DNA of 64,000 bases from Rhodococcus sp. BP22 (GTDB lineage Bacteria; Actinomycetota; Actinomycetes; Mycobacteriales; Mycobacteriaceae), in NCBI RefSeq assembly GCF_014281965.1, contig NZ_JACFTB010000002.1, positions 186,001-250,000 of the forward strand, in the 5' to 3' direction. The position numbers and the translations under genes were made by a program. Under the pieces are notes generated by a model that was not told where the DNA came from, did not search any database, and saw only the letters and a list, made by a program, of their open reading frames with translations. Below are positions 1-64,000 of the stretch, one piece after another (position 1 is the first letter of the stretch; every line of letters starts with the position of its first letter).

Positions 1-266
1 ATCCGGCCATGTTGTCGGTCGCCGATGCGTTGCAGACGCCCTGGCACGGGTTCTTCGGCGACCTGGACAAGGGCATTCCCATCGACGAGGTCGAGCAATT
101 GCGTACCGCGGTAGCGACGTCACCAGTGTCGACCGACATCACCCGATATGCCCAGGCCGAGCACGGATTCAACTGCAACGACCGGCCCGCGGTCTACAAT
201 CCTGAGGCCGCAGCCGACGCCTGGACGAAGACGCTCGAGTGGTTCGACGGCCATGTCGCCCACTGA
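1..266 (+). CDS. Dienelactone hydrolase family protein (3' fragment)
   Basis: Only the C-terminal part is inside the window; the frame is open to the left edge through codons at 3-8 before an internal ATG at 9, so that ATG need not be the start. The visible part carries the family's conserved end: a FGDLD segment with the third acid region, then AEHGFNCNDRP with the catalytic His in HGF, and a Tyr-Asn-Pro turn before the last helix. Dienelactone hydrolases are alpha/beta hydrolases with a Cys-Asp-His triad that open lactone rings; the substrate here cannot be read. The last codons overlap the start of the amidohydrolase gene, which suggests one transcript. Confidence 0.8.
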   Translation, partial: PAMLSVADALQTPWHGFFGDLDKGIPIDEVEQLRTAVATSPVSTDITRYAQAEHGFNCNDRPAVYNPEAAADAWTKTLEWFDGHVAH

Positions 267-1128
267 AACCGAGCAGATTCGGTCTTTCTGGACAGACCTC
301 GGGTTGCCCGGACTTTTCGATGTACATACCCACTTCATGCCGAAGAACGTCATGGACAAGGTCTGGACGTACTTCGACTCCGCGGGGCCGCTCACCGGAA
401 TGGCCTGGCCGATCACCTATCGGGAGGACGAGGACACGCGTATCGAGATGATGCGCGAGTTCGGCGTACGAGGGTTCACCTCGATGATCTACCCGCACAA
501 GCCAGGCATGGCGGAGTGGCTGAACTCTTGGGGCACACAGTTCGCGCAGCGGGTGCCCGATTGCGTGCACACCGCAACGTTCTACCCCGAGGAAGGTGCC
601 ACGCAGTACGTCGAATCGGCGGTGGCGTCCGGCGCTCGAATTTTCAAGTCCCACATACAGGTCGGAAATTATCCACCGAACGATCCACTGCTCGACGGCG
701 TGTGGGGGATCCTCGAGGACGCGGCGATACCCGTCGTGATCCATTGCGGTTCGGGGCCGGCTTCCGGACCACACACCGGGCCGGAATCGATTGCCACGCT
801 ACTGCAACGCTTTCCGCGACTTCCGCTGATCATCGCGCACATGGGCATGCCCGAATATCTCGAGTTCCTTCAGATAGCGTTGCAGTATCCGAACGTGCGC
901 CTCGATACGACCATGGCGTTTACCGATTTTTCGGAAGCATCCTGGCCGTTCCCGAAATCGGGTCGATCGAAACTGATCGATCTTCAGGGCCGCATATTGT
1001 TCGGGAGCGACTTCCCCAACATTCCGTATCCGTATCTGAACGCACTGACCGCGGTGGCTCGCCTCGATCTGGGAGACGAGTGGGTGTCGGATGTGTGCTA
1101 TCGAAACGGAGCGAGCCTGTTCCTGTAG
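253..1128 (+). CDS. Amidohydrolase family protein (amidohydrolase-2 type)
   Basis: A 291-residue metal-dependent hydrolase of TIM-barrel fold. Visible motifs are VHTHF at residues 24-28 (the HxH metal pair), KSHIQVG near 131, VIHCGSG near 163, IIAHMG near 194 and GSDFPN near 252 with the conserved Asp of the family. The open frame reaches back to 148, but the ATG at 253 is preferred: it overlaps the end of the dienelactone hydrolase gene by 14 bp, and the family usually begins shortly before HTHF. Enzymes of this class hydrolyse or decarboxylate small carboxylated or cyclic compounds. Co-transcription with a dienelactone hydrolase would fit a ring-cleavage side pathway (inference). Confidence 0.85.
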   Translation: MSPTETEQIRSFWTDLGLPGLFDVHTHFMPKNVMDKVWTYFDSAGPLTGMAWPITYREDEDTRIEMMREFGVRGFTSMIYPHKPGMAEWLNSWGTQFAQRVPDCVHTATFYPEEGATQYVESAVASGARIFKSHIQVGNYPPNDPLLDGVWGILEDAAIPVVIHCGSGPASGPHTGPESIATLLQRFPRLPLIIAHMGMPEYLEFLQIALQYPNVRLDTTMAFTDFSEASWPFPKSGRSKLIDLQGRILFGSDFPNIPYPYLNALTAVARLDLGDEWVSDVCYRNGASLFL

Positions 1129-1136
1129 CGAAAGGC

Positions 1137-1991
1137 TCAGGCCCTCCCGAATGCGCCTATCGCATCGGCTATCCGGCCACCCTGAGCAAACCCCGCTTCG
1201 GCGGTGTCTGCGCGCCTGGCCGGATCGGTTGGGTCCGGTCCGATAGCAGCGACAGCGTCTTCGTCGGGTTGCACGAGTTCCACAGCAGATCCGCGCGCGA
1301 TCAGACGTGCACGCTCACGCTCGAACTTCCCGCCCGAGGGTTCGACGAGACCGACCTTCAGCACCAGCACGCGCGCGAAACCCACTGCCAAATCGACATT
1401 TTCATCGGATCGGACCCCGCCGTCGACATAGCGGTGATCGCCGATGGTAACCGGCGGCCACATCCCGGGGATCGCGCAACTCGCTGCCACGGCGTCGACC
1501 AGCTGCACTCCCGAGCCTCGATCCAACACTCGGTGGCGTCCGGTCACGGCGTCGACTGCAACCACGCGAAGATCGCGGTCGGGCCATCGGTGTGAGGGGA
1601 GCCGTTGCGCGATGACGGTGCGTCGTTCGGCCTCGGGAACGGTTCGAGCAGCGATCGCGGCAGCACCGACCAGCCGGGCGAACTCCTGCTCGTTCCCCCC
1701 TGCCCGCTCGGTTGCCCGAGCGAACAGGTCGAGGACGTCCGTCAAGGAACCGTCCGCTCGCAGCTCGTCTACCTGCAGGGACGGATCGATCTGCCGCGCG
1801 TAGAGATCGCCGAGTGAAGTACCGCTGGTCACTTGCGCTGCCACGGTCGATCCAGCTGACGTGCCGAGCACCATATCGGACCACCCCGGGGCCGTCACGT
1901 CGACACCCGAGCAGGCCATACCGTGCAACAAGCCGGTCTGCCAGGCGATGCCGGCAACCCCACCACCACCGAGAACCAATGCTGTACGCAA
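1137..1991 (-). CDS. Patatin-like phospholipase family protein
   Basis: A 284-residue protein with all patatin signatures: the glycine-rich oxyanion loop LGGGGVAG at residues 7-14, the nucleophile elbow GTSAG at 43-47 with Ser45, and the catalytic Asp in the DGG motif at 190-192. Ser and Asp form the dyad of this family, which hydrolyses acyl esters of lipids. No signal peptide is seen, so it is probably cytosolic or membrane-peripheral. It converges with the amidohydrolase gene, the two stops lying 8 bp apart. Bacterial stand-alone patatins of this size are common in mycobacteria and rhodococci; the physiological lipid is not known from sequence. Confidence 0.88.
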   Translation of the reverse strand: MRTALVLGGGGVAGIAWQTGLLHGMACSGVDVTAPGWSDMVLGTSAGSTVAAQVTSGTSLGDLYARQIDPSLQVDELRADGSLTDVLDLFARATERAGGNEQEFARLVGAAAIAARTVPEAERRTVIAQRLPSHRWPDRDLRVVAVDAVTGRHRVLDRGSGVQLVDAVAASCAIPGMWPPVTIGDHRYVDGGVRSDENVDLAVGFARVLVLKVGLVEPSGGKFERERARLIARGSAVELVQPDEDAVAAIGPDPTDPARRADTAEAGFAQGGRIADAIGAFGRA

Positions 1992-2034
1992 CGTGCAACC
2001 CTCGTCTTTCGTAGCCTGGGTAGAACCTACCGGC

Positions 2035-2874
2035 TCACGCGAGTCTCGGCGACAGCCAGGCGATCAGGTCGTCGAGGACTCGATCTTGCTCCGGTTCGTT
2101 GAAGATCTCGTGGTACAGCCCGTCGTACACCTCGAGGGTCAGATCGGTCGATCCGGCGGATTCGGCGATCGAGCGACTGCCTGAGACGTCGGCGAGCTTG
2201 TCCTCGCTGCCGTGCTGCAGAAGAACCGGGAGCGTGAGCGTATGCAGCCGCGCGGGATAACTCTCCATGGCACCGACCAACCCGCTGGCCAGCCCGGCTG
2301 GAATCTTGCCGTGGTAGACGAGAGGGTCGGCGTTGTATGCGGCCACGACGGCCGGATCCCGCGACACCGCGGCCGAGTCGAGTTCCTGAACCGGCAAGCT
2401 CGGTGCGATCTTGCCCAGGATCTTGCCAATCGGAATCAGAATTTTCGGAGTGCTGTCACCGAGGACAACCGCGGGGGCGGACAGCATCAGCGCATCGAGC
2501 TCCTCTTGGTACTCGAGCGCGTACGACAGGGCGATCGCACCACCCATGCTGTGACCGAGCAGGAAACTCCGAGTACCGGGGTAAGTCGCACGGGCGATTC
2601 GAAAGACCTCGTGCAGGTCCTCGACGAAGTCCGACCATTTCTTCAGTTCGAGCCGCTTGCCACCGGACCTTCCGTGCCCCCGATGGTCGGGCGCATAGAC
2701 GACGAGACCGAGTGTCCCGAGACGCTCGATGACGTGGTGGTAGCGACCCGCGTGTTCACCGAGCCCATGCGAGAGCACCAGGATGGCCGACGGCTGAAGA
2801 TCTTCGGGGGTCCAGACGTCGTACACGATCTTGGTTCCATGCACTCCACTGAACGATGCCTCGGTGCGTTTCAC
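2035..2874 (-). CDS. Monoacylglycerol lipase (alpha/beta hydrolase)
   Basis: Hydrolyses monoacylglycerols to free fatty acid and glycerol. The GTG at 2874 is chosen because a GAGGAGAG ribosome site lies just upstream and it gives 279 residues, the length of Mycobacterium tuberculosis Rv0183 as remembered; the open frame extends to 2955. The motifs HGLGEH, DHRGHGRSGG and GHSMGG (nucleophile Ser109), Asp225 in HGSEDKL and His255 in LYHEIFNEP match that enzyme closely. It is divergent from alkB. A perfect TATAAT lies upstream on this strand, and a 13-bp palindrome (GCTGAACTTCAGC, 2898-2910) sits in the untranslated leader and may bind a regulator. Confidence 0.9.
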   Translation of the reverse strand: MKRTEASFSGVHGTKIVYDVWTPEDLQPSAILVLSHGLGEHAGRYHHVIERLGTLGLVVYAPDHRGHGRSGGKRLELKKWSDFVEDLHEVFRIARATYPGTRSFLLGHSMGGAIALSYALEYQEELDALMLSAPAVVLGDSTPKILIPIGKILGKIAPSLPVQELDSAAVSRDPAVVAAYNADPLVYHGKIPAGLASGLVGAMESYPARLHTLTLPVLLQHGSEDKLADVSGSRSIAESAGSTDLTLEVYDGLYHEIFNEPEQDRVLDDLIAWLSPRLA

Positions 2875-2976
2875 GTGTATCTCTCCTCGTCTGCGCCGCT
2901 GAACTTCAGCGATCTCGAAAGGCGGTCTTCTGCTCGGAAAAGACGGCGTACCCATCCGATCACGACATGGCGCCGA

Positions 2977-2982
2977 ATTATA
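2977..2982 (-). promoter_or_regulatory. -10 box for monoacylglycerol lipase
   Basis: Perfect TATAAT read on the minus strand, about 100 bp before the GTG at 2874. No good -35 hexamer is seen at the right distance, so this is a partial promoter call. Confidence 0.4.
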
Positions 2983-3083
2983 TGAGATCGGTCATGACGT
3001 TTGCCGACAATTAGCTGTTACCGTTTTATCGTAGATTGCTTGGAAGTTCGGTTGATCTATCGAGAGGGCGTGCTCCACCCCCC

Positions 3084-4202
3084 ATGAATGCTCCCCCCGA
3101 GGCGATATCCGCTGCGCGGTGGCGAGACCCCAAGCGCTACCTGTGGCCGCTCGGTCTGGTCATTCCGCTGAGCCCGTTCTTGGCGTGGGGACTGGTCACA
3201 GTTCTGGGCCCAGGCGCATTCTGGCTTCTCGGCCTGTTCATCATGGGAATCCTCATTCCGCTGATCGACGTCTTCGCCGGGGTCGACCGGAGCAACCCAC
3301 CGCTCGAAGCAGCGCGAGCGCTCGAGAACGACAAGTACTACCGCTGGTGCCTGTACCTACTGATACCGCTTCAATACGCGGGTTTGGTTGCAGCATGCTA
3401 TCTCTGGGCCTACGGGCCACTCGGAGTTCCCGAGCGGTTGGCACTCGCCGTCACCATCGGGATCGTCGGTGGCGTGGGGATCAATGCCGCTCACGAACTC
3501 GGACACAAGCGTGAGAATGTCGAACGGTGGCTGTCCAAGGTCACACTCGCACAAGCGTTTTACGGACACTTCTACGTCGAGCACAATCATGGGCACCATG
3601 TTCGCGTCGCCACCCCCGAAGACCCTGCGTCGGCGCGTTACGGGGAAAGTTTCTGGAAATTTCTGCCTCGCAGCATAATCGGCGGCCTCACCTCGGCCTG
3701 GAGTCTCGAGCAACGGCGTCTGCACCGGGTCGGTTCCACTAAATGGTCCGCCCACAACGACCTGTTCAACGCCGCCGCCATCTCGCTCGTGTTGTTTGCG
3801 GTCCTCATCGGGGTTTTCGGCTGGCAGGTTGCGCCCTACCTCCTGATACAGGCAGTCATCGCCATCATCCTGTTCGAGGCCGCCAATTACCTCGAGCACT
3901 ACGGCTTGCTGCGGCAGAAGAAGAGCAACGGCAAGTACGAACGAACCGATCACCGGCACAGCTGGAACAGCGACCATCTCTGGAGCAATCTTTTTCTGTA
4001 CCACCTCCAGCGGCACAGCGATCACCACGCTCACCCGACCCGCCGCTACCAATCCCTTCGCACCGTCGACGAATCACCGCAGCTCCCAGCCGGTTACGCG
4101 GTGATGATCTTCTGCGCACTGATCCCGCCACTGTGGCGAAAAGTGATGGATCAGAGATTGATCGACTTCTACGACGGGGACATGTCCCGGATCAACAGCT
4201 GA
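3084..4202 (+). CDS. alkB: Alkane 1-monooxygenase AlkB
   Basis: Integral-membrane non-haem di-iron hydroxylase that oxidises the terminal methyl of n-alkanes. Six hydrophobic segments are visible. The His boxes are HELGHK (near residue 137), EHNHGHH followed by VRVATPEDPASAR (near 167) and LQRHSDHHAHPTRRYQSLR (near 309); NYLEHYG is also present. The second box has His where many AlkB proteins have Arg or Lys. ATG 3084 gives 372 residues; a TTG at 3036 would add 16. No rubredoxin gene follows and no rubredoxin domain is fused, unlike the alkB-rubA clusters common in rhodococci, so electrons must come from a rubredoxin encoded elsewhere. It converges with the AAA ATPase gene 4 bp downstream. 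Confidence 0.93.
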   Translation: MNAPPEAISAARWRDPKRYLWPLGLVIPLSPFLAWGLVTVLGPGAFWLLGLFIMGILIPLIDVFAGVDRSNPPLEAARALENDKYYRWCLYLLIPLQYAGLVAACYLWAYGPLGVPERLALAVTIGIVGGVGINAAHELGHKRENVERWLSKVTLAQAFYGHFYVEHNHGHHVRVATPEDPASARYGESFWKFLPRSIIGGLTSAWSLEQRRLHRVGSTKWSAHNDLFNAAAISLVLFAVLIGVFGWQVAPYLLIQAVIAIILFEAANYLEHYGLLRQKKSNGKYERTDHRHSWNSDHLWSNLFLYHLQRHSDHHAHPTRRYQSLRTVDESPQLPAGYAVMIFCALIPPLWRKVMDQRLIDFYDGDMSRINS

Positions 4203-4206
4203 CCCG

Positions 4207-5397
4207 CTACTCGTCGGTCTGAGCCCGCAGATACCGCCCGAAGTGGGGGACGGTGAACGCGATGGTCCCGCGCTCGGCGGAGTAGATCAGACCCTTCTTG
4301 ATCAGTCCGTCACGAGCCGGCGACAACGACGCAGGCTTGCGCTTCAACTCCGTCGCCACCGCTGACGTCGGTACCGAGGTGTCGTCGCTGGACAAATCGG
4401 CCATCGCTCGCATGTACTCACGCTCGGCAGGGGTGGCGCGCTCGTAACGAGACCCGAAGAATCCGACGGCAAGTTCCTCCTCGGCCGTCGGGGCTGCAAC
4501 CCGCACGTCCTCGGCCGTGATCGGACTTTCGGGCGCCAGATCCCACGTCGCCTTGCCGTAGGCCTGAACGAAGTACGGGTATCCGTCCGCCGCCTCGTAG
4601 AGCGCGTCGAGTGCCTCGGTCGTGAATTCCACGTCCTCGCGATCTGCCGGAGCGATCAACGCGAGATCGGCAGCCTTGCGCTCGAGCCGCCCGATCCGGT
4701 GGTAGCTGAAAAGCCTCTCGGAGTAGCTCTTCGACGCCGACAACACAGCGGGGAGATGCGGAAGACCTGCTCCGACGATAATGAGCGGTGCCGCATCTTG
4801 GCTGAGCTCATGGCAGGCTGCGCACAGCGCCGAGATGTCGGCAGGCCCCAAATCCTGCATTTCGTCGATGAAAATCGAGATACCAACGCCGACGTCACCG
4901 GCCAGCACCGACGCGTCGAGCAGCAGTTCCACCAAATCGATCTCGATGTCCCCGGAATCCGCCCGGCCGCTCAGCGCGGGAACATCGATACCGGGCTGCC
5001 AACGTTCACGCATCCCCTTGTCTGCGGAGGCGCGCAAGGCGAAGGCTTTGAGTACACCGAGGAATTCGTCGACTCTGTCCGGATCGCGATGAGCGGCTGC
5101 AATGCCGCGAACAGCCATGTGCAGCGCAGACGACAACGGTCGACGCAATTCTTGATCCGGCCTTGCCTCGATCTTGCCGGTTCCCCAACCACGTGCGACC
5201 GCGGCCGAGCGAAGATGATTGAGCAGAACGGTCTTGCCCACGCCGCGCAACCCCGTCAGGACCACACTTCGCTCCGGTTTACCGCGAGTTATCCGCTCGA
5301 GCACAACGTCGAACGCGTCGAGTTGCTTCTCGCGGCCTGCAAGTTCGGGTGGGCGCTGGCCTGCGCCCGGAGCGTAGGGATTACGCACGGGGTCCAT
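4207..5397 (-). CDS. AAA-type ATP-binding protein
   Basis: A 396-residue ATPase with Walker A GLRGVGKT at residues 49-56 and Walker B ISIFIDEMQDL near 173-183. The layout resembles Orc1/Cdc6-like and archaeal-type AAA ATPases: a GREKQLDAF segment before the nucleotide site, and a winged-helix-like C-terminus (SAVATELKRKPASLSPARDGLIKKG). Such proteins are widespread in actinobacteria with no assigned role. The ATG at 5397 is chosen because the MDPVRNPYAPGAGQRPPELAGRE start is typical; the open frame extends to 5547 but that stretch has no family-like sequence. A DNA-binding switch or regulator role is possible but only inferred. Confidence 0.8.
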   Translation of the reverse strand: MDPVRNPYAPGAGQRPPELAGREKQLDAFDVVLERITRGKPERSVVLTGLRGVGKTVLLNHLRSAAVARGWGTGKIEARPDQELRRPLSSALHMAVRGIAAAHRDPDRVDEFLGVLKAFALRASADKGMRERWQPGIDVPALSGRADSGDIEIDLVELLLDASVLAGDVGVGISIFIDEMQDLGPADISALCAACHELSQDAAPLIIVGAGLPHLPAVLSASKSYSERLFSYHRIGRLERKAADLALIAPADREDVEFTTEALDALYEAADGYPYFVQAYGKATWDLAPESPITAEDVRVAAPTAEEELAVGFFGSRYERATPAEREYMRAMADLSSDDTSVPTSAVATELKRKPASLSPARDGLIKKGLIYSAERGTIAFTVPHFGRYLRAQTDE

Positions 5398-5541
5398 TGG
5401 GCCAAGATAACAACCGCCATAGCAAAGTATCGGCACATCTAGCGCGTGTCCTAGACGCCGGTATGGACGGCTAGCGACCCTCTCTGCTTGTATCGACCAG
5501 TCTTCATAAAGTCCTAGATTTCGATAGACTCGACTACACGG

Positions 5542-5571
5542 TTGCACGAGAGCGGAAACTGCGCCTACATT
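5542..5571 (+). promoter_or_regulatory. Putative promoter of the LeuA-like leader
   Basis: TTGCAC (5542-5547) and TACATT (5566-5571) with an 18-bp spacer. A start site six to eight bases later would fall at or just before the GTG at 5579, making the message leaderless for the small reading frame described next. Confidence 0.45.
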
Positions 5572-5578
5572 GGACTCT

Positions 5579-5620
5579 GTGGAACACCTTCTCGTAGTAC
5601 GCCGCCGTAGCGGGGTCTAA
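5579..5620 (+). CDS. Putative leader peptide MEHLLVVRRRSGV
   Basis: A 13-codon frame, GTG to TAA, encoding MEHLLVVRRRSGV, with consecutive Leu-Leu-Val-Val codons. It lies 72 bp before a gene for a LeuA regulatory-domain protein. Short Leu-rich leaders controlling leu genes by ribosome-mediated attenuation are established in actinobacteria, so content and position are as expected; expression is not shown. No ribosome site precedes it, but the putative promoter would start transcription at the GTG, and leaderless translation is common in mycobacteria and relatives. Confidence 0.5.
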   Translation: MEHLLVVRRRSGV

Positions 5621-5685
5621 TTCGGACCGACCCCTCGCTGCGGGTCGTCGTGCTACCTCGGTCCTCCCTTCGCTTTCGGAGAACC
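5609..5685 (+). promoter_or_regulatory. Alternative hairpins between leader peptide and LeuA-like gene
   Basis: Three pairings are visible. AGCGGGGTC (5609-5617) can pair with GACCCCTCGCT (5629-5639) with a 2-nt bulge. CGACCC (5628-5633) can pair with GGGTCG (5642-5647), excluding the first. GGTCCTCC (5660-5667) pairs with GGAGAACC (5678-5685) with one mismatch and would mask the GGAG ribosome site of the gene at 5692. The end of the small frame overlaps the first arm, so ribosome position could decide the fold. There is no U-run, so translational control is more likely than a terminator. Confidence 0.45.
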
Positions 5686-5691
5686 ACCGAC

Positions 5692-6174
5692 ATGAATACT
5701 CTCTCTTCCACTACTTTCTCGAGCGACTGCTTCGCTGCCCGCTATGGCGCACCACTACCGCGCGACCTTCGTGACCAGGCCGCGAACCTGAACTGGGCCG
5801 CATTCTTGCAGCGCTTCGGCGCACGCACCGGGCCCATCAGACTGGGCAGTTGGTCCGCCCAGCCCGGCCCCGGTGGACGGACGAGATTCGACGCGACCTT
5901 TGGCGTCGGGAACACGATCCACACGACAACGGCAACGTCCCATGGCCCGATCGATGCCCTGACCTCGATGTTGTACGACGCAGGCTTCCATATCGAAATT
6001 CTGAACTTCCACCAGCAAAGCGTTTCGGAAAACGGCACACACGACGCCAAGATCGCAACCTTCGTTCTCTGCGAATTCGACGGCCGTCGCGCGTGGTCCA
6101 TGGCGATGGATGGGGACGGTACGAGCTCGTCCATCCGGGCCATTATCGGTGCGGCCAACATGCTGCACGGGTGA
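5692..6174 (+). CDS. Stand-alone LeuA allosteric (dimerisation) domain protein
   Basis: A 160-residue protein resembling only the C-terminal regulatory domain of 2-isopropylmalate synthase. The order GPIDAL...DAGFHIEILNFHQQSV...AKIATFVLCEFDGRRAWSMAMDGDGTSSSIRAIIGAANM follows the LeuA pattern GPLAAF...DVGF...LDYYEHA...AYVE...VWGVGI...SLRAVVSAVNR. The catalytic TIM barrel is absent, so it cannot be an active synthase. It may bind leucine or another branched-chain signal, or pair with a full-length LeuA (inference). ATG 5692 has GGAG ten bases upstream. It sits alone behind the leader described above; the neighbours have no leucine function. Confidence 0.72.
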   Translation: MNTLSSTTFSSDCFAARYGAPLPRDLRDQAANLNWAAFLQRFGARTGPIRLGSWSAQPGPGGRTRFDATFGVGNTIHTTTATSHGPIDALTSMLYDAGFHIEILNFHQQSVSENGTHDAKIATFVLCEFDGRRAWSMAMDGDGTSSSIRAIIGAANMLHG

Positions 6175-6228
6175 CTCTCGGCCCTTCTACTGCACTCTCG
6201 TCTTTTAGCTAGATATCGGTAGAGAGCA

Positions 6229-6729
6229 CTAGGGCATTTCGATGGTCTGCGAACGCGCTATCTCCTCGATCGCCCGCCGGATGTAGACCTCACTCGACGT
6301 CGAGGCATGCGCACCTTTTCCGTCTGCCGTACGCCGGCTGGGACTGGACAGTTCGGCAATGATCAACAACGCATGACCAGCGCGAGGTCGCGGACGTACC
6401 GACTCGGTGTCCGCGACCCCGAGCGCACCCGTGAGCACTTCTACGAATCCATCGACATCGAGGTCACCGAACCATTCCGAGGCCGAGCGCACTGTCCGCG
6501 CCAGCACATCCTGAACATCTTCGCCGGTCAGCCCGTCGGGATGCAGTTCTTCGAGCAACGCTCGGATGATCTCGGAATGCACCAGACCGACTTGCGCCGC
6601 GTCCTCCGACTCCACGTCGGCCACGGCGTCGCGATAGGCATCCTCCGAGCGCGCACGAGCGGCAGCAAGCGCCTCCTCGGTGGAGGTCGCGATAGCTCGG
6701 GGTGTCGCAGGCCAGTCGTTGGGCCACAT
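6229..6729 (-). CDS. Hypothetical protein
   Basis: A 166-residue, acidic, mainly helical protein that I do not recognise. The ATG at 6729 (MWPNDWPATPRAI...) is chosen because AAAGGA precedes it; the frame is open to 6942 but that stretch is not protein-like. It has no membrane segment, signal peptide or clear catalytic motif. Ala- and Glu-rich helices (STEEALAAARARSEDAYRDAV) suggest a small helical bundle. It is divergent from the EphD-like hydrolase gene. Confidence 0.65.
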   Translation of the reverse strand: MWPNDWPATPRAIATSTEEALAAARARSEDAYRDAVADVESEDAAQVGLVHSEIIRALLEELHPDGLTGEDVQDVLARTVRSASEWFGDLDVDGFVEVLTGALGVADTESVRPRPRAGHALLIIAELSSPSRRTADGKGAHASTSSEVYIRRAIEEIARSQTIEMP

Positions 6730-6907
6730 CTCGAGGGTTCCTTTGGTTCGGCGGAGAGGTTGAGCAATCCTCCCACCTTCTACCGACAATCCACTTACAT
6801 GTAACCGAGACTTATAGTAACCTTCGGAAAAGTGGGACGCTCCATATGTATCGAGGGGGCCGTTTCTGATGCAGGGACAACCAAGACCGAACAGGACGTA
6901 CCACCCG

Positions 6908-7801
6908 ATGAGTGAAACCGGCACCCGCACAACCGTGGTCAACGAGGGAATGTCACTGGCGGTCTACGAGACAGGTAATCCAAACGGCGAGACCATCGTT
7001 CTCGTCCACGGCTGGCCGGACACGCACGAGATGTGGAGTCACATCGTTCCGCGACTCACCGAGCGCTTCCGCGTCGTCAGCTACGACGCGCGTGGCGCGG
7101 GCGCAAGTACGGTTCCGCGTGAACGCTCCGCCTACCGACTCCGCAATCTGGCCTCGGATTTCTATGCCGTCGTCGACGCAGTCAGCCCGAACGCGCCTGT
7201 CCACGTTCTCGCACACGACTGGGGCGCCGTCACCGTATGGGAAGCAGCCGGCGAACCCCATGCGGTGGATCGAATCCGTTCGTACACTTCCATTTCAGGC
7301 CCGAACCTAGACCATCTCGGCAAGTGGTCGAGGTCGCGGTTGTCCAGGCCGAGCTGGAGCAACGTCAAGCAAGTCCTCGCCCAGACGCGCGCATCCTGGT
7401 ACACCGTCACCTTCCACATACCCGGCCTCTCCACGTTGCGAATTCGACGCCAGTTCGCCAAGGGCTGGCCTGCGTTCTTGCAAGAATTCTCTGGCGTCGA
7501 CCCGTCACTGGTCACCGAGAATCCCACACTGTTCTCCGACGCGACCAACGGAATGAACCTGTATCGAGCGAACCTCGTTCCACGCCTGATGAAACCGCGG
7601 GCCCGATTCATCGACATCCCGGTGCACTTGATCGTCAACACCGAGGACGTCGCGGTGCGGCCCGACCATTACGAAGACACCGGAAAATGGGTGAAGAACC
7701 TGACCCGCAACGATATTCACGCTGGCCATTGGTCACCGATCTCTCATGCTGTCGAGATCGCCGAACTCACCGAGAAGTACATCGATTCTCTGAAGAGCTA
7801 G
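6908..7801 (+). CDS. EphD-like alpha/beta hydrolase (no SDR domain)
   Basis: A 297-residue alpha/beta hydrolase of the epoxide hydrolase branch: HGWPDTHEMW (oxyanion HG), DARGAGAS, and the elbow AHDWGA near residues 101-106, where Asp rather than Ser is the expected nucleophile. LIVNTEDVAVRP and KAGH-like HAGHWSP supply the acid and the His. It resembles the N-terminal half of mycobacterial EphD throughout but ends where EphD continues into a short-chain dehydrogenase domain. ATG 6908 is used; an ATG at 6869 is also possible. It converges with the DUF4185 gene, the stops overlapping by 4 bp. Confidence 0.83.
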   Translation: MSETGTRTTVVNEGMSLAVYETGNPNGETIVLVHGWPDTHEMWSHIVPRLTERFRVVSYDARGAGASTVPRERSAYRLRNLASDFYAVVDAVSPNAPVHVLAHDWGAVTVWEAAGEPHAVDRIRSYTSISGPNLDHLGKWSRSRLSRPSWSNVKQVLAQTRASWYTVTFHIPGLSTLRIRRQFAKGWPAFLQEFSGVDPSLVTENPTLFSDATNGMNLYRANLVPRLMKPRARFIDIPVHLIVNTEDVAVRPDHYEDTGKWVKNLTRNDIHAGHWSPISHAVEIAELTEKYIDSLKS

Positions 7802-9252
7802 TTCGTCAACTCCGCGTGCATCTGAAAGACGTTGTAGTCGGACCACGTCGAGATGTTGAAGTACAGGTCGGTACCGGTGGACCAGGGATGCATGAATCCT
7901 CCGTACAGCTCGGGGTAGTCGGCGACGCTGACCATCGGCGCTCCATCGGACCACGCCCCTTGCGGAGAGTCGGACTCCCGCAGCGTGATAGCCGTTTTCG
8001 CGGTGTCGAGGTAGGTCATCTGCCATCTCTGGCGTGAGTCGTCGTACCGCACCGAGAGCTCCGCTGCCGGGGCCGCCACGATCGTCGACGCTGCGGTATA
8101 CCCTCCGACCGGCGTCCAGTTACCCTCGCTCCAATACTGATACGCGGACTTGTTCAGCACCTGATCCTTCGGGACGCGTGCGACGCCGACGTCGCCGAGT
8201 CGGGTGTTCGGGGTGCCGAACATGTACACGTAGTCGCCCTGCGGGACCATCGACGTCACCTGAAACTTACTGACGCCGAAGATGTTGTCCCACTGTGCGT
8301 ATGGATCCTTCGTCCAGGTGGAGCCGCCGTCGTCCGAGTAAGCGATCCCCCCGTAGTTGGTCCACCAGGTTCCAGGGATGCTGTTCCACGTCCTGATGGA
8401 CATGTAGCTCATGTATTGGCGATCGCCGATCGCGAAGCCGGAGGTAGGAATCGTGGTGATCTCGACGTTGTCGAGCTTGCGACTGCTGAGCAGTTCGGCT
8501 GCGTGACAACGACTGTCCTGCACCATGCTGTCGTAGGTGACCCCGTCGGACAGATCGGTATCGGTGCTGAACGCGAGTACATTGCTGCGCCAGTCCGGTC
8601 CCTGGCCTCCAGGGGGATGGAAGCCTTTGCCGACGGTATCGCCGAACGCCGTCGCTATCTGTCCGGGGGCGCTCTCCCACATCATGCCCAGGTCCGTTCC
8701 GTAGACCTGCCAGCGTTTGTCGGTGCGGTTGATCGATCCCGCCCCTGTCTGTTTGGCAACACGGGTGACGTTGCCGATCTGCGGCATGGGAGGTGCAGGA
8801 GTCCTGACCGCCGGTTCGATGGAAGGCGACGCCGGATCGGGCGGAGGCGGAAGCTGCACTTCGGGTCCGGGAATCGGGATCGGAATCGTGAACGGCTTGA
8901 ACTCGAATCCGATCCGGGGAATGTTCAATTCACTCGAGAGTGTGGTGGGCTCGCGGCTCTCATCGGTGAGGTCCGGACACGGATCCACGCACGGGTCCGC
9001 CGGCAGCGGCTCAGGGTCGATACGTGTCGGGGCCGTCGTCGGTGCTGGATACGGCACGGGTGCGAGTTGCGGAAATGGGATCGGAATCGAGAGATCCTCC
9101 GGGACCAGCGACCCGGTCTCGTTCGTCAGATCGGCCGCGCACGCGCCGGGAGGTACGAGAGGTTCGGCGGCAGCCGGGACGCTGTCCCCGTACACGATCA
9201 TCACGGACCCGAGAACAACAGCGGCGCTCACGACGGCCATTCGCTTCGACAT
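7798..9252 (-). CDS. Secreted DUF4185 domain protein
   Basis: A 484-residue exported protein. Residues 1 to about 28 form a signal peptide ending AAAEP. A Pro/Asp-rich low-complexity stretch follows (about 30-145: repeated PIPFPQLAPVPYPAP-like runs and paired Cys in ADPCVDPCPD). The DUF4185 domain begins near GTDLGMMWES and runs to the end, with GDTVGKGF, a five-bladed beta-propeller-like pattern and many Trp/Tyr. Start ATG 9252 has AAGGGGAG six bases ahead. Relatives are cell-surface proteins of corynebacteria and mycobacteria, some thought to bind or cleave glycans; the function here is unknown. Confidence 0.85.
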   Translation of the reverse strand: MSKRMAVVSAAVVLGSVMIVYGDSVPAAAEPLVPPGACAADLTNETGSLVPEDLSIPIPFPQLAPVPYPAPTTAPTRIDPEPLPADPCVDPCPDLTDESREPTTLSSELNIPRIGFEFKPFTIPIPIPGPEVQLPPPPDPASPSIEPAVRTPAPPMPQIGNVTRVAKQTGAGSINRTDKRWQVYGTDLGMMWESAPGQIATAFGDTVGKGFHPPGGQGPDWRSNVLAFSTDTDLSDGVTYDSMVQDSRCHAAELLSSRKLDNVEITTIPTSGFAIGDRQYMSYMSIRTWNSIPGTWWTNYGGIAYSDDGGSTWTKDPYAQWDNIFGVSKFQVTSMVPQGDYVYMFGTPNTRLGDVGVARVPKDQVLNKSAYQYWSEGNWTPVGGYTAASTIVAAPAAELSVRYDDSRQRWQMTYLDTAKTAITLRESDSPQGAWSDGAPMVSVADYPELYGGFMHPWSTGTDLYFNISTWSDYNVFQMHAELTN

Positions 9253-9290
9253 ATCTCCCCTTCTGCGGATGCACCACCCGTGCCAGCGCA

Positions 9291-10562
9291 TCATGCCAGA
9301 TTTTCGCGCAATGAGCGCGAAGAGTACTCCTTACGAAAGAGATCACGTGCCTGAAGAATTGGTACGACTTCGTCGACGAAGTCGTCGAGACTGTCCGGAT
9401 ACAGCGGTGGCATCAGATTGAATCCGTCGGCAGCTCCTCGTCGCACCCACTCCGAAATCTCGTCGGCGATCGATTCTGGCGTCCCGATCATCGTGGCGTG
9501 CCCTCCACCCGCTGCGAGTGTCCCGAGAAGCTGACGGACAGTCGGGTCATCTTTGGCGATTATCCGCAGGATCGTCTCGTATCGACCGTGCGGCCCGGTG
9601 AACTCCTCGATCGGCGGAAGAGCAGGAACCGGTGCGTCGAGCTCCCAATCGCTGCAGTCCTGCTCCACGAACATCCCCAGTGTGCGCAACGACTGCTCGA
9701 CGGGAAGCAGTGCATCGAGCTCGGCCTTCTTCGCACGGGCCTCGCTCATCGTCGATCCGACATACGTCACCAGACCCGGCATAATTCCGACGGTCGAGCT
9801 GTCTCGTCCGGCAGCATCTATGCGGCGCTTGACATCCGAGTAGTAGGCGGCGCCGGCTTCGGCATCGTAGGCGACGGCGTAGATCGCCTCCGCGTAGCGA
9901 GCCGCGAGATCACGCCCCGGTCCCGACGCGCCTGCCTGAAACAGCACCGGACGTCCCTGCGGAGACCGTGGGACCGTCAATGGGCCGTCCACCCGAAAGT
10001 GCTTGCCCACGTGATCGATGGGGTGCACCTTCGCCGGATCCGCATACATTCCCTCGCGATCCAGTACCAGCGCGCCCTGATCCCAACTGTCCCACAGCGC
10101 GAGGGCAACCTTCACGAATTCCTCTGCACGCTCATACCTTTCGGCTCGTGCTGGAATGTACTCGAATCCATGATTGCGTGCCTCGGCGTCGAACATCGAG
10201 GTCACGACGTTCCATCCTGCGCGACCACCGCTGATGTGATCGAGTGAGGCGAGCAATCGCGCCGCGTGAAACGGCGTGTAGAACGTCGTGGATATGGTGG
10301 TGACCAGGCCGATATGGGTGGTCGCTCCGGCCATCGCCGTCAGCGCCGTGATCGGTTCCAGAAACCAGGTGCCCGCGCCTGCCGGATCACGAACGGAGTG
10401 TCCGTCCGCGAAGAACACGGCATCGAACTTGCCTCGCTCGGCGGTCTGCGCGAGTCCTTGGTAGTAGCTGATATCGCCGAGGTCCTCGACCCTCGAATTC
10501 GGGTGACGCCACGCTGCACTGTGATGTCCACAGCCGTACAGGAATGCGTTGAGGTGCAGCAT
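9291..10562 (-). CDS. NtaA/SnaA/DszA-family FMN-dependent monooxygenase
   Basis: A 423-residue bacterial-luciferase-fold enzyme of the two-component group that takes FMNH2 from a separate reductase. Family features are YCGHHSAAWRHP-like GCGHHSAAWRHPNS near the start, DAVFFADGH, EPITALTAMAGATTHIGL, STTFYTPFHAARLLASLDHISGGRAGWNVVTS and RYERAEEFVKVALALWDSW. Members oxidise nitrilotriacetate, EDTA, dibenzothiophene sulfone, pristinamycin precursors and long-chain or sulfur compounds; the substrate here is not readable. It starts one base after the stop of the SDR gene and so sits in the operon led by the TPP riboswitch, which suggests a thiamine-related substrate. Confidence 0.9.
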   Translation of the reverse strand: MLHLNAFLYGCGHHSAAWRHPNSRVEDLGDISYYQGLAQTAERGKFDAVFFADGHSVRDPAGAGTWFLEPITALTAMAGATTHIGLVTTISTTFYTPFHAARLLASLDHISGGRAGWNVVTSMFDAEARNHGFEYIPARAERYERAEEFVKVALALWDSWDQGALVLDREGMYADPAKVHPIDHVGKHFRVDGPLTVPRSPQGRPVLFQAGASGPGRDLAARYAEAIYAVAYDAEAGAAYYSDVKRRIDAAGRDSSTVGIMPGLVTYVGSTMSEARAKKAELDALLPVEQSLRTLGMFVEQDCSDWELDAPVPALPPIEEFTGPHGRYETILRIIAKDDPTVRQLLGTLAAGGGHATMIGTPESIADEISEWVRRGAADGFNLMPPLYPDSLDDFVDEVVPILQARDLFRKEYSSRSLRENLA

Positions 10563-10563
10563 G

Positions 10564-11334
10564 TCAGTCCTTGACCAAGCCGCCGTCCACGACCAAATTC
10601 TGTCCGGTCACCGACCTCGACCACGGAGATGCGAAGAACAACAGGGCATCTGCGAACTCCTCGGGTGTCACCACTCGCTGCAATGGCGTCGACGCCGCGA
10701 TGAGGTCGAATACCTCTTCAGGCGTCGCAGCGCTTGCATCGGTAGTGCGCAAGAGACCGCCCGAGACCATATTGACCGTAATGCCATCGCCGCCGAGATC
10801 CGCTGCGAGAGTGCGGGTCAGAGACAACAGTGCAGCCTTCGACGCCGTGTAGTCGTGGTACGGCACCACTGGGTTCTGGAACAGATTGGTACCCACGTTG
10901 ATGATTCGGCCGAATCCTGCTTCGCGCATCCCCTTCAGCGCTCGCTGCGTCGTCGTCAGCGCACCACGCACGGTGCCACGGAACTGAGCGTCGAACTCGT
11001 CCCACGTGATCGAGTCTGCCTTGCTGCGCGCGTCCCCGTTGAACGAGAAGTCGGCCAACGCGTTGTTGACCACCGTCGTCACGGAATGCCCGAAGTGCGC
11101 TTCGGCTTCGGTGAACAATGCGTCCACCTGCTCGGCGTCGGTGATGTCGGCTTGGATGGCAACCCCGCCGATCTCCGACGCCAGCGCCTGCGCCGACACT
11201 TTGCTGTTGCGATAGTTCACCACGACGCGAGCGCCCTCTCGCGCGAATGCCCTGGCCACCGCACTGCCCAGACCTCTACCCGCTCCGGTGACGACCACTG
11301 TCTGCTCGTCCAACTTTTTCGACTGGATGTTCAT
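10564..11334 (-). CDS. SDR family oxidoreductase (riboswitch-controlled)
   Basis: A 256-residue classical short-chain dehydrogenase: cofactor loop VTGAGRGLGSA near residues 14-24, an NNA-type motif (VVNNALADF), and YTASK active-site Tyr/Lys. The residue 13 before the Tyr, normally the catalytic Ser, is Thr (NVGTNLF), which is unusual. An Arg and Asn follow the first strand (VVNYRNS), favouring NADP (inference). ATG 11334 is used; the frame extends to 11388, into the expression platform of the riboswitch. First gene of a two-gene operon with the flavin monooxygenase. Confidence 0.88.
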   Translation of the reverse strand: MNIQSKKLDEQTVVVTGAGRGLGSAVARAFAREGARVVVNYRNSKVSAQALASEIGGVAIQADITDAEQVDALFTEAEAHFGHSVTTVVNNALADFSFNGDARSKADSITWDEFDAQFRGTVRGALTTTQRALKGMREAGFGRIINVGTNLFQNPVVPYHDYTASKAALLSLTRTLAADLGGDGITVNMVSGGLLRTTDASAATPEEVFDLIAASTPLQRVVTPEEFADALLFFASPWSRSVTGQNLVVDGGLVKD

Positions 11335-11393
11335 CTCAGGCCTTTCGCTCTTCCGGCCGACACCGCGCAGAGCATGCACGTATCCCACGTGCA

Positions 11394-11464
11394 GACATCC
11401 CTACGCTGGTGTTGACCAGATCAGGTTCGACGGGTGTGTTCTCAGCCGTTAGGCACCCCGTGTC
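11394..11464 (-). promoter_or_regulatory. TPP riboswitch (THI element)
   Basis: Read on the minus strand, the element begins GACACGGGGTGCC, continues with GGCTGAGA, ACCCGTCGAACCTGATCTGG, and ends ACACCAGCGTAGGGATGTC. These are the invariant THI-box segments, in order, and the outer GACA/TGTC arms form P1. The core is about 71 nt, with only a minimal P3 arm. It precedes the SDR/monooxygenase operon by 60 nt, where a hairpin (GCACGT...ACGTGC) and a GCTCT...AGAGC pairing near the ribosome site could act as the expression platform. Thiamine pyrophosphate binding would normally lower expression. Confidence 0.93.
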
Positions 11465-11482
11465 GAAGAGGACTGTACCTCT
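11465..11482 (-). repeat. Small hairpin just upstream of the riboswitch
   Basis: Perfect AAGAGG/CCTCTT stem with a 6-nt loop immediately 5' of P1 of the TPP riboswitch. It probably forms in the nascent leader; no function is claimed. Confidence 0.4.
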
Positions 11483-11581
11483 TGTCGAATATTCGCCTCT
11501 CTAGAGTTAAGAGTAGAAAGCTATATAGTTACCGGACGAGTTGAGTTTCAGCACGTCGGCCGACCTCATGACCCCCTGCGC

Positions 11582-12886
11582 CTAGCGCAGCACCACCCAG
11601 CCGTGGGGTGGAATCCTGGTGGATCCGCCGTCCACCTGTGCGTCGCCGGCCAGTACCTCGCCGGCCACGCGGTACGTCACCTCCTCGTCACCGAGGTTCA
11701 ACGCCACGTGCAACTGCTCGTCACCCGACTGCACGCGGTACAACATCGCGGTATTGGACAGCTCCACCGTCTCGGTCCGCGCCTCGACGAGCCAAGGATG
11801 TCGGCGGCGAAGCCCGATCAGCTCCTGATGCAGATGAAACGTCGGCCTACCGTACGGGGCGAGTCCCTCTCTGCTGCTTGGAAATTCGGGTCGAACCTCG
11901 TCATCACCGCCGACACGTTCCTCTTTCGCGCCACGGAAGCCCTGTTCGTCGCCGTAGTAGATCATCGGCATACCCCCGACCGTGAACAGAACCACGAGCG
12001 CATGCTCGACATGGCGTTCGTCGGTGATGGTGCTGGCGATGCGGGCCACGTCGTGATTGCCGACGAACGTAGCCGGAACGAACGTCTCGAGCCACTCGTT
12101 GTGACGCCCGAGCGCGTGCGACAACTCGAAGAAGTTCCTTTCCGCGATTGCACTCCATGACGCTTTCCACAGCTCGTACTGAGTCACCGAATCGAGTGAG
12201 CTCGCTTTCACGATGGCTGCATAATCACCGTGGATGACCTCCCCGAGGAAGTAGGCATCAGAGAATTTTTGCCGAACCTTCGGAATGACCGCCGCCCAGA
12301 ATCGCGGCGGCACAGCGTATGCCGCGTCGAGACGCCATCCGTCTATACCCCGTTCGAGCCAGTGCGACATGACATCGACGACATACTGCTCGACCTCGGC
12401 GCTGTCATGGTTCAGCGTCACCAGTTCATCGTGGCCCTCGAAATTGCGATGCGTCGGTCTCGCACCGGACCAGTCGAGGTGGAACCACTCGGAATCCGGT
12501 GAATCCGGTCCTGCTTCGAGCGCCTGAACGAACCGCGGAAATGCCTGTGCCACATGGTTGAATACGCCGTCGAGCATCACTCGCAGTCCACGCGAATGGG
12601 CTTGGTGGATCAAGTCGTCGAAGTCCGCTTCGGTGCCCAGACGCGAATCGATGCGAAGGTGATCGATGGTGTCGTATCCGTGGCTTGCGGAGGCGAAGAT
12701 CGGGCCCAGGGCGATTCCCGACGCACCGAGTTCCACGGCGTAGTCGAACCAGTCGACGATGCGGTGAAGTCGATGCTCGCCCTCGAGCGAACCGCCGTCC
12801 CAATCATGGACCGGGGCACCGACGAATCCCAGAGGATAGATGTGCCACCAGATGGCGTGATCGACCCAAGCAGGCTGACTGCTCAT
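11582..12886 (-). CDS. Alpha-amylase family (GH13) glycosyl hydrolase
   Basis: A 434-residue (beta/alpha)8 enzyme acting on alpha-glucosidic bonds. The four GH13 regions are present: DGVFNH (106-111), GWRLDAA with nucleophile Asp188, LGEVIHG with acid/base Glu216, and FVGNHD with Asp279. The C-terminal beta domain is short. No signal peptide is visible, so it is cytosolic, working on storage or imported oligosaccharides. Its ATG overlaps the stop of the upstream FMN oxidase gene by 4 bp (ATGA), a sign of coupled translation between enzymes with no obvious metabolic link. Confidence 0.92.
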   Translation of the reverse strand: MSSQPAWVDHAIWWHIYPLGFVGAPVHDWDGGSLEGEHRLHRIVDWFDYAVELGASGIALGPIFASASHGYDTIDHLRIDSRLGTEADFDDLIHQAHSRGLRVMLDGVFNHVAQAFPRFVQALEAGPDSPDSEWFHLDWSGARPTHRNFEGHDELVTLNHDSAEVEQYVVDVMSHWLERGIDGWRLDAAYAVPPRFWAAVIPKVRQKFSDAYFLGEVIHGDYAAIVKASSLDSVTQYELWKASWSAIAERNFFELSHALGRHNEWLETFVPATFVGNHDVARIASTITDERHVEHALVVLFTVGGMPMIYYGDEQGFRGAKEERVGGDDEVRPEFPSSREGLAPYGRPTFHLHQELIGLRRRHPWLVEARTETVELSNTAMLYRVQSGDEQLHVALNLGDEEVTYRVAGEVLAGDAQVDGGSTRIPPHGWVVLR

Positions 12887-14043
12887 GCCCGGATCACCGA
12901 CTCACGACCGAGCTCGGCAGCCCCGGTATGACCCGACAAGCTGGTGACCAGATCGAATTCAGCGAGAAGGCAACGCAATACATGCGCCACACCGTCCTGT
13001 CCGCCGAGCGCCAACCCGTACAGGAACGGCCGTCCCAGCAGCACCGCATCGGCCCCCAACGCAAGCGCCTTCGCCATGTCGGACCCGGTGCGCACACCGG
13101 AATCGAACAAAACCGTCAGCTGATCACCGACGGCGTCCACGATCTCCGGCAACGCGCTCAACGACGAGAGAGCCCCGTCGATCTGGCGTCCACCATGATT
13201 GGACACCACGATCCCGTCCACACCGTGATCGACTGCTGCTCGCCCGTCGGCAACCGTGCAGATTCCCTTCAATACGATCGGGCCGTCCCACTGCTCACGC
13301 AGGAACGCCAACTGCGACCAGTTCAACCCAGGATTGGGGAACATCTGCGCCCAGTGCATGGCTGCAGCAACAGGATTCGCCTCCACTGATTGATCCAGAC
13401 CCGCCAGAAAAGCCGGGTCGGTCAGATAGTTCTCGATCCCGAGGTTCGCCAGAAACGGCAGATATCCCCGATCGAGATCGGCCGGTCTCCAACCCAGAAG
13501 CGTCGTATCGAGCGTCAGCACCAGCGTCGTGAATCCCGACGCCTTGGCTCTCTCGAGGAAGCTGAGCAGAACGGATTCGTCTGTGGGCCAGTACAGCTGG
13601 TACCACCTCGGGGCGTCGCCACCCGCCTCGGCGATCTGCTCGAACGAATGCGATGCCTGAGTGGAATGAATGTACGGTACCGAAAGCTCGGCGGCTGCCC
13701 GCACGGTCGCAAGCTCACCGTCCGGATGCGCGAGTGTCTGAACACCCACCGGCGCTATCAGCAGCGGCGCGGGCATGGAGGTGCCGAGCACGGTCACCGC
13801 ATGATCTCGCTCCGCTGAACTCCGCAACATGCGCGGCGCGATCCGCCACTCGTCGAACGCATCGCGGTTGGCGCGTGCCGTGGAACCGCTACCTGCGCTG
13901 GCGACGATGTACCCGAGAGCTTCCGGGCTGAGCGTGGCAGCGGCCTGCTCCTCCAACCTGGCCAGGTTCGTGGTGATCTGCGGCCTCTGATCGGTGAACA
14001 TGCCCTGGGCATATATACCGATTTGATGGTCACTGAAGTTCAT
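12883..14043 (-). CDS. FMN-dependent alpha-hydroxy-acid oxidase (lactate 2-monooxygenase-like)
   Basis: A 386-residue member of the glycolate oxidase/lactate monooxygenase family. It matches Mycobacterium smegmatis lactate 2-monooxygenase along its length: PRMLRSSAERD, APLLIAPVGVQTLAH, IHSTQASHS, YQLYWPTDESV, LDTTLLGWRPADL, PIVLKGICT, SNHGGRQIDG with the catalytic His, and DSGVRTGSDMAKALALGADAVLLGRP. Such enzymes oxidise L-2-hydroxy acids using FMN. ATG 14043 is used; the open frame extends to 14190 through the 15-bp tandem repeats, which would encode HALPP repeats and are not counted as protein. It lies first in a two-gene unit with the GH13 enzyme. Confidence 0.87.
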   Translation of the reverse strand: MNFSDHQIGIYAQGMFTDQRPQITTNLARLEEQAAATLSPEALGYIVASAGSGSTARANRDAFDEWRIAPRMLRSSAERDHAVTVLGTSMPAPLLIAPVGVQTLAHPDGELATVRAAAELSVPYIHSTQASHSFEQIAEAGGDAPRWYQLYWPTDESVLLSFLERAKASGFTTLVLTLDTTLLGWRPADLDRGYLPFLANLGIENYLTDPAFLAGLDQSVEANPVAAAMHWAQMFPNPGLNWSQLAFLREQWDGPIVLKGICTVADGRAAVDHGVDGIVVSNHGGRQIDGALSSLSALPEIVDAVGDQLTVLFDSGVRTGSDMAKALALGADAVLLGRPFLYGLALGGQDGVAHVLRCLLAEFDLVTSLSGHTGAAELGRESVIRA

Positions 14044-14113
14044 GGTCACCACCGTAGTGCCGCCGCAGGCCAGATGGCAGGACATCACCGAGCACGTGGT
14101 GCGGAGAGCGCGC

Positions 14114-14158
14114 GGTGGGAGAGCGTGCGGTGGGAGAGCGTGCGGTGGGAGAGCGTGC
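14114..14158. repeat. Three perfect 15-bp tandem repeats
   Basis: GGTGGGAGAGCGTGC is repeated three times head to tail (14114-14128, 14129-14143, 14144-14158), with a degenerate fourth unit at 14099-14113. The last copy runs into the left arm of the 70-bp inverted-repeat element. It lies between two divergent genes. Confidence 0.9.
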
Positions 14159-14226
14159 ACCCTTGTTCGGAACCTCACCCCCTCGATCACGTCATAGCGA
14201 GGGCGACCGGTTTACAAAAAGGGTGC
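14157..14226 (-). repeat. 70-bp inverted-repeat element, copy B
   Basis: The ends are GCACCCTTGTT on the left and AAAAAGGGTGC on the right, inverted repeats extending to 14 nt with one mismatch (14154-14167 and 14216-14229). On the minus strand it opens with GCACCCTTTTTGTAAACCG, identical over 19 bp to the copy at 42181-42250, and both copies are exactly 70 bp with a 40-bp core that differs. It lies in the divergent promoter region between the FMN oxidase and helicase genes. Confidence 0.75.
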
Positions 14227-14299
14227 ACGGTTCACACGCCCAGGGATGTCAGCGCCGTCCTCTACGGTATTTCGGACACCGTACGACAGACTGGATCCG

Positions 14300-16297
14300 A
14301 TGCCACCTCGTAGACGCAAGCCCACAACCACCGCGAGAACCATCGGCGCAGGCAAGAGCGCCGCCGCGCGCAAGTTCAAGGAGTCGACGGCAGCACAGTC
14401 GACTGCCAAGAAAGCCCCCGCGAAGAAAGCCGCTGCTAAACGGGCACCTGCCAAGCGGACCACGACGCGCAAGCGGGCGCCACGTAAGACCGTCTCGCCG
14501 GACCTGCGGTTGCCGGATCCGGGTGAGCGGGTGTGGGTCCTCGACGTACCGTTCGAGGATCGCGCTCTCGCGTCGGCCTCCGGTGCTCGGTGGCATCCGG
14601 GTCCGCGGGTGTTCGCGTTCTACGGGACGGAGCTGCCCGACGGTTTGGCGTCGTTCGAGTCGATGCCGTACAGCCTGCAGCGCTGGATCGAGGACGACGC
14701 GAACGAGGAGTGGCGGCCCGAGGAGATGCACGAGAGGTCGATGACGCCGCGCGAGACGCAGCTCGAGTCGGTTCGGAGGCATCTCGACGCGTTGGACAAC
14801 GGGTTCCCCTATTTCGCCCAGATGGACTCGACGGGTTTGGGTAAGACTCTCGCCGTGTGCGAGGCCGTCCGCCAAATGGAGGATCCGAGTATCGGAACCG
14901 TGCTGGTGGTAGCGCCCAAAGGTGCTCTTCCCGGTTGGCGGCGCACCATCGCCGACACCGAGGCCGATATTCACCCGTCCGAGCGCAAGCGTTGGCTACT
15001 GGTGACCTATCAGTCGACAAAGAAGCTGCTGACGGTCCCCGAAGATGTAGATCTGGGCAAACGCAAGCGAACACAGAACAAGAGGACCATCACGCTCGGC
15101 GAACTTCGATTCGACATCGACATCGTGGTTGCCGACGAGTCGCACGCGTTGATGAATATCGAGTCACAGCAGTCGCAGATCCTCTGGCGCTACCAAGAGG
15201 CTGCTCGCGCCGTCGTCTGGATGTCTGCCACACCCGGTTATCAACCGATGCATTTCGCGTACATGGCCCGGGCGATCGAGCAGAGTCGTGCGCAGGAGCC
15301 GATCATCGGTGACGACGAAGGCCTCGGACACGCCATCACTGCGCAGTGGGCGACGTTCCTCGAGGAGTCGGGCTTCGCACTCAAGGAGGGCAAGGCGACG
15401 ACCGGGCTGAAGACGTGGCGGTGGGAGCCCGAGGATGCTGCACGACGCGAGCGCGACATCAGCACCATCCATCGGTGGCTGTCCGGTGGCGCTGTCCCGT
15501 GGTCGATTTCGCGGCCGTCGCCGCCCACGCCGCGCGAGCCTCTCGGCCAGGAGCTGACGGCTGTGCAGAAGCGGCTCTATCACTCGGCATGGGTGGATTA
15601 CCGCAAGGAGGTCGGACTGCCGAACTGGAAGACAGTGAGCGGTAGGCGGGTGCTCCAGAAGAACCCGAGTACACGCGCGGCCGCACTGCGGCTACGCCAA
15701 AAGTGCTCGTACTTACGCATTCCCGCATCTGCCGATCAGGTCCGCGCATGGGTACGGGACGGCAATCAGGTGTTCGTCTCGATGTTCTATCGCGAATCCG
15801 TCGCCGAGTTGTCGCAGTCTCTCCGGGACGAGGGTCTCGATGTCGCAGTGGTCGACGGCAGTATGAGCAGCGCAGCCCAGGAGACCGAGATTCGCCGATT
15901 CCAAACCGGCGCTGCGCGAGTCATCGTGTCTACGACGACCAGTGCGATCAACCTGCATTCCAACGAGTTGCTGCTGCCCGAGAAGACGGTGTCGACGGCC
16001 GCTCCCCGCATCACTCTCATTCATGACCCTCGGTGGACGCCCATCGAGATCCGTCAGATCGAGGGGCGCGCGAATCGCATCGACAAGGACCACAACCACA
16101 CCACCTCGACCTGCTATTACGGATATGCCGAGGGCACGGTCGAGGAGGAAATGGTCCTGACCGGCGTCGAGCGCATCGCCGATCTGGGTTCGATCGTCGG
16201 TCAAGCGGATCTGATCGACCCGGAGGCATTCTTGGCGGCACGAGCCGACCCCGATCAGCCTGGAGCACTGTTCGAGGTCGGCAGGGATGCTCGCTGA
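14300..16297 (+). CDS. SNF2-type DEAD/DEAH helicase with histone-H1-like tail
   Basis: A 665-residue superfamily 2 ATPase. Residues 1-70 are Lys/Ala/Arg/Pro-rich (PAKKAAAKRAPAKR), like the basic tails of histone H1 and mycobacterial HU, and should bind DNA. A DUF5710-like segment follows (VPFEDRALASASGARWHPGPRVFAFYG, about 83-109). The helicase core has TGLGKT (motif I), VVADESHAL (DExH, motif II), WMSATPGYQ (motif III) and QIEGRANR (motif VI). The separation of motifs and the long inserts resemble phage and plasmid SNF2 helicases. ATG 14300 is chosen; an in-frame start at 14246 is possible. It is a lone gene, divergent from the FMN oxidase. Confidence 0.82.
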   Translation: MPPRRRKPTTTARTIGAGKSAAARKFKESTAAQSTAKKAPAKKAAAKRAPAKRTTTRKRAPRKTVSPDLRLPDPGERVWVLDVPFEDRALASASGARWHPGPRVFAFYGTELPDGLASFESMPYSLQRWIEDDANEEWRPEEMHERSMTPRETQLESVRRHLDALDNGFPYFAQMDSTGLGKTLAVCEAVRQMEDPSIGTVLVVAPKGALPGWRRTIADTEADIHPSERKRWLLVTYQSTKKLLTVPEDVDLGKRKRTQNKRTITLGELRFDIDIVVADESHALMNIESQQSQILWRYQEAARAVVWMSATPGYQPMHFAYMARAIEQSRAQEPIIGDDEGLGHAITAQWATFLEESGFALKEGKATTGLKTWRWEPEDAARRERDISTIHRWLSGGAVPWSISRPSPPTPREPLGQELTAVQKRLYHSAWVDYRKEVGLPNWKTVSGRRVLQKNPSTRAAALRLRQKCSYLRIPASADQVRAWVRDGNQVFVSMFYRESVAELSQSLRDEGLDVAVVDGSMSSAAQETEIRRFQTGAARVIVSTTTSAINLHSNELLLPEKTVSTAAPRITLIHDPRWTPIEIRQIEGRANRIDKDHNHTTSTCYYGYAEGTVEEEMVLTGVERIADLGSIVGQADLIDPEAFLAARADPDQPGALFEVGRDAR

Positions 16298-16315
16298 TTC
16301 CGGAGGGCAGCTGCG

Positions 16316-16729
16316 TCAGCGCACGAAGGACATGACCTGGCGTACTTTCGGATCCCGGAGATACAGTGCACCCCACACCACGATTCCGACGTACACCGCA
16401 AACAGCACGGTACTGAACAGTGGCTTGTCGACGCGCCAGTTGGTGAGGACCGCGCCACCGAGGTAACCGGTGAGCAGGACAGCACCGAGAAATGCGGTGC
16501 GCGGCAGCAAGTACAGGGCCAGCGATACGAGTAGAACGATGCCGACGACGGGCATCATCTCTTCTCTGAGACCGAGGTCCACGGTCGCGTCCTTCACCGC
16601 CTGCACGTTCAGCAGCTTGGTGACTCCGTCGAAGATCAGGAAGATCGCGATCATCGCGGTGAGCACCCACCCGACACGAGCAGCGACGGGTGAGTTGGTG
16701 TGCGTTGCGGTGGTTGTGGTTGTGGTCAT
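16316..16729 (-). CDS. DoxX-like membrane protein
   Basis: A 137-residue protein with four hydrophobic helices after a Thr-rich start (MTTTTTTATHTN): VGWVLTAMIAIFLIFDGVTKL, MMPVVGIVLLVSLALYLLP, FLGAVLLTGYLGGAVL and FSTVLFAVYVGIVVWGAL. The pattern fits the DoxX/DUF4281-like family of small quinone-associated or redox membrane proteins. ATG 16729 has GGAGAA in front. It is divergent from the region with the LexA box, whose centre lies about 93 bp upstream of this start, so SOS control of this gene too cannot be excluded. Confidence 0.75.
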   Translation of the reverse strand: MTTTTTTATHTNSPVAARVGWVLTAMIAIFLIFDGVTKLLNVQAVKDATVDLGLREEMMPVVGIVLLVSLALYLLPRTAFLGAVLLTGYLGGAVLTNWRVDKPLFSTVLFAVYVGIVVWGALYLRDPKVRQVMSFVR

Positions 16730-16814
16730 TGCATTCTCCGATGTTCGGGCCGGGAATTCGGTACTTGCTTGTATCGACACCTCGGCACGCGAGATCTCAT
16801 CGCATACGCTCGCT

Positions 16815-16830
16815 ACGAACATACGTTCGA
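16815..16830. promoter_or_regulatory. LexA (SOS) box
   Basis: ACGAACATACGTTCGA matches the actinobacterial LexA consensus TCGAAC-N4-GTTCGA at 11 of 12 fixed positions; the inner 14 bp are a CGAAC-ATAC-GTTCG palindrome. A TATTCT at 16840-16845 could be a -10 box for rightward transcription. It lies between doxX (leftward) and the small Cys/His protein plus alarmone synthetase (rightward). Confidence 0.75.
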
Positions 16831-16910
16831 TTGCTGTGTTATTCTCATCGAGCCGTCCGGGAAATCAGCACTCGCGGACGGTCCAAAACCATTCGGCAAG
16901 CGGGGCCTTC

Positions 16911-17189
16911 ATGGCGATATCAGATGGACCCGATTCCTCAGGAACGCTCCATCGATCGGGCGATCGATGGTCCGAGAGCGCACCTTCACGGTGCGCTCGC
17001 GGTCATGCGCTCGGCCCGCGAACCGTGCTGGTCGGGTCGAGGGCATGCTCCTGCGGCCGCGGCCACCACCGCACTCATGCCTGCCGAACCTGCGGCGACA
17101 TCACCTTCACGCCACCACTCGGAGATCGCTGCGGCGACGCAAGCTTCGATTCACGGGCAGGCAGGCAAGACCCCAGCGTGGGGGCTTGA
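16911..17189 (+). CDS. Small Cys/His-rich protein (putative zinc ribbon)
   Basis: A 92-residue frame. Its C-terminal half has a metal-site pattern: RCARGHALGPRTVLVGSRAC, then CSCGRGHHRTHACRTCGD and a final RCGD, a spacing typical of zinc ribbons in small actinobacterial proteins. The first 30 residues are less protein-like and are encoded by a region with two strong palindromes (16949-16970 and 16976-16998), so the true start is uncertain. A weak GGGG precedes ATG 16911. It lies between a LexA box and the alarmone synthetase gene, whose start is 35 bp downstream, so the two may be co-transcribed. I do not know its function. Confidence 0.5.
   Translation: MAISDGPDSSGTLHRSGDRWSESAPSRCARGHALGPRTVLVGSRACSCGRGHHRTHACRTCGDITFTPPLGDRCGDASFDSRAGRQDPSVGA
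16949..16998. repeat. Two adjacent perfect palindromes
   Basis: CCATCGATCG and CGATCGATGG (16949-16958, 16961-16970) form a 10-bp inverted repeat with a 2-nt spacer. Six bases on, GAGCGCACC and GGTGCGCTC (16976-16984, 16990-16998) form a 9-bp stem with a TTCAC loop. They lie in the first third of the small Cys/His reading frame. Confidence 0.7.
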
Positions 17190-17223
17190 CGCGTCGATCC
17201 GGACATAGGTGGACAATCGAGCT

Positions 17224-17997
17224 ATGCAGAACAGCGATTCGGCCGCAGTTTCACTGGATACGACCGCTGCGCAGGTAGCTCAACTGCGGAACGACTTCAC
17301 GCGTTTCATGATGGGATACAAGTTCGGCACCGACGAACTGATGACCAAGATCAATATCCTCAAAGAGGAATTCACGCACATACATCAGTATTCGCCGATC
17401 GAACATGTGACATCTCGGCTCAAGACACCGGAAAGCCTTCTCGAGAAGGCGCGACGCAAAAATTGCCCGCTCACCTTCGAAGACATTCGCAAGAACATCT
17501 TCGACATCGCCGGCATCCGGATCACCTGCAGTTTCATCTCCGACACCTACCGCGTCGCCGACATGCTGACCGGCCAGAGCGACGTCGAGGTCATCGAGAT
17601 CAAGGACTACATCGCCAATCCGAAACCCAACGGCTACAAGAGTCTTCACGTGATCGTCGAGATACCTGTCTTTATGACGGACCGAGTCCAGCCCGTTCTC
17701 GTCGAGCTCCAGATCCGCACCATCGCGATGGACTTCTGGGCAAGCCTCGAACACAAGATCTTCTACAAGTACCGAGGCGCTATCCCCGTCACGCTCCTCG
17801 ACGAGCTCACCGATGCTGCCGAAAGCGCGAACAGACTGGACGTGAAGATGGAACATCTGCACGACGAGATCGGCGAAATCAAGAGCAGCAATCTCAATGC
17901 CCCGGACAGCATTGAGCTCAGCTCGATGCCGTCACTGTCGTTGCCTCGGGAGCTGCTCGCGTCACTTCTCGAACACGGAAGTATGGGACAGCTCTAG
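17224..17997 (+). CDS. Small alarmone synthetase (RelA/SpoT synthetase domain)
   Basis: A 257-residue protein with only the (p)ppGpp synthetase domain: IAGIRITCSFISDTYRVADML, then KDYIANPKPNGYKSLHVIVE, then VELQIRTIAMDFWASLEHKI. These are the signature segments of RelQ/RelP-type small alarmone synthetases, including the ATP-binding basic loop and the catalytic Glu of ELQIRT. It lacks the HD hydrolase, TGS and ACT domains, and also the RNase HII domain fused in the M. smegmatis enzyme. The N-terminal 60 residues are helical. ATG 17224 follows AGGTGG; a GTG at 17209 is also possible. It makes pyrophosphorylated guanosine nucleotides, normally as a tetramer. A LexA box lies 400 bp upstream. Confidence 0.92.
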   Translation: MQNSDSAAVSLDTTAAQVAQLRNDFTRFMMGYKFGTDELMTKINILKEEFTHIHQYSPIEHVTSRLKTPESLLEKARRKNCPLTFEDIRKNIFDIAGIRITCSFISDTYRVADMLTGQSDVEVIEIKDYIANPKPNGYKSLHVIVEIPVFMTDRVQPVLVELQIRTIAMDFWASLEHKIFYKYRGAIPVTLLDELTDAAESANRLDVKMEHLHDEIGEIKSSNLNAPDSIELSSMPSLSLPRELLASLLEHGSMGQL

Positions 17998-18869
17998 GCT
18001 CCTGCGGCAGAAAGCGCGTCGAACTCGTCGTCGGTGAGTTCTATGCTCGCGCCCGCGAGGTTGTCTTCCAGGTGCTCCACGCTCGACGTTCCCGGGATCG
18101 GCAACACGACCGGCGAACGCTTCAACAGCCAAGCCAATGCAAGTTGCGACGGCGACGCGTTGTGCTGCTTCGCGAGCGTGGACAACGGACTGCCCTCGCC
18201 GCTGAGCTTGCCTGTTGCCAGGGGGAACCACGGGATGAAGCCGACGCCGTTGGCTGTCGACCAGTCCAACAGCTCCTCCGAAGATCGGTCGGTGAGGTTG
18301 TACAGGTTCTGAACGGACACGATCGGCGCGATCTTCTGCGCTGCCTCCGCCTCGGCTACCGAAACCTGACTCAGCCCGATGTGGCGGATCTTTCCCTCGT
18401 CCTGCAGTTTCTTCAGCTCGCCGACCTGGTCCTCCAACGCCACCTCGGGGTCGATTCGGTGGAGCTGGAACAAATCGATCCGGTCCAACCCAAGACGTCG
18501 AAGACTGAGTTCTGCCTGCTGACGCAGGTATGCGGGGCGTCCCACAGGCGTCCAGATGCCGGGTCCCTGACGGGTCAGTCCGGCTTTGGTGGCGATGACG
18601 ACGTCGTCACGGTAGGGATGTAGGGCCTCGCGCAGTAGGTCCTCGGCAACCTCGGGTCCATAGCTGTCGGCGGTGTCGAAGAAGTTCACGCCCAGCTCGA
18701 CGGCCCGCTGTAGAACGCGAATGGCGGCGGCTCGGTCTTTCGGCTCTCCCCAGACGCCTTCGCCCGGCAGCTGCATCGTGCCGTATCCGAGGCGGTTGAT
18801 CTCGAGGTCGCCACCGAGACGGAACGTCCCGGAAGCGGCGGCGGGCGTGGCATTGTCCGAAGTAGTCAT
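17994..18869 (-). CDS. Aldo/keto reductase
   Basis: A 291-residue NADPH-dependent oxidoreductase of TIM-barrel fold. The Asp-Tyr pair is in FFDTADSYGP, the Lys in VVIATKAGL and the His in LFQLHRID, giving the full tetrad. IPGTSSVEHLEDNLAG near the end forms the cofactor phosphate site. It matches the bacterial aldo/keto reductase group often annotated as general stress or aldehyde-detoxifying enzymes; the substrate is unknown. The stop overlaps the alarmone synthetase stop tail to tail by 4 bp (CTAG). Confidence 0.9.
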   Translation of the reverse strand: MTTSDNATPAAASGTFRLGGDLEINRLGYGTMQLPGEGVWGEPKDRAAAIRVLQRAVELGVNFFDTADSYGPEVAEDLLREALHPYRDDVVIATKAGLTRQGPGIWTPVGRPAYLRQQAELSLRRLGLDRIDLFQLHRIDPEVALEDQVGELKKLQDEGKIRHIGLSQVSVAEAEAAQKIAPIVSVQNLYNLTDRSSEELLDWSTANGVGFIPWFPLATGKLSGEGSPLSTLAKQHNASPSQLALAWLLKRSPVVLPIPGTSSVEHLEDNLAGASIELTDDEFDALSAAGA

Positions 18870-18958
18870 GCAGGTTCTGACGCTGCGCAGGCTCCGACTA
18901 TTCCGTCTCGGGTGATCTATTTAGCTCTAGCGTTTACCCAATACTAAAGTAGAGAGCG

Positions 18959-19804
18959 CTACAGCCGCTCGATCAGCTTCATTGCATCGAACGGTGCGAA
19001 ACCTTTCGCATCGTTGTCGAAGTACACGTGCACGTCGAGGCCCTGCTCGCTCCACGCGGCTATCTTCGCGGCCCACCCGTCGAGCGCCTCTTCGGTGTAA
19101 CCGCTCGCGTAGAGCTCGTCGGCACCGTGCAGACGTACGTACATCAAATCTGCCGTCGGCGTCTCGACGTACGGATATTTACCTGCACTGTCCGCAACGA
19201 CGAAGGCAATACCGTTCTCCCTCAACAGCGAGACAGCCTCCGCCACCTGAAAGCTCGGATGCCGAACCTCGAGTGCATGCCGCAGCGGGCGGTCACCGTC
19301 GACGTCGAGATTCACTCTATCCTCGGGCAGCTTGTCGTCCCGTTGCTCGGCGAGTTCGATTGCTGCCGTTGTCGTTCGAGGAAGAACGTCGAAGAACGCA
19401 GCGAGCTTGTCCGCATCGAACCGAAAATTGGGCGGAAGCTGCCACAGAATGGGACCGAGCTTGGCGCCCAAGCTCAACACCCCGGTGGCGAAGAAGTTCG
19501 CCAGCGCCACTTCGGCTCCGACGAGACGTTTGACGTGGGTGATGTAGCGGCCGCCCTTGATAGCGAATACGAAATCTTCCGGCGTCTCCTCGCGCCACCT
19601 CACGAAACTCGACGGCTTCTGCATTGCATAGAAAGTGCCGTTGATCTCGATCGATGACAGGTGCGTCGACGCGTATCCGAGCTCAGCGCGGTGCGGCAGG
19701 CCGGCTGGATAGAAGTCGCCTCGCCATGGCGCATACGTCCAGCCGGAGATGCCGATTCGAACCTCTGGCTCTCGCATGCGCCTTGGCATAGGAAAAGTAT
19801 GCAC
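18959..19804 (-). CDS. DUF72 (YecE-like) protein
   Basis: A protein of 270-281 residues of the DUF72 family, a TIM-barrel group of unknown function. Characteristic segments are RIGISGWTYAPWRGDFYP, EINGTFYAMQKPSSFVRWREETPEDFVFAIKGGRYITH, GPILWQLPPNF, ALEVRHPSF, DVHVYFDNDAKGFAPFDAMKL. Three in-frame ATGs (19804, 19789, 19777) are possible starts; none has a good ribosome site. The gene is alone on this strand, head-to-head with the NTF2-like gene at 19987. Confidence 0.82.
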   Translation of the reverse strand: MHTFPMPRRMREPEVRIGISGWTYAPWRGDFYPAGLPHRAELGYASTHLSSIEINGTFYAMQKPSSFVRWREETPEDFVFAIKGGRYITHVKRLVGAEVALANFFATGVLSLGAKLGPILWQLPPNFRFDADKLAAFFDVLPRTTTAAIELAEQRDDKLPEDRVNLDVDGDRPLRHALEVRHPSFQVAEAVSLLRENGIAFVVADSAGKYPYVETPTADLMYVRLHGADELYASGYTEEALDGWAAKIAAWSEQGLDVHVYFDNDAKGFAPFDAMKLIERL

Positions 19805-19986
19805 TGGAGAAGTGTCGAATATCGCGACCCCGTCGACGATTCCAGCCCAGCGACGGCGAGTTGGTCACCGATGTCACGATGCACCGTGGCCCGAGGGCCG
19901 TCGGCGCGCAGTAGCCTGCCAGGTCCGACTAGAGAGATCAAAGCATTCCAGGGTCTCGACCGAGCAGAACCGATAGCTTCGATGGC

Positions 19987-20748
19987 GTGCACACCTCCGA
20001 AGACCTTTTGGCAACGATCGATGCATCCCCCGCCGCTGTCGCTGTCCACGACCGCGAAGCCTGGGTGAACCTGTACGCACGCGGAGGAGTGGTCAACGAT
20101 CCCGTTGGCTCTCGACCGCATCAGGGCAGGCAGGCGATCGAAAAGTTCTACGACACCTTCATCGCTCCCAACACGATCAACTTTCACGTAGAGAACGACG
20201 TGGTGGACGGAATGTCCGTCGTCCGCGATCTGTCCCTCGAGACCATCATGTCCACCGGAGCGACATTGAACGTCCCGATGCATATTCGGTACGACCTCGT
20301 CGACGAGGAAGGCGAGCTGAAGATCGCACGCCTCGCTGCGCACTGGGAATTGGCATCGATGATCGGGCAATTGTTGCGTGCTGGCACCAAAGGCTTGGCT
20401 GCATCGGCGAAGCTGACACCCCAGCTGATCGGGAACCAAGGCATCGGTGGCGCAGTTGGCTTCATGGGCGGCCTGCGTGGCGTCGGGAGCAAAGGTAAGC
20501 GCGCGGCAACCGAAGCGCTGGAATCGATCTCGCAAGGACACGGCGGGGCAGTACGAACGGGTGCAGGAGACGACGTCGCCGTGGGATCACTGCGTGGAAT
20601 GACATTCCGGAAGCTGATCGCCGCCGGCAATACCGTCAGTGCCACAGTCGAACACGAGTCGCGACGGGGCGTCATCCTCGTAGAGTTCGGCGACAAGTCG
20701 TTGCATGTAACTTCGATTACTGCGTTCGGACTTCGACCGAACTCGTGA
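19987..20748 (+). CDS. NTF2-like (SnoaL/ketosteroid isomerase fold) protein
   Basis: A 253-residue protein starting at GTG. Residues 1-130 fit the NTF2/SnoaL cone: DREAWVNLYARGGVVNDPVGSRPHQGRQAIEKFYDTFIAPNTINFHVENDVVDG, with the Asp-Pro-Val-Gly core typical of ketosteroid-isomerase-like enzymes. The C-terminal 120 residues are a Gly-rich extension (GGAVGFMGGLRGVGSKGKRAA) ending in a beta-rich domain. Mycobacterial homologues are annotated only as nuclear transport factor 2 family. The substrate is unknown, and the Gly-rich part is not seen in the smaller isomerases. Confidence 0.75.
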   Translation: MHTSEDLLATIDASPAAVAVHDREAWVNLYARGGVVNDPVGSRPHQGRQAIEKFYDTFIAPNTINFHVENDVVDGMSVVRDLSLETIMSTGATLNVPMHIRYDLVDEEGELKIARLAAHWELASMIGQLLRAGTKGLAASAKLTPQLIGNQGIGGAVGFMGGLRGVGSKGKRAATEALESISQGHGGAVRTGAGDDVAVGSLRGMTFRKLIAAGNTVSATVEHESRRGVILVEFGDKSLHVTSITAFGLRPNS

Positions 20749-20772
20749 GCTGAAACGCCACCGGCCTACTAG

Positions 20773-20788
20773 GGGAACATATGTTCGA
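20773..20788 (+). promoter_or_regulatory. LexA (SOS) box upstream of the DUF222/HNH gene
   Basis: GGGAACATATGTTCGA has a perfect 12-bp GAACATATGTTC palindrome matching the LexA consensus TCGAAC-N4-GTTCGA except at the first two bases. It lies 34 bp before the start of the DUF222/HNH gene. SOS boxes ahead of this gene family (13E12 repeats) are established in M. tuberculosis. Confidence 0.75.
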
Positions 20789-20821
20789 GTTCTTGTCGGT
20801 GGGCGGGGTTACTCTGATTCC

Positions 20822-22438
20822 ATGCTTTCGGGGGATAGTATTTCAGGGGTAGCCGGGATGGCCGCTGACACTGGATCTATCGGTGGCAGTGGGTCTTCCG
20901 GTGGCAGCTGCGCTTCGGCAGAGTCGACACCATCAGCGGTACTGGAGATCGAGGACGTCGACCTCGCACACGCGATAGCGACAATCGAAGATCAAGTCTC
21001 GACCCTCAGACGCCTCGAGAGCGCTGGAGCATCGAATTCCGACCGACGTGCACTATTGGTCCGCGCCGAAACAGTCCAACGCACCCTGTTCGCGCTCTCA
21101 CACACCTGGATCGCCGACCTCATCGCCCAACACGGACTCGACCACATCTACGGATCCGTACCCGATACTCTCGCAATACTCCTGCGACTCTCCAGAAGAC
21201 GTGCCAGTCAACGCATTCGTCACGCCGAACAGTACGGGCAACGCTCAGCTATCACCGGCGAACGACTCGACCCGATCCTCGCCACCACGGCGACCGCTGC
21301 CACAGAAGGAACCCTCGACGAAGAACACCAACACGTCATCACCAACTTCTTCCGCACCCTCAGTCCCGACATCGATCCCGAAACCCGCCACCACGCCGAA
21401 CAGCAACTCACCGAACTAGCCCGCCAACTCGGCCCCGACAACTTCAAAGTCGCCGCCAGAAGACTCTTCGACACGCTCGACCCCGACGGCACCAACGAAG
21501 ACGAACAACAGATCGCCGAACGATGCTATTTCCGCATCAAAGACCAAGGCCGACAAGGCCTCTCCAAAGGCACCTTCCTCATCGACGCCGAAACCCGCGC
21601 CTACCTCGAAGCAGCATTCGCCAAATGGGCCAAACCAGGAATGTGCAATCCCTCCGACGCTACACCCACCACCGACAGCACTCACCGCGAAAGTGGCAGT
21701 GGCAGTGCGAGTACCGAGAGCGGCACCGACACCGATGATCGCGCCAGACGGGACCGCCGAAGCCAAGGACGACGCCAACACGACGCACTGAAAACCATCG
21801 TCAGGCAAATGCTCGCCTCCGGCGACCTCGGCACTCATCGGGGACTACCCGTCACCGCCGTCATCACGATGACCCTGTCCGACCTCGAAACAGCGACCGG
21901 CCACGCCGTCACTGCTACCGGGTCCCTCATTCGCATGCGCGACGCGATCCGCATGGCCTCCCACGCGCACCACTACCTCGTCCTCTTCGACGATCACGGA
22001 CGACCCTTACACCTTGGACGAACCAAACGGATCGCCACCGCTGATCAACGCATAGTCCTCATCGCCGCCGACCGCGGCTGCACCTTCCCTGGCTGTACCC
22101 GACCCGCCACGTGGTCACAGGTCCACCACATCGACGAATGGGCCACCGGTGGCAACACCGACATCGACGCCCTCACCTACGGCTGCGACATGCACCACCC
22201 ACTCATCGGACCCGACGACACCGACTGGGCAACAACGAAAACCAGACCCGGCCACCCCTACCCTGGTCGCACCCTCTGGCATCCCCCGACCACACTCGAC
22301 CCCACCCGAAAAGGCCGCATCAACCACTACCACCACCCCAACGAATATATCTATCCAACACCCGAACATGCAACGCCCCCAACACAACCCGGCATACCAA
22401 GGCCCGGCGGACCGGATCCACACCCGCCACCCAGCTGA
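20822..22438 (+). CDS. DUF222 / HNH endonuclease (13E12 repeat family)
   Basis: A 538-residue protein. The first 45 residues are Ser/Gly-rich. DUF222 spans about 45-330 (LVRAETVQRTLFALSHTWIADL, LSRRRASQRIRHAEQY, FFRTLSPDIDPETRHHAEQQL). The HNH domain lies near 415-480: GCTFPGCTRPATWSQVHHIDEWATGG, with CxxC-like cysteines, the metal His pair, and MHHPLIGPDD. The Asn of the classic HNH core is replaced by Asp (NTDID). Such genes are multi-copy in mycobacteria and relatives, LexA-controlled, and of unknown role; selfish or DNA-repair roles are both proposed. An ATG at 20858 is an alternative start. Confidence 0.9.
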   Translation: MLSGDSISGVAGMAADTGSIGGSGSSGGSCASAESTPSAVLEIEDVDLAHAIATIEDQVSTLRRLESAGASNSDRRALLVRAETVQRTLFALSHTWIADLIAQHGLDHIYGSVPDTLAILLRLSRRRASQRIRHAEQYGQRSAITGERLDPILATTATAATEGTLDEEHQHVITNFFRTLSPDIDPETRHHAEQQLTELARQLGPDNFKVAARRLFDTLDPDGTNEDEQQIAERCYFRIKDQGRQGLSKGTFLIDAETRAYLEAAFAKWAKPGMCNPSDATPTTDSTHRESGSGSASTESGTDTDDRARRDRRSQGRRQHDALKTIVRQMLASGDLGTHRGLPVTAVITMTLSDLETATGHAVTATGSLIRMRDAIRMASHAHHYLVLFDDHGRPLHLGRTKRIATADQRIVLIAADRGCTFPGCTRPATWSQVHHIDEWATGGNTDIDALTYGCDMHHPLIGPDDTDWATTKTRPGHPYPGRTLWHPPTTLDPTRKGRINHYHHPNEYIYPTPEHATPPTQPGIPRPGGPDPHPPPS

Positions 22439-22465
22439 TTCCACCCGGCTAGCCGGCTACCAGCG

Positions 22466-22505
22466 ACTGCCAGCGGCACAGAGCTCCACATGTGTCGCTG
22501 GCAGT
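22466..22505 (+). terminator. Hairpin after the DUF222/HNH gene
   Basis: ACTGCCAGCGGCACA (22466-22480) and TGTGTCGCTGGCAGT (22491-22505) form a 15-bp stem with one mismatch and a 10-nt loop, 28 bp after the stop. There is no T-run, so it may be a rho-dependent or processing hairpin rather than an intrinsic terminator. Confidence 0.5.
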
Positions 22506-22664
22506 CATGCCACGAGCCACGGCGCCCCGGACAGCACCGCCCCTCGTCGCAGAGCACCACCTGTCCCGCCAACAGTCATGCCGCGCGCCGGCAGCACCAG
22601 GCCCCCAGAACCCCGCAGCCCAGAACACTGCATTCCGCAGCCATCGCAGCCATAATCGATACTC

Positions 22665-23750
22665 ATGCAGGCGGCAAGTCGGGCGGCGCTCCTCACGGTG
22701 CTGGTCTTCGCTGTCTCGGCTCTGCCGACGCCACTTGCGCCCGGTGTCCGCGAATCCCTCGTGGCTGCGCCGGCACCTGTCCTCGCAGAGCCGCCACCTG
22801 CGCCGTTGACTCTGGAGGAGTTGTCCGCTCGGGTGAATCCGACGGTCGTGACCATATCGGCGGAATTCAGTTTCTACGGCGTCGCGGGCACCGGGTTCGT
22901 CGTCGATTCGGACGGCCTCGTGCTCACCAACTTCCATGTAATCGAGGAAGCAACCGACGTCACTGCGGTACATATGGGCAATGGTTTGATCTACGACGCG
23001 TCGGTGCTCGGTTATGACAAGACCCGTGATGTTGCGGTTCTCCGGTTGGCTTCCGCGGTCGACCTTCCGGTGGCGCCGATCGGGAGGTCTGCAGCCGTTG
23101 CCGTCGGCGATGGGGTTACCGCGGTAGGCAACGCGGAGGGCGGGGGAGTTCTCGTTTCCGCGCCCGGACGTGTGGTTGCGCTGCAGGAATCCGTCATCGC
23201 CGAAAGCTCTGTCGATGGTTCACGGAACGAACTGACCGACATGATTCGAATCGACGCCGACGTTCGCGCAGGCGATTCGGGTGGCCCGCTCGTCGACGCG
23301 TGGGGCAATGTCATCGGCGTCGACGCGGCCGGGTTGTCCGAGAAGGCTCGGGCGGTATCTGCCCCCGAGGCGTATGCCATTCCCATCGATACCGCGATGG
23401 CCGTGCTCGAACAGGTCCGTGACGGCCGATCCGGGGGCACTGTTCACGTTGGGCCGACACCGTATCTGGGTATCGGCGTTCGCGATGTCTCGGCATCGCG
23501 GGACACGGGACCATCGCAGGGTGCTGCGGTCACGTCCGTTCAATACGATTCTCCAGCCGAGCGGACCGGTTTGCTTCGCGGCGACGTCATCGTGTCGTTC
23601 GACGGGAGGCCGGTGCGTACGTCGAAGGATCTGATCGAAGAGATGGTCGAGAAGAGTCCGGGCGACGTCATCGAACTCGAATGGGTCTCTGGGCAGGGAG
23701 TCCGTCAGCAACAGTCGGTGACCCTCGAACTGGGGACTCCGACTGCGTAG
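22665..23750 (+). CDS. HtrA/PepA-like serine protease with PDZ domain
   Basis: A 361-residue exported trypsin-fold protease. A hydrophobic segment at 7-24 is the signal or anchor, with AEPP at 41-44 as a possible cleavage region. The triad is His91 (TNFHVIE), Asp122 (KTRDVAVL) and Ser205 (AGDSGGPL). A PDZ domain fills about 260-361 (PYLGIGVRDV...SPAERTGLLRGDVIVSFDGRPV). Length and layout match mycobacterial PepA (Rv0125), so it probably acts in the periplasm or cell wall on misfolded or specific envelope proteins. It converges with the VOC protein gene 5 bp later. Confidence 0.9.
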   Translation: MQAASRAALLTVLVFAVSALPTPLAPGVRESLVAAPAPVLAEPPPAPLTLEELSARVNPTVVTISAEFSFYGVAGTGFVVDSDGLVLTNFHVIEEATDVTAVHMGNGLIYDASVLGYDKTRDVAVLRLASAVDLPVAPIGRSAAVAVGDGVTAVGNAEGGGVLVSAPGRVVALQESVIAESSVDGSRNELTDMIRIDADVRAGDSGGPLVDAWGNVIGVDAAGLSEKARAVSAPEAYAIPIDTAMAVLEQVRDGRSGGTVHVGPTPYLGIGVRDVSASRDTGPSQGAAVTSVQYDSPAERTGLLRGDVIVSFDGRPVRTSKDLIEEMVEKSPGDVIELEWVSGQGVRQQQSVTLELGTPTA

Positions 23751-23754
23751 TCGC

Positions 23755-24135
23755 TCAAGCTTGCAGCACGGACAGGACGTTTCCAGCGGGATCGGTGAAC
23801 CACGCGATCAGCGGGCCGCCGTGCCTGAAGATTCCCCGCTCATCGGTCCCCATGTCGGGGTATTGCTCGAACACCACACCTTTGGCGATCAGGGCGTCGA
23901 CGGCTGCTTCGATGTCTGCGACCGGGAAGTTCAGGATCGTGTAGGCCGCGGGCACATGATTGAGCCGGGGGTAGATCAACACTTCGTTTGTCTCGCTGAG
24001 CTGCAGGTTGATCAGGCCCATGTCGCCGTCGACGACGGTAAGCCCCAGGATCTCGGTGTAGAAGGCGCGTGCGGCCTCGATGTCGTCGACAGCGAATCCG
24101 GTGAAGGGTGCGCGGGTCAATTCGATAGTGGGCAT
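23755..24135 (-). CDS. VOC (glyoxalase/bleomycin resistance fold) protein
   Basis: A 126-residue single-domain VOC protein. The repeated beta-alpha-beta-beta-beta modules are visible: FTGFAVDDIEAARAFYTEILGL in the first and ILNFPVADIEAAVDALIAKGV in the second, ending HGGPLIAWFTDPAGNVLSVLQ, where the last metal Glu of glyoxalase I is replaced by the Asp/Asn region. Such proteins act as dimers in isomerase, dioxygenase or drug-binding roles; no specific function can be read. It is divergent from the F420-type oxidoreductase gene. Confidence 0.85.
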   Translation of the reverse strand: MPTIELTRAPFTGFAVDDIEAARAFYTEILGLTVVDGDMGLINLQLSETNEVLIYPRLNHVPAAYTILNFPVADIEAAVDALIAKGVVFEQYPDMGTDERGIFRHGGPLIAWFTDPAGNVLSVLQA

Positions 24136-24229
24136 ACCTCATCGTGCCCCTTTCGAAGTCGGTACGGGGAGGTATCGAAGCCGTCGGTGTGCCTCCGAAC
24201 AGGCCACCGACGGGAGTAGCGTTGAGCGG

Positions 24230-25207
24230 GTGACTATCCGCCTCGGTTATCAGATGCCCAATTTCAGCTACTCAGGCTCCGTCGCAGAGCTGTTCCCGAA
24301 GGTCATCGCGCAGGCGCGTGAAGCCGAGGCAGCAGGATTCGACACTGCGTTCGTCATGGACCACTTCTATCAACTACCTGGAATCGGTAAGCCCGACGAG
24401 CCGATGCTCGAGGCGTACTCGGCGCTGTCGGCGCTGGCCACCGCTACCGAGACGATCCAACTCTCGGCACTCGTCACCGGAAACACGTACCGGAACCCGG
24501 CTATCTTGGCGAAGACCGTCACCACGCTCGATGTCATCAGTGGCGGTCGCGCGATCCTCGGGATCGGTGCCGGGTGGTACGAACTCGAGCACCAGAGCTT
24601 CGGTTTGGAGTTCGGTACTTTCACCGACCGATTCGAGCGTCTCGACGAGGCACTGCAGATCATCGAGCCGATGCTCCGCGGGCAGCGGCCGACGTTCGAC
24701 GGGTTGTGGTATCAGGTCGAGGATGCCATCAACGAGCCGCGCATCCGCGACGATCTGCCCATCATGCTCGGTGGAGGCGGAGAGAAAAAGACCTTCGGTC
24801 TCGCCGCACAGTTCGCCGATCACCTCAACATCATCTGCGATGCAAGCGAATTGCCACGCAAGATCAAAGCAGTCGAAGCGCGGTGCGAAGAAATGGACCG
24901 TGACCCGAAGGATCTCGAGACGAGCTTCCTGGCCTTCGTCATTCTCGACGAGGACGGTGACAAAGCCCGCAAGCTGCAGAGCGACTATTTGTTGTCGAAC
25001 GGCGTCGACTTGTCCAACCTCTCCGACACCGACAAAGCAGCAGCAACCGATCGCCAGTTCTGCGGCACACCCGATGACGTCGCCGAGCAGGTACAGACGC
25101 GGGTACTCGATCAGGGTATCGACGGCATCATCATCAACTTGATCACCAACGGTCACGAGCCTGGAATCGTCGAACTCGCAGGAAAAGCACTTCGTCCGCT
25201 CGTCTGA
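24230..25207 (+). CDS. LLM-class F420-dependent oxidoreductase
   Basis: A 325-residue luciferase-fold oxidoreductase of the group using coenzyme F420. Signature segments are RLGYQMPNFSYSG, AEAAGFDTAFVMDHFYQLPG, TIQLSALVTGNTYRNPAILAKTVTTLDVISGGRAILGIGAGWYELEHQ, PIMLGGGGEKKT and FCGTPDDVAEQVQ. The GTG at 24230 is used; the frame is open to 24080 but that stretch overlaps the divergent VOC gene. F420-dependent enzymes are typical of mycobacteria and rhodococci; the substrate is unknown. Confidence 0.88.
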   Translation: MTIRLGYQMPNFSYSGSVAELFPKVIAQAREAEAAGFDTAFVMDHFYQLPGIGKPDEPMLEAYSALSALATATETIQLSALVTGNTYRNPAILAKTVTTLDVISGGRAILGIGAGWYELEHQSFGLEFGTFTDRFERLDEALQIIEPMLRGQRPTFDGLWYQVEDAINEPRIRDDLPIMLGGGGEKKTFGLAAQFADHLNIICDASELPRKIKAVEARCEEMDRDPKDLETSFLAFVILDEDGDKARKLQSDYLLSNGVDLSNLSDTDKAAATDRQFCGTPDDVAEQVQTRVLDQGIDGIIINLITNGHEPGIVELAGKALRPLV

Positions 25208-25261
25208 GCCGATCCGACTGCAGCTCTGGCACGGGGGAACCTTGCGTGGGATAGTTCCCCC

Positions 25262-25885
25262 GTGGCTCAGCTGACAATGAACGGGCACAGGGTGCTCATT
25301 GCGACTCTCACCGAAGATTCGCTACGTGCAATTTCCGGTTCCATGGTCGCGTACGAGGGTGACGTCACCTTCAAAAACGCAGGGATGGGCGGAGGCGGTG
25401 GACTACGCGCGGCCCTGAAACAGAAGGCAACCGGTGAATCGCTATCTCTCATGGAGGTTTCCGGCAAGGGCACGGTGTACTTCGCCGTCGACGCTCAGGA
25501 CATCACGATCGTCGAGCTCGCGAACGACACCATGCACGTCGAGGCCTCACAGCTGCTCGCGCTGACCGGACAACTGAAGACCGAGGTCAAGTTTGCCGGC
25601 CTCCGCGGAGCATCCTCGGGACAGGGCCTGTTCACGACCGTCGTCAGCGGTTCGGGTTCGGTGGCCTTACTCTCGGCAGGCGGACCCTTGATCGCCCTCG
25701 CCGTCGACCCGACATATCCGCTCGTCGTCGATCCAGATTCCTTTGTGGCACATCGTGGCCGGCTCAACCAGAGTTTCGTCACCGATGTCACCTGGAGATC
25801 CGCCGTCGGTGGTGGCAGCGGTGAAGCCTTCTCGCTCCGTTTCGACGGCCAAGGCGTCGTCTACATTCAACCCGAGGAACGCTGA
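25262..25885 (+). CDS. AIM24 family protein (first of three)
   Basis: A 207-residue beta-rich protein from a GTG start. AIM24-family features are GSMVAYEGDVTFKN, a long Gly-rich loop (GMGGGGGLR), SGKGTVYFAVDAQDITIVELAND, VEASQLLAL, GQGLFTTVVSGSGSVALLSAGGPLIAL and a final SGEAFSLRFDGQGVVYIQPEE. The fold is a double-stranded beta-helix/jelly-roll trimer in solved relatives; the mitochondrial namesake affects inner-membrane organisation. The role in bacteria is unknown. It leads three tandem paralogues, the next starting 1 bp after this stop. Confidence 0.85.
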   Translation: MAQLTMNGHRVLIATLTEDSLRAISGSMVAYEGDVTFKNAGMGGGGGLRAALKQKATGESLSLMEVSGKGTVYFAVDAQDITIVELANDTMHVEASQLLALTGQLKTEVKFAGLRGASSGQGLFTTVVSGSGSVALLSAGGPLIALAVDPTYPLVVDPDSFVAHRGRLNQSFVTDVTWRSAVGGGSGEAFSLRFDGQGVVYIQPEER

Positions 25886-25886
25886 T

Positions 25887-26585
25887 ATGCCGCTCGAGCT
25901 CGTCAACAGCAAAGTTGTCAAATCCTCTCTCGCGGCCGGGCAGAACGTCTTGGCCCGTAAGGGTTCGATGCTGTATTACACCGGCGACGTCCACTTCATT
26001 CCACATTCGATGGGTGGATATGCAGGTTCTGTACCCGGAGGCCGGTCGGGTTTTTCAGCGAGCGGCGTCGCAGGAATGGCGGGACGAATGATGTCGGGCG
26101 AGCATGTTGCCATGATGGCCGCCGAAGGTCAGGGGGAGGTGTTCTACGGCCACGCCGGCTTGTACGTGGAAGTGATTCACCTCGACGGATCGTCGATGCT
26201 CACCGTCGAGGCCGACCGACTGCTGGCACACGACGGCTATTTGTCGAGTTCCATTGTCTCCCTTAGCTCTCAGGGAGGCGCAGTACGGGGTGCCGTCCGA
26301 GGTGCGATGACCGGGCAGGGACTGTTCACGACGCAACTTACCGGCCAGGGCAGCGTCGCAGTTCTGTCACACGGTGGGGCGATTGCACTGCAGGTCGGTC
26401 CAGAACACCCCCAGGTCGTCGTGGATCCACAGGCTTATGTCTGCCACCTGGGCAACATCACCGTCGACATCTCGGCGAATGTCGGCTGGCGTGACGCGGT
26501 GGGACGTGGCAGCGGCGAGGCCGTTCAGCTGAAGATGACCGGTATGGGCACCGTATGGGTCCAGGCCTCCGAGAAGAAGTTCTGA
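25887..26585 (+). CDS. AIM24 family protein (second of three)
   Basis: A 232-residue paralogue with the same signatures in order: KGSMLYYTGDVHFIPHSMGG, a Gly/Met-rich loop (SGVAGMAGRMMSG), EGQGEVFYGHAGLYVEVIHL, VEADRLLAHDGYLSSSIV, GQGLFTTQLTGQGSVAVLSHGGAIAL, SGEAVQLKMTGMGTVWVQASEKKF. ATG 25887 is one base after the preceding stop. Side-by-side copies that keep the core but differ in the loop suggest a hetero-oligomer (inference). Confidence 0.85.
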   Translation: MPLELVNSKVVKSSLAAGQNVLARKGSMLYYTGDVHFIPHSMGGYAGSVPGGRSGFSASGVAGMAGRMMSGEHVAMMAAEGQGEVFYGHAGLYVEVIHLDGSSMLTVEADRLLAHDGYLSSSIVSLSSQGGAVRGAVRGAMTGQGLFTTQLTGQGSVAVLSHGGAIALQVGPEHPQVVVDPQAYVCHLGNITVDISANVGWRDAVGRGSGEAVQLKMTGMGTVWVQASEKKF

Positions 26586-26594
26586 GGGCGAGCT

Positions 26595-27341
26595 ATGACC
26601 ATCGAGATCCACACCCCCCATACGCTGCCCATCAATGACAATGTCCCCGGTAACGATTACGCGTTCTGCGTCGAACTCGCCGGCCAACCCTGGTTCACAT
26701 CCAAGGGCGCGATGATTGCGTACTACGGCAATATTCGATTCGAGCCGCTCGGTCAGACGTCGATGCCTGCCATCGTTGCCGCTCGATTCTCATCGCCGCT
26801 GTATTCCAACGACTGGGTGCTCGCGCAGGGACAGGGCAAGTTGATCCTCGGCGACCGTGGATTCAACATCAATAGCTACGACCTCGACGACGGCAACTTG
26901 ACCATCCGAGCCTCGAACCTCCTGGCCTTCGAACCAACGCTCGATCTGAAGCAGTCGATCGTCCCCGGATTCCTGACGCTACTGGGCACGGGCAAGTTCC
27001 TGGCGTCGTCCAACGGGCCTGTCATGTTCGCCGAGCCGCCGTTGCGCATCGACCCCGAAGCACTGGTCGGCTGGGCCGATTGCCCGTCGCCGTCGCACCA
27101 CTTCGACGCCGGGTGGATGCAGAACTTTCTGGGCGCCGCTCGCGGATTCCTCGGGGCCAACACCGGCGAAGAGCGTCAGTTCGACTTCACCGGCGCAGGA
27201 ACAGTGCTCATTCAATCCAGTGAGAAGGTTCTCGACGACGGCCACCTGCTGCGCCACATCGAGTCGCAGACCGTCTCGCTCGGACAGGACAGCTTGCGGA
27301 CGCTGCACGGCACGATCGGTTCGCGACTCCAGCAGCAATAA
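26595..27341 (+). CDS. AIM24 family protein (third of three, diverged)
   Basis: A 248-residue, more diverged paralogue: FTSKGAMIAYYGNIRFEPLG, QGQGKLILGDRGFNINSYDL, RASNLLAFEPTLDLKQSIVPGFLTLLGTGKFLASSNGPVMF, FTGAGTVLIQSSEKV. It lacks the long Gly-rich loop of the others and has about 30 extra residues at the end. It starts 9 bp after the second gene, so all three are in one operon, and a small conserved gene follows 27 bp later. Confidence 0.83.
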   Translation: MTIEIHTPHTLPINDNVPGNDYAFCVELAGQPWFTSKGAMIAYYGNIRFEPLGQTSMPAIVAARFSSPLYSNDWVLAQGQGKLILGDRGFNINSYDLDDGNLTIRASNLLAFEPTLDLKQSIVPGFLTLLGTGKFLASSNGPVMFAEPPLRIDPEALVGWADCPSPSHHFDAGWMQNFLGAARGFLGANTGEERQFDFTGAGTVLIQSSEKVLDDGHLLRHIESQTVSLGQDSLRTLHGTIGSRLQQQ

Positions 27342-27368
27342 CTTGACTGGCAAGGGCACTATGGAGAG

Positions 27369-27749
27369 ATGACAAACAACGGACCCTTCGGCATCGATCC
27401 CGAGGACTTCGATCGCTTCGCCAAAGAAGCGAGCGACGGACTCCGCGACGTCGTCGATCAAGTAGGTAAAGTTTTCGGGCAATCCGGCGCAGGCGGTTCC
27501 TGGGGCGCGTTCTTCGGAGACACATCGGCACAGAAGAAACAGGAGCAGGCCCCTGCTCCGGAAACCACCGGCGAGACCGGCGATGGTGTCTGGGCGATCT
27601 ACACCGTCGACTCCGACGGCTCTGCGCACATCGACCAGCTGTACGCGACCGAGCTGGATGCTCTGCGCGCCCACAAGGACAATGTGGATCCGGCCAGACG
27701 CGTCCGCTTCCTGCCCTACGGCGTCAGCGTCAGCGTGCTGGAAGTCTAG
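27369..27749 (+). CDS. Conserved hypothetical protein linked to AIM24 operon
   Basis: A 126-residue acidic protein, last in the AIM24 operon. The N-terminal half is helical (PEDFDRFAKEASDGLRDVVDQVGKVFG), followed by a Gln/Pro/Glu linker (QKKQEQAPAPETTGETGD) and a C-terminal alpha/beta domain: GVWAIYTVDSDGSAHIDQLYATELDALRAHKDNVDPARRVRFLPYGVSV. I do not know a function. The second half resembles small actinobacterial domains that read W-x-I-Y-x-V. Confidence 0.72.
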   Translation: MTNNGPFGIDPEDFDRFAKEASDGLRDVVDQVGKVFGQSGAGGSWGAFFGDTSAQKKQEQAPAPETTGETGDGVWAIYTVDSDGSAHIDQLYATELDALRAHKDNVDPARRVRFLPYGVSVSVLEV

Positions 27750-27757
27750 ATTCCACC

Positions 27758-28204
27758 TCATCCGGCCGCATAGGTAATTCCGCCGTGCGCTCGTATGTCG
27801 GCGCTGACATGTGCCAGTCTCGCGGCGAGTGCCGATGAATTGGCGACGCTTTCGACGGCCTGAAGCAGCGAAGGCGGGGTTGTCGGTATCCAGCACGAGT
27901 TCGTGAGGCGAGCGAGGTCCATGCAAGGTCCGACGAACCGAACGGTCTCGGGTACCCGGTCGGCATTCGGTTGCATCACTCGCGGGACAAGGGAGAGAAC
28001 ATCATCGGGGTGCGAGATCCATTGCCATGGATCGGCATCGACACCGTTTTCCTGCAGCCACGAGGAGTAGGTGCTGTAGTACCTACTCCCACTTTCGGAT
28101 TCACGAATCTGCACGACGACCTGATAGAACTGCAGTGTGCCCGCACGACAACAATTTTCCTTCGGTTCATCGGGTGGCCAGGCAGCCGAGTCGGGCCCCG
28201 ACAA
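27758..28204 (-). CDS. Hypothetical protein
   Basis: A frame of 148 codons on the minus strand, from TTG 28204 or a later start. It has Trp/Tyr-rich composition (YYSTYSSWLQENGVDADPWQWISHP), then VRFVGPCMDLARLTNSCWIPTTPPSLLQAVESVANSSALAARLAHVSADIRAHG. No domain is recognised. The amino acid pattern and the strand-specific third-base GC favour this frame over the opposite one. It is convergent with the AIM24 operon and head-to-head with the GNAT gene. Confidence 0.55.
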   Translation of the reverse strand: MSGPDSAAWPPDEPKENCCRAGTLQFYQVVVQIRESESGSRYYSTYSSWLQENGVDADPWQWISHPDDVLSLVPRVMQPNADRVPETVRFVGPCMDLARLTNSCWIPTTPPSLLQAVESVANSSALAARLAHVSADIRAHGGITYAAG

Positions 28205-28246
28205 ATCTCAGTCTCGGCGTCGGCCCGCCTGCGTATAGTCCCCAGC

Positions 28247-28852
28247 GTGACTTTTCTGCAGCCGGTAACCCTGTCGAACGATGTCGTGACGCTCGAGCCG
28301 CTGAGCCAAGATCATCTCGAAGGCTTGTGTGACGCCGCCCGTGACGGTGAGCTGTGGAACCTCTGGTACACCTCGGTTCCGCACCCCGACGATATGGCCG
28401 CCGAGATCGATCGACGATTGAGCTTGCAGCAGACGGGGTCGATGTTGCCGTTCACTCTGCGACAAAACGACACGGGCCAGATCCTCGGCATGACGACATA
28501 CATGAATGCCGATGCGGCGCACCGACGGGTAGAGATTGGATCCACCTGGAACGCTGCATCGGCGCACCGGAGCGGAACGAACGCGGCGAGCAAACTTCTA
28601 CTTCTCAGCCACGCGTTCGACGAATTGGATTGCATCGCAGTCGAATTTCGGACTCACTGGATGAATCTCCAGTCACGAACGGCGATTGCGCGACTCGGAG
28701 CCAAACAGGATGGGGTTCTTCGCAACCACACCCGCATGCCCGATGGGTCGCTGCGTGACACCGTGGTGTTCTCGATCATCGAGTCGGAGTGGCCCGCGGT
28801 AAGAAACGAACTCGACCGCCGGATCACGCACCATCGCGGCCCCGCGCGGTAG
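28247..28852 (+). CDS. GNAT family N-acetyltransferase (RimJ/RimL type)
   Basis: A 201-residue acetyltransferase from GTG 28247. Family pattern: LEPLSQDHLEGLCDAA, a GQILGMTTYMNADAAHRRVEIGSTWNAASAHRSGTNAASKLLLLSHAF segment with the acetyl-CoA pyrophosphate loop (RSGTNAASK), and HWMNLQSRTAIARLGAKQDGVLRNH. This layout is that of protein N-terminal or antibiotic-type acetyltransferases of the RimJ/RimL group. The target is unknown. The frame extends upstream to 27971, but that part is antisense to the preceding gene. Confidence 0.85.
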   Translation: MTFLQPVTLSNDVVTLEPLSQDHLEGLCDAARDGELWNLWYTSVPHPDDMAAEIDRRLSLQQTGSMLPFTLRQNDTGQILGMTTYMNADAAHRRVEIGSTWNAASAHRSGTNAASKLLLLSHAFDELDCIAVEFRTHWMNLQSRTAIARLGAKQDGVLRNHTRMPDGSLRDTVVFSIIESEWPAVRNELDRRITHHRGPAR

Positions 28853-28909
28853 GTTTGCCAATAGCGTCGGCCGGCGCGCACGGGTTCGATCGAAGGTACT
28901 GATAGCAGC

Positions 28910-31285
28910 ATGCGGGTTGACGGGCGCGATATACCGGTGACGGGCAGCCTGCTGCAACCGCTGGTACGACGCACCAGTGACATCATGCGAGTCGTTCTGG
29001 CGCTGCTCCTGCTGTCCACGGTCATCGCCGGTTCGCTCATCACTCGAAATCAATGGGACGCGCTGGAGAACTCGGTCTCGAACATTGTCGGGGTGCTCAG
29101 TCCGGACAAGTCGAATCTGGTGTACGTGCTGTACGGCGTGGCGATCTTGGCGCTGCCGTTCGGAATTCTGATCGGACTGATCGCCGGCCGGGAATGGAAG
29201 CTACTGGCCGGGTACGGCGCGGCCGGGCTGCTCGCCGGTCTGGCGTTGTCGATTACCGGGAGCGGAATCTCGACGCCCGCCTGGCACCTCGAAGTCCCCG
29301 ATCAGCTCGACACCTTTCTTTCCCAGTTCCTGGACGACCCTCGCTGGATCGGCATGCTCGCTGCCGTGCTCACCGTGTCCGGGCCGTGGCTACCGCAGCG
29401 CTGGCGGCGAGTCTGGTGGTTCCTGCTCCTCGCGTTCGTTCCGATCCACCTGTTCGTCAGCACTGTGGTGCCTGCCCGTTCACTGTTGGGCCTGTCGGTC
29501 GGCTGGCTCATCGGCGCATTGATCGTCCTGGTCGTCGGCACACCAGCCCTCGAAGTGCCGCTCGACGACGCGGTACGTCTGTTGTCCAAGCGCGGGCACA
29601 TCGTCAACTCCCTACGCGTGGTGAAACCTGCAGGCCCAGGGCCCCTCGTGCTGTCGGCGTCGACGGAGGGTGCAGAACCAGATCTGATCGTCGAAATGTA
29701 CGGGCAAAATCAGCGCAGTGGAGGTGCGTTGCGCCAACTGTGGAGATGGTTGTCCTTCCGCAGCGCAGAGTTCGTTCCATTACATGGCTCACTGCACCGA
29801 GCCGTCGAGCACCGGGCGTTGATGGGCATTGCGATCGGAAATCTGTCCCTCGCGAGCAGCCGCCCGCTGGCGGCATCGGCACTCGAACGTGGGTGGGCAA
29901 TGTATGCGCATACCGCACCCATCGGAGTTCCCGTCGACGACACCTCCCCGGACGCCCTGGTCAACAGCATCTGGAAGGGACTGCAGACTCTGCACCGGTT
30001 CCAGATCTCCCATGGCGACCTGCGCACTGCAGAGATCAGAAACGACGAAGGTAAGGCACTTTTCGGCGGATTCGCGAACGCCGAACTCGGCGCAACCGAC
30101 GCGCAGATGCAGTCCGACATTGCGCAGTTGCTGATCACCACTGCTGGGCTGTTCGGTAAGGAACACGCCGTGCGCAGTGCCATCGAGGCCCTCGACGCCG
30201 ACACTGTTCTCGCGGCATCGGGCAGGCTGACCAAGTCGGCAATACCCAAACGCGTCCGCACATCGGTTCCCGACGGCAACGAGGTCATGAAGGCCGTCCG
30301 TGACGAGGTGGCGAAACAGACCGGTGCCGACAAGATCAAGGCCGAGCAGGTCACCCGCTTCTCGCGGAGTCAGATCATTCAGCTCGTCCTGCTCATCGGC
30401 CTCGTCTACGTCGCCTACCCGTTCATCAGTGCGGTGCCCACATTCCTGACAGAGCTGCAATCGGTGAACTGGTGGTGGGCGCTACTCGGACTCGTCGTAT
30501 CGGCGCTGACCTACGTCGGCGCTGCCGCAGCATTATGGGCATGCGCTTCGGGCATGGTGAGTTTCCGCAACCTGACGATCATGCAGCTTGCCAATACGTT
30601 TGCCGCAACGACGACCCCTGCAGGCGTCGGCGGCCTCGCACTGAGCGTGCGGTTCCTGCAGAAGGGTGGCCTCGGTGCCGTTCGAGCGACGGCCGCAGTT
30701 GCACTGCAACAGTCCGTTCAGGTGATCACCCACGTCGGACTGTTGATCCTCTTCACCTTTGCTGCCGGTACTTCGGCGGATTTGGCGCATTTCGTGCCCG
30801 ACCCGACTGTTCTCTACCTCATCGCCGGTGTTGCCCTCGGTGCTGTGGGCACCTTGCTGTTCGTACCGAAACTACGCCGATGGCTGCGGAACGACGTACG
30901 CCCACAGCTCAAAGAGCTGTTCGGCGAACTCAGCGAACTCGCGCGCAATCCGAAACGCTTCTCGATCATCGTACTCGGTTGTGCTGCAACCACTCTCGGA
31001 GCCGCACTGGCACTTTGGGCAAGCATCGAGGCGTTCGGGGGTGGGACCACGTTCATCACGGTCACCGTCGTCACCATGATCGGCGGAACGTTGGCGTCGG
31101 CGGCCCCGACGCCGGGCGGGGTCGGAGCCGTCGAAGCAGCCCTCATCGGTGGCCTGGCGGCATTCGGCCTTCCCGCTAGCATCGCCGTTCCATCCGTACT
31201 GCTCTACCGGGTGCTCACCTGTTGGCTACCGGTGTTCTGCGGTTGGCCGACACTGCGATGGCTGACCGAGAAAGACATGGTCTGA
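28910..31285 (+). CDS. Membrane protein with flippase-like (LPG synthase TM/UPF0104) domain and pseudo-kinase-like middle
   Basis: A 791-residue protein. Residues 1-220 hold about six helices (VVLALLLLSTVIAGSLI, VLYGVAILALPFGILIGLIAG). The middle soluble part (about 220-490) has a kinase-like skeleton (VPLHGSLHRAVEHRALMGIAIGNLSLA, HRFQISHGDLRTAEIRNDEGKALFGGFANAEL) in which HGDLRTAEI resembles the HGD catalytic loop, but the glycine loop and DFG are not clear. The C-terminal 300 residues are the UPF0104/lysylphosphatidylglycerol synthase membrane domain (TTTPAGVGGLALSVRFLQKGG, ASAAPTPGGVGAVEAALIGGL). Related proteins move or modify lipids. Function not known. Confidence 0.82.
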   Translation: MRVDGRDIPVTGSLLQPLVRRTSDIMRVVLALLLLSTVIAGSLITRNQWDALENSVSNIVGVLSPDKSNLVYVLYGVAILALPFGILIGLIAGREWKLLAGYGAAGLLAGLALSITGSGISTPAWHLEVPDQLDTFLSQFLDDPRWIGMLAAVLTVSGPWLPQRWRRVWWFLLLAFVPIHLFVSTVVPARSLLGLSVGWLIGALIVLVVGTPALEVPLDDAVRLLSKRGHIVNSLRVVKPAGPGPLVLSASTEGAEPDLIVEMYGQNQRSGGALRQLWRWLSFRSAEFVPLHGSLHRAVEHRALMGIAIGNLSLASSRPLAASALERGWAMYAHTAPIGVPVDDTSPDALVNSIWKGLQTLHRFQISHGDLRTAEIRNDEGKALFGGFANAELGATDAQMQSDIAQLLITTAGLFGKEHAVRSAIEALDADTVLAASGRLTKSAIPKRVRTSVPDGNEVMKAVRDEVAKQTGADKIKAEQVTRFSRSQIIQLVLLIGLVYVAYPFISAVPTFLTELQSVNWWWALLGLVVSALTYVGAAAALWACASGMVSFRNLTIMQLANTFAATTTPAGVGGLALSVRFLQKGGLGAVRATAAVALQQSVQVITHVGLLILFTFAAGTSADLAHFVPDPTVLYLIAGVALGAVGTLLFVPKLRRWLRNDVRPQLKELFGELSELARNPKRFSIIVLGCAATTLGAALALWASIEAFGGGTTFITVTVVTMIGGTLASAAPTPGGVGAVEAALIGGLAAFGLPASIAVPSVLLYRVLTCWLPVFCGWPTLRWLTEKDMV

Positions 31286-31429
31286 TATGCCGTCTCGTAT
31301 GTACCGTCTCGGCAGTCACCCACAATGCGTTGCCCGAGGAAAACGCGTCGCGCATACACTTTCGGCAGCTGTAACCGGCAGCTGGATCCTGTTTCGGCCC
31401 TCGAACAGCCCACTCACTGGTACCGTCCT

Positions 31430-31458
31430 TTGACAGGTCGGGGACCTGAGAATACGAA
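31430..31458 (+). promoter_or_regulatory. Promoter of the first GGDEF/EAL gene
   Basis: TTGACA (31430-31435) and TACGAA (31453-31458) with a 17-bp spacer, about 52 bp before the start at 31510. This is the best sigma-70-type match seen upstream of a gene in this window. Confidence 0.6.
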
Positions 31459-31509
31459 CGATCGGCCGTTGCATGGACAAGAAAGTTCTCGAGTACCGGC
31501 AGGTCCCGC

Positions 31510-33381
31510 ATGAAAGGCTGTCGATCGGTGACCGGCAAGCTCGCGTCCCACGAAGAGTCCCCTGACTCCTGGGCTTCCCGCACAAGGGACGCCAACCCAG
31601 TGGACACCCGGGCGATCGAACCTCGGGCCCTGAAATCGACCGACTACGCCTTTCGGGTTCGGCCACCGAACAGTGAGCGATGGGCCAAGGCCCTCATCGG
31701 TTCACTGACATTGTCGTTCGGACTGTCCGGAATCCTGCTGGTTCCGTCCGGGCAGTTGACCCTTCCCGCTGCAATCCTCATATCTGTCGCCTGTGTGAGC
31801 ACGGTCCCCGTCGCACTGCGCTGGTTTCTCGGACCATGGCCTCGTCCGACTCTGATCAAAGCGTTCATCGTCTGGGCCGACCTCGGGATCCTGGCAGTGA
31901 TGCTGCTACCCAACTCGCCGTTACTCGCGATGTCGAGTTCGGCGATGTTCGCCATCGTCGCCCTATTCGCCATCATCGGAACTTCGTCGAGGGTGCTCGG
32001 CATCCATCTCGCGTGTGCTGTCACGGCACTGTTGATCACGGCTGGGATGTCGATACTCGACGGGGCAGACCCTTGGACCGTTTCCTCGCGCGCCGTCACC
32101 GTCGCATCGATGTTCGTGATGCCGTTCGCTCTTCGTCCTTACATTCGCTATCTCCGCGAACGCGCAGACGGAGCGCTGCGGGATCCGCTGACCGGGCTGT
32201 GGAACCGTCGTGGGCTCTTCCATGCCGTGGGATACCTAAATACCCTCAACGCCTCACCGATCCACGAGACGCGCTACATCGGCGTAGTCGTGATCGACAT
32301 CGACAGGTTCAAGGCCATCAATGCACGATTCGGGCACCCCTCGGGCGATGCGGTGTTGACAGAGGTAGCGAGCCGGTTGCTACACGCTGCGTCCGCCGAT
32401 GCGGTGGTGTCACGGTTGGGCGGCGACCAGTTCGTATGTGTACACATCGGCAGCCGCAACCAGGTCGACGACGCCGAGACTCGGATCCGCGCGGGACTCG
32501 AAGAATCGTTCAGCGGTCCGCCGTTCACCACCAGTATCGGATCGGCCGGCGACAGCCTTATCTGCGGAGACAGCACGGACGCACCCATGCGGCGGTTGAT
32601 TGCACTGGCCGATATCGAGATGTACCGCGAGAAAGCAGATCCAGCTGCGGCGTCAAACCACCTTCGCTTGGATCCTCTCGGCATACGGGATCGAATAGAC
32701 GCACTCATCGACTCCGGTGGACCCTCGATCGTGTTCCAGCCGATCTGCGACACCGTCACCCGAGCCGTGGTCGGGTACGAGGCATTGTCCCGCTTCCCGT
32801 TCGGTCACGGTTCGCCGTACATCTGGTTCCGCGACGCGACATGTGCCGGTGTCGGTCCACGTCTCGAACTCGCCGCGATCGACACGGCACTACGCGCAAT
32901 GGCCGGCCTTCCCGCCGATGCGTTCGTCTCGGTCAACGCTTCGGCGGAAACAATCAGGACGACCGACATGCTGGCCCGCCTGCGACCGCACATAGGCACG
33001 CGCACAATATATTTGGAAATAACCGAGCATGAACGGGTCGACGACTACCGCGCTGTGGCTCGATCCGTCGAAGACCTCAGGGCCGCCGGCGTCAAAATAT
33101 CCGTCGACGATGTCGGAGCCGGATTTGCCGGACTCCGCCAAGTCGTGGAACTGAAACCCGACACGCTGAAACTGGACTATTCACTCGTCCACGGCGTGGA
33201 CCTGGATCCGACCCGCAGGGCGGCCGTGGCGTCGCTCACTGCGTTCGCGCGGGAAGTCGGCGCGACCCTGATCATGGAAGGTGTCGAGACCGACGGCGAA
33301 CTGCGCGTCGCCGTCGAACTCGGCATCGACATGGTGCAGGGCTATCTCACCGGCCGACCGGCATCGGTCGAACCAGCCTGA
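31510..33381 (+). CDS. GGDEF/EAL domain protein with degenerate GGDEF
   Basis: A 623-residue membrane-bound cyclic-di-GMP protein. Six hydrophobic helices lie at about 65-215. The GGDEF domain has the signature as GGDQF near 305-309, the catalytic Glu replaced by Gln, so cyclase activity is doubtful. The EAL domain keeps EALSR near 423, the metal-site Asn (SVNAS), EITEHE, DDVGAGFAGL in place of DDFGTGYSSL, LKLDYSLV, MEGVET and GYLTGRP, so phosphodiesterase activity remains possible. Together it looks like a c-di-GMP breaker or sensor. It has its own promoter. Confidence 0.86.
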   Translation: MKGCRSVTGKLASHEESPDSWASRTRDANPVDTRAIEPRALKSTDYAFRVRPPNSERWAKALIGSLTLSFGLSGILLVPSGQLTLPAAILISVACVSTVPVALRWFLGPWPRPTLIKAFIVWADLGILAVMLLPNSPLLAMSSSAMFAIVALFAIIGTSSRVLGIHLACAVTALLITAGMSILDGADPWTVSSRAVTVASMFVMPFALRPYIRYLRERADGALRDPLTGLWNRRGLFHAVGYLNTLNASPIHETRYIGVVVIDIDRFKAINARFGHPSGDAVLTEVASRLLHAASADAVVSRLGGDQFVCVHIGSRNQVDDAETRIRAGLEESFSGPPFTTSIGSAGDSLICGDSTDAPMRRLIALADIEMYREKADPAAASNHLRLDPLGIRDRIDALIDSGGPSIVFQPICDTVTRAVVGYEALSRFPFGHGSPYIWFRDATCAGVGPRLELAAIDTALRAMAGLPADAFVSVNASAETIRTTDMLARLRPHIGTRTIYLEITEHERVDDYRAVARSVEDLRAAGVKISVDDVGAGFAGLRQVVELKPDTLKLDYSLVHGVDLDPTRRAAVASLTAFAREVGATLIMEGVETDGELRVAVELGIDMVQGYLTGRPASVEPA

Positions 33382-33394
33382 CGCGGGTGACTAT

Positions 33395-33691
33395 CTAGAC
33401 TGCGTCGGCGATCGTGTATTTCGTCAAACTCGGCGCTCCGGCGAGGAGTGGAGCCAGGTCAGCGATCTTGCCGGGACCGGCACGGAAATCGCGGTATTTC
33501 GCATCTGCTTCGGCGGAATCCCAGCGCTCGTGCGCGATCCAGTGCGTCGGGTCGGCTTCGTCGACGAGAACGTCGACTCCTAGGCACCCGTCGAATGCCC
33601 TCGTCTCGGCGAGCACACGGGCGAGAACGACCTTGGCGTCGTCGAGTGCTTCCGGCTTGAACTTCAGATCGAGCAGGGCGATGAGCGCCAT
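33395..33691 (-). CDS. Antibiotic biosynthesis monooxygenase (ABM) domain protein
   Basis: A 98-residue ferredoxin-like ABM/quinol monooxygenase: LIALLDLKFKPEALDDAKVVLARVLAETRAFDGCLGVDVLVDEADPTHWIAHERWDSAEADAKYRDF. The central E-x-W pattern (HERWDS) and the dimer beta-sheet are typical. Members oxidise quinones, or degrade haem when Asn/Trp residues are present; those ligands are not seen here. The gene converges with the GGDEF/EAL gene and may share a leader with the gene at 33734. Confidence 0.85.
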   Translation of the reverse strand: MALIALLDLKFKPEALDDAKVVLARVLAETRAFDGCLGVDVLVDEADPTHWIAHERWDSAEADAKYRDFRAGPGKIADLAPLLAGAPSLTKYTIADAV

Positions 33692-33733
33692 TCGGTTCTC
33701 CCAAATCGACAGTAATAACGTATGAGCTTCGAA

Positions 33734-34591
33734 CTACTTTTCCAGCCTACCGATCGCTTGTACGACGTCCCGTAGGACTTTCGCGTCCCCGCTGAAATTC
33801 CGCACCCTCTCATCGAGCCATACCTGTGCGGGCACTCCTCCGCCGAGCAGTTCACGAGCCAGCACCGGGTCCTCACCGATCGGCGTGTCGCTACCGGCGA
33901 TGACGACGTTCCCGTAACGGCGCCCCTTCAACATCGCCGGATCCGCGATGATCACCGTGTGCGGAAAGACCTGTCCGATAGTGGCAGCCTCGCGACGGGT
34001 TCTCGTCAGGTCACGGGTGTCGCCGCAGTTGACGACGTAGATGCCGCGCGGGGCGAGTACGCGTCGCACCTGCTCGGTGAATTCCAGAGTCAACAGAGGT
34101 TCCGGAGTGGCACTTCCAGCAAAAACGTCGCGGACGATCACATCTCGACTGTCCTCGGTCAGCGTCTCGGTCACCGCACGAGCCTCACCGACTCTGATAC
34201 GCAGCATCGGCGCGCGCGGGAGGTCGAACCATTCGCGTACCAACTCGGCCAGCTTGCCGTCCAGCTCTACGACGACCTGTCTTGCATCGGGATACTCCGC
34301 AGCGAAATAGCGTGCGAGAGTGCAGGCGCCACCACCGAGATGCAAAGTGCGCAGCTTGGAGCCCGAAAATGTATGGTAGCGAACAAGTCCCGCCATCCAA
34401 CGCATGTACTCGAAATCCAGCTGCGACGGGTCGTCCATATCGATGTGCGAACTCGGCACACCGTTGACATGCACCATCCAGCCGTCCGCGGTCAAAGTAT
34501 CGCGTACCAGTTCGCAAGTGCCGGTGTCGATGTCGTAGACCCCAGCCTTCGGCCCTGTCTGTTTTTCCGGCCGTGCCTTCTTATTGGCCAT
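33734..34591 (-). CDS. Spermidine-synthase-like SAM-dependent protein
   Basis: A 285-residue Rossmann-fold protein of the polyamine aminopropyltransferase family as found in actinobacteria. Segments are SHIDMDDPSQLDFEYMRWMAGLVRYHTF, TLHLGGGACTLARYFAAEYPDARQVVVELDGKLAELVREWF (the GGG loop and acidic VELD that binds the donor), and DVIVRDVFAGSATPEPLLTLEF. The substrate Asp of true spermidine synthases (a D-G-E motif) is not clear. It overlaps the TetR gene by 11 bp, so they are co-transcribed. It may act on, or sense, guanidino/amino compounds handled by the divergent cluster (inference). Confidence 0.78.
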   Translation of the reverse strand: MANKKARPEKQTGPKAGVYDIDTGTCELVRDTLTADGWMVHVNGVPSSHIDMDDPSQLDFEYMRWMAGLVRYHTFSGSKLRTLHLGGGACTLARYFAAEYPDARQVVVELDGKLAELVREWFDLPRAPMLRIRVGEARAVTETLTEDSRDVIVRDVFAGSATPEPLLTLEFTEQVRRVLAPRGIYVVNCGDTRDLTRTRREAATIGQVFPHTVIIADPAMLKGRRYGNVVIAGSDTPIGEDPVLARELLGGGVPAQVWLDERVRNFSGDAKVLRDVVQAIGRLEK

Positions 34592-35294
34592 GCCCTGCCT
34601 TCTTCTCGAAGATACTGCTTGCGGTCACGTCGGCCAAGACGCGCACCGCCCTGTCATGGATGCCGTTGATGTCACCGGAGAATCCGAGAACTCGGACCGC
34701 GGCGGTTGCAATGAGCGGAGCGTGATGCAGGCCCGCCGAGCCTCGACCGTTCTCTGTATCCGCCCGGCCGTTCACTACCGTCTCGACAAGTCGAAACGGT
34801 AGCTCTTCGATACCGGCGGACACGTCGGACTCGAGCTCTTGCACGACCCCACAAGCGATGGTGGCATACAGGTTCATCAGCGTGAAGCGGCTTTCCCTGA
34901 ACGAGCCGAACCGATCGGTCCGGAGCTCGGGCAGCAGATAGAGCGCACCGAGGTTCCAACGGGAACGACTGAGCTGATCGGCATCGAACCAGGCCATCGC
35001 GTACATCTTCACCACCGCCGACTCCTCGACACCCTGAATGCCCTGTCCGACGCCGAGTGGCTCGTCGACAGTCCCGCTGAGCAGCGAATCGAGGATGTCG
35101 TCCTTGTTCGAGAAGTGGTGATAGAGCGAGGCCTGCCGCAGTCCAACGGCATCGGCGATCATGCGTGTCGAGGTGTTGGTGTACCCACGGGTGGTGAAGA
35201 GTTCGGCGGACGCGTCGAGTATTTCTTCACGTGCGGTGTCACCCGGACGTTTCTTGGTGGCAAGCCTCGGCCTCCCGGCACCGGTAACGGACAT
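34581..35294 (-). CDS. TetR family regulator
   Basis: A 237-residue repressor. The N-terminal helix-turn-helix is complete: AREEILDASAELFTTRGYTNTSTRMIADAVGLRQASLYHHFSNKDDILDSLL (about 22-73). The ligand domain that follows is long and has no assigned effector. It is divergent from the permease that starts the nitrogen operon, with 199 bp between the starts, so it is the likely repressor of that operon. A 16-bp near-palindrome at 35354-35369 is a candidate operator. Confidence 0.9.
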   Translation of the reverse strand: MSVTGAGRPRLATKKRPGDTAREEILDASAELFTTRGYTNTSTRMIADAVGLRQASLYHHFSNKDDILDSLLSGTVDEPLGVGQGIQGVEESAVVKMYAMAWFDADQLSRSRWNLGALYLLPELRTDRFGSFRESRFTLMNLYATIACGVVQELESDVSAGIEELPFRLVETVVNGRADTENGRGSAGLHHAPLIATAAVRVLGFSGDINGIHDRAVRVLADVTASSIFEKKAGHGQ

Positions 35295-35353
35295 TGGTCC
35301 ATCCTGTCAGCAATCCGCGCCCGTGAGATTCCTGTCATCTGATCGAAATAGAC

Positions 35354-35369
35354 GAAACAAGCTCGTTTC
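35354..35369. promoter_or_regulatory. Candidate TetR operator
   Basis: GAAACAAGCTCGTTTC is a palindrome with one mismatched pair, placed mid-way in the 199-bp divergent region between the TetR gene and the permease. CTGTCAG and CTGACAG also occur inverted at the two ends of the region. Assignment to this TetR is inferred from position only. Confidence 0.4.
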
Positions 35370-35493
35370 ACGACGGTCACCAGCCGGGCACAACGGCGCG
35401 GAAAACTATCAACTGACAGAAACCGCACCGGCAATCCCGCACCTGTCGACGCAGACGGGCGGTCCTTCTCACCTCTTGTACGGAGACAAAGAC

Positions 35494-37044
35494 ATGAGCT
35501 CGACTACTCTGCCCTCGCCCGGGGAAAAGGCACCGTCGTTCGGCACCGACCACTTGGACCTCGCCGAACTCGGGTACGACCAGCAACTGCATCGCAGTCT
35601 CGGCAAGTACGCGTCGTTCGCCGCCGGTTTCTCGTTCGTATCGATCCTGACCACAATCTTCCAGCTCTTCGGTCTCGGCTTCAGTTTCGGCGGCCCGGCG
35701 TTCTTCTTCACCTGGCCGCTGGTGTTTCTGGGCCAGTTCATGGTGGCGCTGAACTTCGCCGAACTTGCTGCGCGATATCCCATTTCAGGAGCCATCTACC
35801 AATGGTCCAGGCGCATGGGCGGTGAGATCATCGGTTGGTTCGCCGGATGGTTCATGATCATCGCGCAGATCGTCACGGCCTCGGCCGCCGCAATTGCACT
35901 GCAGGTCGTCCTGCCCAGCATCTGGAGCGGATTCCAATTCGTCGGGGAAGACACCGCACTGACCTCGGCCGACGGCGCCGCCAACGCCGTTATTCTCGGC
36001 TCTATCCTCCTGGTGCTCACCACCACGATCAACTGCATCGGCGTCAATTGGATGTCGCGGATCAACAGCATCGGTGTCACCTGCGAGATCCTCGGCGTCA
36101 TCGCCCTCGTTCTCGTCTTCTTCACGCACGCCGAACGCGGACCTCAGGTCGTCTTCGACACCGGCGCACCCGGTGCCGATCCCGGATACATCTGGGCCTG
36201 GATCGTTTCCGGGCTCATGGCTGCATACGTCATGGTCGGCTTCGGCTCGGCCGGCGAACTTGCCGAAGAGACACACAATCCACGACGCGTGGCACCTCGC
36301 ACTATCCGGCTCGCACTCTCCGCATCCGCTCTCGGCGGTGGCCTGATGATCGTCGGCGCATTGATGGCCGCGCCTTCTCTCACCGACGGCAACCTTGCGA
36401 CGCAGGGACTTCCGTACGTCATCGACTCCATCCTCAGCTCCCCGTGGGGAAAGGTACTGCTGATCGACGTGGCTATCGCCGTCTTCATCTGCACCCTCGC
36501 GATCCAGACAGCGGCATCGCGGCTGATGTTCTCGATGGCTCGCGACGGCCGCCTACCGGCATCGACCATTCTGTCGAAAGTCAACTCCCGCACCGGTACC
36601 CCGATCGCACCGTCGGTCTTGATCGGATTCGCCTGTGTGGCAATCCTCGCCGTCAACGTAGGGAACTCGGCGATCTTCACCACCTTGTCGAGCGTCTGCA
36701 TCGTCCTGATCTACCTGGCCTACTTGATGGTGACCGTCCCACTGCTGATGCAACGCCTCAAGGGATGGCCGCACGGTGGTCAGCAGGCACAGCCCATCTC
36801 GGCAGAGGAGAAGCTCTTCACCCTCGGTAAGTTCGGCATCCCGGTGAATATCGCCGCGGTCCTCTACGGCGGGCTGATGGTGATCAACCTTTCCTGGCCG
36901 CGCGCCGAGATCTTCAACCCCACCGGCGAATTCCCGCTTCTGCAGTGGGCGGCGCCACTGACGGTGATCGCGGTAGTGCTGGTCGGAATCGCCTGCCTTC
37001 CGCGCGGCAAAACACACCCCAAGCCAGTCACGATCGGAGCCTGA
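35494..37044 (+). CDS. APC-family permease of the guanidine/urea-derivative operon
   Basis: A 516-residue 12-helix amino acid/polyamine/organocation permease. Helix 1 starts SFAAGFSFVSILTTIFQLFGLGFSFGGP, then the consensus NFAELAARYPISGAIYQWSRRMGG and FGSAGELAEETHNPRRVAPRTI. ATG 35494 has GGAG upstream; the frame extends to 35161 but that overlaps the divergent TetR gene. It is the first gene of a five-gene operon, the next starting 4 bp later, and in similar clusters this family member imports guanidine, urea or amino compounds. Confidence 0.88.
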   Translation: MSSTTLPSPGEKAPSFGTDHLDLAELGYDQQLHRSLGKYASFAAGFSFVSILTTIFQLFGLGFSFGGPAFFFTWPLVFLGQFMVALNFAELAARYPISGAIYQWSRRMGGEIIGWFAGWFMIIAQIVTASAAAIALQVVLPSIWSGFQFVGEDTALTSADGAANAVILGSILLVLTTTINCIGVNWMSRINSIGVTCEILGVIALVLVFFTHAERGPQVVFDTGAPGADPGYIWAWIVSGLMAAYVMVGFGSAGELAEETHNPRRVAPRTIRLALSASALGGGLMIVGALMAAPSLTDGNLATQGLPYVIDSILSSPWGKVLLIDVAIAVFICTLAIQTAASRLMFSMARDGRLPASTILSKVNSRTGTPIAPSVLIGFACVAILAVNVGNSAIFTTLSSVCIVLIYLAYLMVTVPLLMQRLKGWPHGGQQAQPISAEEKLFTLGKFGIPVNIAAVLYGGLMVINLSWPRAEIFNPTGEFPLLQWAAPLTVIAVVLVGIACLPRGKTHPKPVTIGA

Positions 37045-37048
37045 AGAC

Positions 37049-37846
37049 ATGAGCACCGCAACCACTCTCGCCGCCAAGGAACATGCTCGGAGTCAGGCAG
37101 AGAAAGTCTCCGCCCCGACTGCCCCGGACGGCGTCACCGAACTCACCTGGTCCGAATCGGTACCCGGCGGCCGCTACACCACCAGAGTTCTCGCTCGCGG
37201 TACCCGAGTACGGCTGCGCGACGTAGACGGTGCCGCCTGCGCCAACCTGCTGCTGTACCGCGCGGACGCCCCGTGGGAGCGACTCAATGCCGCGGACACC
37301 GTCAAAGTTCCGTGGAACGCATACCTCGGAATCGGGCACCCACTGCTCTCGGATCAGGGACGAGTGCTCGCCACGATCATCGCCGACAGTTCGTCCCGGC
37401 ACGACGCACTCTGCGGTACAACGTCTCTGGCCACCAATCGCAGCAAGTATGGAGACGGATCGTTGCACGGGGCATCACCTGCCGGTCGTGAACTGTTCAC
37501 GGTGGCAGCTGCCAAGAACGGCCTTCAACCACGCGACCTGCCACCATCGATCTCGTTCTTCCACGGTGTACGCGTCGAAGCCGACGGACACCTGCACTCG
37601 ACCGGCAATGCGGGATGCGGCACCGAAGTGGACCTACTGATTCACCTGCCGGTAGTCGTGTTGCTGGCAAACACCGCGCACCCACTCGATCCATCGCCGA
37701 GTTTCGCCACGACGGCGCTCGAGGTTCTGGCCTGGCAGGCACCGGGAGAACTCGACGACCTACCCAACACCGACCCCGAGTATCTGCGGGCCGTTCGCAA
37801 CACCGAAGACACTTGGTCCGCGGCACACCCGAAAGGCGAACGATGA
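37049..37846 (+). CDS. DUF1989 protein, putative carboxyguanidine deiminase subunit (first)
   Basis: A 265-residue DUF1989 protein, formerly annotated urea-carboxylase-associated protein. Characteristic segments are GTRVRLRDVDGAACANLLLYRADAPWERLNAADTVKVPWNAYLGIGHPLLSDQGRVLATIIAD, SSRHDALCGTTS and SISFFHGVRVEADG. Paired DUF1989 proteins were shown biochemically to form carboxyguanidine deiminase (CgdA/CgdB) in guanidine-using bacteria (established for other species). Assignment here rests on family and cluster. Its last codons overlap the next start (ATGA). Confidence 0.85.
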   Translation: MSTATTLAAKEHARSQAEKVSAPTAPDGVTELTWSESVPGGRYTTRVLARGTRVRLRDVDGAACANLLLYRADAPWERLNAADTVKVPWNAYLGIGHPLLSDQGRVLATIIADSSSRHDALCGTTSLATNRSKYGDGSLHGASPAGRELFTVAAAKNGLQPRDLPPSISFFHGVRVEADGHLHSTGNAGCGTEVDLLIHLPVVVLLANTAHPLDPSPSFATTALEVLAWQAPGELDDLPNTDPEYLRAVRNTEDTWSAAHPKGER

Positions 37847-38469
37847 CAATCACTCTCGAATCAGGCACGGTAGTGCTGGATCAGACCGCCGACGCTTTCG
37901 GCCCATGGTCTGCCGTCGTGAAGGCCGGAGATCTGCTGACCATCGTCGATCTGCACGGCAACCAGGCCGTCGACACACTGGTCTACGCAGCGCACGATCA
38001 CACCATCCGCTATAGCGCGGCCGCAACTGTGGTCGCGCAGGAGAATCTGTTTCTGAGCACCGGCAGCGTGCTGCGCAGCGATGATTCGACAGCGTTGATG
38101 ACGATCGTCGCCGACGAAGTAGGCAATCACGACACGGTAGGCGGCGCCTGCTCACAGGAATCGAACACGCTACGGTACGGGCATCACACGCAGCATCAAC
38201 ACGCATGCGTCGAGAACTTCCTGGCCGAAGGTTCCAAATGGGGCCTCGGCAAGCGAGATCTGGTGTCCAACATCAACTTCTTCATGAATGTGCCCGTCGA
38301 CGCCGACGGAACACTCGGAATCGTCGACGGGCTGTCAGCACCGGGTAAGTCGCTGACGTTGCGAGCCGAGATCGATACCCTGGTACTCGTCTCGAACTGC
38401 CCGCAAATCAACAACCCGTGCAACGGATTCGACCCCACCGCTGTCCGCATGATCGTGACACGACCATGA
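37843..38469 (+). CDS. DUF1989 protein, putative carboxyguanidine deiminase subunit (second)
   Basis: A 208-residue DUF1989 paralogue: [100 protein letters not shown] and [14 protein letters not shown]. The Cys, His and Asn set is typical of the partner subunit. The start ATG overlaps the first gene by 4 bp and its stop overlaps the carboxyltransferase start (ATGA), consistent with a heteromeric enzyme made in step. It would convert carboxyguanidine to allophanate with release of ammonia. Confidence 0.87.
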
Positions 38470-40493
38470 TGCCGACCGGCACCACGCGAGCAAAGATGAC
38501 GGTACTTCGGCCAGGGATGCTGACCACGGTTCAGGACTGGCCCGGACGCATCGGATACTGGAAGGTCGGGGTGCCGCCGTCCGGGCCGATGGACGACCTC
38601 TCGTTCCGCCTCGGCAACGTCGCTCTCGGCAACCCTGAGGGCGCACCGGGACTCGAATCTGCCATGGCTGGACCAGCGCTGAGCTTCGACGCAGATACCT
38701 GGGTGTGCGTCACCGGCGCCGACGCTCGGGTCCGCGTCGACGGTGTCGACGTCGCGCAGTGGCGTCCGGTATTGGTGCCGGCCAATACGACGCTCGATGT
38801 GGGAACGACAACCGGGGCAGGCTTGCGCATGTACGTACTCATCCAAGGCGCCATCGACGTCGAGCCTTACCTGGGCAGTGCATCGACGTTCACGCTCGGC
38901 AAATTCGGTGGACACCGAGGTGGAACTCTCTGCGAGGGAGACATTCTGGAGATCTCGACGCCGAACGACGCCGCCGAACGCATTACTTGCATTCCTTCCG
39001 AACACCGACCGGCACTGACGACGAGGTGGAGCATCGCCGTCACCGAGGGACCGCACGGGGCACCGGAGTTCTTCACGCGCGCAGACATGGACACGTTGTT
39101 CGCCACCGACTACGAGGTGCACTTCAACTCCGATCGCACCGGCGTCCGACTCATCGGGCCGAAACCGGAGTGGGCGCGCACGGACGGTGGCGAGGCAGGG
39201 CTTCATCCGTCGAACATCCATGACAACGCCTATTCGGTCGGCGCACTCGACTTCACCGGCGACACACCGATTCTGCTCGGCCCGGACGGCCCCAGCCTCG
39301 GCGGCTTCGTCTGCCCGGTCACCGTCGTCGCCGCCGAAAGATGGAAGCTCGGGCAGCTCAAAGCTGGAGACAAGATCCGGTTCGTACCCGTGCGGGCAGC
39401 TCACGCGGCTCCGCTCGGCGCACTCGGTGTTGCACGTCGCGCAGCACTGCCGTTCGTCTTCTCGAGCGGTGGCGACGGCGACGACGGCGTCCTTGCCCGG
39501 CGTGAGGCAGAGACCTGCGTGACCTACCGCCGATCGGGAGACGACAACGTGCTGGTGGAGTACGGAGACATGAAGCTGGACCTCGCGCTCCGTGCCCGCG
39601 CACACGCACTGCATCAGCGCATCGAGGCGATCTCACCGAAGGGGTTGCTGGACCTGACGCCGGGCATCCGCTCGTTGCAGGTCAAAGTGGATCCTGACGT
39701 TCTTTCGATCGACACAGTGATGGGTCTACTGGCCGAGGTGGAAGACGATCTACCTGCCGCTTCGGAGCTCGTGGTCCCGAGCCGTACCGTTCGGATGCCG
39801 TTGTCCTGGGACGACCCGTCGACCCGCGAAGCAATTGCGCGCTACATGCACGGAGTGCGGGCGGATGCACCGTGGTGCCCGTGGAACATCGAGTTCATCC
39901 GACGAATGAACGGACTCGAGTCCGTCGCAGACGTTTTCGATACCGTCTTCGCGGCCGACTACATGGTTCTCGGGCTCGGCGACGTCTACCTGGGAGCACC
40001 CGTTGCGACTCCGCTCGATCCGCGGCATCGACTGGTCACCACCAAGTACAACCCTGCGCGGACCTGGACACCGGAGAACGCCGTCGGGATCGGTGGGGCA
40101 TATCTGTGCATCTACGGCATGGAAGGGCCCGGCGGATACCAGTTCGTCGGCCGGACGACGCAGGTGTGGAATCACCGATATCCAGAGCAATCCGGGCCGT
40201 TCGAGAGCGAGTCTCCCTGGCTGCTTCGGTTCTTCGACCGAATCTCCTGGTACCCAGTCGAACCTGAGGAGCTGATGGACCTTCGCGCCGACACCGCAGC
40301 CGGACGCGGTGGAGGTGTCGAGATCGTCGACGGCGAGTTCTCACTCGCCGAACACGAGCAATTCCTCGCGTCGAACAGTTCCTCGATCGAGAAGTTCAGG
40401 GCCTCGCAGGCAGTGGCCTTCGACGCCGAACGCACGGCATGGTCCGCGGCAGGCGAGTTCACGACAAGGGGCGATTCCGATGCAGCAGCATGA
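38466..40493 (+). CDS. Carboxyltransferase part of urea/guanidine carboxylase; no BC or BCCP domain
   Basis: A 675-residue protein with the two Kip-like halves of the carboxyltransferase: KipA-like (AHS2: [35 protein letters not shown]) first, then KipI-like (AHS1: [52 protein letters not shown]). The matching part of full urea carboxylase (about 1200 residues) sits between a biotin carboxylase and a biotin-carrier domain. Here the start lies at the AHS2 border by an ATGA coupling and the end stops just before the position of the carrier domain, with no EAMKM site. So the two missing domains must come from another gene, or the enzyme is inactive. Confidence 0.88.
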
Positions 40494-42195
40494 CATCTCG
40501 GAGCGAGTACGGCAGGCGTACAAGCGCATTGCCGAGGTCGACCGACCCGAGATCTGGATCACCCTACGCGAGGAGGACGACGTACTGGCCGATGCAGCAA
40601 CAGTCGACGTTGCCCTTCCGTTGGCCGGGTTACTGGTTGCCGTCAAGGACAACGTAGATGTGGCAGGTCTGCCCACCACCGCAGCATGCCCGGAGTTCGC
40701 CTACATCCCCGCTCGCACCGCGACAGCCGTAGCGCGGCTGGTGGAGCAGGGCGCAGTGATCCTCGGCAAGACCAATCTGGATCAGTTCGCCACCGGTCTC
40801 GTCGGGACGAGAAGCCCTTACGGCGCGGTCCGGTGCGCCTGGGACCCGGAGCGGGTGTCCGGTGGATCCAGTTCAGGGTCGGCAGTCGCCGTCGCTCTCG
40901 GAATCGCAGACATCGGCATCGGTACCGACACAGCAGGTTCCGGCCGGGTTCCGGCTGCATTCCACGGCCTCGTCGGCGTCAAGACAAGCCCGGGAATCGT
41001 CCCGACGACAGGCGTCGTCCCAGCATGTATCGACTTCGACTGCGTGACAGTACTTGCTGCCGACCTCGAGACCGCTACTCTGGCCACGCAGTTGATGGCA
41101 GGCTATGACGACGCCGACCCCCGTAGCCGGCGTTGGCCCGCGGACGTTCGCCTGTCTGCGAGCGCAGTTCCTCGAATTGCCGTTCCGCGAGCAGCGGATC
41201 TCGAGCAACTTTGCCCAGAGTACCGAGAGGCATTCGATCGCCAGGTGGCTAGCTTGAAAGCGAAGGGTTTCACTCACTCCGAGATCGACATTTCACCATT
41301 GCTCGACGCGGCCACATTGCTGTACGACGGTGCCATCGTCGCGCAACGCTTCTCGGCCATCGGAGCTTTCGTCGAAAGTAACCGGGCCAGTTGCTATCCG
41401 ACTGTTGGACAGATCATCCTGAACGCCGCCGAGCCGTCGGCGCACCGATACGTCGACGATATCTCGGTTCTCCAACACACCAAGCGGCTCGCGGTAGCGT
41501 TGCTCGACGGGTTCGACGGACTGCTGCTGCCGACTACCACCGAGCATCCGACAATTGTGGCAGTTCAAGCTGATCCAGTGTCCATCAACCGTCGAATGGG
41601 TACCTTCACCAACTTCTGCAACCTGCTGAACATGGCCGCTGTCGCTGTCCCCGGCAACCCCACGAGTAGTGGAGACCCATTCGGGGTCATGTTCGTCGTA
41701 CCCGAGTTTCGAGACCAGATCGCCATCGACCTTGCTGCGCGACTCATCGGAACACCTTCACCTTCGCTCGTCACCGACGGCCATGACGTACTCGTTGTCG
41801 GTGCGCATCTCGAAGGCTTTCCGGTTCACCATCAACTGACCGATCGCGGCGCGCGGTACCTCGGCGAGGTCCACACGTCCGACGCCTACCGCATGGTCGA
41901 CCTGGGAACGACGCCCGCGAAACCGGGCTTGGTACGGCACCACCGGGGGGAGGGTTCGGCAATTGCCGGCGAGCTCTACCGAATGTCCGCCGCCGGACTC
42001 GGAACATTCCTGGCCGCCCTGCCCGCACCGATGGGTCTGACGTCGGTGGAGCTGTCCGACGGTCGCTGGGTCACTGGCTTCTGCTGCTCGCACGAAGCGG
42101 GCGAAGCAGGCATCGACATCACCGAGTTCGGTGGTTGGCGGGCGTACATGGCTTCGGTGAGCGGTGGTTCTGCGGACCGCGCACCCTTTTTGTAA
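40480..42195 (+). CDS. atzF: Allophanate hydrolase (AtzF type)
   Basis: A 571-residue amidase-signature enzyme that splits allophanate to two ammonia and two CO2. The Ser-cisSer-Lys triad is Lys56 ([11 protein letters not shown]), Ser130-132 (SGGSSSGS) and Ser154 ([14 protein letters not shown]). The C-terminal part (about 460-571: [29 protein letters not shown]) is the domain specific to allophanate hydrolases. It overlaps the carboxyltransferase gene by 14 bp. The last codons and stop lie inside the 70-bp repeat element. It completes the pathway of the cluster. Confidence 0.92.
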
Positions 42196-42250
42196 ACCGA
42201 ACGGCCGTGCTCGGACGCGAATGTAGCGTGCAGCTTTGGAAAAAGGGTGC
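42181..42250 (+). repeat. 70-bp inverted-repeat element, copy A
   Basis: Ends are perfect 12-bp inverted repeats, CGCACCCTTTTT (42180-42191) and AAAAAGGGTGCG (42240-42251). The first 19 bp equal the copy at 14157-14226 read on the minus strand, the length is the same 70 bp, and the flank beyond the right end also shares GCTCTC. It overlaps the stop codon of allophanate hydrolase and fills the space before the convergent MarR gene. Confidence 0.75.
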
Positions 42251-42256
42251 GAGCTC

Positions 42257-42763
42257 TCAGCGTGGGCGCCCGGGGTCCGCCGAAGGTTGCCAGCCCTCCT
42301 CGGACCGTATCGCCGTCATGATGCGCCGACTGATTCCGCCGAGCTGACGCGCCTGGACCTGCGTCAACGGGTCGAAGACGAGCCGGTTGACGACGTCCAC
42401 GTGCCCGGGGGCTGCCTGGTCGACCTTCGCCGACCCCGACTCGGTCAGGGTGGCCAGGGTGTAGCGGCCGTCCGCAGCGTCGGGAGCGCGGCGTACCCAG
42501 TCTTTCGTCTCGAGGCGAGCCACTGCACGCGAGAGCCGCGACAGGGAGCTGTTGGAATAGCTTGCCAACGTGCTCATGCGGAGTGTGCGGTCGGCCGCTT
42601 CCGAGAGGGCGAAGAGGATGCCGTACTCGAAGTGGGTCAGGCCTGCGTCGCGTTGGAGCTGTGCGTCGAGAGCAGTGGGCAGCCACTCCAGCAGGGTGGC
42701 CAGGGCGGCCCACGTCTGGAGGTCCTCTTCGCTGAGTGCTGCTCGTTCGCTGGGGTCCGACAT
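42257..42763 (-). CDS. MarR family regulator
   Basis: A 168-residue winged-helix regulator: LTHFEYGILFALSEAADRTLRMSTLASYSNSSLSRLSRAVARLETKDWVRRAPDAADGRYTLATLTESG covers the helix-turn-helix and wing (DGRYTLATLT). It is divergent from an SDR gene, and the 124-bp intergenic region has two copies of a palindromic site, so it likely controls itself and the SDR gene. The effector is unknown. Confidence 0.9.
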   Translation of the reverse strand: MSDPSERAALSEEDLQTWAALATLLEWLPTALDAQLQRDAGLTHFEYGILFALSEAADRTLRMSTLASYSNSSLSRLSRAVARLETKDWVRRAPDAADGRYTLATLTESGSAKVDQAAPGHVDVVNRLVFDPLTQVQARQLGGISRRIMTAIRSEEGWQPSADPGRPR

Positions 42764-42796
42764 GAAAGCAGACTACTCGACACCGCGTCCGATGAC

Positions 42797-42845
42797 TTGA
42801 CTGAGAAAGTCAATCGTCATAGTTTTACTTGACTGAGAAAGTCAT
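42797..42845. promoter_or_regulatory. Twin MarR operators
   Basis: TTGACTGAGAAAGTCAA at 42797-42813 and TTGACTGAGAAAGTCAT at 42829-42845, both TTGACT/AGTCAA inverted repeats, 32 bp apart (about three helical turns). The second ends 42 bp before the SDR start. Confidence 0.75.
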
Positions 42846-42887
42846 TCGATGCCCGATACGGCATCGATCGAGCGCACCAGGAGAGAC

Positions 42888-43679
42888 ATGGATCTGCAGC
42901 TGCACGGCAAGTCGGCTTTCGTCAGCGGTTCGACGCAAGGAATCGGCTACGCGATTGCACGAGCTCTCCTCCAGGAGGGAGCGTCGGTTGTCATCAACGG
43001 ACGCAGCGAGAGCAAGCTCGACGAGGCCGTCAGGCAATTGGGGCTCGAGGTTCCGGGCGCGACGATCTCCGGGGCCGTTGCAGACTTCGAAGATCCAACA
43101 GACGTTGGCAAGCTTCTGGAATCTCTCTGCGATATCGACATACTTGTCAACAACGTCGGCCTTTTCGAGCTCGCAACCTTCGAACAGATTTCCGACGAAG
43201 AATGGCAACGCTACTTCGACATCAACGTCATGAGCGGCGTCCGGTTGTCGCGGCACGTCTTGGGCAAGATGCTCGTAACCGGGTGGGGCCGGATCATCTT
43301 CGTCGGCAGCGAATCGGGGGTGAACATTCCAGCCGACATGGTGCACTACGGAGTAACGAAGGCCGGGATGCTCGCGCTGAGCAATGGCCTCGCCAAGCTC
43401 ACACGCGGAACCGAAGTAACCGTGAACACGATCCTCGGCGGGCCGACCTACTCCGACGGGGTCGCAGCCACTGTCACCCAGATCGCTAGAGCTCAGGCAA
43501 TGCCCGCCGATGATCTCAAGGCCGCCATCATCGGCGGCAACGCGACCTCACTGCTACAGCGGTTCATCGAACCTACCGAGATCGCCAATCTTGCTGTCTA
43601 CCTGGCAAGTCCACGGTCTTCCGCCACGAACGGTGCAGCACTTCGTGCCGACGGCGGTGTTCTGACAACCATGGTGTGA
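42888..43679 (+). CDS. SDR family oxidoreductase (MarR-controlled)
   Basis: A 263-residue short-chain dehydrogenase: VSGSTQGIGYA cofactor loop, NNVG motif, VGSESGVNIPADMVHYGVTKAG with catalytic Ser, Tyr and Lys all present. INGRSESK after the second strand suggests NADP use. ATG 42888 follows AGGAGAG. It lies behind the twin MarR operators, so is probably induced by a small molecule; the substrate is unknown. Confidence 0.9.
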   Translation: MDLQLHGKSAFVSGSTQGIGYAIARALLQEGASVVINGRSESKLDEAVRQLGLEVPGATISGAVADFEDPTDVGKLLESLCDIDILVNNVGLFELATFEQISDEEWQRYFDINVMSGVRLSRHVLGKMLVTGWGRIIFVGSESGVNIPADMVHYGVTKAGMLALSNGLAKLTRGTEVTVNTILGGPTYSDGVAATVTQIARAQAMPADDLKAAIIGGNATSLLQRFIEPTEIANLAVYLASPRSSATNGAALRADGGVLTTMV

Positions 43680-43709
43680 GGCCACCTCTCCACTCGGGCC
43701 GCTACATTC

Positions 43710-44351
43710 TCACGCGGGAACAGGGCGAGAAGGATCGACCGCAAGCCGGACGGCCAACAGCCCGAGAACTGTGCCCATCATGTAACGCTGCAACTTGATC
43801 CACGACGGCCGCGAGGACAGAAACATCGCGATCGATCCTGCAGCAAGCACGATCAGGGCGTTGACGGTCAGCCCGACCAGAATCTGTACGCCGCCGAGTG
43901 CCAGTCCTTGCAGCAGGATCGATCCTGCTGCAGGGTCGATGAACTGCGGAATGATCGAGATGTACATGACGGCCATTTTGGGGTTCAGCAAGTTGGTCAG
44001 CAGCCCCATCGTGAACAATCGAGTATTCGAATCATGTTGCAGTCCAGAAACTTCGAACACAGAACGGCTTCCACGCAACGCCGTCCACGCCAGCCAGGCG
44101 AGGTAGCAGGCGCCGGCGACCTTGATGACCGCGTACAGCGTCGGAACCGCAGCGAACATCGCTGCCAGCCCGAGGTTGGTCGCCACCACATAGACGACCA
44201 ATCCCACCCCGACGCCGCCGAGCGAGACGAGTCCAGCGACCCTGCCCTGAGAAATACTGCGCGACACCAAATACATCATATTAGGACCGGGGGTCAGAAC
44301 CATCGCCATAGCGACGGCGAACACCCCCGCAGCGGCCGTCATCGAAACCAT
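43710..44351 (-). CDS. LysE family translocator
   Basis: A 213-residue membrane protein of the LysE/RhtB amino acid exporter family with six hydrophobic helices and the signature VLTPGPNMMYLVSRSISQGRVAGLVSLGGVGVGLVVY near the start. LNPKMAVMYISIIPQFIDP in the middle is the second family motif. It exports amino acids or related metabolites; which is unknown. It converges with the SDR gene. Confidence 0.88.
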   Translation of the reverse strand: MVSMTAAAGVFAVAMAMVLTPGPNMMYLVSRSISQGRVAGLVSLGGVGVGLVVYVVATNLGLAAMFAAVPTLYAVIKVAGACYLAWLAWTALRGSRSVFEVSGLQHDSNTRLFTMGLLTNLLNPKMAVMYISIIPQFIDPAAGSILLQGLALGGVQILVGLTVNALIVLAAGSIAMFLSSRPSWIKLQRYMMGTVLGLLAVRLAVDPSRPVPA

Positions 44352-44420
44352 GGTTCAACGATCGCACCGGTCAACGACGTTGTATCGGGCCAGTTCTCGA
44401 GTCCTGGACCTCCAGCCGCA

Positions 44421-45011
44421 CTACTTCTTGCCGCCCCCGAGCAATCCACCGAGCAGATCGCCGATACCGCCACCGGAGCCACCGCCGAGAATGCCGCCGA
44501 GGAGTCCGCCCAGTCCGCCGCCGGATCCCGAACCGCTGGTCGCTCCGCCGAGGACGCTGCCCAGTAGGTCACCGAGACCGCCGCCACCCGAGCCACCCGC
44601 ACTCTGACCGCCGGTGTATTTCTTTGCCAGATAAGCCAATACGATCGGCGCAAGGATCGGCAGCACTTTGCTCACGAGGTTACTGTCCGCACCGCCGCTG
44701 ATTCCGCCGAGCGCGCTTGCTACGTCGTTCTTCTTGTCTCCGAAGACGTTCGACACGATCTTCGCACCGTCTGTCTCGTCCACCTGCTCGATGTCGACGC
44801 CGCCATCGAGCAATCCCGAAGAACTGTGCTGCTGGAGCGCATTCTCCAAGGACGCAGCACCTGCTGGGTCTTTGGCATTGGCTTCGAGGCCACCGACCAA
44901 TGTGGGCAGTGCCCGAGTGACAGCGGATTTCGCCGTCTCCTCGTCGACACCGAGTTTCGATGCAATCTGACCGATGGGAATCTGTGCGAGCAGTTCGTCG
45001 AGCGATGCCAT
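44421..45011 (-). CDS. DUF937 protein with Gly-rich tail
   Basis: A 196-residue protein. The first 120 residues fit DUF937 (ELLAQIPIGQIASKLGVDEETAKSAVTRALPTLVGGLEANAKDPAGAASLENALQQH...VSKVLPILAPIVLAYLAKKY). The tail is nearly pure Gly, Ser, Leu and Asp (GGGLGDLLGSVLGG repeated), a flexible or self-associating segment. ATG 45011 follows AGGTGG. Members are common in bacteria with unknown function. Confidence 0.82.
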   Translation of the reverse strand: MASLDELLAQIPIGQIASKLGVDEETAKSAVTRALPTLVGGLEANAKDPAGAASLENALQQHSSSGLLDGGVDIEQVDETDGAKIVSNVFGDKKNDVASALGGISGGADSNLVSKVLPILAPIVLAYLAKKYTGGQSAGGSGGGGLGDLLGSVLGGATSGSGSGGGLGGLLGGILGGGSGGGIGDLLGGLLGGGKK

Positions 45012-45056
45012 GAAGTCCACCTACCGAGCGTGGGCTCCCCCCGTTGGGAGCCGCGG

Positions 45057-45926
45057 TCAGTTCAGCGTAAGCGAATCCTCTATCACCTGGGCGAATGCCG
45101 CCATTCCTGCTGCAGTCGGGTGTAGTGGTGCTGCTCGGTTCAGGGGGAACACACCCTCGAGGTAGCGCTGATCGCCTGCTGCGCACGCGTCGTGACCGAC
45201 GCTGACGGGCCTGGTGTCGACGAAACTCGCACCGTGCTGCGCGGCCTGCTCGGCGAGAGCGTCGTTCATCGTGTCGATGCTCTGCTGCAGGTAGTCGGCG
45301 TCTCGGGCCCAGACCGGTTGAACTCCATAGCAACCGCCCGGCTGTACATAGGTTCCATAGCCGACTACGACGACATCCGCGTTCGGGGCGCGTCCCTTGA
45401 TGTCCTCGAAGACCTGCCCCCAGCGCGGGGCCGCCGCGGAGATCGCGTCGGCGAGCTTGTCGGTGCCGCCCTCGGTCAGAGCATCCCGACACGATCGCCC
45501 TGTCGGCTCCGGCGAGAAGTTGATGCACTGACGCGCCGTCGACACCAGATCCACGTCGTTGCCGCCGATGGTGATGGTCACCAGGTCCGTATCCGAAGAG
45601 AGCGCATCCAGTTGTACCGGCACCGACCCGCTGTCGGTGATCTGCTCGACCGTGGTGATGTTCTCGGACTTCGCGCCCGAACACGACACATCGGTGAACG
45701 ACGCGGCCCCGATCAAGCCCGCCAGGACGTGCGGATAGTTCTCGTCGGATTGCAAGCAGCCTGCGAATCCCACCTGGTCCGGGATCAGCGGTCCCGAAGC
45801 CGCAGAGTCACCGAGTGCGACGTAGTCGATGGCCGGAGGCAGTTCGGCGGGATCCTGTTCGGCGGGACTCTGGGAGCAACTCACCAGCGCGAAAGCTGCC
45901 AACAGACCCACTGCCACACGCCGCAT
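45057..45926 (-). CDS. SGNH/GDSL hydrolase lipoprotein
   Basis: A 289-residue exported enzyme. Signal peptide MRRVAVGLLAAFALVSC ends in the lipobox LVSC, so the Cys is lipid-anchored. SGNH blocks follow: block I ALGDSAASGP with Ser, block III IGGND, and the C-terminal HPTAAG with His. Six Cys may form disulfides. It resembles actinobacterial secreted esterases or lipases of the GDSL type. ATG 45926 is used; the frame extends to 46016. Confidence 0.88.
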   Translation of the reverse strand: MRRVAVGLLAAFALVSCSQSPAEQDPAELPPAIDYVALGDSAASGPLIPDQVGFAGCLQSDENYPHVLAGLIGAASFTDVSCSGAKSENITTVEQITDSGSVPVQLDALSSDTDLVTITIGGNDVDLVSTARQCINFSPEPTGRSCRDALTEGGTDKLADAISAAAPRWGQVFEDIKGRAPNADVVVVGYGTYVQPGGCYGVQPVWARDADYLQQSIDTMNDALAEQAAQHGASFVDTRPVSVGHDACAAGDQRYLEGVFPLNRAAPLHPTAAGMAAFAQVIEDSLTLN

Positions 45927-46067
45927 TGGATCGACGCTACGCCGGTTCGACGCCGTAGCCGGCCTCATCTCACACGAACCCCACAGCTTCATCCGCTGCC
46001 GTTCGGGCCGAATCACCGGTAGCGTCGACCGGGTTCATTGTCATCTCTATGGGAGGAAAGAACTCAC

Positions 46068-46172
46068 ATGATCACGAATTTCATCAATCTCATTCTCGGC
46101 GGCGTCAGCTCGGCCTCCGCCGGCAGCAGCGGCTTCGAACTGGCTCCGGGCGTGCTCCCCTTCGGTCTGTAA
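46068..46172 (+). CDS. Small hydrophobic peptide (34 residues)
   Basis: A short frame with a strong ribosome site (GGGAGGAAAG, 8 bases before ATG). It begins MITNFINLILGGV, continues SSASAGSSGFEL and ends LPFGL: an amphipathic hydrophobic start, then a Ser/Gly-rich and Pro part, with no signal peptide. It lies alone between the divergent lipoprotein and MBL-fold genes. I do not recognise it; short envelope porin-like or membrane-acting peptides of corynebacteria have similar size, but the sequence alone does not link it to them. Confidence 0.5.
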   Translation: MITNFINLILGGVSSASAGSSGFELAPGVLPFGL

Positions 46173-46203
46173 CCGCGAAGACCTGTAGACCGAGAAGACA
46201 AGA

Positions 46204-47067
46204 TTGTCTCGTTCTTTCGGTGACGACTACCCGATCTGCGTGACCTGCGGCGTTCAGTACCCACTGAGCGCCGCAGCTTCGCCCGACCCAGCGGCTGCTC
46301 ACTGCTTCATCTGCGAGGACGAGCGCCAGTACGTGGGGTACGACGGTCAGCAGTGGACGAGTCTCGGCGAACTGAGACTTCTGGGCCACACCGTCGAGAT
46401 TCGGGAAGAAGTGCCCGGCCTTTGGGGGATCGCGACGTCTCCGCACCTTGCCATCGGTCAACGAGCGCTTCTGGTGCCGGGAGACGACGGCAACGTGCTG
46501 TGGGATTCCACGACGTACATCGACGATGCCGCGGTCGAGCGAATCACGGAATTGGGAGGAATCTCGGTGATCGCACTGTCGCATCCGCATTACTACAGTT
46601 CGATGGTCGAGTGGAGCCGAGCATTCGGTGACGCGCCGATCTACGTGCACGAACGCGATGCGCAGTGGATCCCGAGGAACGACAACGTCGTCCTGTGGTC
46701 CGGTGACACACATGAGGTGCTTCCCGGACGAACTCTGATCAATGCCGGAGTTCATTTTGCCGGCGGCACGGTCATGCACTGGGGTGACGGCGTCGATGGC
46801 AGTGGCGCCCTGTTCGCCGGGGACATCTTCACTGTGGTGGCGGACCGTCGCTGGGTCGGATTCATGTACAGCTATCCCAATCTCATCCCCGAGCACCCCG
46901 AGACCATCAGGAAAGCTGTCGATCTGGTTCGGCGCTTCCCGTTCGGATCTCTGTACGGCGCCTGGTGGGATCGAATCATCACCACCGACGCCCACGATGC
47001 CGTAATCCGCTCGGCGCGAAGGTACTTCGAACACATCGGAGCATCGTTGGATGGAATGCACCTCTAA
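46204..47067 (+). CDS. MBL-fold-like hydrolase with N-terminal zinc ribbon
   Basis: A 287-residue protein. The start has a metal-binding pair, CVTCGVQYP and CFICEDERQYVGYDGQQW, a zinc-ribbon-like segment. The rest follows the metallo-beta-lactamase fold: LLVPGDDGNVLWDSTTYID, SHPHYYSSMVEW (the HxHxxH region is present as HPHYYS), HFAGGTVMHW and FAGDIFTVVADRRW. The metal His set is degenerate, so activity is uncertain. TTG 46204 is the likely start by the frame. It follows the 34-residue peptide by 31 bp. Confidence 0.7.
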   Translation: MSRSFGDDYPICVTCGVQYPLSAAASPDPAAAHCFICEDERQYVGYDGQQWTSLGELRLLGHTVEIREEVPGLWGIATSPHLAIGQRALLVPGDDGNVLWDSTTYIDDAAVERITELGGISVIALSHPHYYSSMVEWSRAFGDAPIYVHERDAQWIPRNDNVVLWSGDTHEVLPGRTLINAGVHFAGGTVMHWGDGVDGSGALFAGDIFTVVADRRWVGFMYSYPNLIPEHPETIRKAVDLVRRFPFGSLYGAWWDRIITTDAHDAVIRSARRYFEHIGASLDGMHL

Positions 47068-47207
47068 CTGTACGGCGGAGACACAGCCGTTCTGGTAGAC
47101 GACGTTCGACACGGTTTTCTCCACCGACGTGCCCGATGGCCACGACCACAGCTACGGGGCTGAGCAGCCGAGAGTTTCAACCATCCTGACGCGGGTAAGA
47201 AATTGCA

Positions 47208-47372
47208 ATGACTGGAAAACACGCAAAGACGCCACATACCGAGACCACCGAAAAGGGTGCCGAAGGCGCTCACACGGACGTGCAGTCGGATCCCGCGGCC
47301 GGCCAGGATTCAGGTGACTGGTCGGGTGAAGGTGGCGCAACCACCGACGGTCCCGCCACCGACACCGAATGA
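47208..47372 (+). CDS. Small acidic hydrophilic protein (54 residues)
   Basis: A 54-codon frame from ATG 47208, rich in Gly, Asp, Glu, Thr and Ala (KTPHTETTEKGAEGAH, GDWSGEGGATTDG), with no hydrophobic segment. The ribosome site is weak (GGGTAAG). The composition suggests an unstructured protein, but low complexity could also arise by chance. Confidence 0.4.
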   Translation: MTGKHAKTPHTETTEKGAEGAHTDVQSDPAAGQDSGDWSGEGGATTDGPATDTE

Positions 47373-47381
47373 ATTGACGTA

Positions 47382-47654
47382 TCAGCCCCGGTGACGGGCG
47401 GCTCGTTGGACCAGCCGAACGTCGCCGGGCGCGACAACTTTTTCGACCTCGGTGGGTTCGGTGAACCAACTACCGTCGACGTCGAATACCACGAGAAGGT
47501 CGGTCAGCCAGTCGACCTCGACGACCGTGCCGATCGATCCCGCAGGCACTCCGCTGCGCCACGCTCGTATCCCCAAGTCCCGCAACGCGATAACGGTGTC
47601 GCCTCGCACGAATTCGCCCTGACTGTCCTCGCTGTGGTCTACCGAACTATCCAT
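47382..47654 (-). CDS. Small beta-rich hypothetical protein
   Basis: A 90-residue protein with an SH3-like pattern of alternating hydrophobic strands: GEFVRGDTVIALRDLGIRAWRSGVPAGSIGTVVEVDWLTDLLVVFDVDGSWFTEPTEVEKVVAPGDVRL. The G-x-V-V-E-V and V-V-F-D-V strands resemble DUF4926-type domains. No catalytic residue is seen. It converges with the 54-residue frame. Confidence 0.65.
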   Translation of the reverse strand: MDSSVDHSEDSQGEFVRGDTVIALRDLGIRAWRSGVPAGSIGTVVEVDWLTDLLVVFDVDGSWFTEPTEVEKVVAPGDVRLVQRAARHRG

Positions 47655-48091
47655 GGCCCCCCGACCCAAATGCGCAGCCCCCGTTGACGGGACCGACTAT
47701 GCCGATAAGTCAACAGCAACACCACACACTCTTTCAAGCGGTGAGCGCCCCGGTTGCATCGCACATATTCGACGGCAAGCCCAGTTGTTGCGTGTAAACA
47801 AGTTCCTGGTCGCTGATTTGGGAAGCACCGTGCTCCGGGATTGCGATCGACCTACAAGCACGCACTCCCCGCTGTTTCGTAGGGAAGATAGCTTGTGAGT
47901 CATCTTGAACGCGTAGCTCATCGACAAAACGGTGCGCGACATTGCGGTTTCTGAACCTCGTCACCGACGAAAATTGTCCGCAGCAGGATGGTTCCGCGCG
48001 CGCTCTGGCGATCCTGGGCTAATCTCGCAGTCGGCGGATGCCCGATTGCCTCCGCCGCGCCGGCGCCGCACACGAAAGGGGAAACCTTCGC
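47655..48091. other. Gene-poor stretch before the second GGDEF/EAL gene
   Basis: About 437 bp with only short frames lacking ribosome sites or protein-like composition. I see no terminator with a T-run, riboswitch or strong promoter; the leader of the downstream gene, including its AAAGGGG ribosome site, is at the right end. Confidence 0.5.
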
Positions 48092-50368
48092 ATGGACTCG
48101 AAGGTTCTTCCGATGCACCAAGTGCTGGCCGGTCTACCCAAATTGGTGGGCATTTCTTCAGCGGTCGTCGCCAGTAGTGTTCTTTTCTTCCGCGGTGACT
48201 CCTCGGTTCGCTCGATCGTCATGGCCGCGTTCGCGTTGTCAGCGATCGTCGCCATCAGTGTCGGTATTCGTCGATACAAGCCTGCCGATGCCACGTCGTG
48301 GTGGTGCCTGTTCGGCGCATCTGGACTTTTTCTGGTCGGGGTCGGTCTCCGCGGCGACCCGACGGTCTATCCGGGCGGTGTCACCGCACTGTCCAATGCA
48401 CTGACGCTGGGTGGCTACTGCCTGATCGGGACGGCGCTGGCGCGATGGGTGCTCGAACGACGATCCAGAGACGACATCACGCCGCTCATCGATGCCGGGC
48501 TCATCTCGGTCGGCACCCTTTTCGTGTCGTGGGTGGTGCTGATATCCCCGTTGCTCGACGGCTCCGTCAGTACGGCTGCCGCGATCGCCAATGGGGTATA
48601 TCCCGCAATCGACGCAGGCATGATCACGCTCGTGACGTACCTGCTCGTCTCGTCCACGCATCGCAATCGTGCGCTTCGCCTTCTTCTCGTGGCCTTGCTC
48701 GCAATATTAGTCGGCGACCTTGCTTACGCCCAGTCCCTCTCACGCACGGTTCCGTTGTCGCCGGGACTACTGGACGGAATCTACCTATTCGCCTACGCGT
48801 CACTTGCTCTTGCGGCTCTCAATCCGCAGATGGCGACGATGTCGCATCGACAGAATTCCCCTCCTCTGCACAGTCGCCGTCGGGTGCTGTTCGTCGTCGC
48901 ACTGCTGGCGGTGTGCGCAGCCACGTTGGTTCTCGGATCCTCGATCTCGACGGTCGACCTCGTGGTGCGGTCGGCGTTGCTCTCGGTACTGCTGATCGGG
49001 ACGTTCTTACGTGGCGAGCGCGCCATGAGCCTCGTTCAACGCAGTGAGGACGACGCCCGATACCGCGCGGCCCACGACACGCTCACGGGGCTACCGAACC
49101 GAACGATGCTCGACGAGCAGTTTGCTCGATTGGCTCTCGCAAGTGGACGTGGGCGAATCTTCATCCTGTTCGTCGACCTCGACAACTTCAAGACTGTCAA
49201 CGATTCCTACGGTCACCGTGTTGGCGACGAGATGATCGCTGCAGCTGCCCATCGGATCCGCGCGACAGTACGGTCCTCGGACACCGTGGTGCGGTACGCA
49301 GGTGACGAGTTCATCGTTATCGGTCGATGCACTCGTCCCGAGATGGAGGAGGTGGCGCGTTCGGTGATCGAGCGGATCTCCGAGCCGTTCGTACTCAGCG
49401 TTGCCACCGCGTACATCACTGCTTCGGTCGGGATTGCCGCCGCCGACAACCGTCCAGGCGATCTGGACGATCTCCTCCGCGAGGCCGACCTGGCGATGTA
49501 TCACGCGAAGTCGCTAGGTGCCTCCCGCTTCTCCTTCTTCGACGAGTCGTTGCGCGCGTCCTCGATCGCAGCGATCGAAACGGCAACTGCCCTACGAGGG
49601 GCGACCCGACGCGGTGAATTGGTCGTCCACTATCAACCGATCGTCTCGACGTCCTCACGAAGCACCGTCGTCTACGAGGCGCTGGTGCGATGGAACCGTG
49701 ACGGTCGTTTACGGTCACCCGTCGAGTTCGTGCCGATAGCGGAATCCACGAATCTGATCGGTGAGATCGGGGCCTTCGTTCTGCGCACAGCTCTACAGGA
49801 TCTGAACGCGCTTCGGGCAGCCGGACAAAACGTCACGATGTCGGTCAATATCTCCTCGGTTCAACTCCGCGACGACTCGTTGCCGAAATTGGTTTCCGAC
49901 ATGCTGGAAGAGTATGGCCTGTGCGGTGCCGATCTTGCTCTCGAAGTCACCGAGACTGCACTTATCGACGACGTCTTCGCTGCCAAGAAGATCCTCGACG
50001 AACTTGCGGCGATGGAAGTGTTGATCGTTCTCGACGACTTCGGCGTCGGGTACTCCTCGCTCAGCCGACTCCGCGAACTTCCCATCGCCCTGCTCAAGAT
50101 CGATCGCTCCTTCGTCTCCGAGATCGGCACCAGCGAGTCCGCGAATTCACTCGTCGCCGCCATTGCAGCGATGGCGCGGGCGCTGCCTGTGTCCATCGTG
50201 GCGGAGGGCGTCGAAACCGAGGAACAAGCGCGCGCGGTGGAGGCTCTGCATTGCCGTTTCGCGCAGGGATACCTCTACGGGCGGCCGGCGCCACTCGAAC
50301 ACTGGCTACAGACCACGCTCGCCGCGGCGCACCCGGTCGGTGTCGACTTGTCGAATACCGTCGAATAG
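48092..50368 (+). CDS. GGDEF/EAL domain protein (intact motifs)
   Basis: A 758-residue membrane c-di-GMP enzyme. The first 330 residues hold eight or nine hydrophobic helices. The GGDEF domain (FILFVDLDNFKTVNDSYGHRVGDEM...VVRYAGDEFIVI) has AGDEF near 404-408, usually active. The EAL domain has YEALVRW near 528, SVNISSVQLR, EVTETALIDD, DDFGVGYSSLSRLRELPIALLKIDRSFV, AEGVETEEQ and GYLYGRP, all catalytic motifs. It could both make and break c-di-GMP. ATG 48092 follows AAAGGGG. Confidence 0.92.
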   Translation: MDSKVLPMHQVLAGLPKLVGISSAVVASSVLFFRGDSSVRSIVMAAFALSAIVAISVGIRRYKPADATSWWCLFGASGLFLVGVGLRGDPTVYPGGVTALSNALTLGGYCLIGTALARWVLERRSRDDITPLIDAGLISVGTLFVSWVVLISPLLDGSVSTAAAIANGVYPAIDAGMITLVTYLLVSSTHRNRALRLLLVALLAILVGDLAYAQSLSRTVPLSPGLLDGIYLFAYASLALAALNPQMATMSHRQNSPPLHSRRRVLFVVALLAVCAATLVLGSSISTVDLVVRSALLSVLLIGTFLRGERAMSLVQRSEDDARYRAAHDTLTGLPNRTMLDEQFARLALASGRGRIFILFVDLDNFKTVNDSYGHRVGDEMIAAAAHRIRATVRSSDTVVRYAGDEFIVIGRCTRPEMEEVARSVIERISEPFVLSVATAYITASVGIAAADNRPGDLDDLLREADLAMYHAKSLGASRFSFFDESLRASSIAAIETATALRGATRRGELVVHYQPIVSTSSRSTVVYEALVRWNRDGRLRSPVEFVPIAESTNLIGEIGAFVLRTALQDLNALRAAGQNVTMSVNISSVQLRDDSLPKLVSDMLEEYGLCGADLALEVTETALIDDVFAAKKILDELAAMEVLIVLDDFGVGYSSLSRLRELPIALLKIDRSFVSEIGTSESANSLVAAIAAMARALPVSIVAEGVETEEQARAVEALHCRFAQGYLYGRPAPLEHWLQTTLAAAHPVGVDLSNTVE

Positions 50369-50391
50369 GTGACCACCGCTTGCGATGGCCT

Positions 50392-51120
50392 TCAGACGAA
50401 CCGGTAGCCCATCCCGGTCTCGGTCAGCAGGTGGCGCGGATGCGACGGGTCGTCCTCGAGCTTGTGCCGTAACTGACCGAGATAGATTCGGAGATAGTGC
50501 GTTTCGCGCCCATGGTGCGGGCCCCACACGGTCTGCAGAATCTCCTTCTGGGAGACCAATTTCCCCTGGTTTCGGACGAGGAGTTCGAGCACGCCCCATT
50601 CGGTTCGAGTGAGGTGGATGTTCGCTCCGTGCCGCGCCACAGTTTTGGCGGACAGATCGACGGTGAACGAGTCGGTGACCACAACGGCCGCTTCCGCCGC
50701 ATGAGGTCCGCGTCGAAGAGCCGCGCGCAGACGCGCGAGCAACTCATCCATACCGAACGGCTTGGTGACAAAATCGTCGGCACCAGCATCGAGTGCCTCG
50801 ACAGTGTCGACGGAGTCGGTACGAGCCGAGAGAACGACGATCGGCACATCGGTCCATCCGCGCAAGCCGCCGATGACGTCGATCCCGTCGATATCCGGCA
50901 GACCGAGATCGAGGATCACGATCTCGGGATGGAAGTTCGCGGCGACTCGGAGCGCCTCGGCTCCGGATGCCGCCGTCACTACCTCGTAACCGCGCACGTT
51001 CAGATTGATTCGGAGTGCTCGCAGGATCTGCGGTTCGTCGTCCACGATGAGAACTCTGACTCGCGGCGTCGCCATCGAACCGCCGTCGGGAGTGACCTCG
51101 ACAGACACACCCTTGCGCAT
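50392..51120 (-). CDS. kdpE: KdpE-like response regulator
   Basis: An OmpR-class response regulator of 227-242 residues. The receiver domain has VLIVDDEPQ, IVILDLGLPDIDG with the phosphorylated Asp, and VTKPFGMDELLARLRAALRR. The winged-helix domain has LTRTEWGVLELLVRNQGKLVSQKEILQTVWGPHHGRETHYLRIYLGQLRHKLEDDP and ends LLTETGMGYRF, as in mycobacterial KdpE. ATG 51120 is used; 51075 is an alternative. No sensor kinase or kdpFABC genes are in the window, so it may be an orphan or work with a distant KdpD. Confidence 0.85.
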   Translation of the reverse strand: MRKGVSVEVTPDGGSMATPRVRVLIVDDEPQILRALRINLNVRGYEVVTAASGAEALRVAANFHPEIVILDLGLPDIDGIDVIGGLRGWTDVPIVVLSARTDSVDTVEALDAGADDFVTKPFGMDELLARLRAALRRGPHAAEAAVVVTDSFTVDLSAKTVARHGANIHLTRTEWGVLELLVRNQGKLVSQKEILQTVWGPHHGRETHYLRIYLGQLRHKLEDDPSHPRHLLTETGMGYRFV

Positions 51121-51201
51121 CCGTCGATCCCCTCGTCGCTTGTTGGGTCCAGCCGCTACCGGTACACCGTACTTCGAGCCGATGCCCAGCTCCACACGCC
51201 T

Positions 51202-52155
51202 ATGCCGGACGACCCGCACGTGAATACTCTTCGCTCTTCCACTACAGCCGATCCTGAGATCGAAACGAGACATTTGGGGCACTGCTCTCAGGTTGACGCT
51301 CTACAGTCGGATCCAGAAGTCAGGTCTGTATCGACAGAGAGATCCGCCATCAGCTATCCACACCACGCCGACACATCTCACCGAAGCCACGACCTGCGCC
51401 ACGCCGCTGCAGGAACTGCATGGATTCTCTCGTTCGCATATTTGTTGGCGGAGGTGTTCACGGCTGCTGCGTGGAACACGCCCTACAGCTTTGCCCAGAA
51501 CTCGATCAGCTCGCTGGGTGTGACGACCTGTGACGTCGATTCGTGCTCTCCGATGCACGACGTCATGAACTCGACGTTCGTAGTGCTCGGGGTATTGACC
51601 CTCATCGGCGCTCTCTTCTTGCATCGACACATCCGAAATGGTCGTTCGAAGAAGTGGATTCTCTCGCTGGCGGTTGTCATCGCCGTGAGCACTGCAGCCA
51701 CCGGACTGTTCCCGGCAAACGACGGAGCGCTCATCCATTGGACTGCGGTGTTGCCGGGGTTCGTGGCACGACATGTCGTGCTCGTACTGATCGCATGGCA
51801 CCTGTGGCACGAGAAGCGTTTGTTGGCGATCTGGTCGGCGCTGTGCGCATTCGTCGGAGTGCTCGGGGCAGTCCTCATGCTGGCGAAAGCGCTGCATTTC
51901 GGTCTCGGCGAGCGCCTTGCGCTCTACCCCTTGCCGACGTGGATGGCGGTCACCGGCACCGCGGTATTGCTGGCGTTGGCACGACGCACAGTGCTGCGGA
52001 ACGTCGACTTCTCGGTACGGGCGTTCGACCCGCGGATCTGGCCACGTGTCTGGATCGCCCCCACTGTCGACTGCCGTCGTGACCCGCGTCCGATCAGCGG
52101 CAAGCTCACGGTCCTGGCACCACCCAGCGTTGTCCGGGCGCACAGTACGGACTGA
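51202..52155 (+). CDS. DUF998 membrane protein
   Basis: A 317-residue protein (start 51202, or GTG 51220). The first 75 residues are hydrophilic and variable. Six or seven hydrophobic helices follow: GTAWILSFAYLLAEVFTAAAW, TFVVLGVLTLIGALFLHRHI, WILSLAVVIAVSTAATGLFPAND, HWTAVLPGFVARHVVLVLIAWHLWH and others. PYSFAQNSISSLG is typical of DUF998 near helix 1. The family is of unknown function. It is divergent from the KdpE-like gene. The basic tail after the last helix may be cytosolic. Confidence 0.78.
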   Translation: MPDDPHVNTLRSSTTADPEIETRHLGHCSQVDALQSDPEVRSVSTERSAISYPHHADTSHRSHDLRHAAAGTAWILSFAYLLAEVFTAAAWNTPYSFAQNSISSLGVTTCDVDSCSPMHDVMNSTFVVLGVLTLIGALFLHRHIRNGRSKKWILSLAVVIAVSTAATGLFPANDGALIHWTAVLPGFVARHVVLVLIAWHLWHEKRLLAIWSALCAFVGVLGAVLMLAKALHFGLGERLALYPLPTWMAVTGTAVLLALARRTVLRNVDFSVRAFDPRIWPRVWIAPTVDCRRDPRPISGKLTVLAPPSVVRAHSTD

Positions 52156-52251
52156 TGGAGGTACCGGCCTGCGACGTCGTTCATCGACGGATCGTGGACC
52201 TGAAGCTCGAAATTCTGCCGAGAACTCCGCTCGCGGTTCGTGCGGGCGGCG

Positions 52252-53565
52252 TCAGGCTGCCGCTCGCTCCACTTCGGGTTCGACCAGTTCGACCTGATCT
52301 ACCCACTTGTCGGTGTACTGGAAGTGTGGGCGCCGATCGCCGATGTAGGAGCTGAGCCAAGACACGACCGCCACGTACCGGTTCCTGAAGCCCACCATGT
52401 ACATCAGGTGCACTGCCAGCCAGAGAACCCATGCGATCGGCCCCGCAATGTCCACCTTGCCGAACAGACGCGCGACAGCACTGAATCTACCGACGATCGA
52501 CATACTGCCCTTGTCGACGTAGCGGAACGGTGTGCCTGCCTTCACCTTTCCGGTGATCATCTTGGCCGCGTGCCTACCCTGCTGCATCGCGATGGGGGAT
52601 TGGCCGGGGAGGCTGTTCAATGACGTGACGTCGCCGATGGCGAAGATGTCCGATGCCGAGCCGACAGTCAGGTCGTCGTGAATCAATAGTCGCCCGGCGC
52701 GATCGGTTTCGCACCCTGTTCGCTCGGCGATGGTCGCAGCCAGTGCGCTTGCCTGAACGCCTGCCGACCAGATGACGGTCTTGGCGGCGATGGTGCGTAC
52801 GTCCTTGGTGTCGACGTCTTTGATCGTGACGGTGTCATCGGCGATGTCGGTGACCATGGCACCGGTCACCACTTCCACCCCGGACCGTTCCAGTTTGGCG
52901 CGCGCATACTTGCTCAACCGGCCACCGTAGGCAGGTAATACATCTTTGACGCCGTCGACCAGGGTGACCGTGACGTCATCCGGGGTGATGTCGGGGAACG
53001 AGGCGGCGAAGTAGCGGTGTGCAAGATCGCGGATCTGGCCGGCAAGTTCGACGCCGGTCGCACCAGCGCCGACGACGACGAAGCTCAGGAGTTCACGCTT
53101 GGCGTCGATGTCCGAGGTCAGATGCGCCTCTTCGTAGCAACTCAGGATCTGCTCGCGGAGGGCGATGGCGTCGTCCACGGTCTTGAGGGCGAAAGTGCGG
53201 TCCTTGAACTCGTCGTGACCGAAATATGCCTGCGTAGCGCCGGTAGCGACGATGAGGCGGCCGTACCGGATCGAACGGGTGGAGCCCGCTGCGGTGTAGG
53301 TGAGAACGTGCCGCTCGGGATCTACGTCGACGACGCGACCGAGCCGGACATCGGCCGAGTCGTACTCGGCGAGGATGCGCCTGATCGGCGGGGCAATCTC
53401 TCCCGTCGAGATCATTCCGGTGGCCGCCTGATAGAGCAGCGGTTGGAACAGGTGCTCGGTGGTGCTGGAGATAAGCGAGAACTTCACGCCAGCCTTGCCC
53501 AGAGTCTTGGCGGCAGCCAAAGCTCCGAATCCTGATCCGACGATCACGACCTCGTACTCATCCAC
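52252..53565 (-). CDS. ndh: Type II NADH dehydrogenase (NDH-2)
   Basis: A 437-residue FAD protein feeding electrons from NADH to menaquinone without pumping protons. FAD motif: VIVGSGFGALAAAKTLG at 6-22; NADH motif: VVVGAGATGVELAGQ; FAD-tail motif: IFAIGDVTSL. The C-terminal helical part (AWVLWLAVHLMYMVGFRNRY) forms the membrane-binding region. GTG 53565 follows AGGAGG. It is divergent from a LysR regulator gene, 97 bp away, which is the likely controller. Confidence 0.92.
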   Translation of the reverse strand: MDEYEVVIVGSGFGALAAAKTLGKAGVKFSLISSTTEHLFQPLLYQAATGMISTGEIAPPIRRILAEYDSADVRLGRVVDVDPERHVLTYTAAGSTRSIRYGRLIVATGATQAYFGHDEFKDRTFALKTVDDAIALREQILSCYEEAHLTSDIDAKRELLSFVVVGAGATGVELAGQIRDLAHRYFAASFPDITPDDVTVTLVDGVKDVLPAYGGRLSKYARAKLERSGVEVVTGAMVTDIADDTVTIKDVDTKDVRTIAAKTVIWSAGVQASALAATIAERTGCETDRAGRLLIHDDLTVGSASDIFAIGDVTSLNSLPGQSPIAMQQGRHAAKMITGKVKAGTPFRYVDKGSMSIVGRFSAVARLFGKVDIAGPIAWVLWLAVHLMYMVGFRNRYVAVVSWLSSYIGDRRPHFQYTDKWVDQVELVEPEVERAAA

Positions 53566-53662
53566 GACAAATCCTCCTACTCGAAAGCTGTTAAGTACAT
53601 GCAACGCTTGTATCCGGTCGCTATCAACGCGAAAGATCGCATAGCATCAATGAGCAGAACTC

Positions 53663-54568
53663 ATGGATGGAGAAATAGTGGAACTACGACAGGTGAAATA
53701 CTTCCTCGCCGTCGCCGAGGAGTTGAACTTTTCGCGGGCCGCCGAGCGCTTCTACATCTCCCAGTCCGCAGTCAGCCTGCAGATCGCCAAACTCGAACGC
53801 GAGATGGGCGAGCCCCTGTTCGAACGAACATCGCGATCCGTCCGATTGACCACTGTAGGAGCACAATTGGTGTCGATCGCCCGACACATGATCGAGCTGG
53901 AACAGTCCGCGCTCGCACTGACTGCGCGAAAACGCAACCAACTCAGACTGACCGGCAACATGACGTTCGCCGCGAACGCACTGGCCGCAATCGTGCGTGT
54001 GCGTGAGCAACACCCCGAAGCAGAAATTGACTTCGTACTCAAACGATTCGCCGAACAGATCGAAGCCGTCACCACCGGGGATTGTCAGGTCGCGCTGATC
54101 CGAGGCAGCGTCGAACGATCAGGACTGCAAGCGAAAGAGCTATGGACCGAGGACCTCGTGGTCGTCCTATCGGAGCGGCATCCATTGGCCGACCGAATCG
54201 ACCCGAGCTTGGAAGACCTCGCCGCGTACCCGCTACTGCTGCCCAAGCGCAGCGAACAGATACTGCTGCACCGCATCGTCGAAGGTGCGATGAAGCGCAG
54301 CGGCCTGCGCCTGACCTTCGGCCCACCCGTAGCCCTCGACCACACCGCAAGCGCTGAACTGCTCAATCGCCCGGACTGCTGGTCGATCCTCTACGCCAGC
54401 ACCGCCGCAGGCACCCCCACCAGCGGCCTCGTATTCCGACGGGAAGCAAAGCGTCGGTTACAACTCGCCGTATCTGCAGTCGTCGACGGCACAGTACCCG
54501 CCACCGATATTCAGCGAGACCTCGTTGCGGCACTGGCGGAAACGGCACCCGAACCGCAGGAGAAGTGA
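53663..54568 (+). CDS. LysR family regulator
   Basis: A 301-residue transcription factor: ELRQVKYFLAVAEELNFSRAAERFYISQSAVSLQIAKLEREMGEPLFERTSRSVRLTTVG is the standard LysR helix-turn-helix, followed by the two-lobed effector domain. It is divergent from NDH-2, so it probably senses a respiratory or redox-linked metabolite and controls ndh; that link is inferred from position. Confidence 0.9.
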   Translation: MDGEIVELRQVKYFLAVAEELNFSRAAERFYISQSAVSLQIAKLEREMGEPLFERTSRSVRLTTVGAQLVSIARHMIELEQSALALTARKRNQLRLTGNMTFAANALAAIVRVREQHPEAEIDFVLKRFAEQIEAVTTGDCQVALIRGSVERSGLQAKELWTEDLVVVLSERHPLADRIDPSLEDLAAYPLLLPKRSEQILLHRIVEGAMKRSGLRLTFGPPVALDHTASAELLNRPDCWSILYASTAAGTPTSGLVFRREAKRRLQLAVSAVVDGTVPATDIQRDLVAALAETAPEPQEK

Positions 54569-54579
54569 CCGGCACAAGA

Positions 54580-55191
54580 TCACTGCGGTACAGCAATGAC
54601 CACACCCGACGAGAGCGCTATCTGTTGCTCGGAAACTTCGGCCACACTTTCACGCAACACCAGGTAAGCCTGGTCCAGCGATACGGCCGCGGGCACGCTG
54701 CTCCGGTCGGAGAACTCAACGGTCGACTTGTCTCCCACCGCAATTCGAACAACCGTGGCTCCGACGGAAGGTAGCGCGGTGACTGCAGGGATTGGTGCCG
54801 GGGGATCCGACGGACCCGAGAAAACCTCGATATCGCCGCCTGGAAGGCAGACGACCGTGGAACCGTCGGAGCCGGTGTACTCCCAGGACTCGACCTCTTC
54901 ACGCGAAGCCGCTTCGACAACCGTTCCGTCGTCGAACACGATCGTCAATTCACCGGACTCCGCGTAAGCGACGCTCTCGCACAGACGACCGACGAGAGCA
55001 GCGGCAAGTCGCAGCCCCTCGAACTGATTGTCCTCGTCCACCAGCACGTCACCGATCACGAACTCACTGAACGCAACGGTAGCGCCGCCGGCGAACTCGA
55101 TGCTCAGATCGAAGTCCAACAGAACGCGCGTGACGCGTCGGGACTGCAGTGCAAGTTCCATCGGTGCCGGTGTCATCACTGACGACTCCAA
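54580..55191 (-). CDS. DUF6188-like hypothetical protein
   Basis: A 203-residue protein with two similar beta-rich halves: RVLLDFDLSIEFAGGATVAFSEFVIGDVLVDEDNQFEGLRLAAALVGRLCESVAYAESGELTIVFDDGTVVEAASREEVESWEYTGSDGSTVVCLPGGDIEVFSG, then VRIAVGDKSTVEFSDRSSVPAAV. The ExWEYxG...CLPGG pattern resembles DUF6188. Function unknown. The gene ends 11 bp after the LysR stop (convergent). Confidence 0.7.
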   Translation of the reverse strand: MESSVMTPAPMELALQSRRVTRVLLDFDLSIEFAGGATVAFSEFVIGDVLVDEDNQFEGLRLAAALVGRLCESVAYAESGELTIVFDDGTVVEAASREEVESWEYTGSDGSTVVCLPGGDIEVFSGPSDPPAPIPAVTALPSVGATVVRIAVGDKSTVEFSDRSSVPAAVSLDQAYLVLRESVAEVSEQQIALSSGVVIAVPQ

Positions 55192-55204
55192 TCCAGTGAG
55201 ATTT

Positions 55205-55357
55205 TCATTCGGCCGTTCGGTAGAGCCGCCAGAACCACACTGCCGTCACCGCCAACAAGACAATGCCCGACCCCAGTGCGCCGACAACGAGAAGCATCGT
55301 TCCGAGAGCAGCGAGGCCGATGATCCCTGCCAGCTGAAGTCCGTCCCCGATGTGCAC
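55205..55357 (-). CDS. Small membrane protein
   Basis: A 50-residue frame from GTG 55357: VHIGDGLQLAGIIGLAALGT is followed by a second hydrophobic stretch and ends WFWRLYRTAE, giving two membrane helices and a basic C-terminus. The frame is open to 55537, but that part overlaps the DUF808 gene region and is Arg-rich. It may be translated with the upstream gene on the same strand. Confidence 0.45.
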   Translation of the reverse strand: MHIGDGLQLAGIIGLAALGTMLLVVGALGSGIVLLAVTAVWFWRLYRTAE

Positions 55358-55422
55358 ACCAGAACTGTCCCCTGCCCTGGTCGGGGGCGCAACCTGTGAA
55401 GGCGTTCGGCGGACCCGACGCG

Positions 55423-56364
55423 CTAGTGCGCTTTGGACCGCTTGGCGAGAACGCGGGTGATCCCGAGTTGGCCGCCGACGATTATCAGGCCGACGATCAA
55501 ACCGAGGATCGCGGACGCGATCGTATTGACGATCCATGCCAACACCCCTCCGATGCCGGAGATATCACCGACAGCGTCCTCGAGGTGGTGAACCAGCTGG
55601 TAGATCGGATGAAAACCGAGCTCGTCGATTCCGTTGAGCAAAATATGTCCACCGACCCACAACATGGCAGCGGTTCCGACCACGGACAGGACGGACATGA
55701 CGTGTGGCATCCCACGCACCAGGCCGCGCCCGAACTTCTCGAGCAACCCGGTCGAGTTCTCCGCAAGCTTCAGACCGATGTCATCCATTTTGACGATGAG
55801 CCCGACGACGCCGTAGACGGCAATGGTAATCACGACTGCGACAACTGCAAGGACGACCAAGCGGTTCCAGAAGCCTTCGCTTGCAATGGTATCGAGCGCA
55901 ATGACCATGATCTCCGCTGACAGAATCAGATCTGTACGGACAGCTCCCGAGACGACGCTATCCTCATCGCGCGGCTCGTCTGCCGCCGCCTCATGATGCT
56001 CACCGTGACCGAAGAGCGCGCCCCAAATCTTGTGCACTGCTTCGTAACTGAGATAGCAACCACCGAGCATGAGAATGGGGGTCAGCAGCCACGGAAGGAA
56101 CTGACTGAGCAAGAGCGCGATGGGCAGAATGATGATGAGCTTGTTGCGCAGCGAACCGATGGCGATCCGCTTGATGATGGGCAGTTCGCGCTCGGCGGCG
56201 AGGCCACGAACATACTGTGGCGTCACGGCCGCATCGTCGATGACTACACCGGCGGCCTTGGTTGTCGCTTTCGCGGTCGCCGCCCCGACGTCGTCGATCG
56301 ATGCAGCGGCCAGACGAGCAAGCGCTGCGACGTCGTCGAGAAGAGCAACAAGTCCACCAGCCAT
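55423..56364 (-). CDS. DUF808 (YedI-like) membrane protein
   Basis: A 313-residue protein. MAGGLVALLDDVAALARLAAASIDDVGAATAKATTKAAGVVIDDAAVTPQYV is the highly conserved DUF808 start, then several hydrophobic helices (IIILPIALLLSQFLPWLLTPILMLGGCYLSYEA, VVLAVVAVVITIAVYGVVGLIV). His-rich GHGEHHEAAADE is a soluble loop. Members are inner-membrane proteins of unknown function. Confidence 0.87.
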   Translation of the reverse strand: MAGGLVALLDDVAALARLAAASIDDVGAATAKATTKAAGVVIDDAAVTPQYVRGLAAERELPIIKRIAIGSLRNKLIIILPIALLLSQFLPWLLTPILMLGGCYLSYEAVHKIWGALFGHGEHHEAAADEPRDEDSVVSGAVRTDLILSAEIMVIALDTIASEGFWNRLVVLAVVAVVITIAVYGVVGLIVKMDDIGLKLAENSTGLLEKFGRGLVRGMPHVMSVLSVVGTAAMLWVGGHILLNGIDELGFHPIYQLVHHLEDAVGDISGIGGVLAWIVNTIASAILGLIVGLIIVGGQLGITRVLAKRSKAH

Positions 56365-56581
56365 CACAGACCTCCAGAAATCAGCGCGTAGAACGTATAG
56401 ACGGTCGGTTCCATGAATGCGTCTGATCTCATGAACGTCGGCGTCGGCATCGGTCGTACAGCACAATACCGGCACCGGCCCGCCCGCTACTCTCGGCGAC
56501 TACCGGACAACACGGACACCCGACAACAGCCGGCGGTCCTCGATCTCTGAGTGATCGTGTATCGAGTCGATGAAGCCCAGA

Positions 56582-57019
56582 TCAGGCGTCCGGCTTGTCT
56601 CCGAACATGAGCTCGCGGCCGCTGATCTCTGTAGGGACGATTTCCACAATGTTGTATTTGGTGGTGGGAACCCAGGAGACAAGGTCGAGAGCTTCAGCTT
56701 CGGCGATTTCCGCGGAACTGCTCAGGGTGCGGGCCGTGCCATGCACGACGACGCTCCAACCGGAGACGCCGGGGTTGATGTGATCGACTTCGAAGACGAC
56801 GCGGTTCTCGATGCTGAGTTCGACGAGTTTGGTGCCCTCCGCAGTCCGGAACAACAACCGGCCACTGTCAGCCAGGTAGTTGACGGGAACCACGTCGATC
56901 CGCCCGCCGACCGAGGTCACCAGGCGACCCAGCCTCTCCGAACGCAGCGCATCCCAGCTCTGCTCCTCGGTGAAGACACGAACCGGCCCAGCAGGGTTAT
57001 GCGCATCAGGTGCGATCAT
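56582..57019 (-). CDS. Pyridoxamine 5'-phosphate oxidase-like protein
   Basis: A 145-residue split-barrel flavin/F420-type protein: SERLGRLVTSVGGRIDVVPVNYLADSGRLLFRTAEGTKLVEL...VVFEVDHINPGVSGWSVVVHGTARTL. This is the small actinobacterial PNPOx-like group, which may bind FMN or F420. The substrate is unknown. It is head-to-head with the CBS gene. Confidence 0.85.
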   Translation of the reverse strand: MIAPDAHNPAGPVRVFTEEQSWDALRSERLGRLVTSVGGRIDVVPVNYLADSGRLLFRTAEGTKLVELSIENRVVFEVDHINPGVSGWSVVVHGTARTLSSSAEIAEAEALDLVSWVPTTKYNIVEIVPTEISGRELMFGDKPDA

Positions 57020-57284
57020 GACCCGATTCTCTCACTCCGGGCGCGTTATTGTCTGCCGTATCGGCAACACTTTCGGGGAGCGGCCGCCCGCCCCGTTCAC
57101 CGAGTTCAATGATGTTGTCGGCATAGATTTTTCGGTGTCGGTTCCGTTGCTCACACACTGCCCTGTCACGTCTGTTACACGCTGCCGTGGGGTTAGGGTC
57201 AGAGTGTCCGAAGAGCCCCACGGCGGACCGCGTATCAGCGTTTTTTACGAGAGTCAGTACGGCAGCAAACGGAAGAGGCAAGCT

Positions 57285-57857
57285 ATGAAGGTTCGTGATC
57301 TGATGACCCGCGAGGTCGTGACCGCCCAACGCGACACACCCGTGCGGGAGGCGATCATGCTGTTGACCAGTAAGCGATTCGCAGCGCTCCCGGTCGTCGA
57401 CCGGAAAGGCGCGTTGGTAGGGATCGTGTCGGAATCGGATCTGTTGGCGTTTCAGACATCGAACCCGAAAGCAGTGATCTCGCCGGCAGTGGTCAGCGAA
57501 GTAGAGACAGCGGAACCACAGTGGGAAGCGTCGACCGCGGCAGCGGTTATGTTGGATCGGCATGTGCGCTCGATGCCCGTCGTCGAGTCCGGGATCCTGG
57601 TGGGTGTCATCGCCCGCAGCGACGTGTTGCGAAGCCTGATCATCGGCGACAACGAGGTCATCGCCGCGAAAGTCCGCGCACTGCTCGACGACTACTCCGG
57701 CAGCACCCGCCGATGGGTGATCGCAGTCCGCAGCGGTGGTGTCGTGGAAGTAGGAGGAGGGTTCGACGACGACACCGAACGGCATGTCGTGCACAGGTTG
57801 CTCTCCACCATCGACGGTGTAACCAAGGTGAACCTCGATACTCGTATTTCGGACTGA
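57285..57857 (+). CDS. CBS-pair protein with BON domain
   Basis: A 190-residue protein. Two CBS domains, residues 1-60 (VRDLMTREVVTAQRDTPVREAIMLLTSKRFAALPVVDRKGALVGIVSESDLL) and 75-130 (ASTAAAVMLDRHVRSMPVVESGILVGVIARSDVLRSL), bind adenosyl compounds in relatives. The end (WVIAVRSGGVVEVGGGFDDDTERHVVHRLLSTIDGVTKVNLDTR) is a BON domain. ATG 57285 follows GGAAGAGG. Similar proteins in mycobacteria respond to hypoxia or energy state; not proved here. Confidence 0.87.
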   Translation: MKVRDLMTREVVTAQRDTPVREAIMLLTSKRFAALPVVDRKGALVGIVSESDLLAFQTSNPKAVISPAVVSEVETAEPQWEASTAAAVMLDRHVRSMPVVESGILVGVIARSDVLRSLIIGDNEVIAAKVRALLDDYSGSTRRWVIAVRSGGVVEVGGGFDDDTERHVVHRLLSTIDGVTKVNLDTRISD

Positions 57858-58336
57858 CCTCGCGGGGCCGCACACGGCGGGCGCGTGATTCGTGTAGCGA
57901 CGGGGAGGGTGTGAGGCGGGCTTCATTCGATCGTTCTTCACGAGTGACAGCCGGCGTCATGCTCACCGAAATATTTGTATTATGTTGTGCCCCAGCGTCG
58001 ATATGTGAGCCAACATTGCTGTTTTGCGACCGAACCCCGAGCAACTCGAGGCCGCGTTTCAGCATTCCTGTGTCATGAGACGGGCGGTCCGGTTCAGATC
58101 TCGCGAGTCCGACATCGGCAGACCAACGCGCTTTAGGAGAACCAGTACGAGGTCGACGCGCATGGTCCCGTCCCGGAAGAGGTGCTGCTGTATCCGACCG
58201 TCGGGCGAGACCTCGACGAGTCCGCCACCATCCAGAGGCACCGCTACCGCTACCTGGCCGTCGACCTGGCCGGGCCCGCTACCGAGATCCGGGCAGCACT
58301 GCTCGCAGTGACCGAACAGAATCAGGGACAAACATA
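57858..58336. other. Gene-poor region with a decayed coding remnant
   Basis: About 480 bp between the CBS and DUF6308 genes. The first half has an AT-rich spot (AAATATTTGTATTATG near 57970) but no intact gene. The second half (58137-58320) holds the remnant listed next. Confidence 0.5.
58137..58320 (+). pseudogene. Remnant, possibly the C-terminus of McrC
   Basis: A plus-strand frame after a stop at 58134 reads EEVLLYPTVGRDLDESATIQ, then RHRYRYLAVDLAGPATEIRA and ALLAV. It looks like a gene end cut off by rearrangement: no start, and it runs into the DUF6308 start. The LLYP...L-D...V-D-L...E-I-R pattern recalls the last 50 residues of McrC, the partner of the McrB restriction GTPase. The match is remembered, not searched. 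Confidence 0.3.
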
Positions 58337-58992
58337 TGCTCGAGAACGCACCGATCCGACTGCCGAAGGTCCTCCGCGAGGGGGACGACGCAGCGGCGAT
58401 CGACATCTTGCGCGAGTACTTCACCCACCAGGTCGACAAGACCGGCCACATCCGAACCGGAGCCCGTTGGGACGCGTGGGATCCCAGCGGACGGCGCGCT
58501 GCGGACGCGTACGTCTTCACCACCGACGACCTCGTCGCGGTCACCCTGCTGTCCGTGCAGGTCCAGGCGCAGGGCGCGTGGCTCCTCCTCGGGGAACGCC
58601 GCGACGAGATGGCGGCTCTGCTGACGGATGTGGGGCCGGACCGCGACCTGGCCGAGGAACACGACCCGATGACGGCTGAGTCCCCGGCCTGGCAGTTGGA
58701 GAATGCGCTGCGGGAGATCCACGGCATCGGCCGGACGATCGCCTCGAAGCTCATCGCGCGCAAGCGGCCGCGGCTGTACCCGATCTACGACGAGGTCGTC
58801 GGCCGTCAGCTGGGAACCAAGTCGGCCCACCTCGAACCAATCAGGCTGGCCCTGCGACACGACGACGGGGCACTGCACCATCGGCTGCTCGATCTGCGTG
58901 ATCGGGCCAGCCTGGACGATTCGGTGCCGGCACTGCGGGTCCTGGACGTGCTGGCGTGGATGCAGGGCAAGGGGTACGTCGCGAAGCCTTGA
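58336..58992 (+). CDS. DUF6308 family protein
   Basis: A 218-residue protein: RLPKVLREGDDAAAIDILREYFTHQVDKTGHIRTGARWDAWDPSGRRAADAYVFTTDDLVAVTLLSVQV, then LREIHGIGRTIASKLIARKRPRLYPIYDEVVGRQLG. The second part resembles a helix-hairpin-helix (HGIGRTIASKL), seen in DNA-repair and nuclease proteins. The family has no known function. ATG 58336 follows AGGGA. It sits in a patch of decayed genes, so was probably acquired. Confidence 0.75.
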   Translation: MLENAPIRLPKVLREGDDAAAIDILREYFTHQVDKTGHIRTGARWDAWDPSGRRAADAYVFTTDDLVAVTLLSVQVQAQGAWLLLGERRDEMAALLTDVGPDRDLAEEHDPMTAESPAWQLENALREIHGIGRTIASKLIARKRPRLYPIYDEVVGRQLGTKSAHLEPIRLALRHDDGALHHRLLDLRDRASLDDSVPALRVLDVLAWMQGKGYVAKP

Positions 58993-59002
58993 TCGACTGC
59001 CG

Positions 59003-59130
59003 TCAAGCCTTCGGCAGCACGTAATGCGCGGTGCGACGGCTGCCGCGGAGCTCGACCAGTCCCTTTCCTGCCATTTTCCGCAGTGGTGGATCGGCTGTAG
59101 CCGGGAGCCTCGCGTCCGATCCGCAGAAGC
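59003..59130 (-). pseudogene. Frameshifted winged-helix regulator remnant
   Basis: On the minus strand the region ends in LRKMAGKGLVELRGSRRTAH and a YVLPKA stop, a typical wing of an AlbA/RecG-type winged-helix end, while another frame just before reads LLRIGREAPGYSRSTTAEN, the expected recognition helix. The two halves are in different frames, so the gene is broken by an indel, and no start is seen. Confidence 0.4.
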
Positions 59131-59337
59131 GAGGCGAACATCGTGTTCCAAGGCCGGCGGCGAAGGCGATGGCGTCGACATTTCACGGCGTCGGGCGCAG
59201 GGACCGAACACGGGCAGCACCTGCGCCGGGTACTCAATGCGGCCTGGTTGACCTAGAGTCGCGGTAGGTCGAGGTGGCGGGGAAGATATTGGCGGAGCGA
59301 AACATTGATGGTTTCGTTGCCGACGCCATGCCACTCG

Positions 59338-59802
59338 TCAGGCAGGCGTAGACGGCGCGTGATCGTCGAACTCATTGCTCTTGGCGGCATGCTTGGCGCG
59401 AAGGGCCTCGAGTTGGGCAGACTTGGCCGCGGCAATGCGTTCGCGGGTGGCGGCGGTACGAGCCGGTGCCGGGTCGGGGTCGGGGTCGACGAGGTAGGCA
59501 TCGGGGTCGGGGTCGACGAGGTAGGCATCGGGGTCGGGGGAGTAAACCCCGTGCGGCGGTGTGGGGTCGACGGTGCGCATCGCGTCGGCCAGCACGATGA
59601 ACGGAAGGATGAAGACCCAGATGACGATTCGGTACTCGCCACTTTGGAAGAACACGGCCAGATAGATGCCGTAGCCCAGGAACGCGGTGCCGATGAGACC
59701 GTTGACAACGCGGCGGCCGGGGTGCAGTTCGGAGGCCACCAGCACCACACCGATCACGACGATTCCACTGACGAACAGCATCACCACATAGAAGCCGAAC
59801 AC
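59338..59802 (-). CDS. Small membrane protein with DPDAYLVDP repeats
   Basis: A 154-residue protein. The first 80 residues have three hydrophobic helices (VVMLFVSGIVVIGVVLVAS, GLIGTAFLGYGIYLAVFF, IVIWVFILPFIVLADAM). The rest is hydrophilic, with two exact DPDAYLVDP repeats encoded by a 27-bp tandem repeat (about 59478-59531), then a helix rich in Ala, Lys, Glu and Arg. Function unknown. Confidence 0.68.
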   Translation of the reverse strand: MFGFYVVMLFVSGIVVIGVVLVASELHPGRRVVNGLIGTAFLGYGIYLAVFFQSGEYRIVIWVFILPFIVLADAMRTVDPTPPHGVYSPDPDAYLVDPDPDAYLVDPDPDPAPARTAATRERIAAAKSAQLEALRAKHAAKSNEFDDHAPSTPA

Positions 59803-60418
59803 GGATTCCCCCCGTCACGAGCAGATAGAACGACGATCATCCTAGATCGCCGGCGCCGGGAACTATAACCGAACCCGGTCCCGGGCACCGAGGCTGTGGC
59901 ATCACGGCGTGCGGGTGGACCAATCCTGATCGCATCCGCAATAGCGGGCATGGTGGCGGCACCACTTCGAGTGCTGCACGTCGTACACCAGCCTATCGCC
60001 CTCGTGATAGCCATCGCGCGTGAATCCCGACTCGCGCAGGGTCTTTCGATGCGCAACCACCACACGGTCAGCAGCGCCCACCGATCCAGCGAGTCAACCT
60101 CCACGGCGAAGCGTTTCAGTCGCCACCCCTCGCTGACGCCAGTCTCCGGACAACTCGACCTCATCTGCCGAATCCTCACGGGGCACATCCATCGGCAGTA
60201 GCGGACGTTCTGCGCCGCAACAGGTTCCGGCCGCTGGCGCCCCGCGCGGGCCGATTCGGTCAGCGCGACATGCGGCAGGTAAGTGTGATTGCCTGTGGGG
60301 CAACGGCGACCCGTGAGCTGGTCGGCTCGTGCTGGAATTCTGACCAGTCGAGGGTCGGCGGCGGTCTAGTTGGACTACCGTCGCGCTCCGACAATCTTCG
60401 CTGCAACTCGACAGAGAC
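59803..60418. other. Stretch with no clear full gene downstream of dnaB
   Basis: About 615 bp after the dnaB stop. Apart from the small Cys/His frame at 59902-60081, frames here are mixed and lack ribosome sites. Pieces in different frames (for example RFAVEVDSLDRWALLTVWWLRI at 60050-60115 on the minus strand) read like one protein with a shift, so a decayed gene is possible. No terminator with a T-run is seen. Confidence 0.4.
59902..60081 (-). CDS. Possible small Cys/His protein or remnant
   Basis: A 59-codon minus-strand frame from GTG 60081. It reads RVVVAHRKTLRESGFTRDGY, then HEGDRLVYDVQHSKW and CRHHARYCGCDQDW. The CxHHxxxCxC spacing could bind a metal. A neighbouring frame also looks protein-like upstream, so this may be the end of a frameshifted gene instead. 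Confidence 0.35.
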   Translation of the reverse strand: MGAADRVVVAHRKTLRESGFTRDGYHEGDRLVYDVQHSKWCRHHARYCGCDQDWSTRTP

Positions 60419-62818
60419 CTACCCGCGCGCCATATCCACGAACCTGGACAGGTGAAGCTGATGTGCCACAGTGATTGTCGCGGTCGGACCGTTACGGTGC
60501 TTGCCTAGAATCAGGTCGGCCTCGCCGCCGCGGGGGTCGTCACGCTCGATCGCGTCGGGACGGTGCAGCAGGATGACCATGTCGGCGTCCTGCTCCAACG
60601 AGCCGGACTCACGGAGATCGGACACCATCGGCTTCTTGTCGGTTCGCTGTTCCGGGCCACGGTTGAGCTGACACACCGCAACAACGGGACATTCGAGTTC
60701 CTTGGCCAACAGCTTGAGCTGACGAGAGAAGTCCGAAACTTCCTGCTGCCTCGACTCGACCTTCTTGCCGGACGACATCAGCTGAAGGTAGTCCACCACA
60801 ATGAGTTTCAGACCGTTGCGCTGCTTGAGACGGCGGGCTTTGGCGCGGATCTCCATCATCGTGAGGTTCGGTGAGTCGTCGACGAACAACGGCGCTTCAC
60901 TGATCTCACTCATACGACGCGCCAGACGAGTCCAGTCTTCGTCGGTCATCTTTCCGGAACGCATGTCGCCGAGCTTGATACCGGCCTCGGCCGACAGCAG
61001 TCGCATCACAATCTCGGTGCGGCTCATTTCCAGCGAAAAAATGACACTTGGCATGCCGTGCTTGATGGAGCACGAACGCATGAAATCCATCGAAATTGTT
61101 GAGTTGTGCGTCGGAATCATCGACTCACTGGCCAGGTAGAGGTGATCGGCATTGTCGACCTCGACGCAACGCACTGGAACGGAGTCGACCTTGCGGACGT
61201 CGACGATGAAGCGAGATCCGGAGCGTACAGACGAGCTCGCTGCGCGACGCTCCTTGTGCAGTATCTGCTTTCGATGCAAACCGAATACCACATCATCGGT
61301 CGCGAAGGTCAAGGCATAGGCCGTCGAAGACGCCTCGCTACGCCCCTTTACTCGTTTCGTCGACATCTGCACGCGATAGCCGAGGCTGGCGACGAGTTCG
61401 CGAACACCCTTGACAAGACGCTCACTGGTCACGCAGAACTGAGCCGACCCGCCAGCGGTCACCGTTCCATCGGTATCGAGCAGGCCCGCGAGGAGTGCTC
61501 GACGTTGACTTTCAGAGGCACGCAGGTACTCGCTCGGGATGTGCTTGTCGCCGAGTACCCCAATAGTCCGCAGGTAGAGATCAGCCTTCGTCACCTCTAA
61601 GCCTTCGCCCTCGATACGAGTGATGATCTCGGGATCAGCGCTCGTGATCTGAGCGCACGCAGAGGTACCGTCGCCGAGCCACGCGCCCAACGTATAAGGC
61701 GGCACCAACAGTTCGCGCTCGGGGAGCTGCAAGGCCTCGGCATTAACCACCGAGTGGTTGATGCGAGCGTCTTTGGTGTTGCAGCGAACCGTCCGAGCAA
61801 TCTCTTCGGTTGTGCGTACTTCAGCAAAAGTTCGCTGATTGCGCGTGCGGTTGTATCCGACTGCAGCGGCCTGGGCGGACTTCCGCGACGCGCGAGTATC
61901 TGTCAACCACTGGTGCTGCGCATCCGCAACGATCACTGTGCCGTCGGAGAACTCGAGTTCGAAGCACGGGCGGTCGACCATGACGTCGGTGGTTGCAACG
62001 ACGCGGGTGGGCCTGCCGTGGGCATCGATCAGTTGGTCACCCACCATCACTTCACCCATGGTGGTCCAGCCATCGGGCGTAGGCAGGGGAGTATCGAGTG
62101 CCAATGCCTTGCCCACGCCAGGACGTGCGGCAACAATAATCATCTGACCTGGGTGAAGACCGTTGGTGATCTCGTCGAGTTCCGCGAATCCGGTAGGGAC
62201 GCCGAGCGAAATTCCTCCGCGGCTGGCGATCGAGTCGATCTCGTCCATGGTGGGCTGGAGTAGCTCTTCGAGGGGGATGAAGTCCTCCGAAGTGCGACGC
62301 TCTGTGACCTCGTAGACCTCGGCCTGCGCCCGGTCGACAACCTCGGCCACATCCTGGCCGTCGGCGCCTGCGTAGCCGAACTGAACGATGCGTGTGCCGG
62401 CCTGCACGAGCCGCCTCAGAATCGACTTCTCCGCGACGATCTCCGCGTAATAGCCGGCATTGGCAGCCGTCGGCACCGTCTGAGTGAGCGTGATCAGGTA
62501 CGGCGGGCCGCCGATCCGCTTCAGTTCGCCGCGCCTGTCCAGTTCGGCCGAGACGGTGACGGGGTCGGCGGGCTCACCGCGGCTGTAGAGGTCGAGAACG
62601 GCGTCGTAGATGTTCTGGTGGGCCGGACGGTAGAAGTCGCCGGGTCGAAGCACCTCGAGGACGTCAGCGATGGCGTCCTTACTCAGGAGCATGCCGCCCA
62701 GTACCGACTGCTCTGCCGCCATGTCCTGGGGGGGCTGCCGACCGAAGTCCTCGCCTGGGGCCTCTCGTGGCGCCTCGGAGGAGTAATCCGATTGACCTCG
62801 ATCATCTACAACAGCCAC
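60419..62818 (-). CDS. dnaB: Replicative DNA helicase DnaB containing an intein
   Basis: A 799-residue precursor. The extein starts with an N-terminal primase-interacting domain (AAEQSVLGGMLLSKDAIADVLEVLRPGDFYRPAHQNIYDAVLDLYSRGEP) and has the RecA-fold ATPase domain. Walker A ARPGVGK|ST is split by the intein after Lys237. Walker B-like KLIVVDYLQLM and the final GKHRNGPTATITVAHQLHLSRFVDMA follow. Removal of residues 238-572 leaves about 464 residues, the normal DnaB length. It forms the hexamer that unwinds the fork. GTG 62818 is the start. It lies downstream of rplI as in most actinobacteria but is cut off from it by a terminator. Confidence 0.95.
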   Translation of the reverse strand: MAVVDDRGQSDYSSEAPREAPGEDFGRQPPQDMAAEQSVLGGMLLSKDAIADVLEVLRPGDFYRPAHQNIYDAVLDLYSRGEPADPVTVSAELDRRGELKRIGGPPYLITLTQTVPTAANAGYYAEIVAEKSILRRLVQAGTRIVQFGYAGADGQDVAEVVDRAQAEVYEVTERRTSEDFIPLEELLQPTMDEIDSIASRGGISLGVPTGFAELDEITNGLHPGQMIIVAARPGVGKALALDTPLPTPDGWTTMGEVMVGDQLIDAHGRPTRVVATTDVMVDRPCFELEFSDGTVIVADAQHQWLTDTRASRKSAQAAAVGYNRTRNQRTFAEVRTTEEIARTVRCNTKDARINHSVVNAEALQLPERELLVPPYTLGAWLGDGTSACAQITSADPEIITRIEGEGLEVTKADLYLRTIGVLGDKHIPSEYLRASESQRRALLAGLLDTDGTVTAGGSAQFCVTSERLVKGVRELVASLGYRVQMSTKRVKGRSEASSTAYALTFATDDVVFGLHRKQILHKERRAASSSVRSGSRFIVDVRKVDSVPVRCVEVDNADHLYLASESMIPTHNSTISMDFMRSCSIKHGMPSVIFSLEMSRTEIVMRLLSAEAGIKLGDMRSGKMTDEDWTRLARRMSEISEAPLFVDDSPNLTMMEIRAKARRLKQRNGLKLIVVDYLQLMSSGKKVESRQQEVSDFSRQLKLLAKELECPVVAVCQLNRGPEQRTDKKPMVSDLRESGSLEQDADMVILLHRPDAIERDDPRGGEADLILGKHRNGPTATITVAHQLHLSRFVDMARG
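61103..62107 (-). mobile_element. Class 3 intein with LAGLIDADG homing endonuclease (in DnaB)
   Basis: 335 residues (238-572 of the precursor) lie inside the Walker A loop. It begins with Ala, not Cys or Ser (ALALDTPLPTPDGW), and ends PTHN followed by extein Ser. The WCT set of class 3 inteins is present: Trp304 (AQHQWL), Cys551 (VRCVEVD) and Thr570 (IPTHN), as in the mycobacteriophage Bethlehem DnaB intein. The endonuclease part has two LAGLIDADG-like motifs, TLGAWLGDGTS and ALLAGLLDTDGTVT, so it may still be able to home. Confidence 0.93.
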
Positions 62819-63024
62819 CGAATTCGACCGTCCTTCCTGTCGGAAATCACCATCGTCGTTTTAGCCCGGCGACGCACTGCAACAAGACCTACTGAAACAA
62901 GTTGTACCCCTCGACTACGACACCCCTGGGTACAGAGCGCTGCCGCCACCGAACACACCCACCTGTGCGGTGGAGAGACGCTCGAGGGACGTTAGGTGTT
63001 CTCGTCGTCAGTCACAACACGGCC

Positions 63025-63100
63025 TGTGGATGAATCTGTGGAGTAATTGTGGATAGTTCCCACTAACCGTGTTGACCACCTGGGGATAACCTGGGTATAA
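63025..63100 (+). promoter_or_regulatory. Cluster of DnaA-box-like sites
   Basis: Five same-direction 9-mers lie within 76 bp: TGTGGATGA (63025), TGTGGAGTA (63037), TGTGGATAG (63048), TGGGGATAA (63081) and TGGGTATAA (63092), each one or two changes from the DnaA box TGTGGATAA. An AT-richer stretch follows (63101-63170). The cluster is about 207 bp before the dnaB start. Confidence 0.5.
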
Positions 63101-63182
63101 CTTTTCCAATTTTGGCCATATCGCCAGCTCAAAGCATGTATATAAAGTTTCTTTCCTGTGTATGGATTAATTCGCGGCGTGT

Positions 63183-63205
63183 CGCCCGAGTTGACAACTC
63201 GGGCG
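63183..63205. repeat. Hairpin, 10-bp perfect stem
   Basis: CGCCCGAGTT and AACTCGGGCG with a GAC loop. There is no T-run beside it, so it is not a standard terminator. It lies between the DnaA-like cluster and the CRP/GlxR-like site. Confidence 0.65.
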
Positions 63206-63233
63206 TGTTGAGTAAACAGCAGGTGAATTTAAA

Positions 63234-63249
63234 AGTGAACTAGGTCACA
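63234..63249. promoter_or_regulatory. CRP/GlxR-like binding site
   Basis: AGTGAACTAGGTCACA matches TGTGANNTANNTCACA, the consensus for CRP/GlxR regulators of mycobacteria and corynebacteria, at all fixed positions except the first. It lies about 415 bp before the dnaB start. Confidence 0.55.
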
Positions 63250-63568
63250 GTGTCTGGGAACACTCACTAAAGCGGGTAGCGGGATTGGTCTGCGCCGGAT
63301 TTACAGATTCACGCACGGATCCGGGCCGAGACTTCTATCGACTCGACTCTCCGAAGCATCGATCTCGGCCTCGACATTCGGCAAGATCCGCCGATTCGAC
63401 GCCAGGTGTCGTCAGATTCCGACCGCCGTGTTGCCCGCCCAGCGGGACCTGACGACACCAACCCGGCCCGGTGATCACCGGAGGCCACGTCCGGCGGCAC
63501 AAGGGCTCAGGCACGACCCCCAGCGCTTCGGCGTCCATGCCCCGCTACTGCAGACCGTCGAGACAAGA
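63250..63568. other. Stretch without a recognised gene
   Basis: About 320 bp between the CRP/GlxR-like site and the rplI terminator. Short frames exist on both strands but none has a ribosome site or family-like sequence. No repeat is seen. Confidence 0.5.
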
Positions 63569-63602
63569 AAAGGCCCCACGAACGAGAGTTCGTGGGGCCT
63601 TT
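63569..63602 (-). terminator. Rho-independent terminator of rplI
   Basis: AAAGGCCCCACGAAC and GTTCGTGGGGCCTTT form a perfect 15-bp stem with a GAGA loop, 28 bp after the rplI stop. Read on the minus strand it is followed by TTTTCTTG. It ends the ribosomal operon, so dnaB must have its own promoter. Confidence 0.9.
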
Positions 63603-63630
63603 CTCAGCCGATATGACCGAAAGCTACAAA

Positions 63631-64000
63631 TCAGCTTCCGACGACATCCAGCTTGAACTTTGCGGTCACATCGGGGTGCAGGTTGACGACGATGTCGTGG
63701 CCACCCGTGCTCTTGATGTGAGCCTTCGGCAAATCGATGCTGCGCTTGTCGACGATCGGGCCGCCCGCTGCCTTGAGAGCAGAAGCGACGTCCGCAGCCG
63801 TAACCGAGCCGAACAGCTTGCCCGAATTGCCTGCAGTCTTCACTGCCAGCTTCACGGACTCGAGTCCTTCGATTGCCTGCTTGAGCTCGTTGGCGTGCTC
63901 GAGTCCGCGGACGGCACGAGCTTCCTGAGCGCGGCGAATGCCCTCTACCTGCTTCTCAGCTCCGCGAGTGGCCAGGATGGCCAACTTGCGGGGCAGCAGG
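63631..64000 (-). CDS. rplI: 50S ribosomal protein L9 (partial, 5' end outside window)
   Basis: About 122 C-terminal residues of L9 (normally about 150). The visible start continues from beyond the window ([32 protein letters not shown]), so the frame's first in-window TTG is not the real start. The connecting helix (EEAR-like [25 protein letters not shown]) and the C-terminal domain ([61 protein letters not shown]) match the family. It binds 23S rRNA in the large subunit and lies upstream of dnaB on this strand. Confidence 0.96.

Follow-up and report, generated by a model that had tools for sequence, protein, structure and literature searches.

The window, by which we mean the whole 64-kb stretch of DNA analysed, carries a TPP riboswitch aptamer followed by two genes, all on the minus strand. 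The aptamer (11381..11470, minus strand) matched RF00059 over model positions 1-105, that is, as a complete aptamer, at 65.7 bits (E 1.2e-10; gathering score 54.3). It is the sole Rfam family that reaches its gathering score in the window, and the same site was recovered in a genome-wide search (G000:C12:197381-197470). The original prediction of a THI element on the minus strand, for which an Infernal search with RF00059 had been suggested, is confirmed by the covariance model; TPP binding and control of expression by the element are predicted. The genome has three TPP sites in total. The second lies before a TENA-family gene accompanied by an NMT1/THI5-family binding protein and a permease, and the third before thiO-thiG with thiE divergent.

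Between the aptamer and the first start codon, the sequence contains a linker (11335..11380, minus strand) with a candidate Shine-Dalgarno sequence, GAAAGG, at 11346-11341. The first gene (10564..11334, minus strand) encodes an SDR of 256 aa. A longer form in the ORF list, with a GTG start at 11388, was rejected because that codon falls inside the aptamer, and we judge the ATG at 11334, preceded by GAAAGG, to be the better start. The protein belongs to NCBIfam PRK08642 ('3-oxoacyl-ACP reductase'; 431.8 bits against a cut-off of 292). It does not score as FabG, for which the best model among the 25 shown (PRK05653.1-3) reached 167.4 against a cut-off of 296, and at the catalytic position it has Thr149 in place of the Ser of FabG. 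This threonine, at Tyr162 minus 13, had been correctly predicted as a replacement of the catalytic serine, but it is not peculiar to the SDR of the window. Judged from an alignment of 123 rows (118 distinct), Thr149 is a family trait and not a damaged site, because Thr occupies the position in 118 rows and Ser in 5, and Tyr162 and Lys166 are kept in all 123.

The SDR stop and the start of the second gene (9291..10562, minus strand) are separated by 1 base, and the two genes are probably co-transcribed. The second gene encodes an LLM-class FMN-dependent monooxygenase of 423 aa (hereafter LLM). Its match to TIGR03860, the NtaA/DmoA family, spans residues 4-421 at 538.7 bits (cut-off 279.7), which bears out the assignment to NtaA/SnaA/DszA-family FMN monooxygenases. 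YtnJ/MoxC is the best-scoring solved relative (318.8 bits, aligned over residues 3-422), and nitrilotriacetate and EDTA monooxygenases and riboflavin lyase are also among the solved relatives; DszA and dimethyl-sulfide monooxygenase belong to the family as well. YtnJ/MoxC and NtaA-type enzymes share the TIGR03860 family with the LLM of the window, but LLMs paired with an SDR stand apart. In a tree drawn without the LLM paralogues of the window's own genus (up to 53% identity), 20 SDR-paired LLMs formed one clade (support 100/100) separate from five other plasmid LLMs at 47-51% identity. No TPP site was found within 4 kb of those five, two of which lie in ABC-transporter operons and three on unannotated records. 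No gene for a flavin-reductase partner adjoins the LLM of the window; dependence on FMNH2, O2 and a reductase is predicted from the family.

Directly after LLM lies a DUF4185 gene (7798-9294, minus strand; 388.9 bits in Pfam). It was rejected as a conserved third gene of the operon, since it follows LLM in only 4 of the 14 LLM-bearing relatives examined (L042, L043, L044 and L050). It is a local neighbour that is possibly co-transcribed in that clade. Upstream of the riboswitch, at 11582-14190 on the minus strand, are an alpha-amylase-family gene and an FMN-dependent dehydrogenase-family gene; inspected by eye, L084, L085 and L087 also have both genes upstream.

Distribution of the locus among actinobacteria

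The genus of the window is probably Rhodococcoides, with R. fascians and R. kyotonense among the named close relatives. The SDR was found in 36 of its 37 genomes (E at most 1e-60), and all 36 SDRs have a TPP aptamer just upstream on the same strand, an association of SDR and riboswitch that greatly exceeds chance expectation. The aptamers of G004 and G026 score 52.9, slightly below the gathering score. The remaining genome, G035, gave no match to the SDR and has just two TPP sites; the SDR riboswitch is absent as well. LLM lies next to the SDR in 30 of the 36 genomes (81% identity or more), and in six (G001, G002, G005, G012, G013 and G017) the SDR stands behind its aptamer without LLM. The count of the pair behind TPP riboswitches that had been called for thus gives an aptamer for every pair of the genus. 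Four SDRs of the genus without LLM (L074, L076, L079 and L099) group with L151 from a sister genus (g10) and not with the LLM-paired SDRs of their own genus, and share with L151 a start that overlaps the aptamer. Transfer or an old paralogue is possible for these four.

Two further genera, g10 and g6, which appear to be Rhodococcus and Corynebacterium, carry the same arrangement. In g10 the SDR occurs in 22 of 28 genomes, with LLM adjacent in all 22 and a TPP site adjacent in 21. In g6 it occurs in 30 of 242 genomes; TPP is adjacent in 25 of the 30 and LLM in 21, once in pieces (L127). The g6 SDRs without an adjacent TPP site are L107, L110, L128, L131 and L133, and in the last three a TPP site lies more than 1 kb off on the opposite strand. 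All six SDR carriers without adjacent TPP in the two genera have ThiC. Pairs without the riboswitch, which had been named as evidence against the original prediction, amount to 1 of the 22 pairs of g10 (L146), and every pair of g6 and of the window's genus keeps it. SDRs without LLM lack the riboswitch more often than SDR-LLM pairs do.

Of 397 genomes sampled across the order, 13 have the SDR (E at most 1e-65), and five of these 13 belong to the window's genus. Five genomes of f14, a family that is probably Pseudonocardiaceae (G265, G336, G347, G351 and G417; all ThiC+), have an SDR adjoined by neither TPP site nor LLM, and this is also the case in four named Saccharopolyspora records, with a weak match 7 kb off in L052 to R1, our own model from 25 TPP sites. 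More distant SDR matches of the named-genome scan (L056-L064 and L066-L073; 23-34% identity) were left out of these counts. In G109, a ThiC+ member of another genus of the family, Rfam at E 0.5 found no aptamer before the SDR, but R1 does find one upstream at 42.1 bits. The 3' half of this aptamer (L101 2519-2634) is split by an insert that carries 16-bp inverted repeats at its termini, like a miniature transposon.

Operon partners of the SDR in other phyla

A protein search of plasmid records gave 38 with the SDR, of which 23 were read. A TPP riboswitch lies upstream on the same strand in 20 of the 23, and no aptamer was found before the SDR in the three Caballeronia records. Sixteen records were scanned with Rfam (13 positive), and seven (L181-L187), none of which contributed sites to R1, with R1 only (25.7-51.3 bits, rough E 8.5e-7 or lower). 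PRK08642 was the best family for all 10 plasmid SDRs scanned, L182 and L179 falling below its cut-off.

Four architectures were found behind these riboswitches. The order TPP-SDR-LLM of the window recurs in two Pseudochrobactrum records, Mesobacillus and one Rhodococcus plasmid, and Exiguobacterium has TPP-SDR alone. In six records (Gemmobacter, Neorhizobium and four Rhizobium, these four unannotated and ordered by tblastn) the SDR follows thiM, thiE and thiD as the fourth gene. This rhizobial thiMED operon has the same riboswitch as the window and in all six records an SDR 61-66% identical to ours, which places an SDR orthologue within the thiamine regulon; the SDR of the window differs in standing apart from thiMED and in its pairing with LLM. 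When 51 SDRs were placed in a tree with two outgroups, those of the thiMED operons formed one clade (support 100/99), and a modestly supported branch (76/82) separated the SDRs of the fourth architecture from the rest.

This fourth architecture, TPP-LuxE-LuxC-SDR, was found in nine records (three Azospirillum, three Pantoea, Priestia, Niallia and Lactiplantibacillus). Six of the nine operons include a nucleobase permease or an NMT1/THI5-type transporter: an ABC transporter with an NMT1/THI5-family binding protein is inside those of Azospirillum and Priestia, and an NCS2 permease inside those of Niallia and Lactiplantibacillus. Neither type occurs in the three Pantoea operons. The Pfam family NMT1/THI5 is broad; binding proteins beside two unrelated LLMs also match it weakly, and the Azospirillum binding protein is nearest to sulfonate binders in NCBIfam, below cut-off. 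In Niallia (L183) two aptamers stand in tandem (1170-1278 and 1357-1466) before thiW, the NCS2 permease, LuxE, LuxC and the SDR. In luminous bacteria LuxE activates a carboxylate, which LuxC then reduces to an aldehyde. The genes found here carry the same Pfam LuxE and LuxC families as that fatty acid reductase, but they stand behind TPP riboswitches, are absent from the window, and in Azospirillum score 66 of 550 and 89 of 750 bits, far under the NCBIfam cut-offs for true LuxE and LuxC. These TPP-controlled cassettes (L179-L187) probably act on a thiamine-precursor acid. The original prediction had given the SDR and monooxygenase no known thiamine role; this needs refinement, as the SDR family occurs in both thiM-thiE-thiD and LuxE-LuxC operons behind TPP riboswitches.

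Direction of control

Known bacterial TPP riboswitches mostly switch genes off at high TPP. In 12 loci (L074, L075, L076, L079, L099, L100 and L151-L156) an in-frame ATG lies 9-11 bases after the conserved AGG of the aptamer, and the aptamer's own GGAGGG or GAAGGG, the sole Shine-Dalgarno-like sequence near the SDR start, is likely the ribosome-binding site. A ribosome-binding site borne by the aptamer fits repression by TPP, with expression at low TPP. The SDR ATG of the window lies 65 bases beyond the conserved AGG. An alternative pairing that would mask the Shine-Dalgarno sequence in the linker was promising in the window but was rejected as a general mechanism across the 70 testable of 85 loci; in folding comparisons, locking the aptamer reduced the accessibility of the Shine-Dalgarno sequence in 33 of the 70, without consistent masking.

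The predicted direction of control bears on whether the pair salvages or breaks down thiamine, its parts or an oxidised product, all of which had been proposed. An oxidative pathway that degrades thiamine or its products for C, N or S, with the riboswitch as an ON switch, would suit a monooxygenase whose solved relatives include nitrilotriacetate and EDTA monooxygenases and riboflavin lyase. This reading seems very doubtful to us, because thiM, thiE, thiD and transporters keep company behind the same riboswitch and the likely ribosome-binding site within the aptamer fits an OFF switch. Of the two proposals, salvage is the best reading given the company of thi genes, and breakdown in the sense of catabolism was set aside. 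Expression at low TPP would also fit enzymes that spare thiamine by bypassing a TPP-dependent reaction when TPP is scarce, touching no thiamine precursor, and in Pseudochrobactrum an acetolactate synthase gene is near the pair, with an opposite-strand gene between. Such bypass enzymes would leave the thiMED-SDR operons and the transporter genes unexplained, and we think this explanation very unlikely.

Candidate substrates and relation to known salvage

We consider it probable, from gene content and riboswitch placement, that the locus is a TPP-repressed operon for salvage of a thiamine precursor, in which the SDR most likely reduces HMP aldehyde and LLM feeds the aldehyde. At low TPP, SDR and LLM would be made. 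Because LuxE- and LuxC-type enzymes make aldehydes from acids, the SDR that follows them most likely reduces a thiamine-precursor aldehyde, and because the SDR adjoins thiD in the thiMED operons, the alcohol formed would most simply be HMP. The proposed reaction of the window's SDR is therefore reduction of an aldehyde, likeliest 4-amino-5-formyl-2-methylpyrimidine (HMP aldehyde), to HMP, which would proceed to thiamine via ThiD and ThiE. LLM replaces LuxE-LuxC in the window, and the simplest reading is that it would provide the same aldehyde, as one of several alternative feeders. Nitrilotriacetate and EDTA monooxygenases hydroxylate a carbon next to N or S. LLM may likewise hydroxylate a carbon next to a heteroatom, candidates being the exocyclic methylene of formylaminopyrimidine, aminomethylpyrimidine or oxidised thiamine, after which the C-N or C-S bond would break and leave the aldehyde for the SDR. 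In other bacteria, LuxE- and LuxC-type enzymes would form it from the acid. Natural breakdown of thiamine yields pyrimidine carboxylic acid and thiazole acetic acid, a statement for which our literature search returned no source.

Which half of thiamine is recovered can be approached through ThiC and ThiG. No ThiC (TIGR00190) was matched in any of the 37 genomes of the window's genus, and 13 of 14 controls were positive; the genome of the window has ThiE, ThiO, ThiD, ThiG and a TENA-family protein. In g6, TPP-SDR is present in 11 of 30 ThiC-/ThiG+ genomes, 12 of 161 with both, none of 12 ThiC+/ThiG- ones and 2 of 39 with neither. The ThiC-/ThiG+ class, chosen post hoc and with kinship ignored, is enriched over the rest (11/30 against 14/212; Fisher p 2.4e-5), and loss of ThiC alone, kinship again ignored, has a weak effect (SDR in 13/69 against 17/173; p 0.08). 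In g10 the SDR shows no association with ThiC loss: 7 of the 22 genomes with the SDR and 3 of the 6 without it have no ThiC. That the operon strictly replaces ThiC, an idea prompted by the absence of ThiC from all 37 genomes, was rejected, since ThiC occurs alongside the SDR in 15 of 22 carriers in g10 and 17 of 30 in g6. On balance the pyrimidine is favoured over the thiazole as the substrate side of the SDR, because the genus is without ThiC, the genome of the window has ThiG, and the ThiC-/ThiG+ genomes of g6 are enriched for TPP-SDR. One thiamine-auxotrophic Rhodococcus ruber has been described (PMC10269752), R. equi is described as auxotrophic via disrupted thiCD (PMC6852188), and a literature search on the thiamine need of R. 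fascians found nothing usable.

Salvage on the thiazole side is a less likely alternative. Here the SDR would reduce 4-methylthiazole-5-acetaldehyde, formed from the acid by the LuxE/LuxC-type enzymes, to hydroxyethylthiazole, and LLM would act on a sulfur-bearing thiamine fragment. The hydroxyethylthiazole kinase gene thiM comes first in the alphaproteobacterial operon, the Niallia operon includes ThiW, a predicted transporter for the thiazole side, and the LLM family holds sulfur-compound enzymes (DszA and dimethyl-sulfide monooxygenase). Against this, the genome of the window has ThiG and ThiO and no ThiC match, the g6 SDR occurs in 0 of 12 ThiC+/ThiG- genomes and in 2 of 51 ThiG- against 28 of 191 ThiG+ genomes, and NCS2 permeases, as nucleobase transporters, suit a pyrimidine better.

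A precedent for recovering the pyrimidine half of thiamine after its degradation is the salvage of base-degraded thiamine by ThiXYZ, YlmB and TenA, the formylaminopyrimidine route of Bacillus. The genome of the window resembles it in its TPP-preceded TENA-family gene with binding protein and permease. That route is hydrolytic, however, whereas the window has a reductase and a predicted O2-using flavin enzyme, with none of the genes of the route adjacent. In a large survey (PMC3766115), the genes under TPP riboswitches are described as serving thiamine biosynthesis and precursor transport; the survey covers Corynebacteriaceae and Mycobacteriaceae, and its main text contains neither 'dehydrogenase' nor 'monooxygenase'. 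Among the titles and abstract openings listed we found no published account of the SDR/LLM system, and supplementary regulon tables may list the genes.

These enzyme types lie beyond those of surveyed TPP regulons, recur in several operon arrangements in three phyla and suggest that oxidised halves of thiamine are recovered by reduction. More speculatively, thiamine salvage may have an unrecognised reductive branch in which the SDR is the shared final step behind interchangeable feeders (O2-dependent cleavage by LLM, acid reduction by LuxE-LuxC, or direct uptake), and in the ThiC-less genus this branch could be the main pyrimidine route, its HMP coming from remnants of oxidised thiamine or even from a precursor other than thiamine. 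If reductive recovery is correct, it would assign a function to the family now named '3-oxoacyl-ACP reductase', with substrates open to assay, and would help explain the supply of pyrimidine in ThiC-less actinobacteria.
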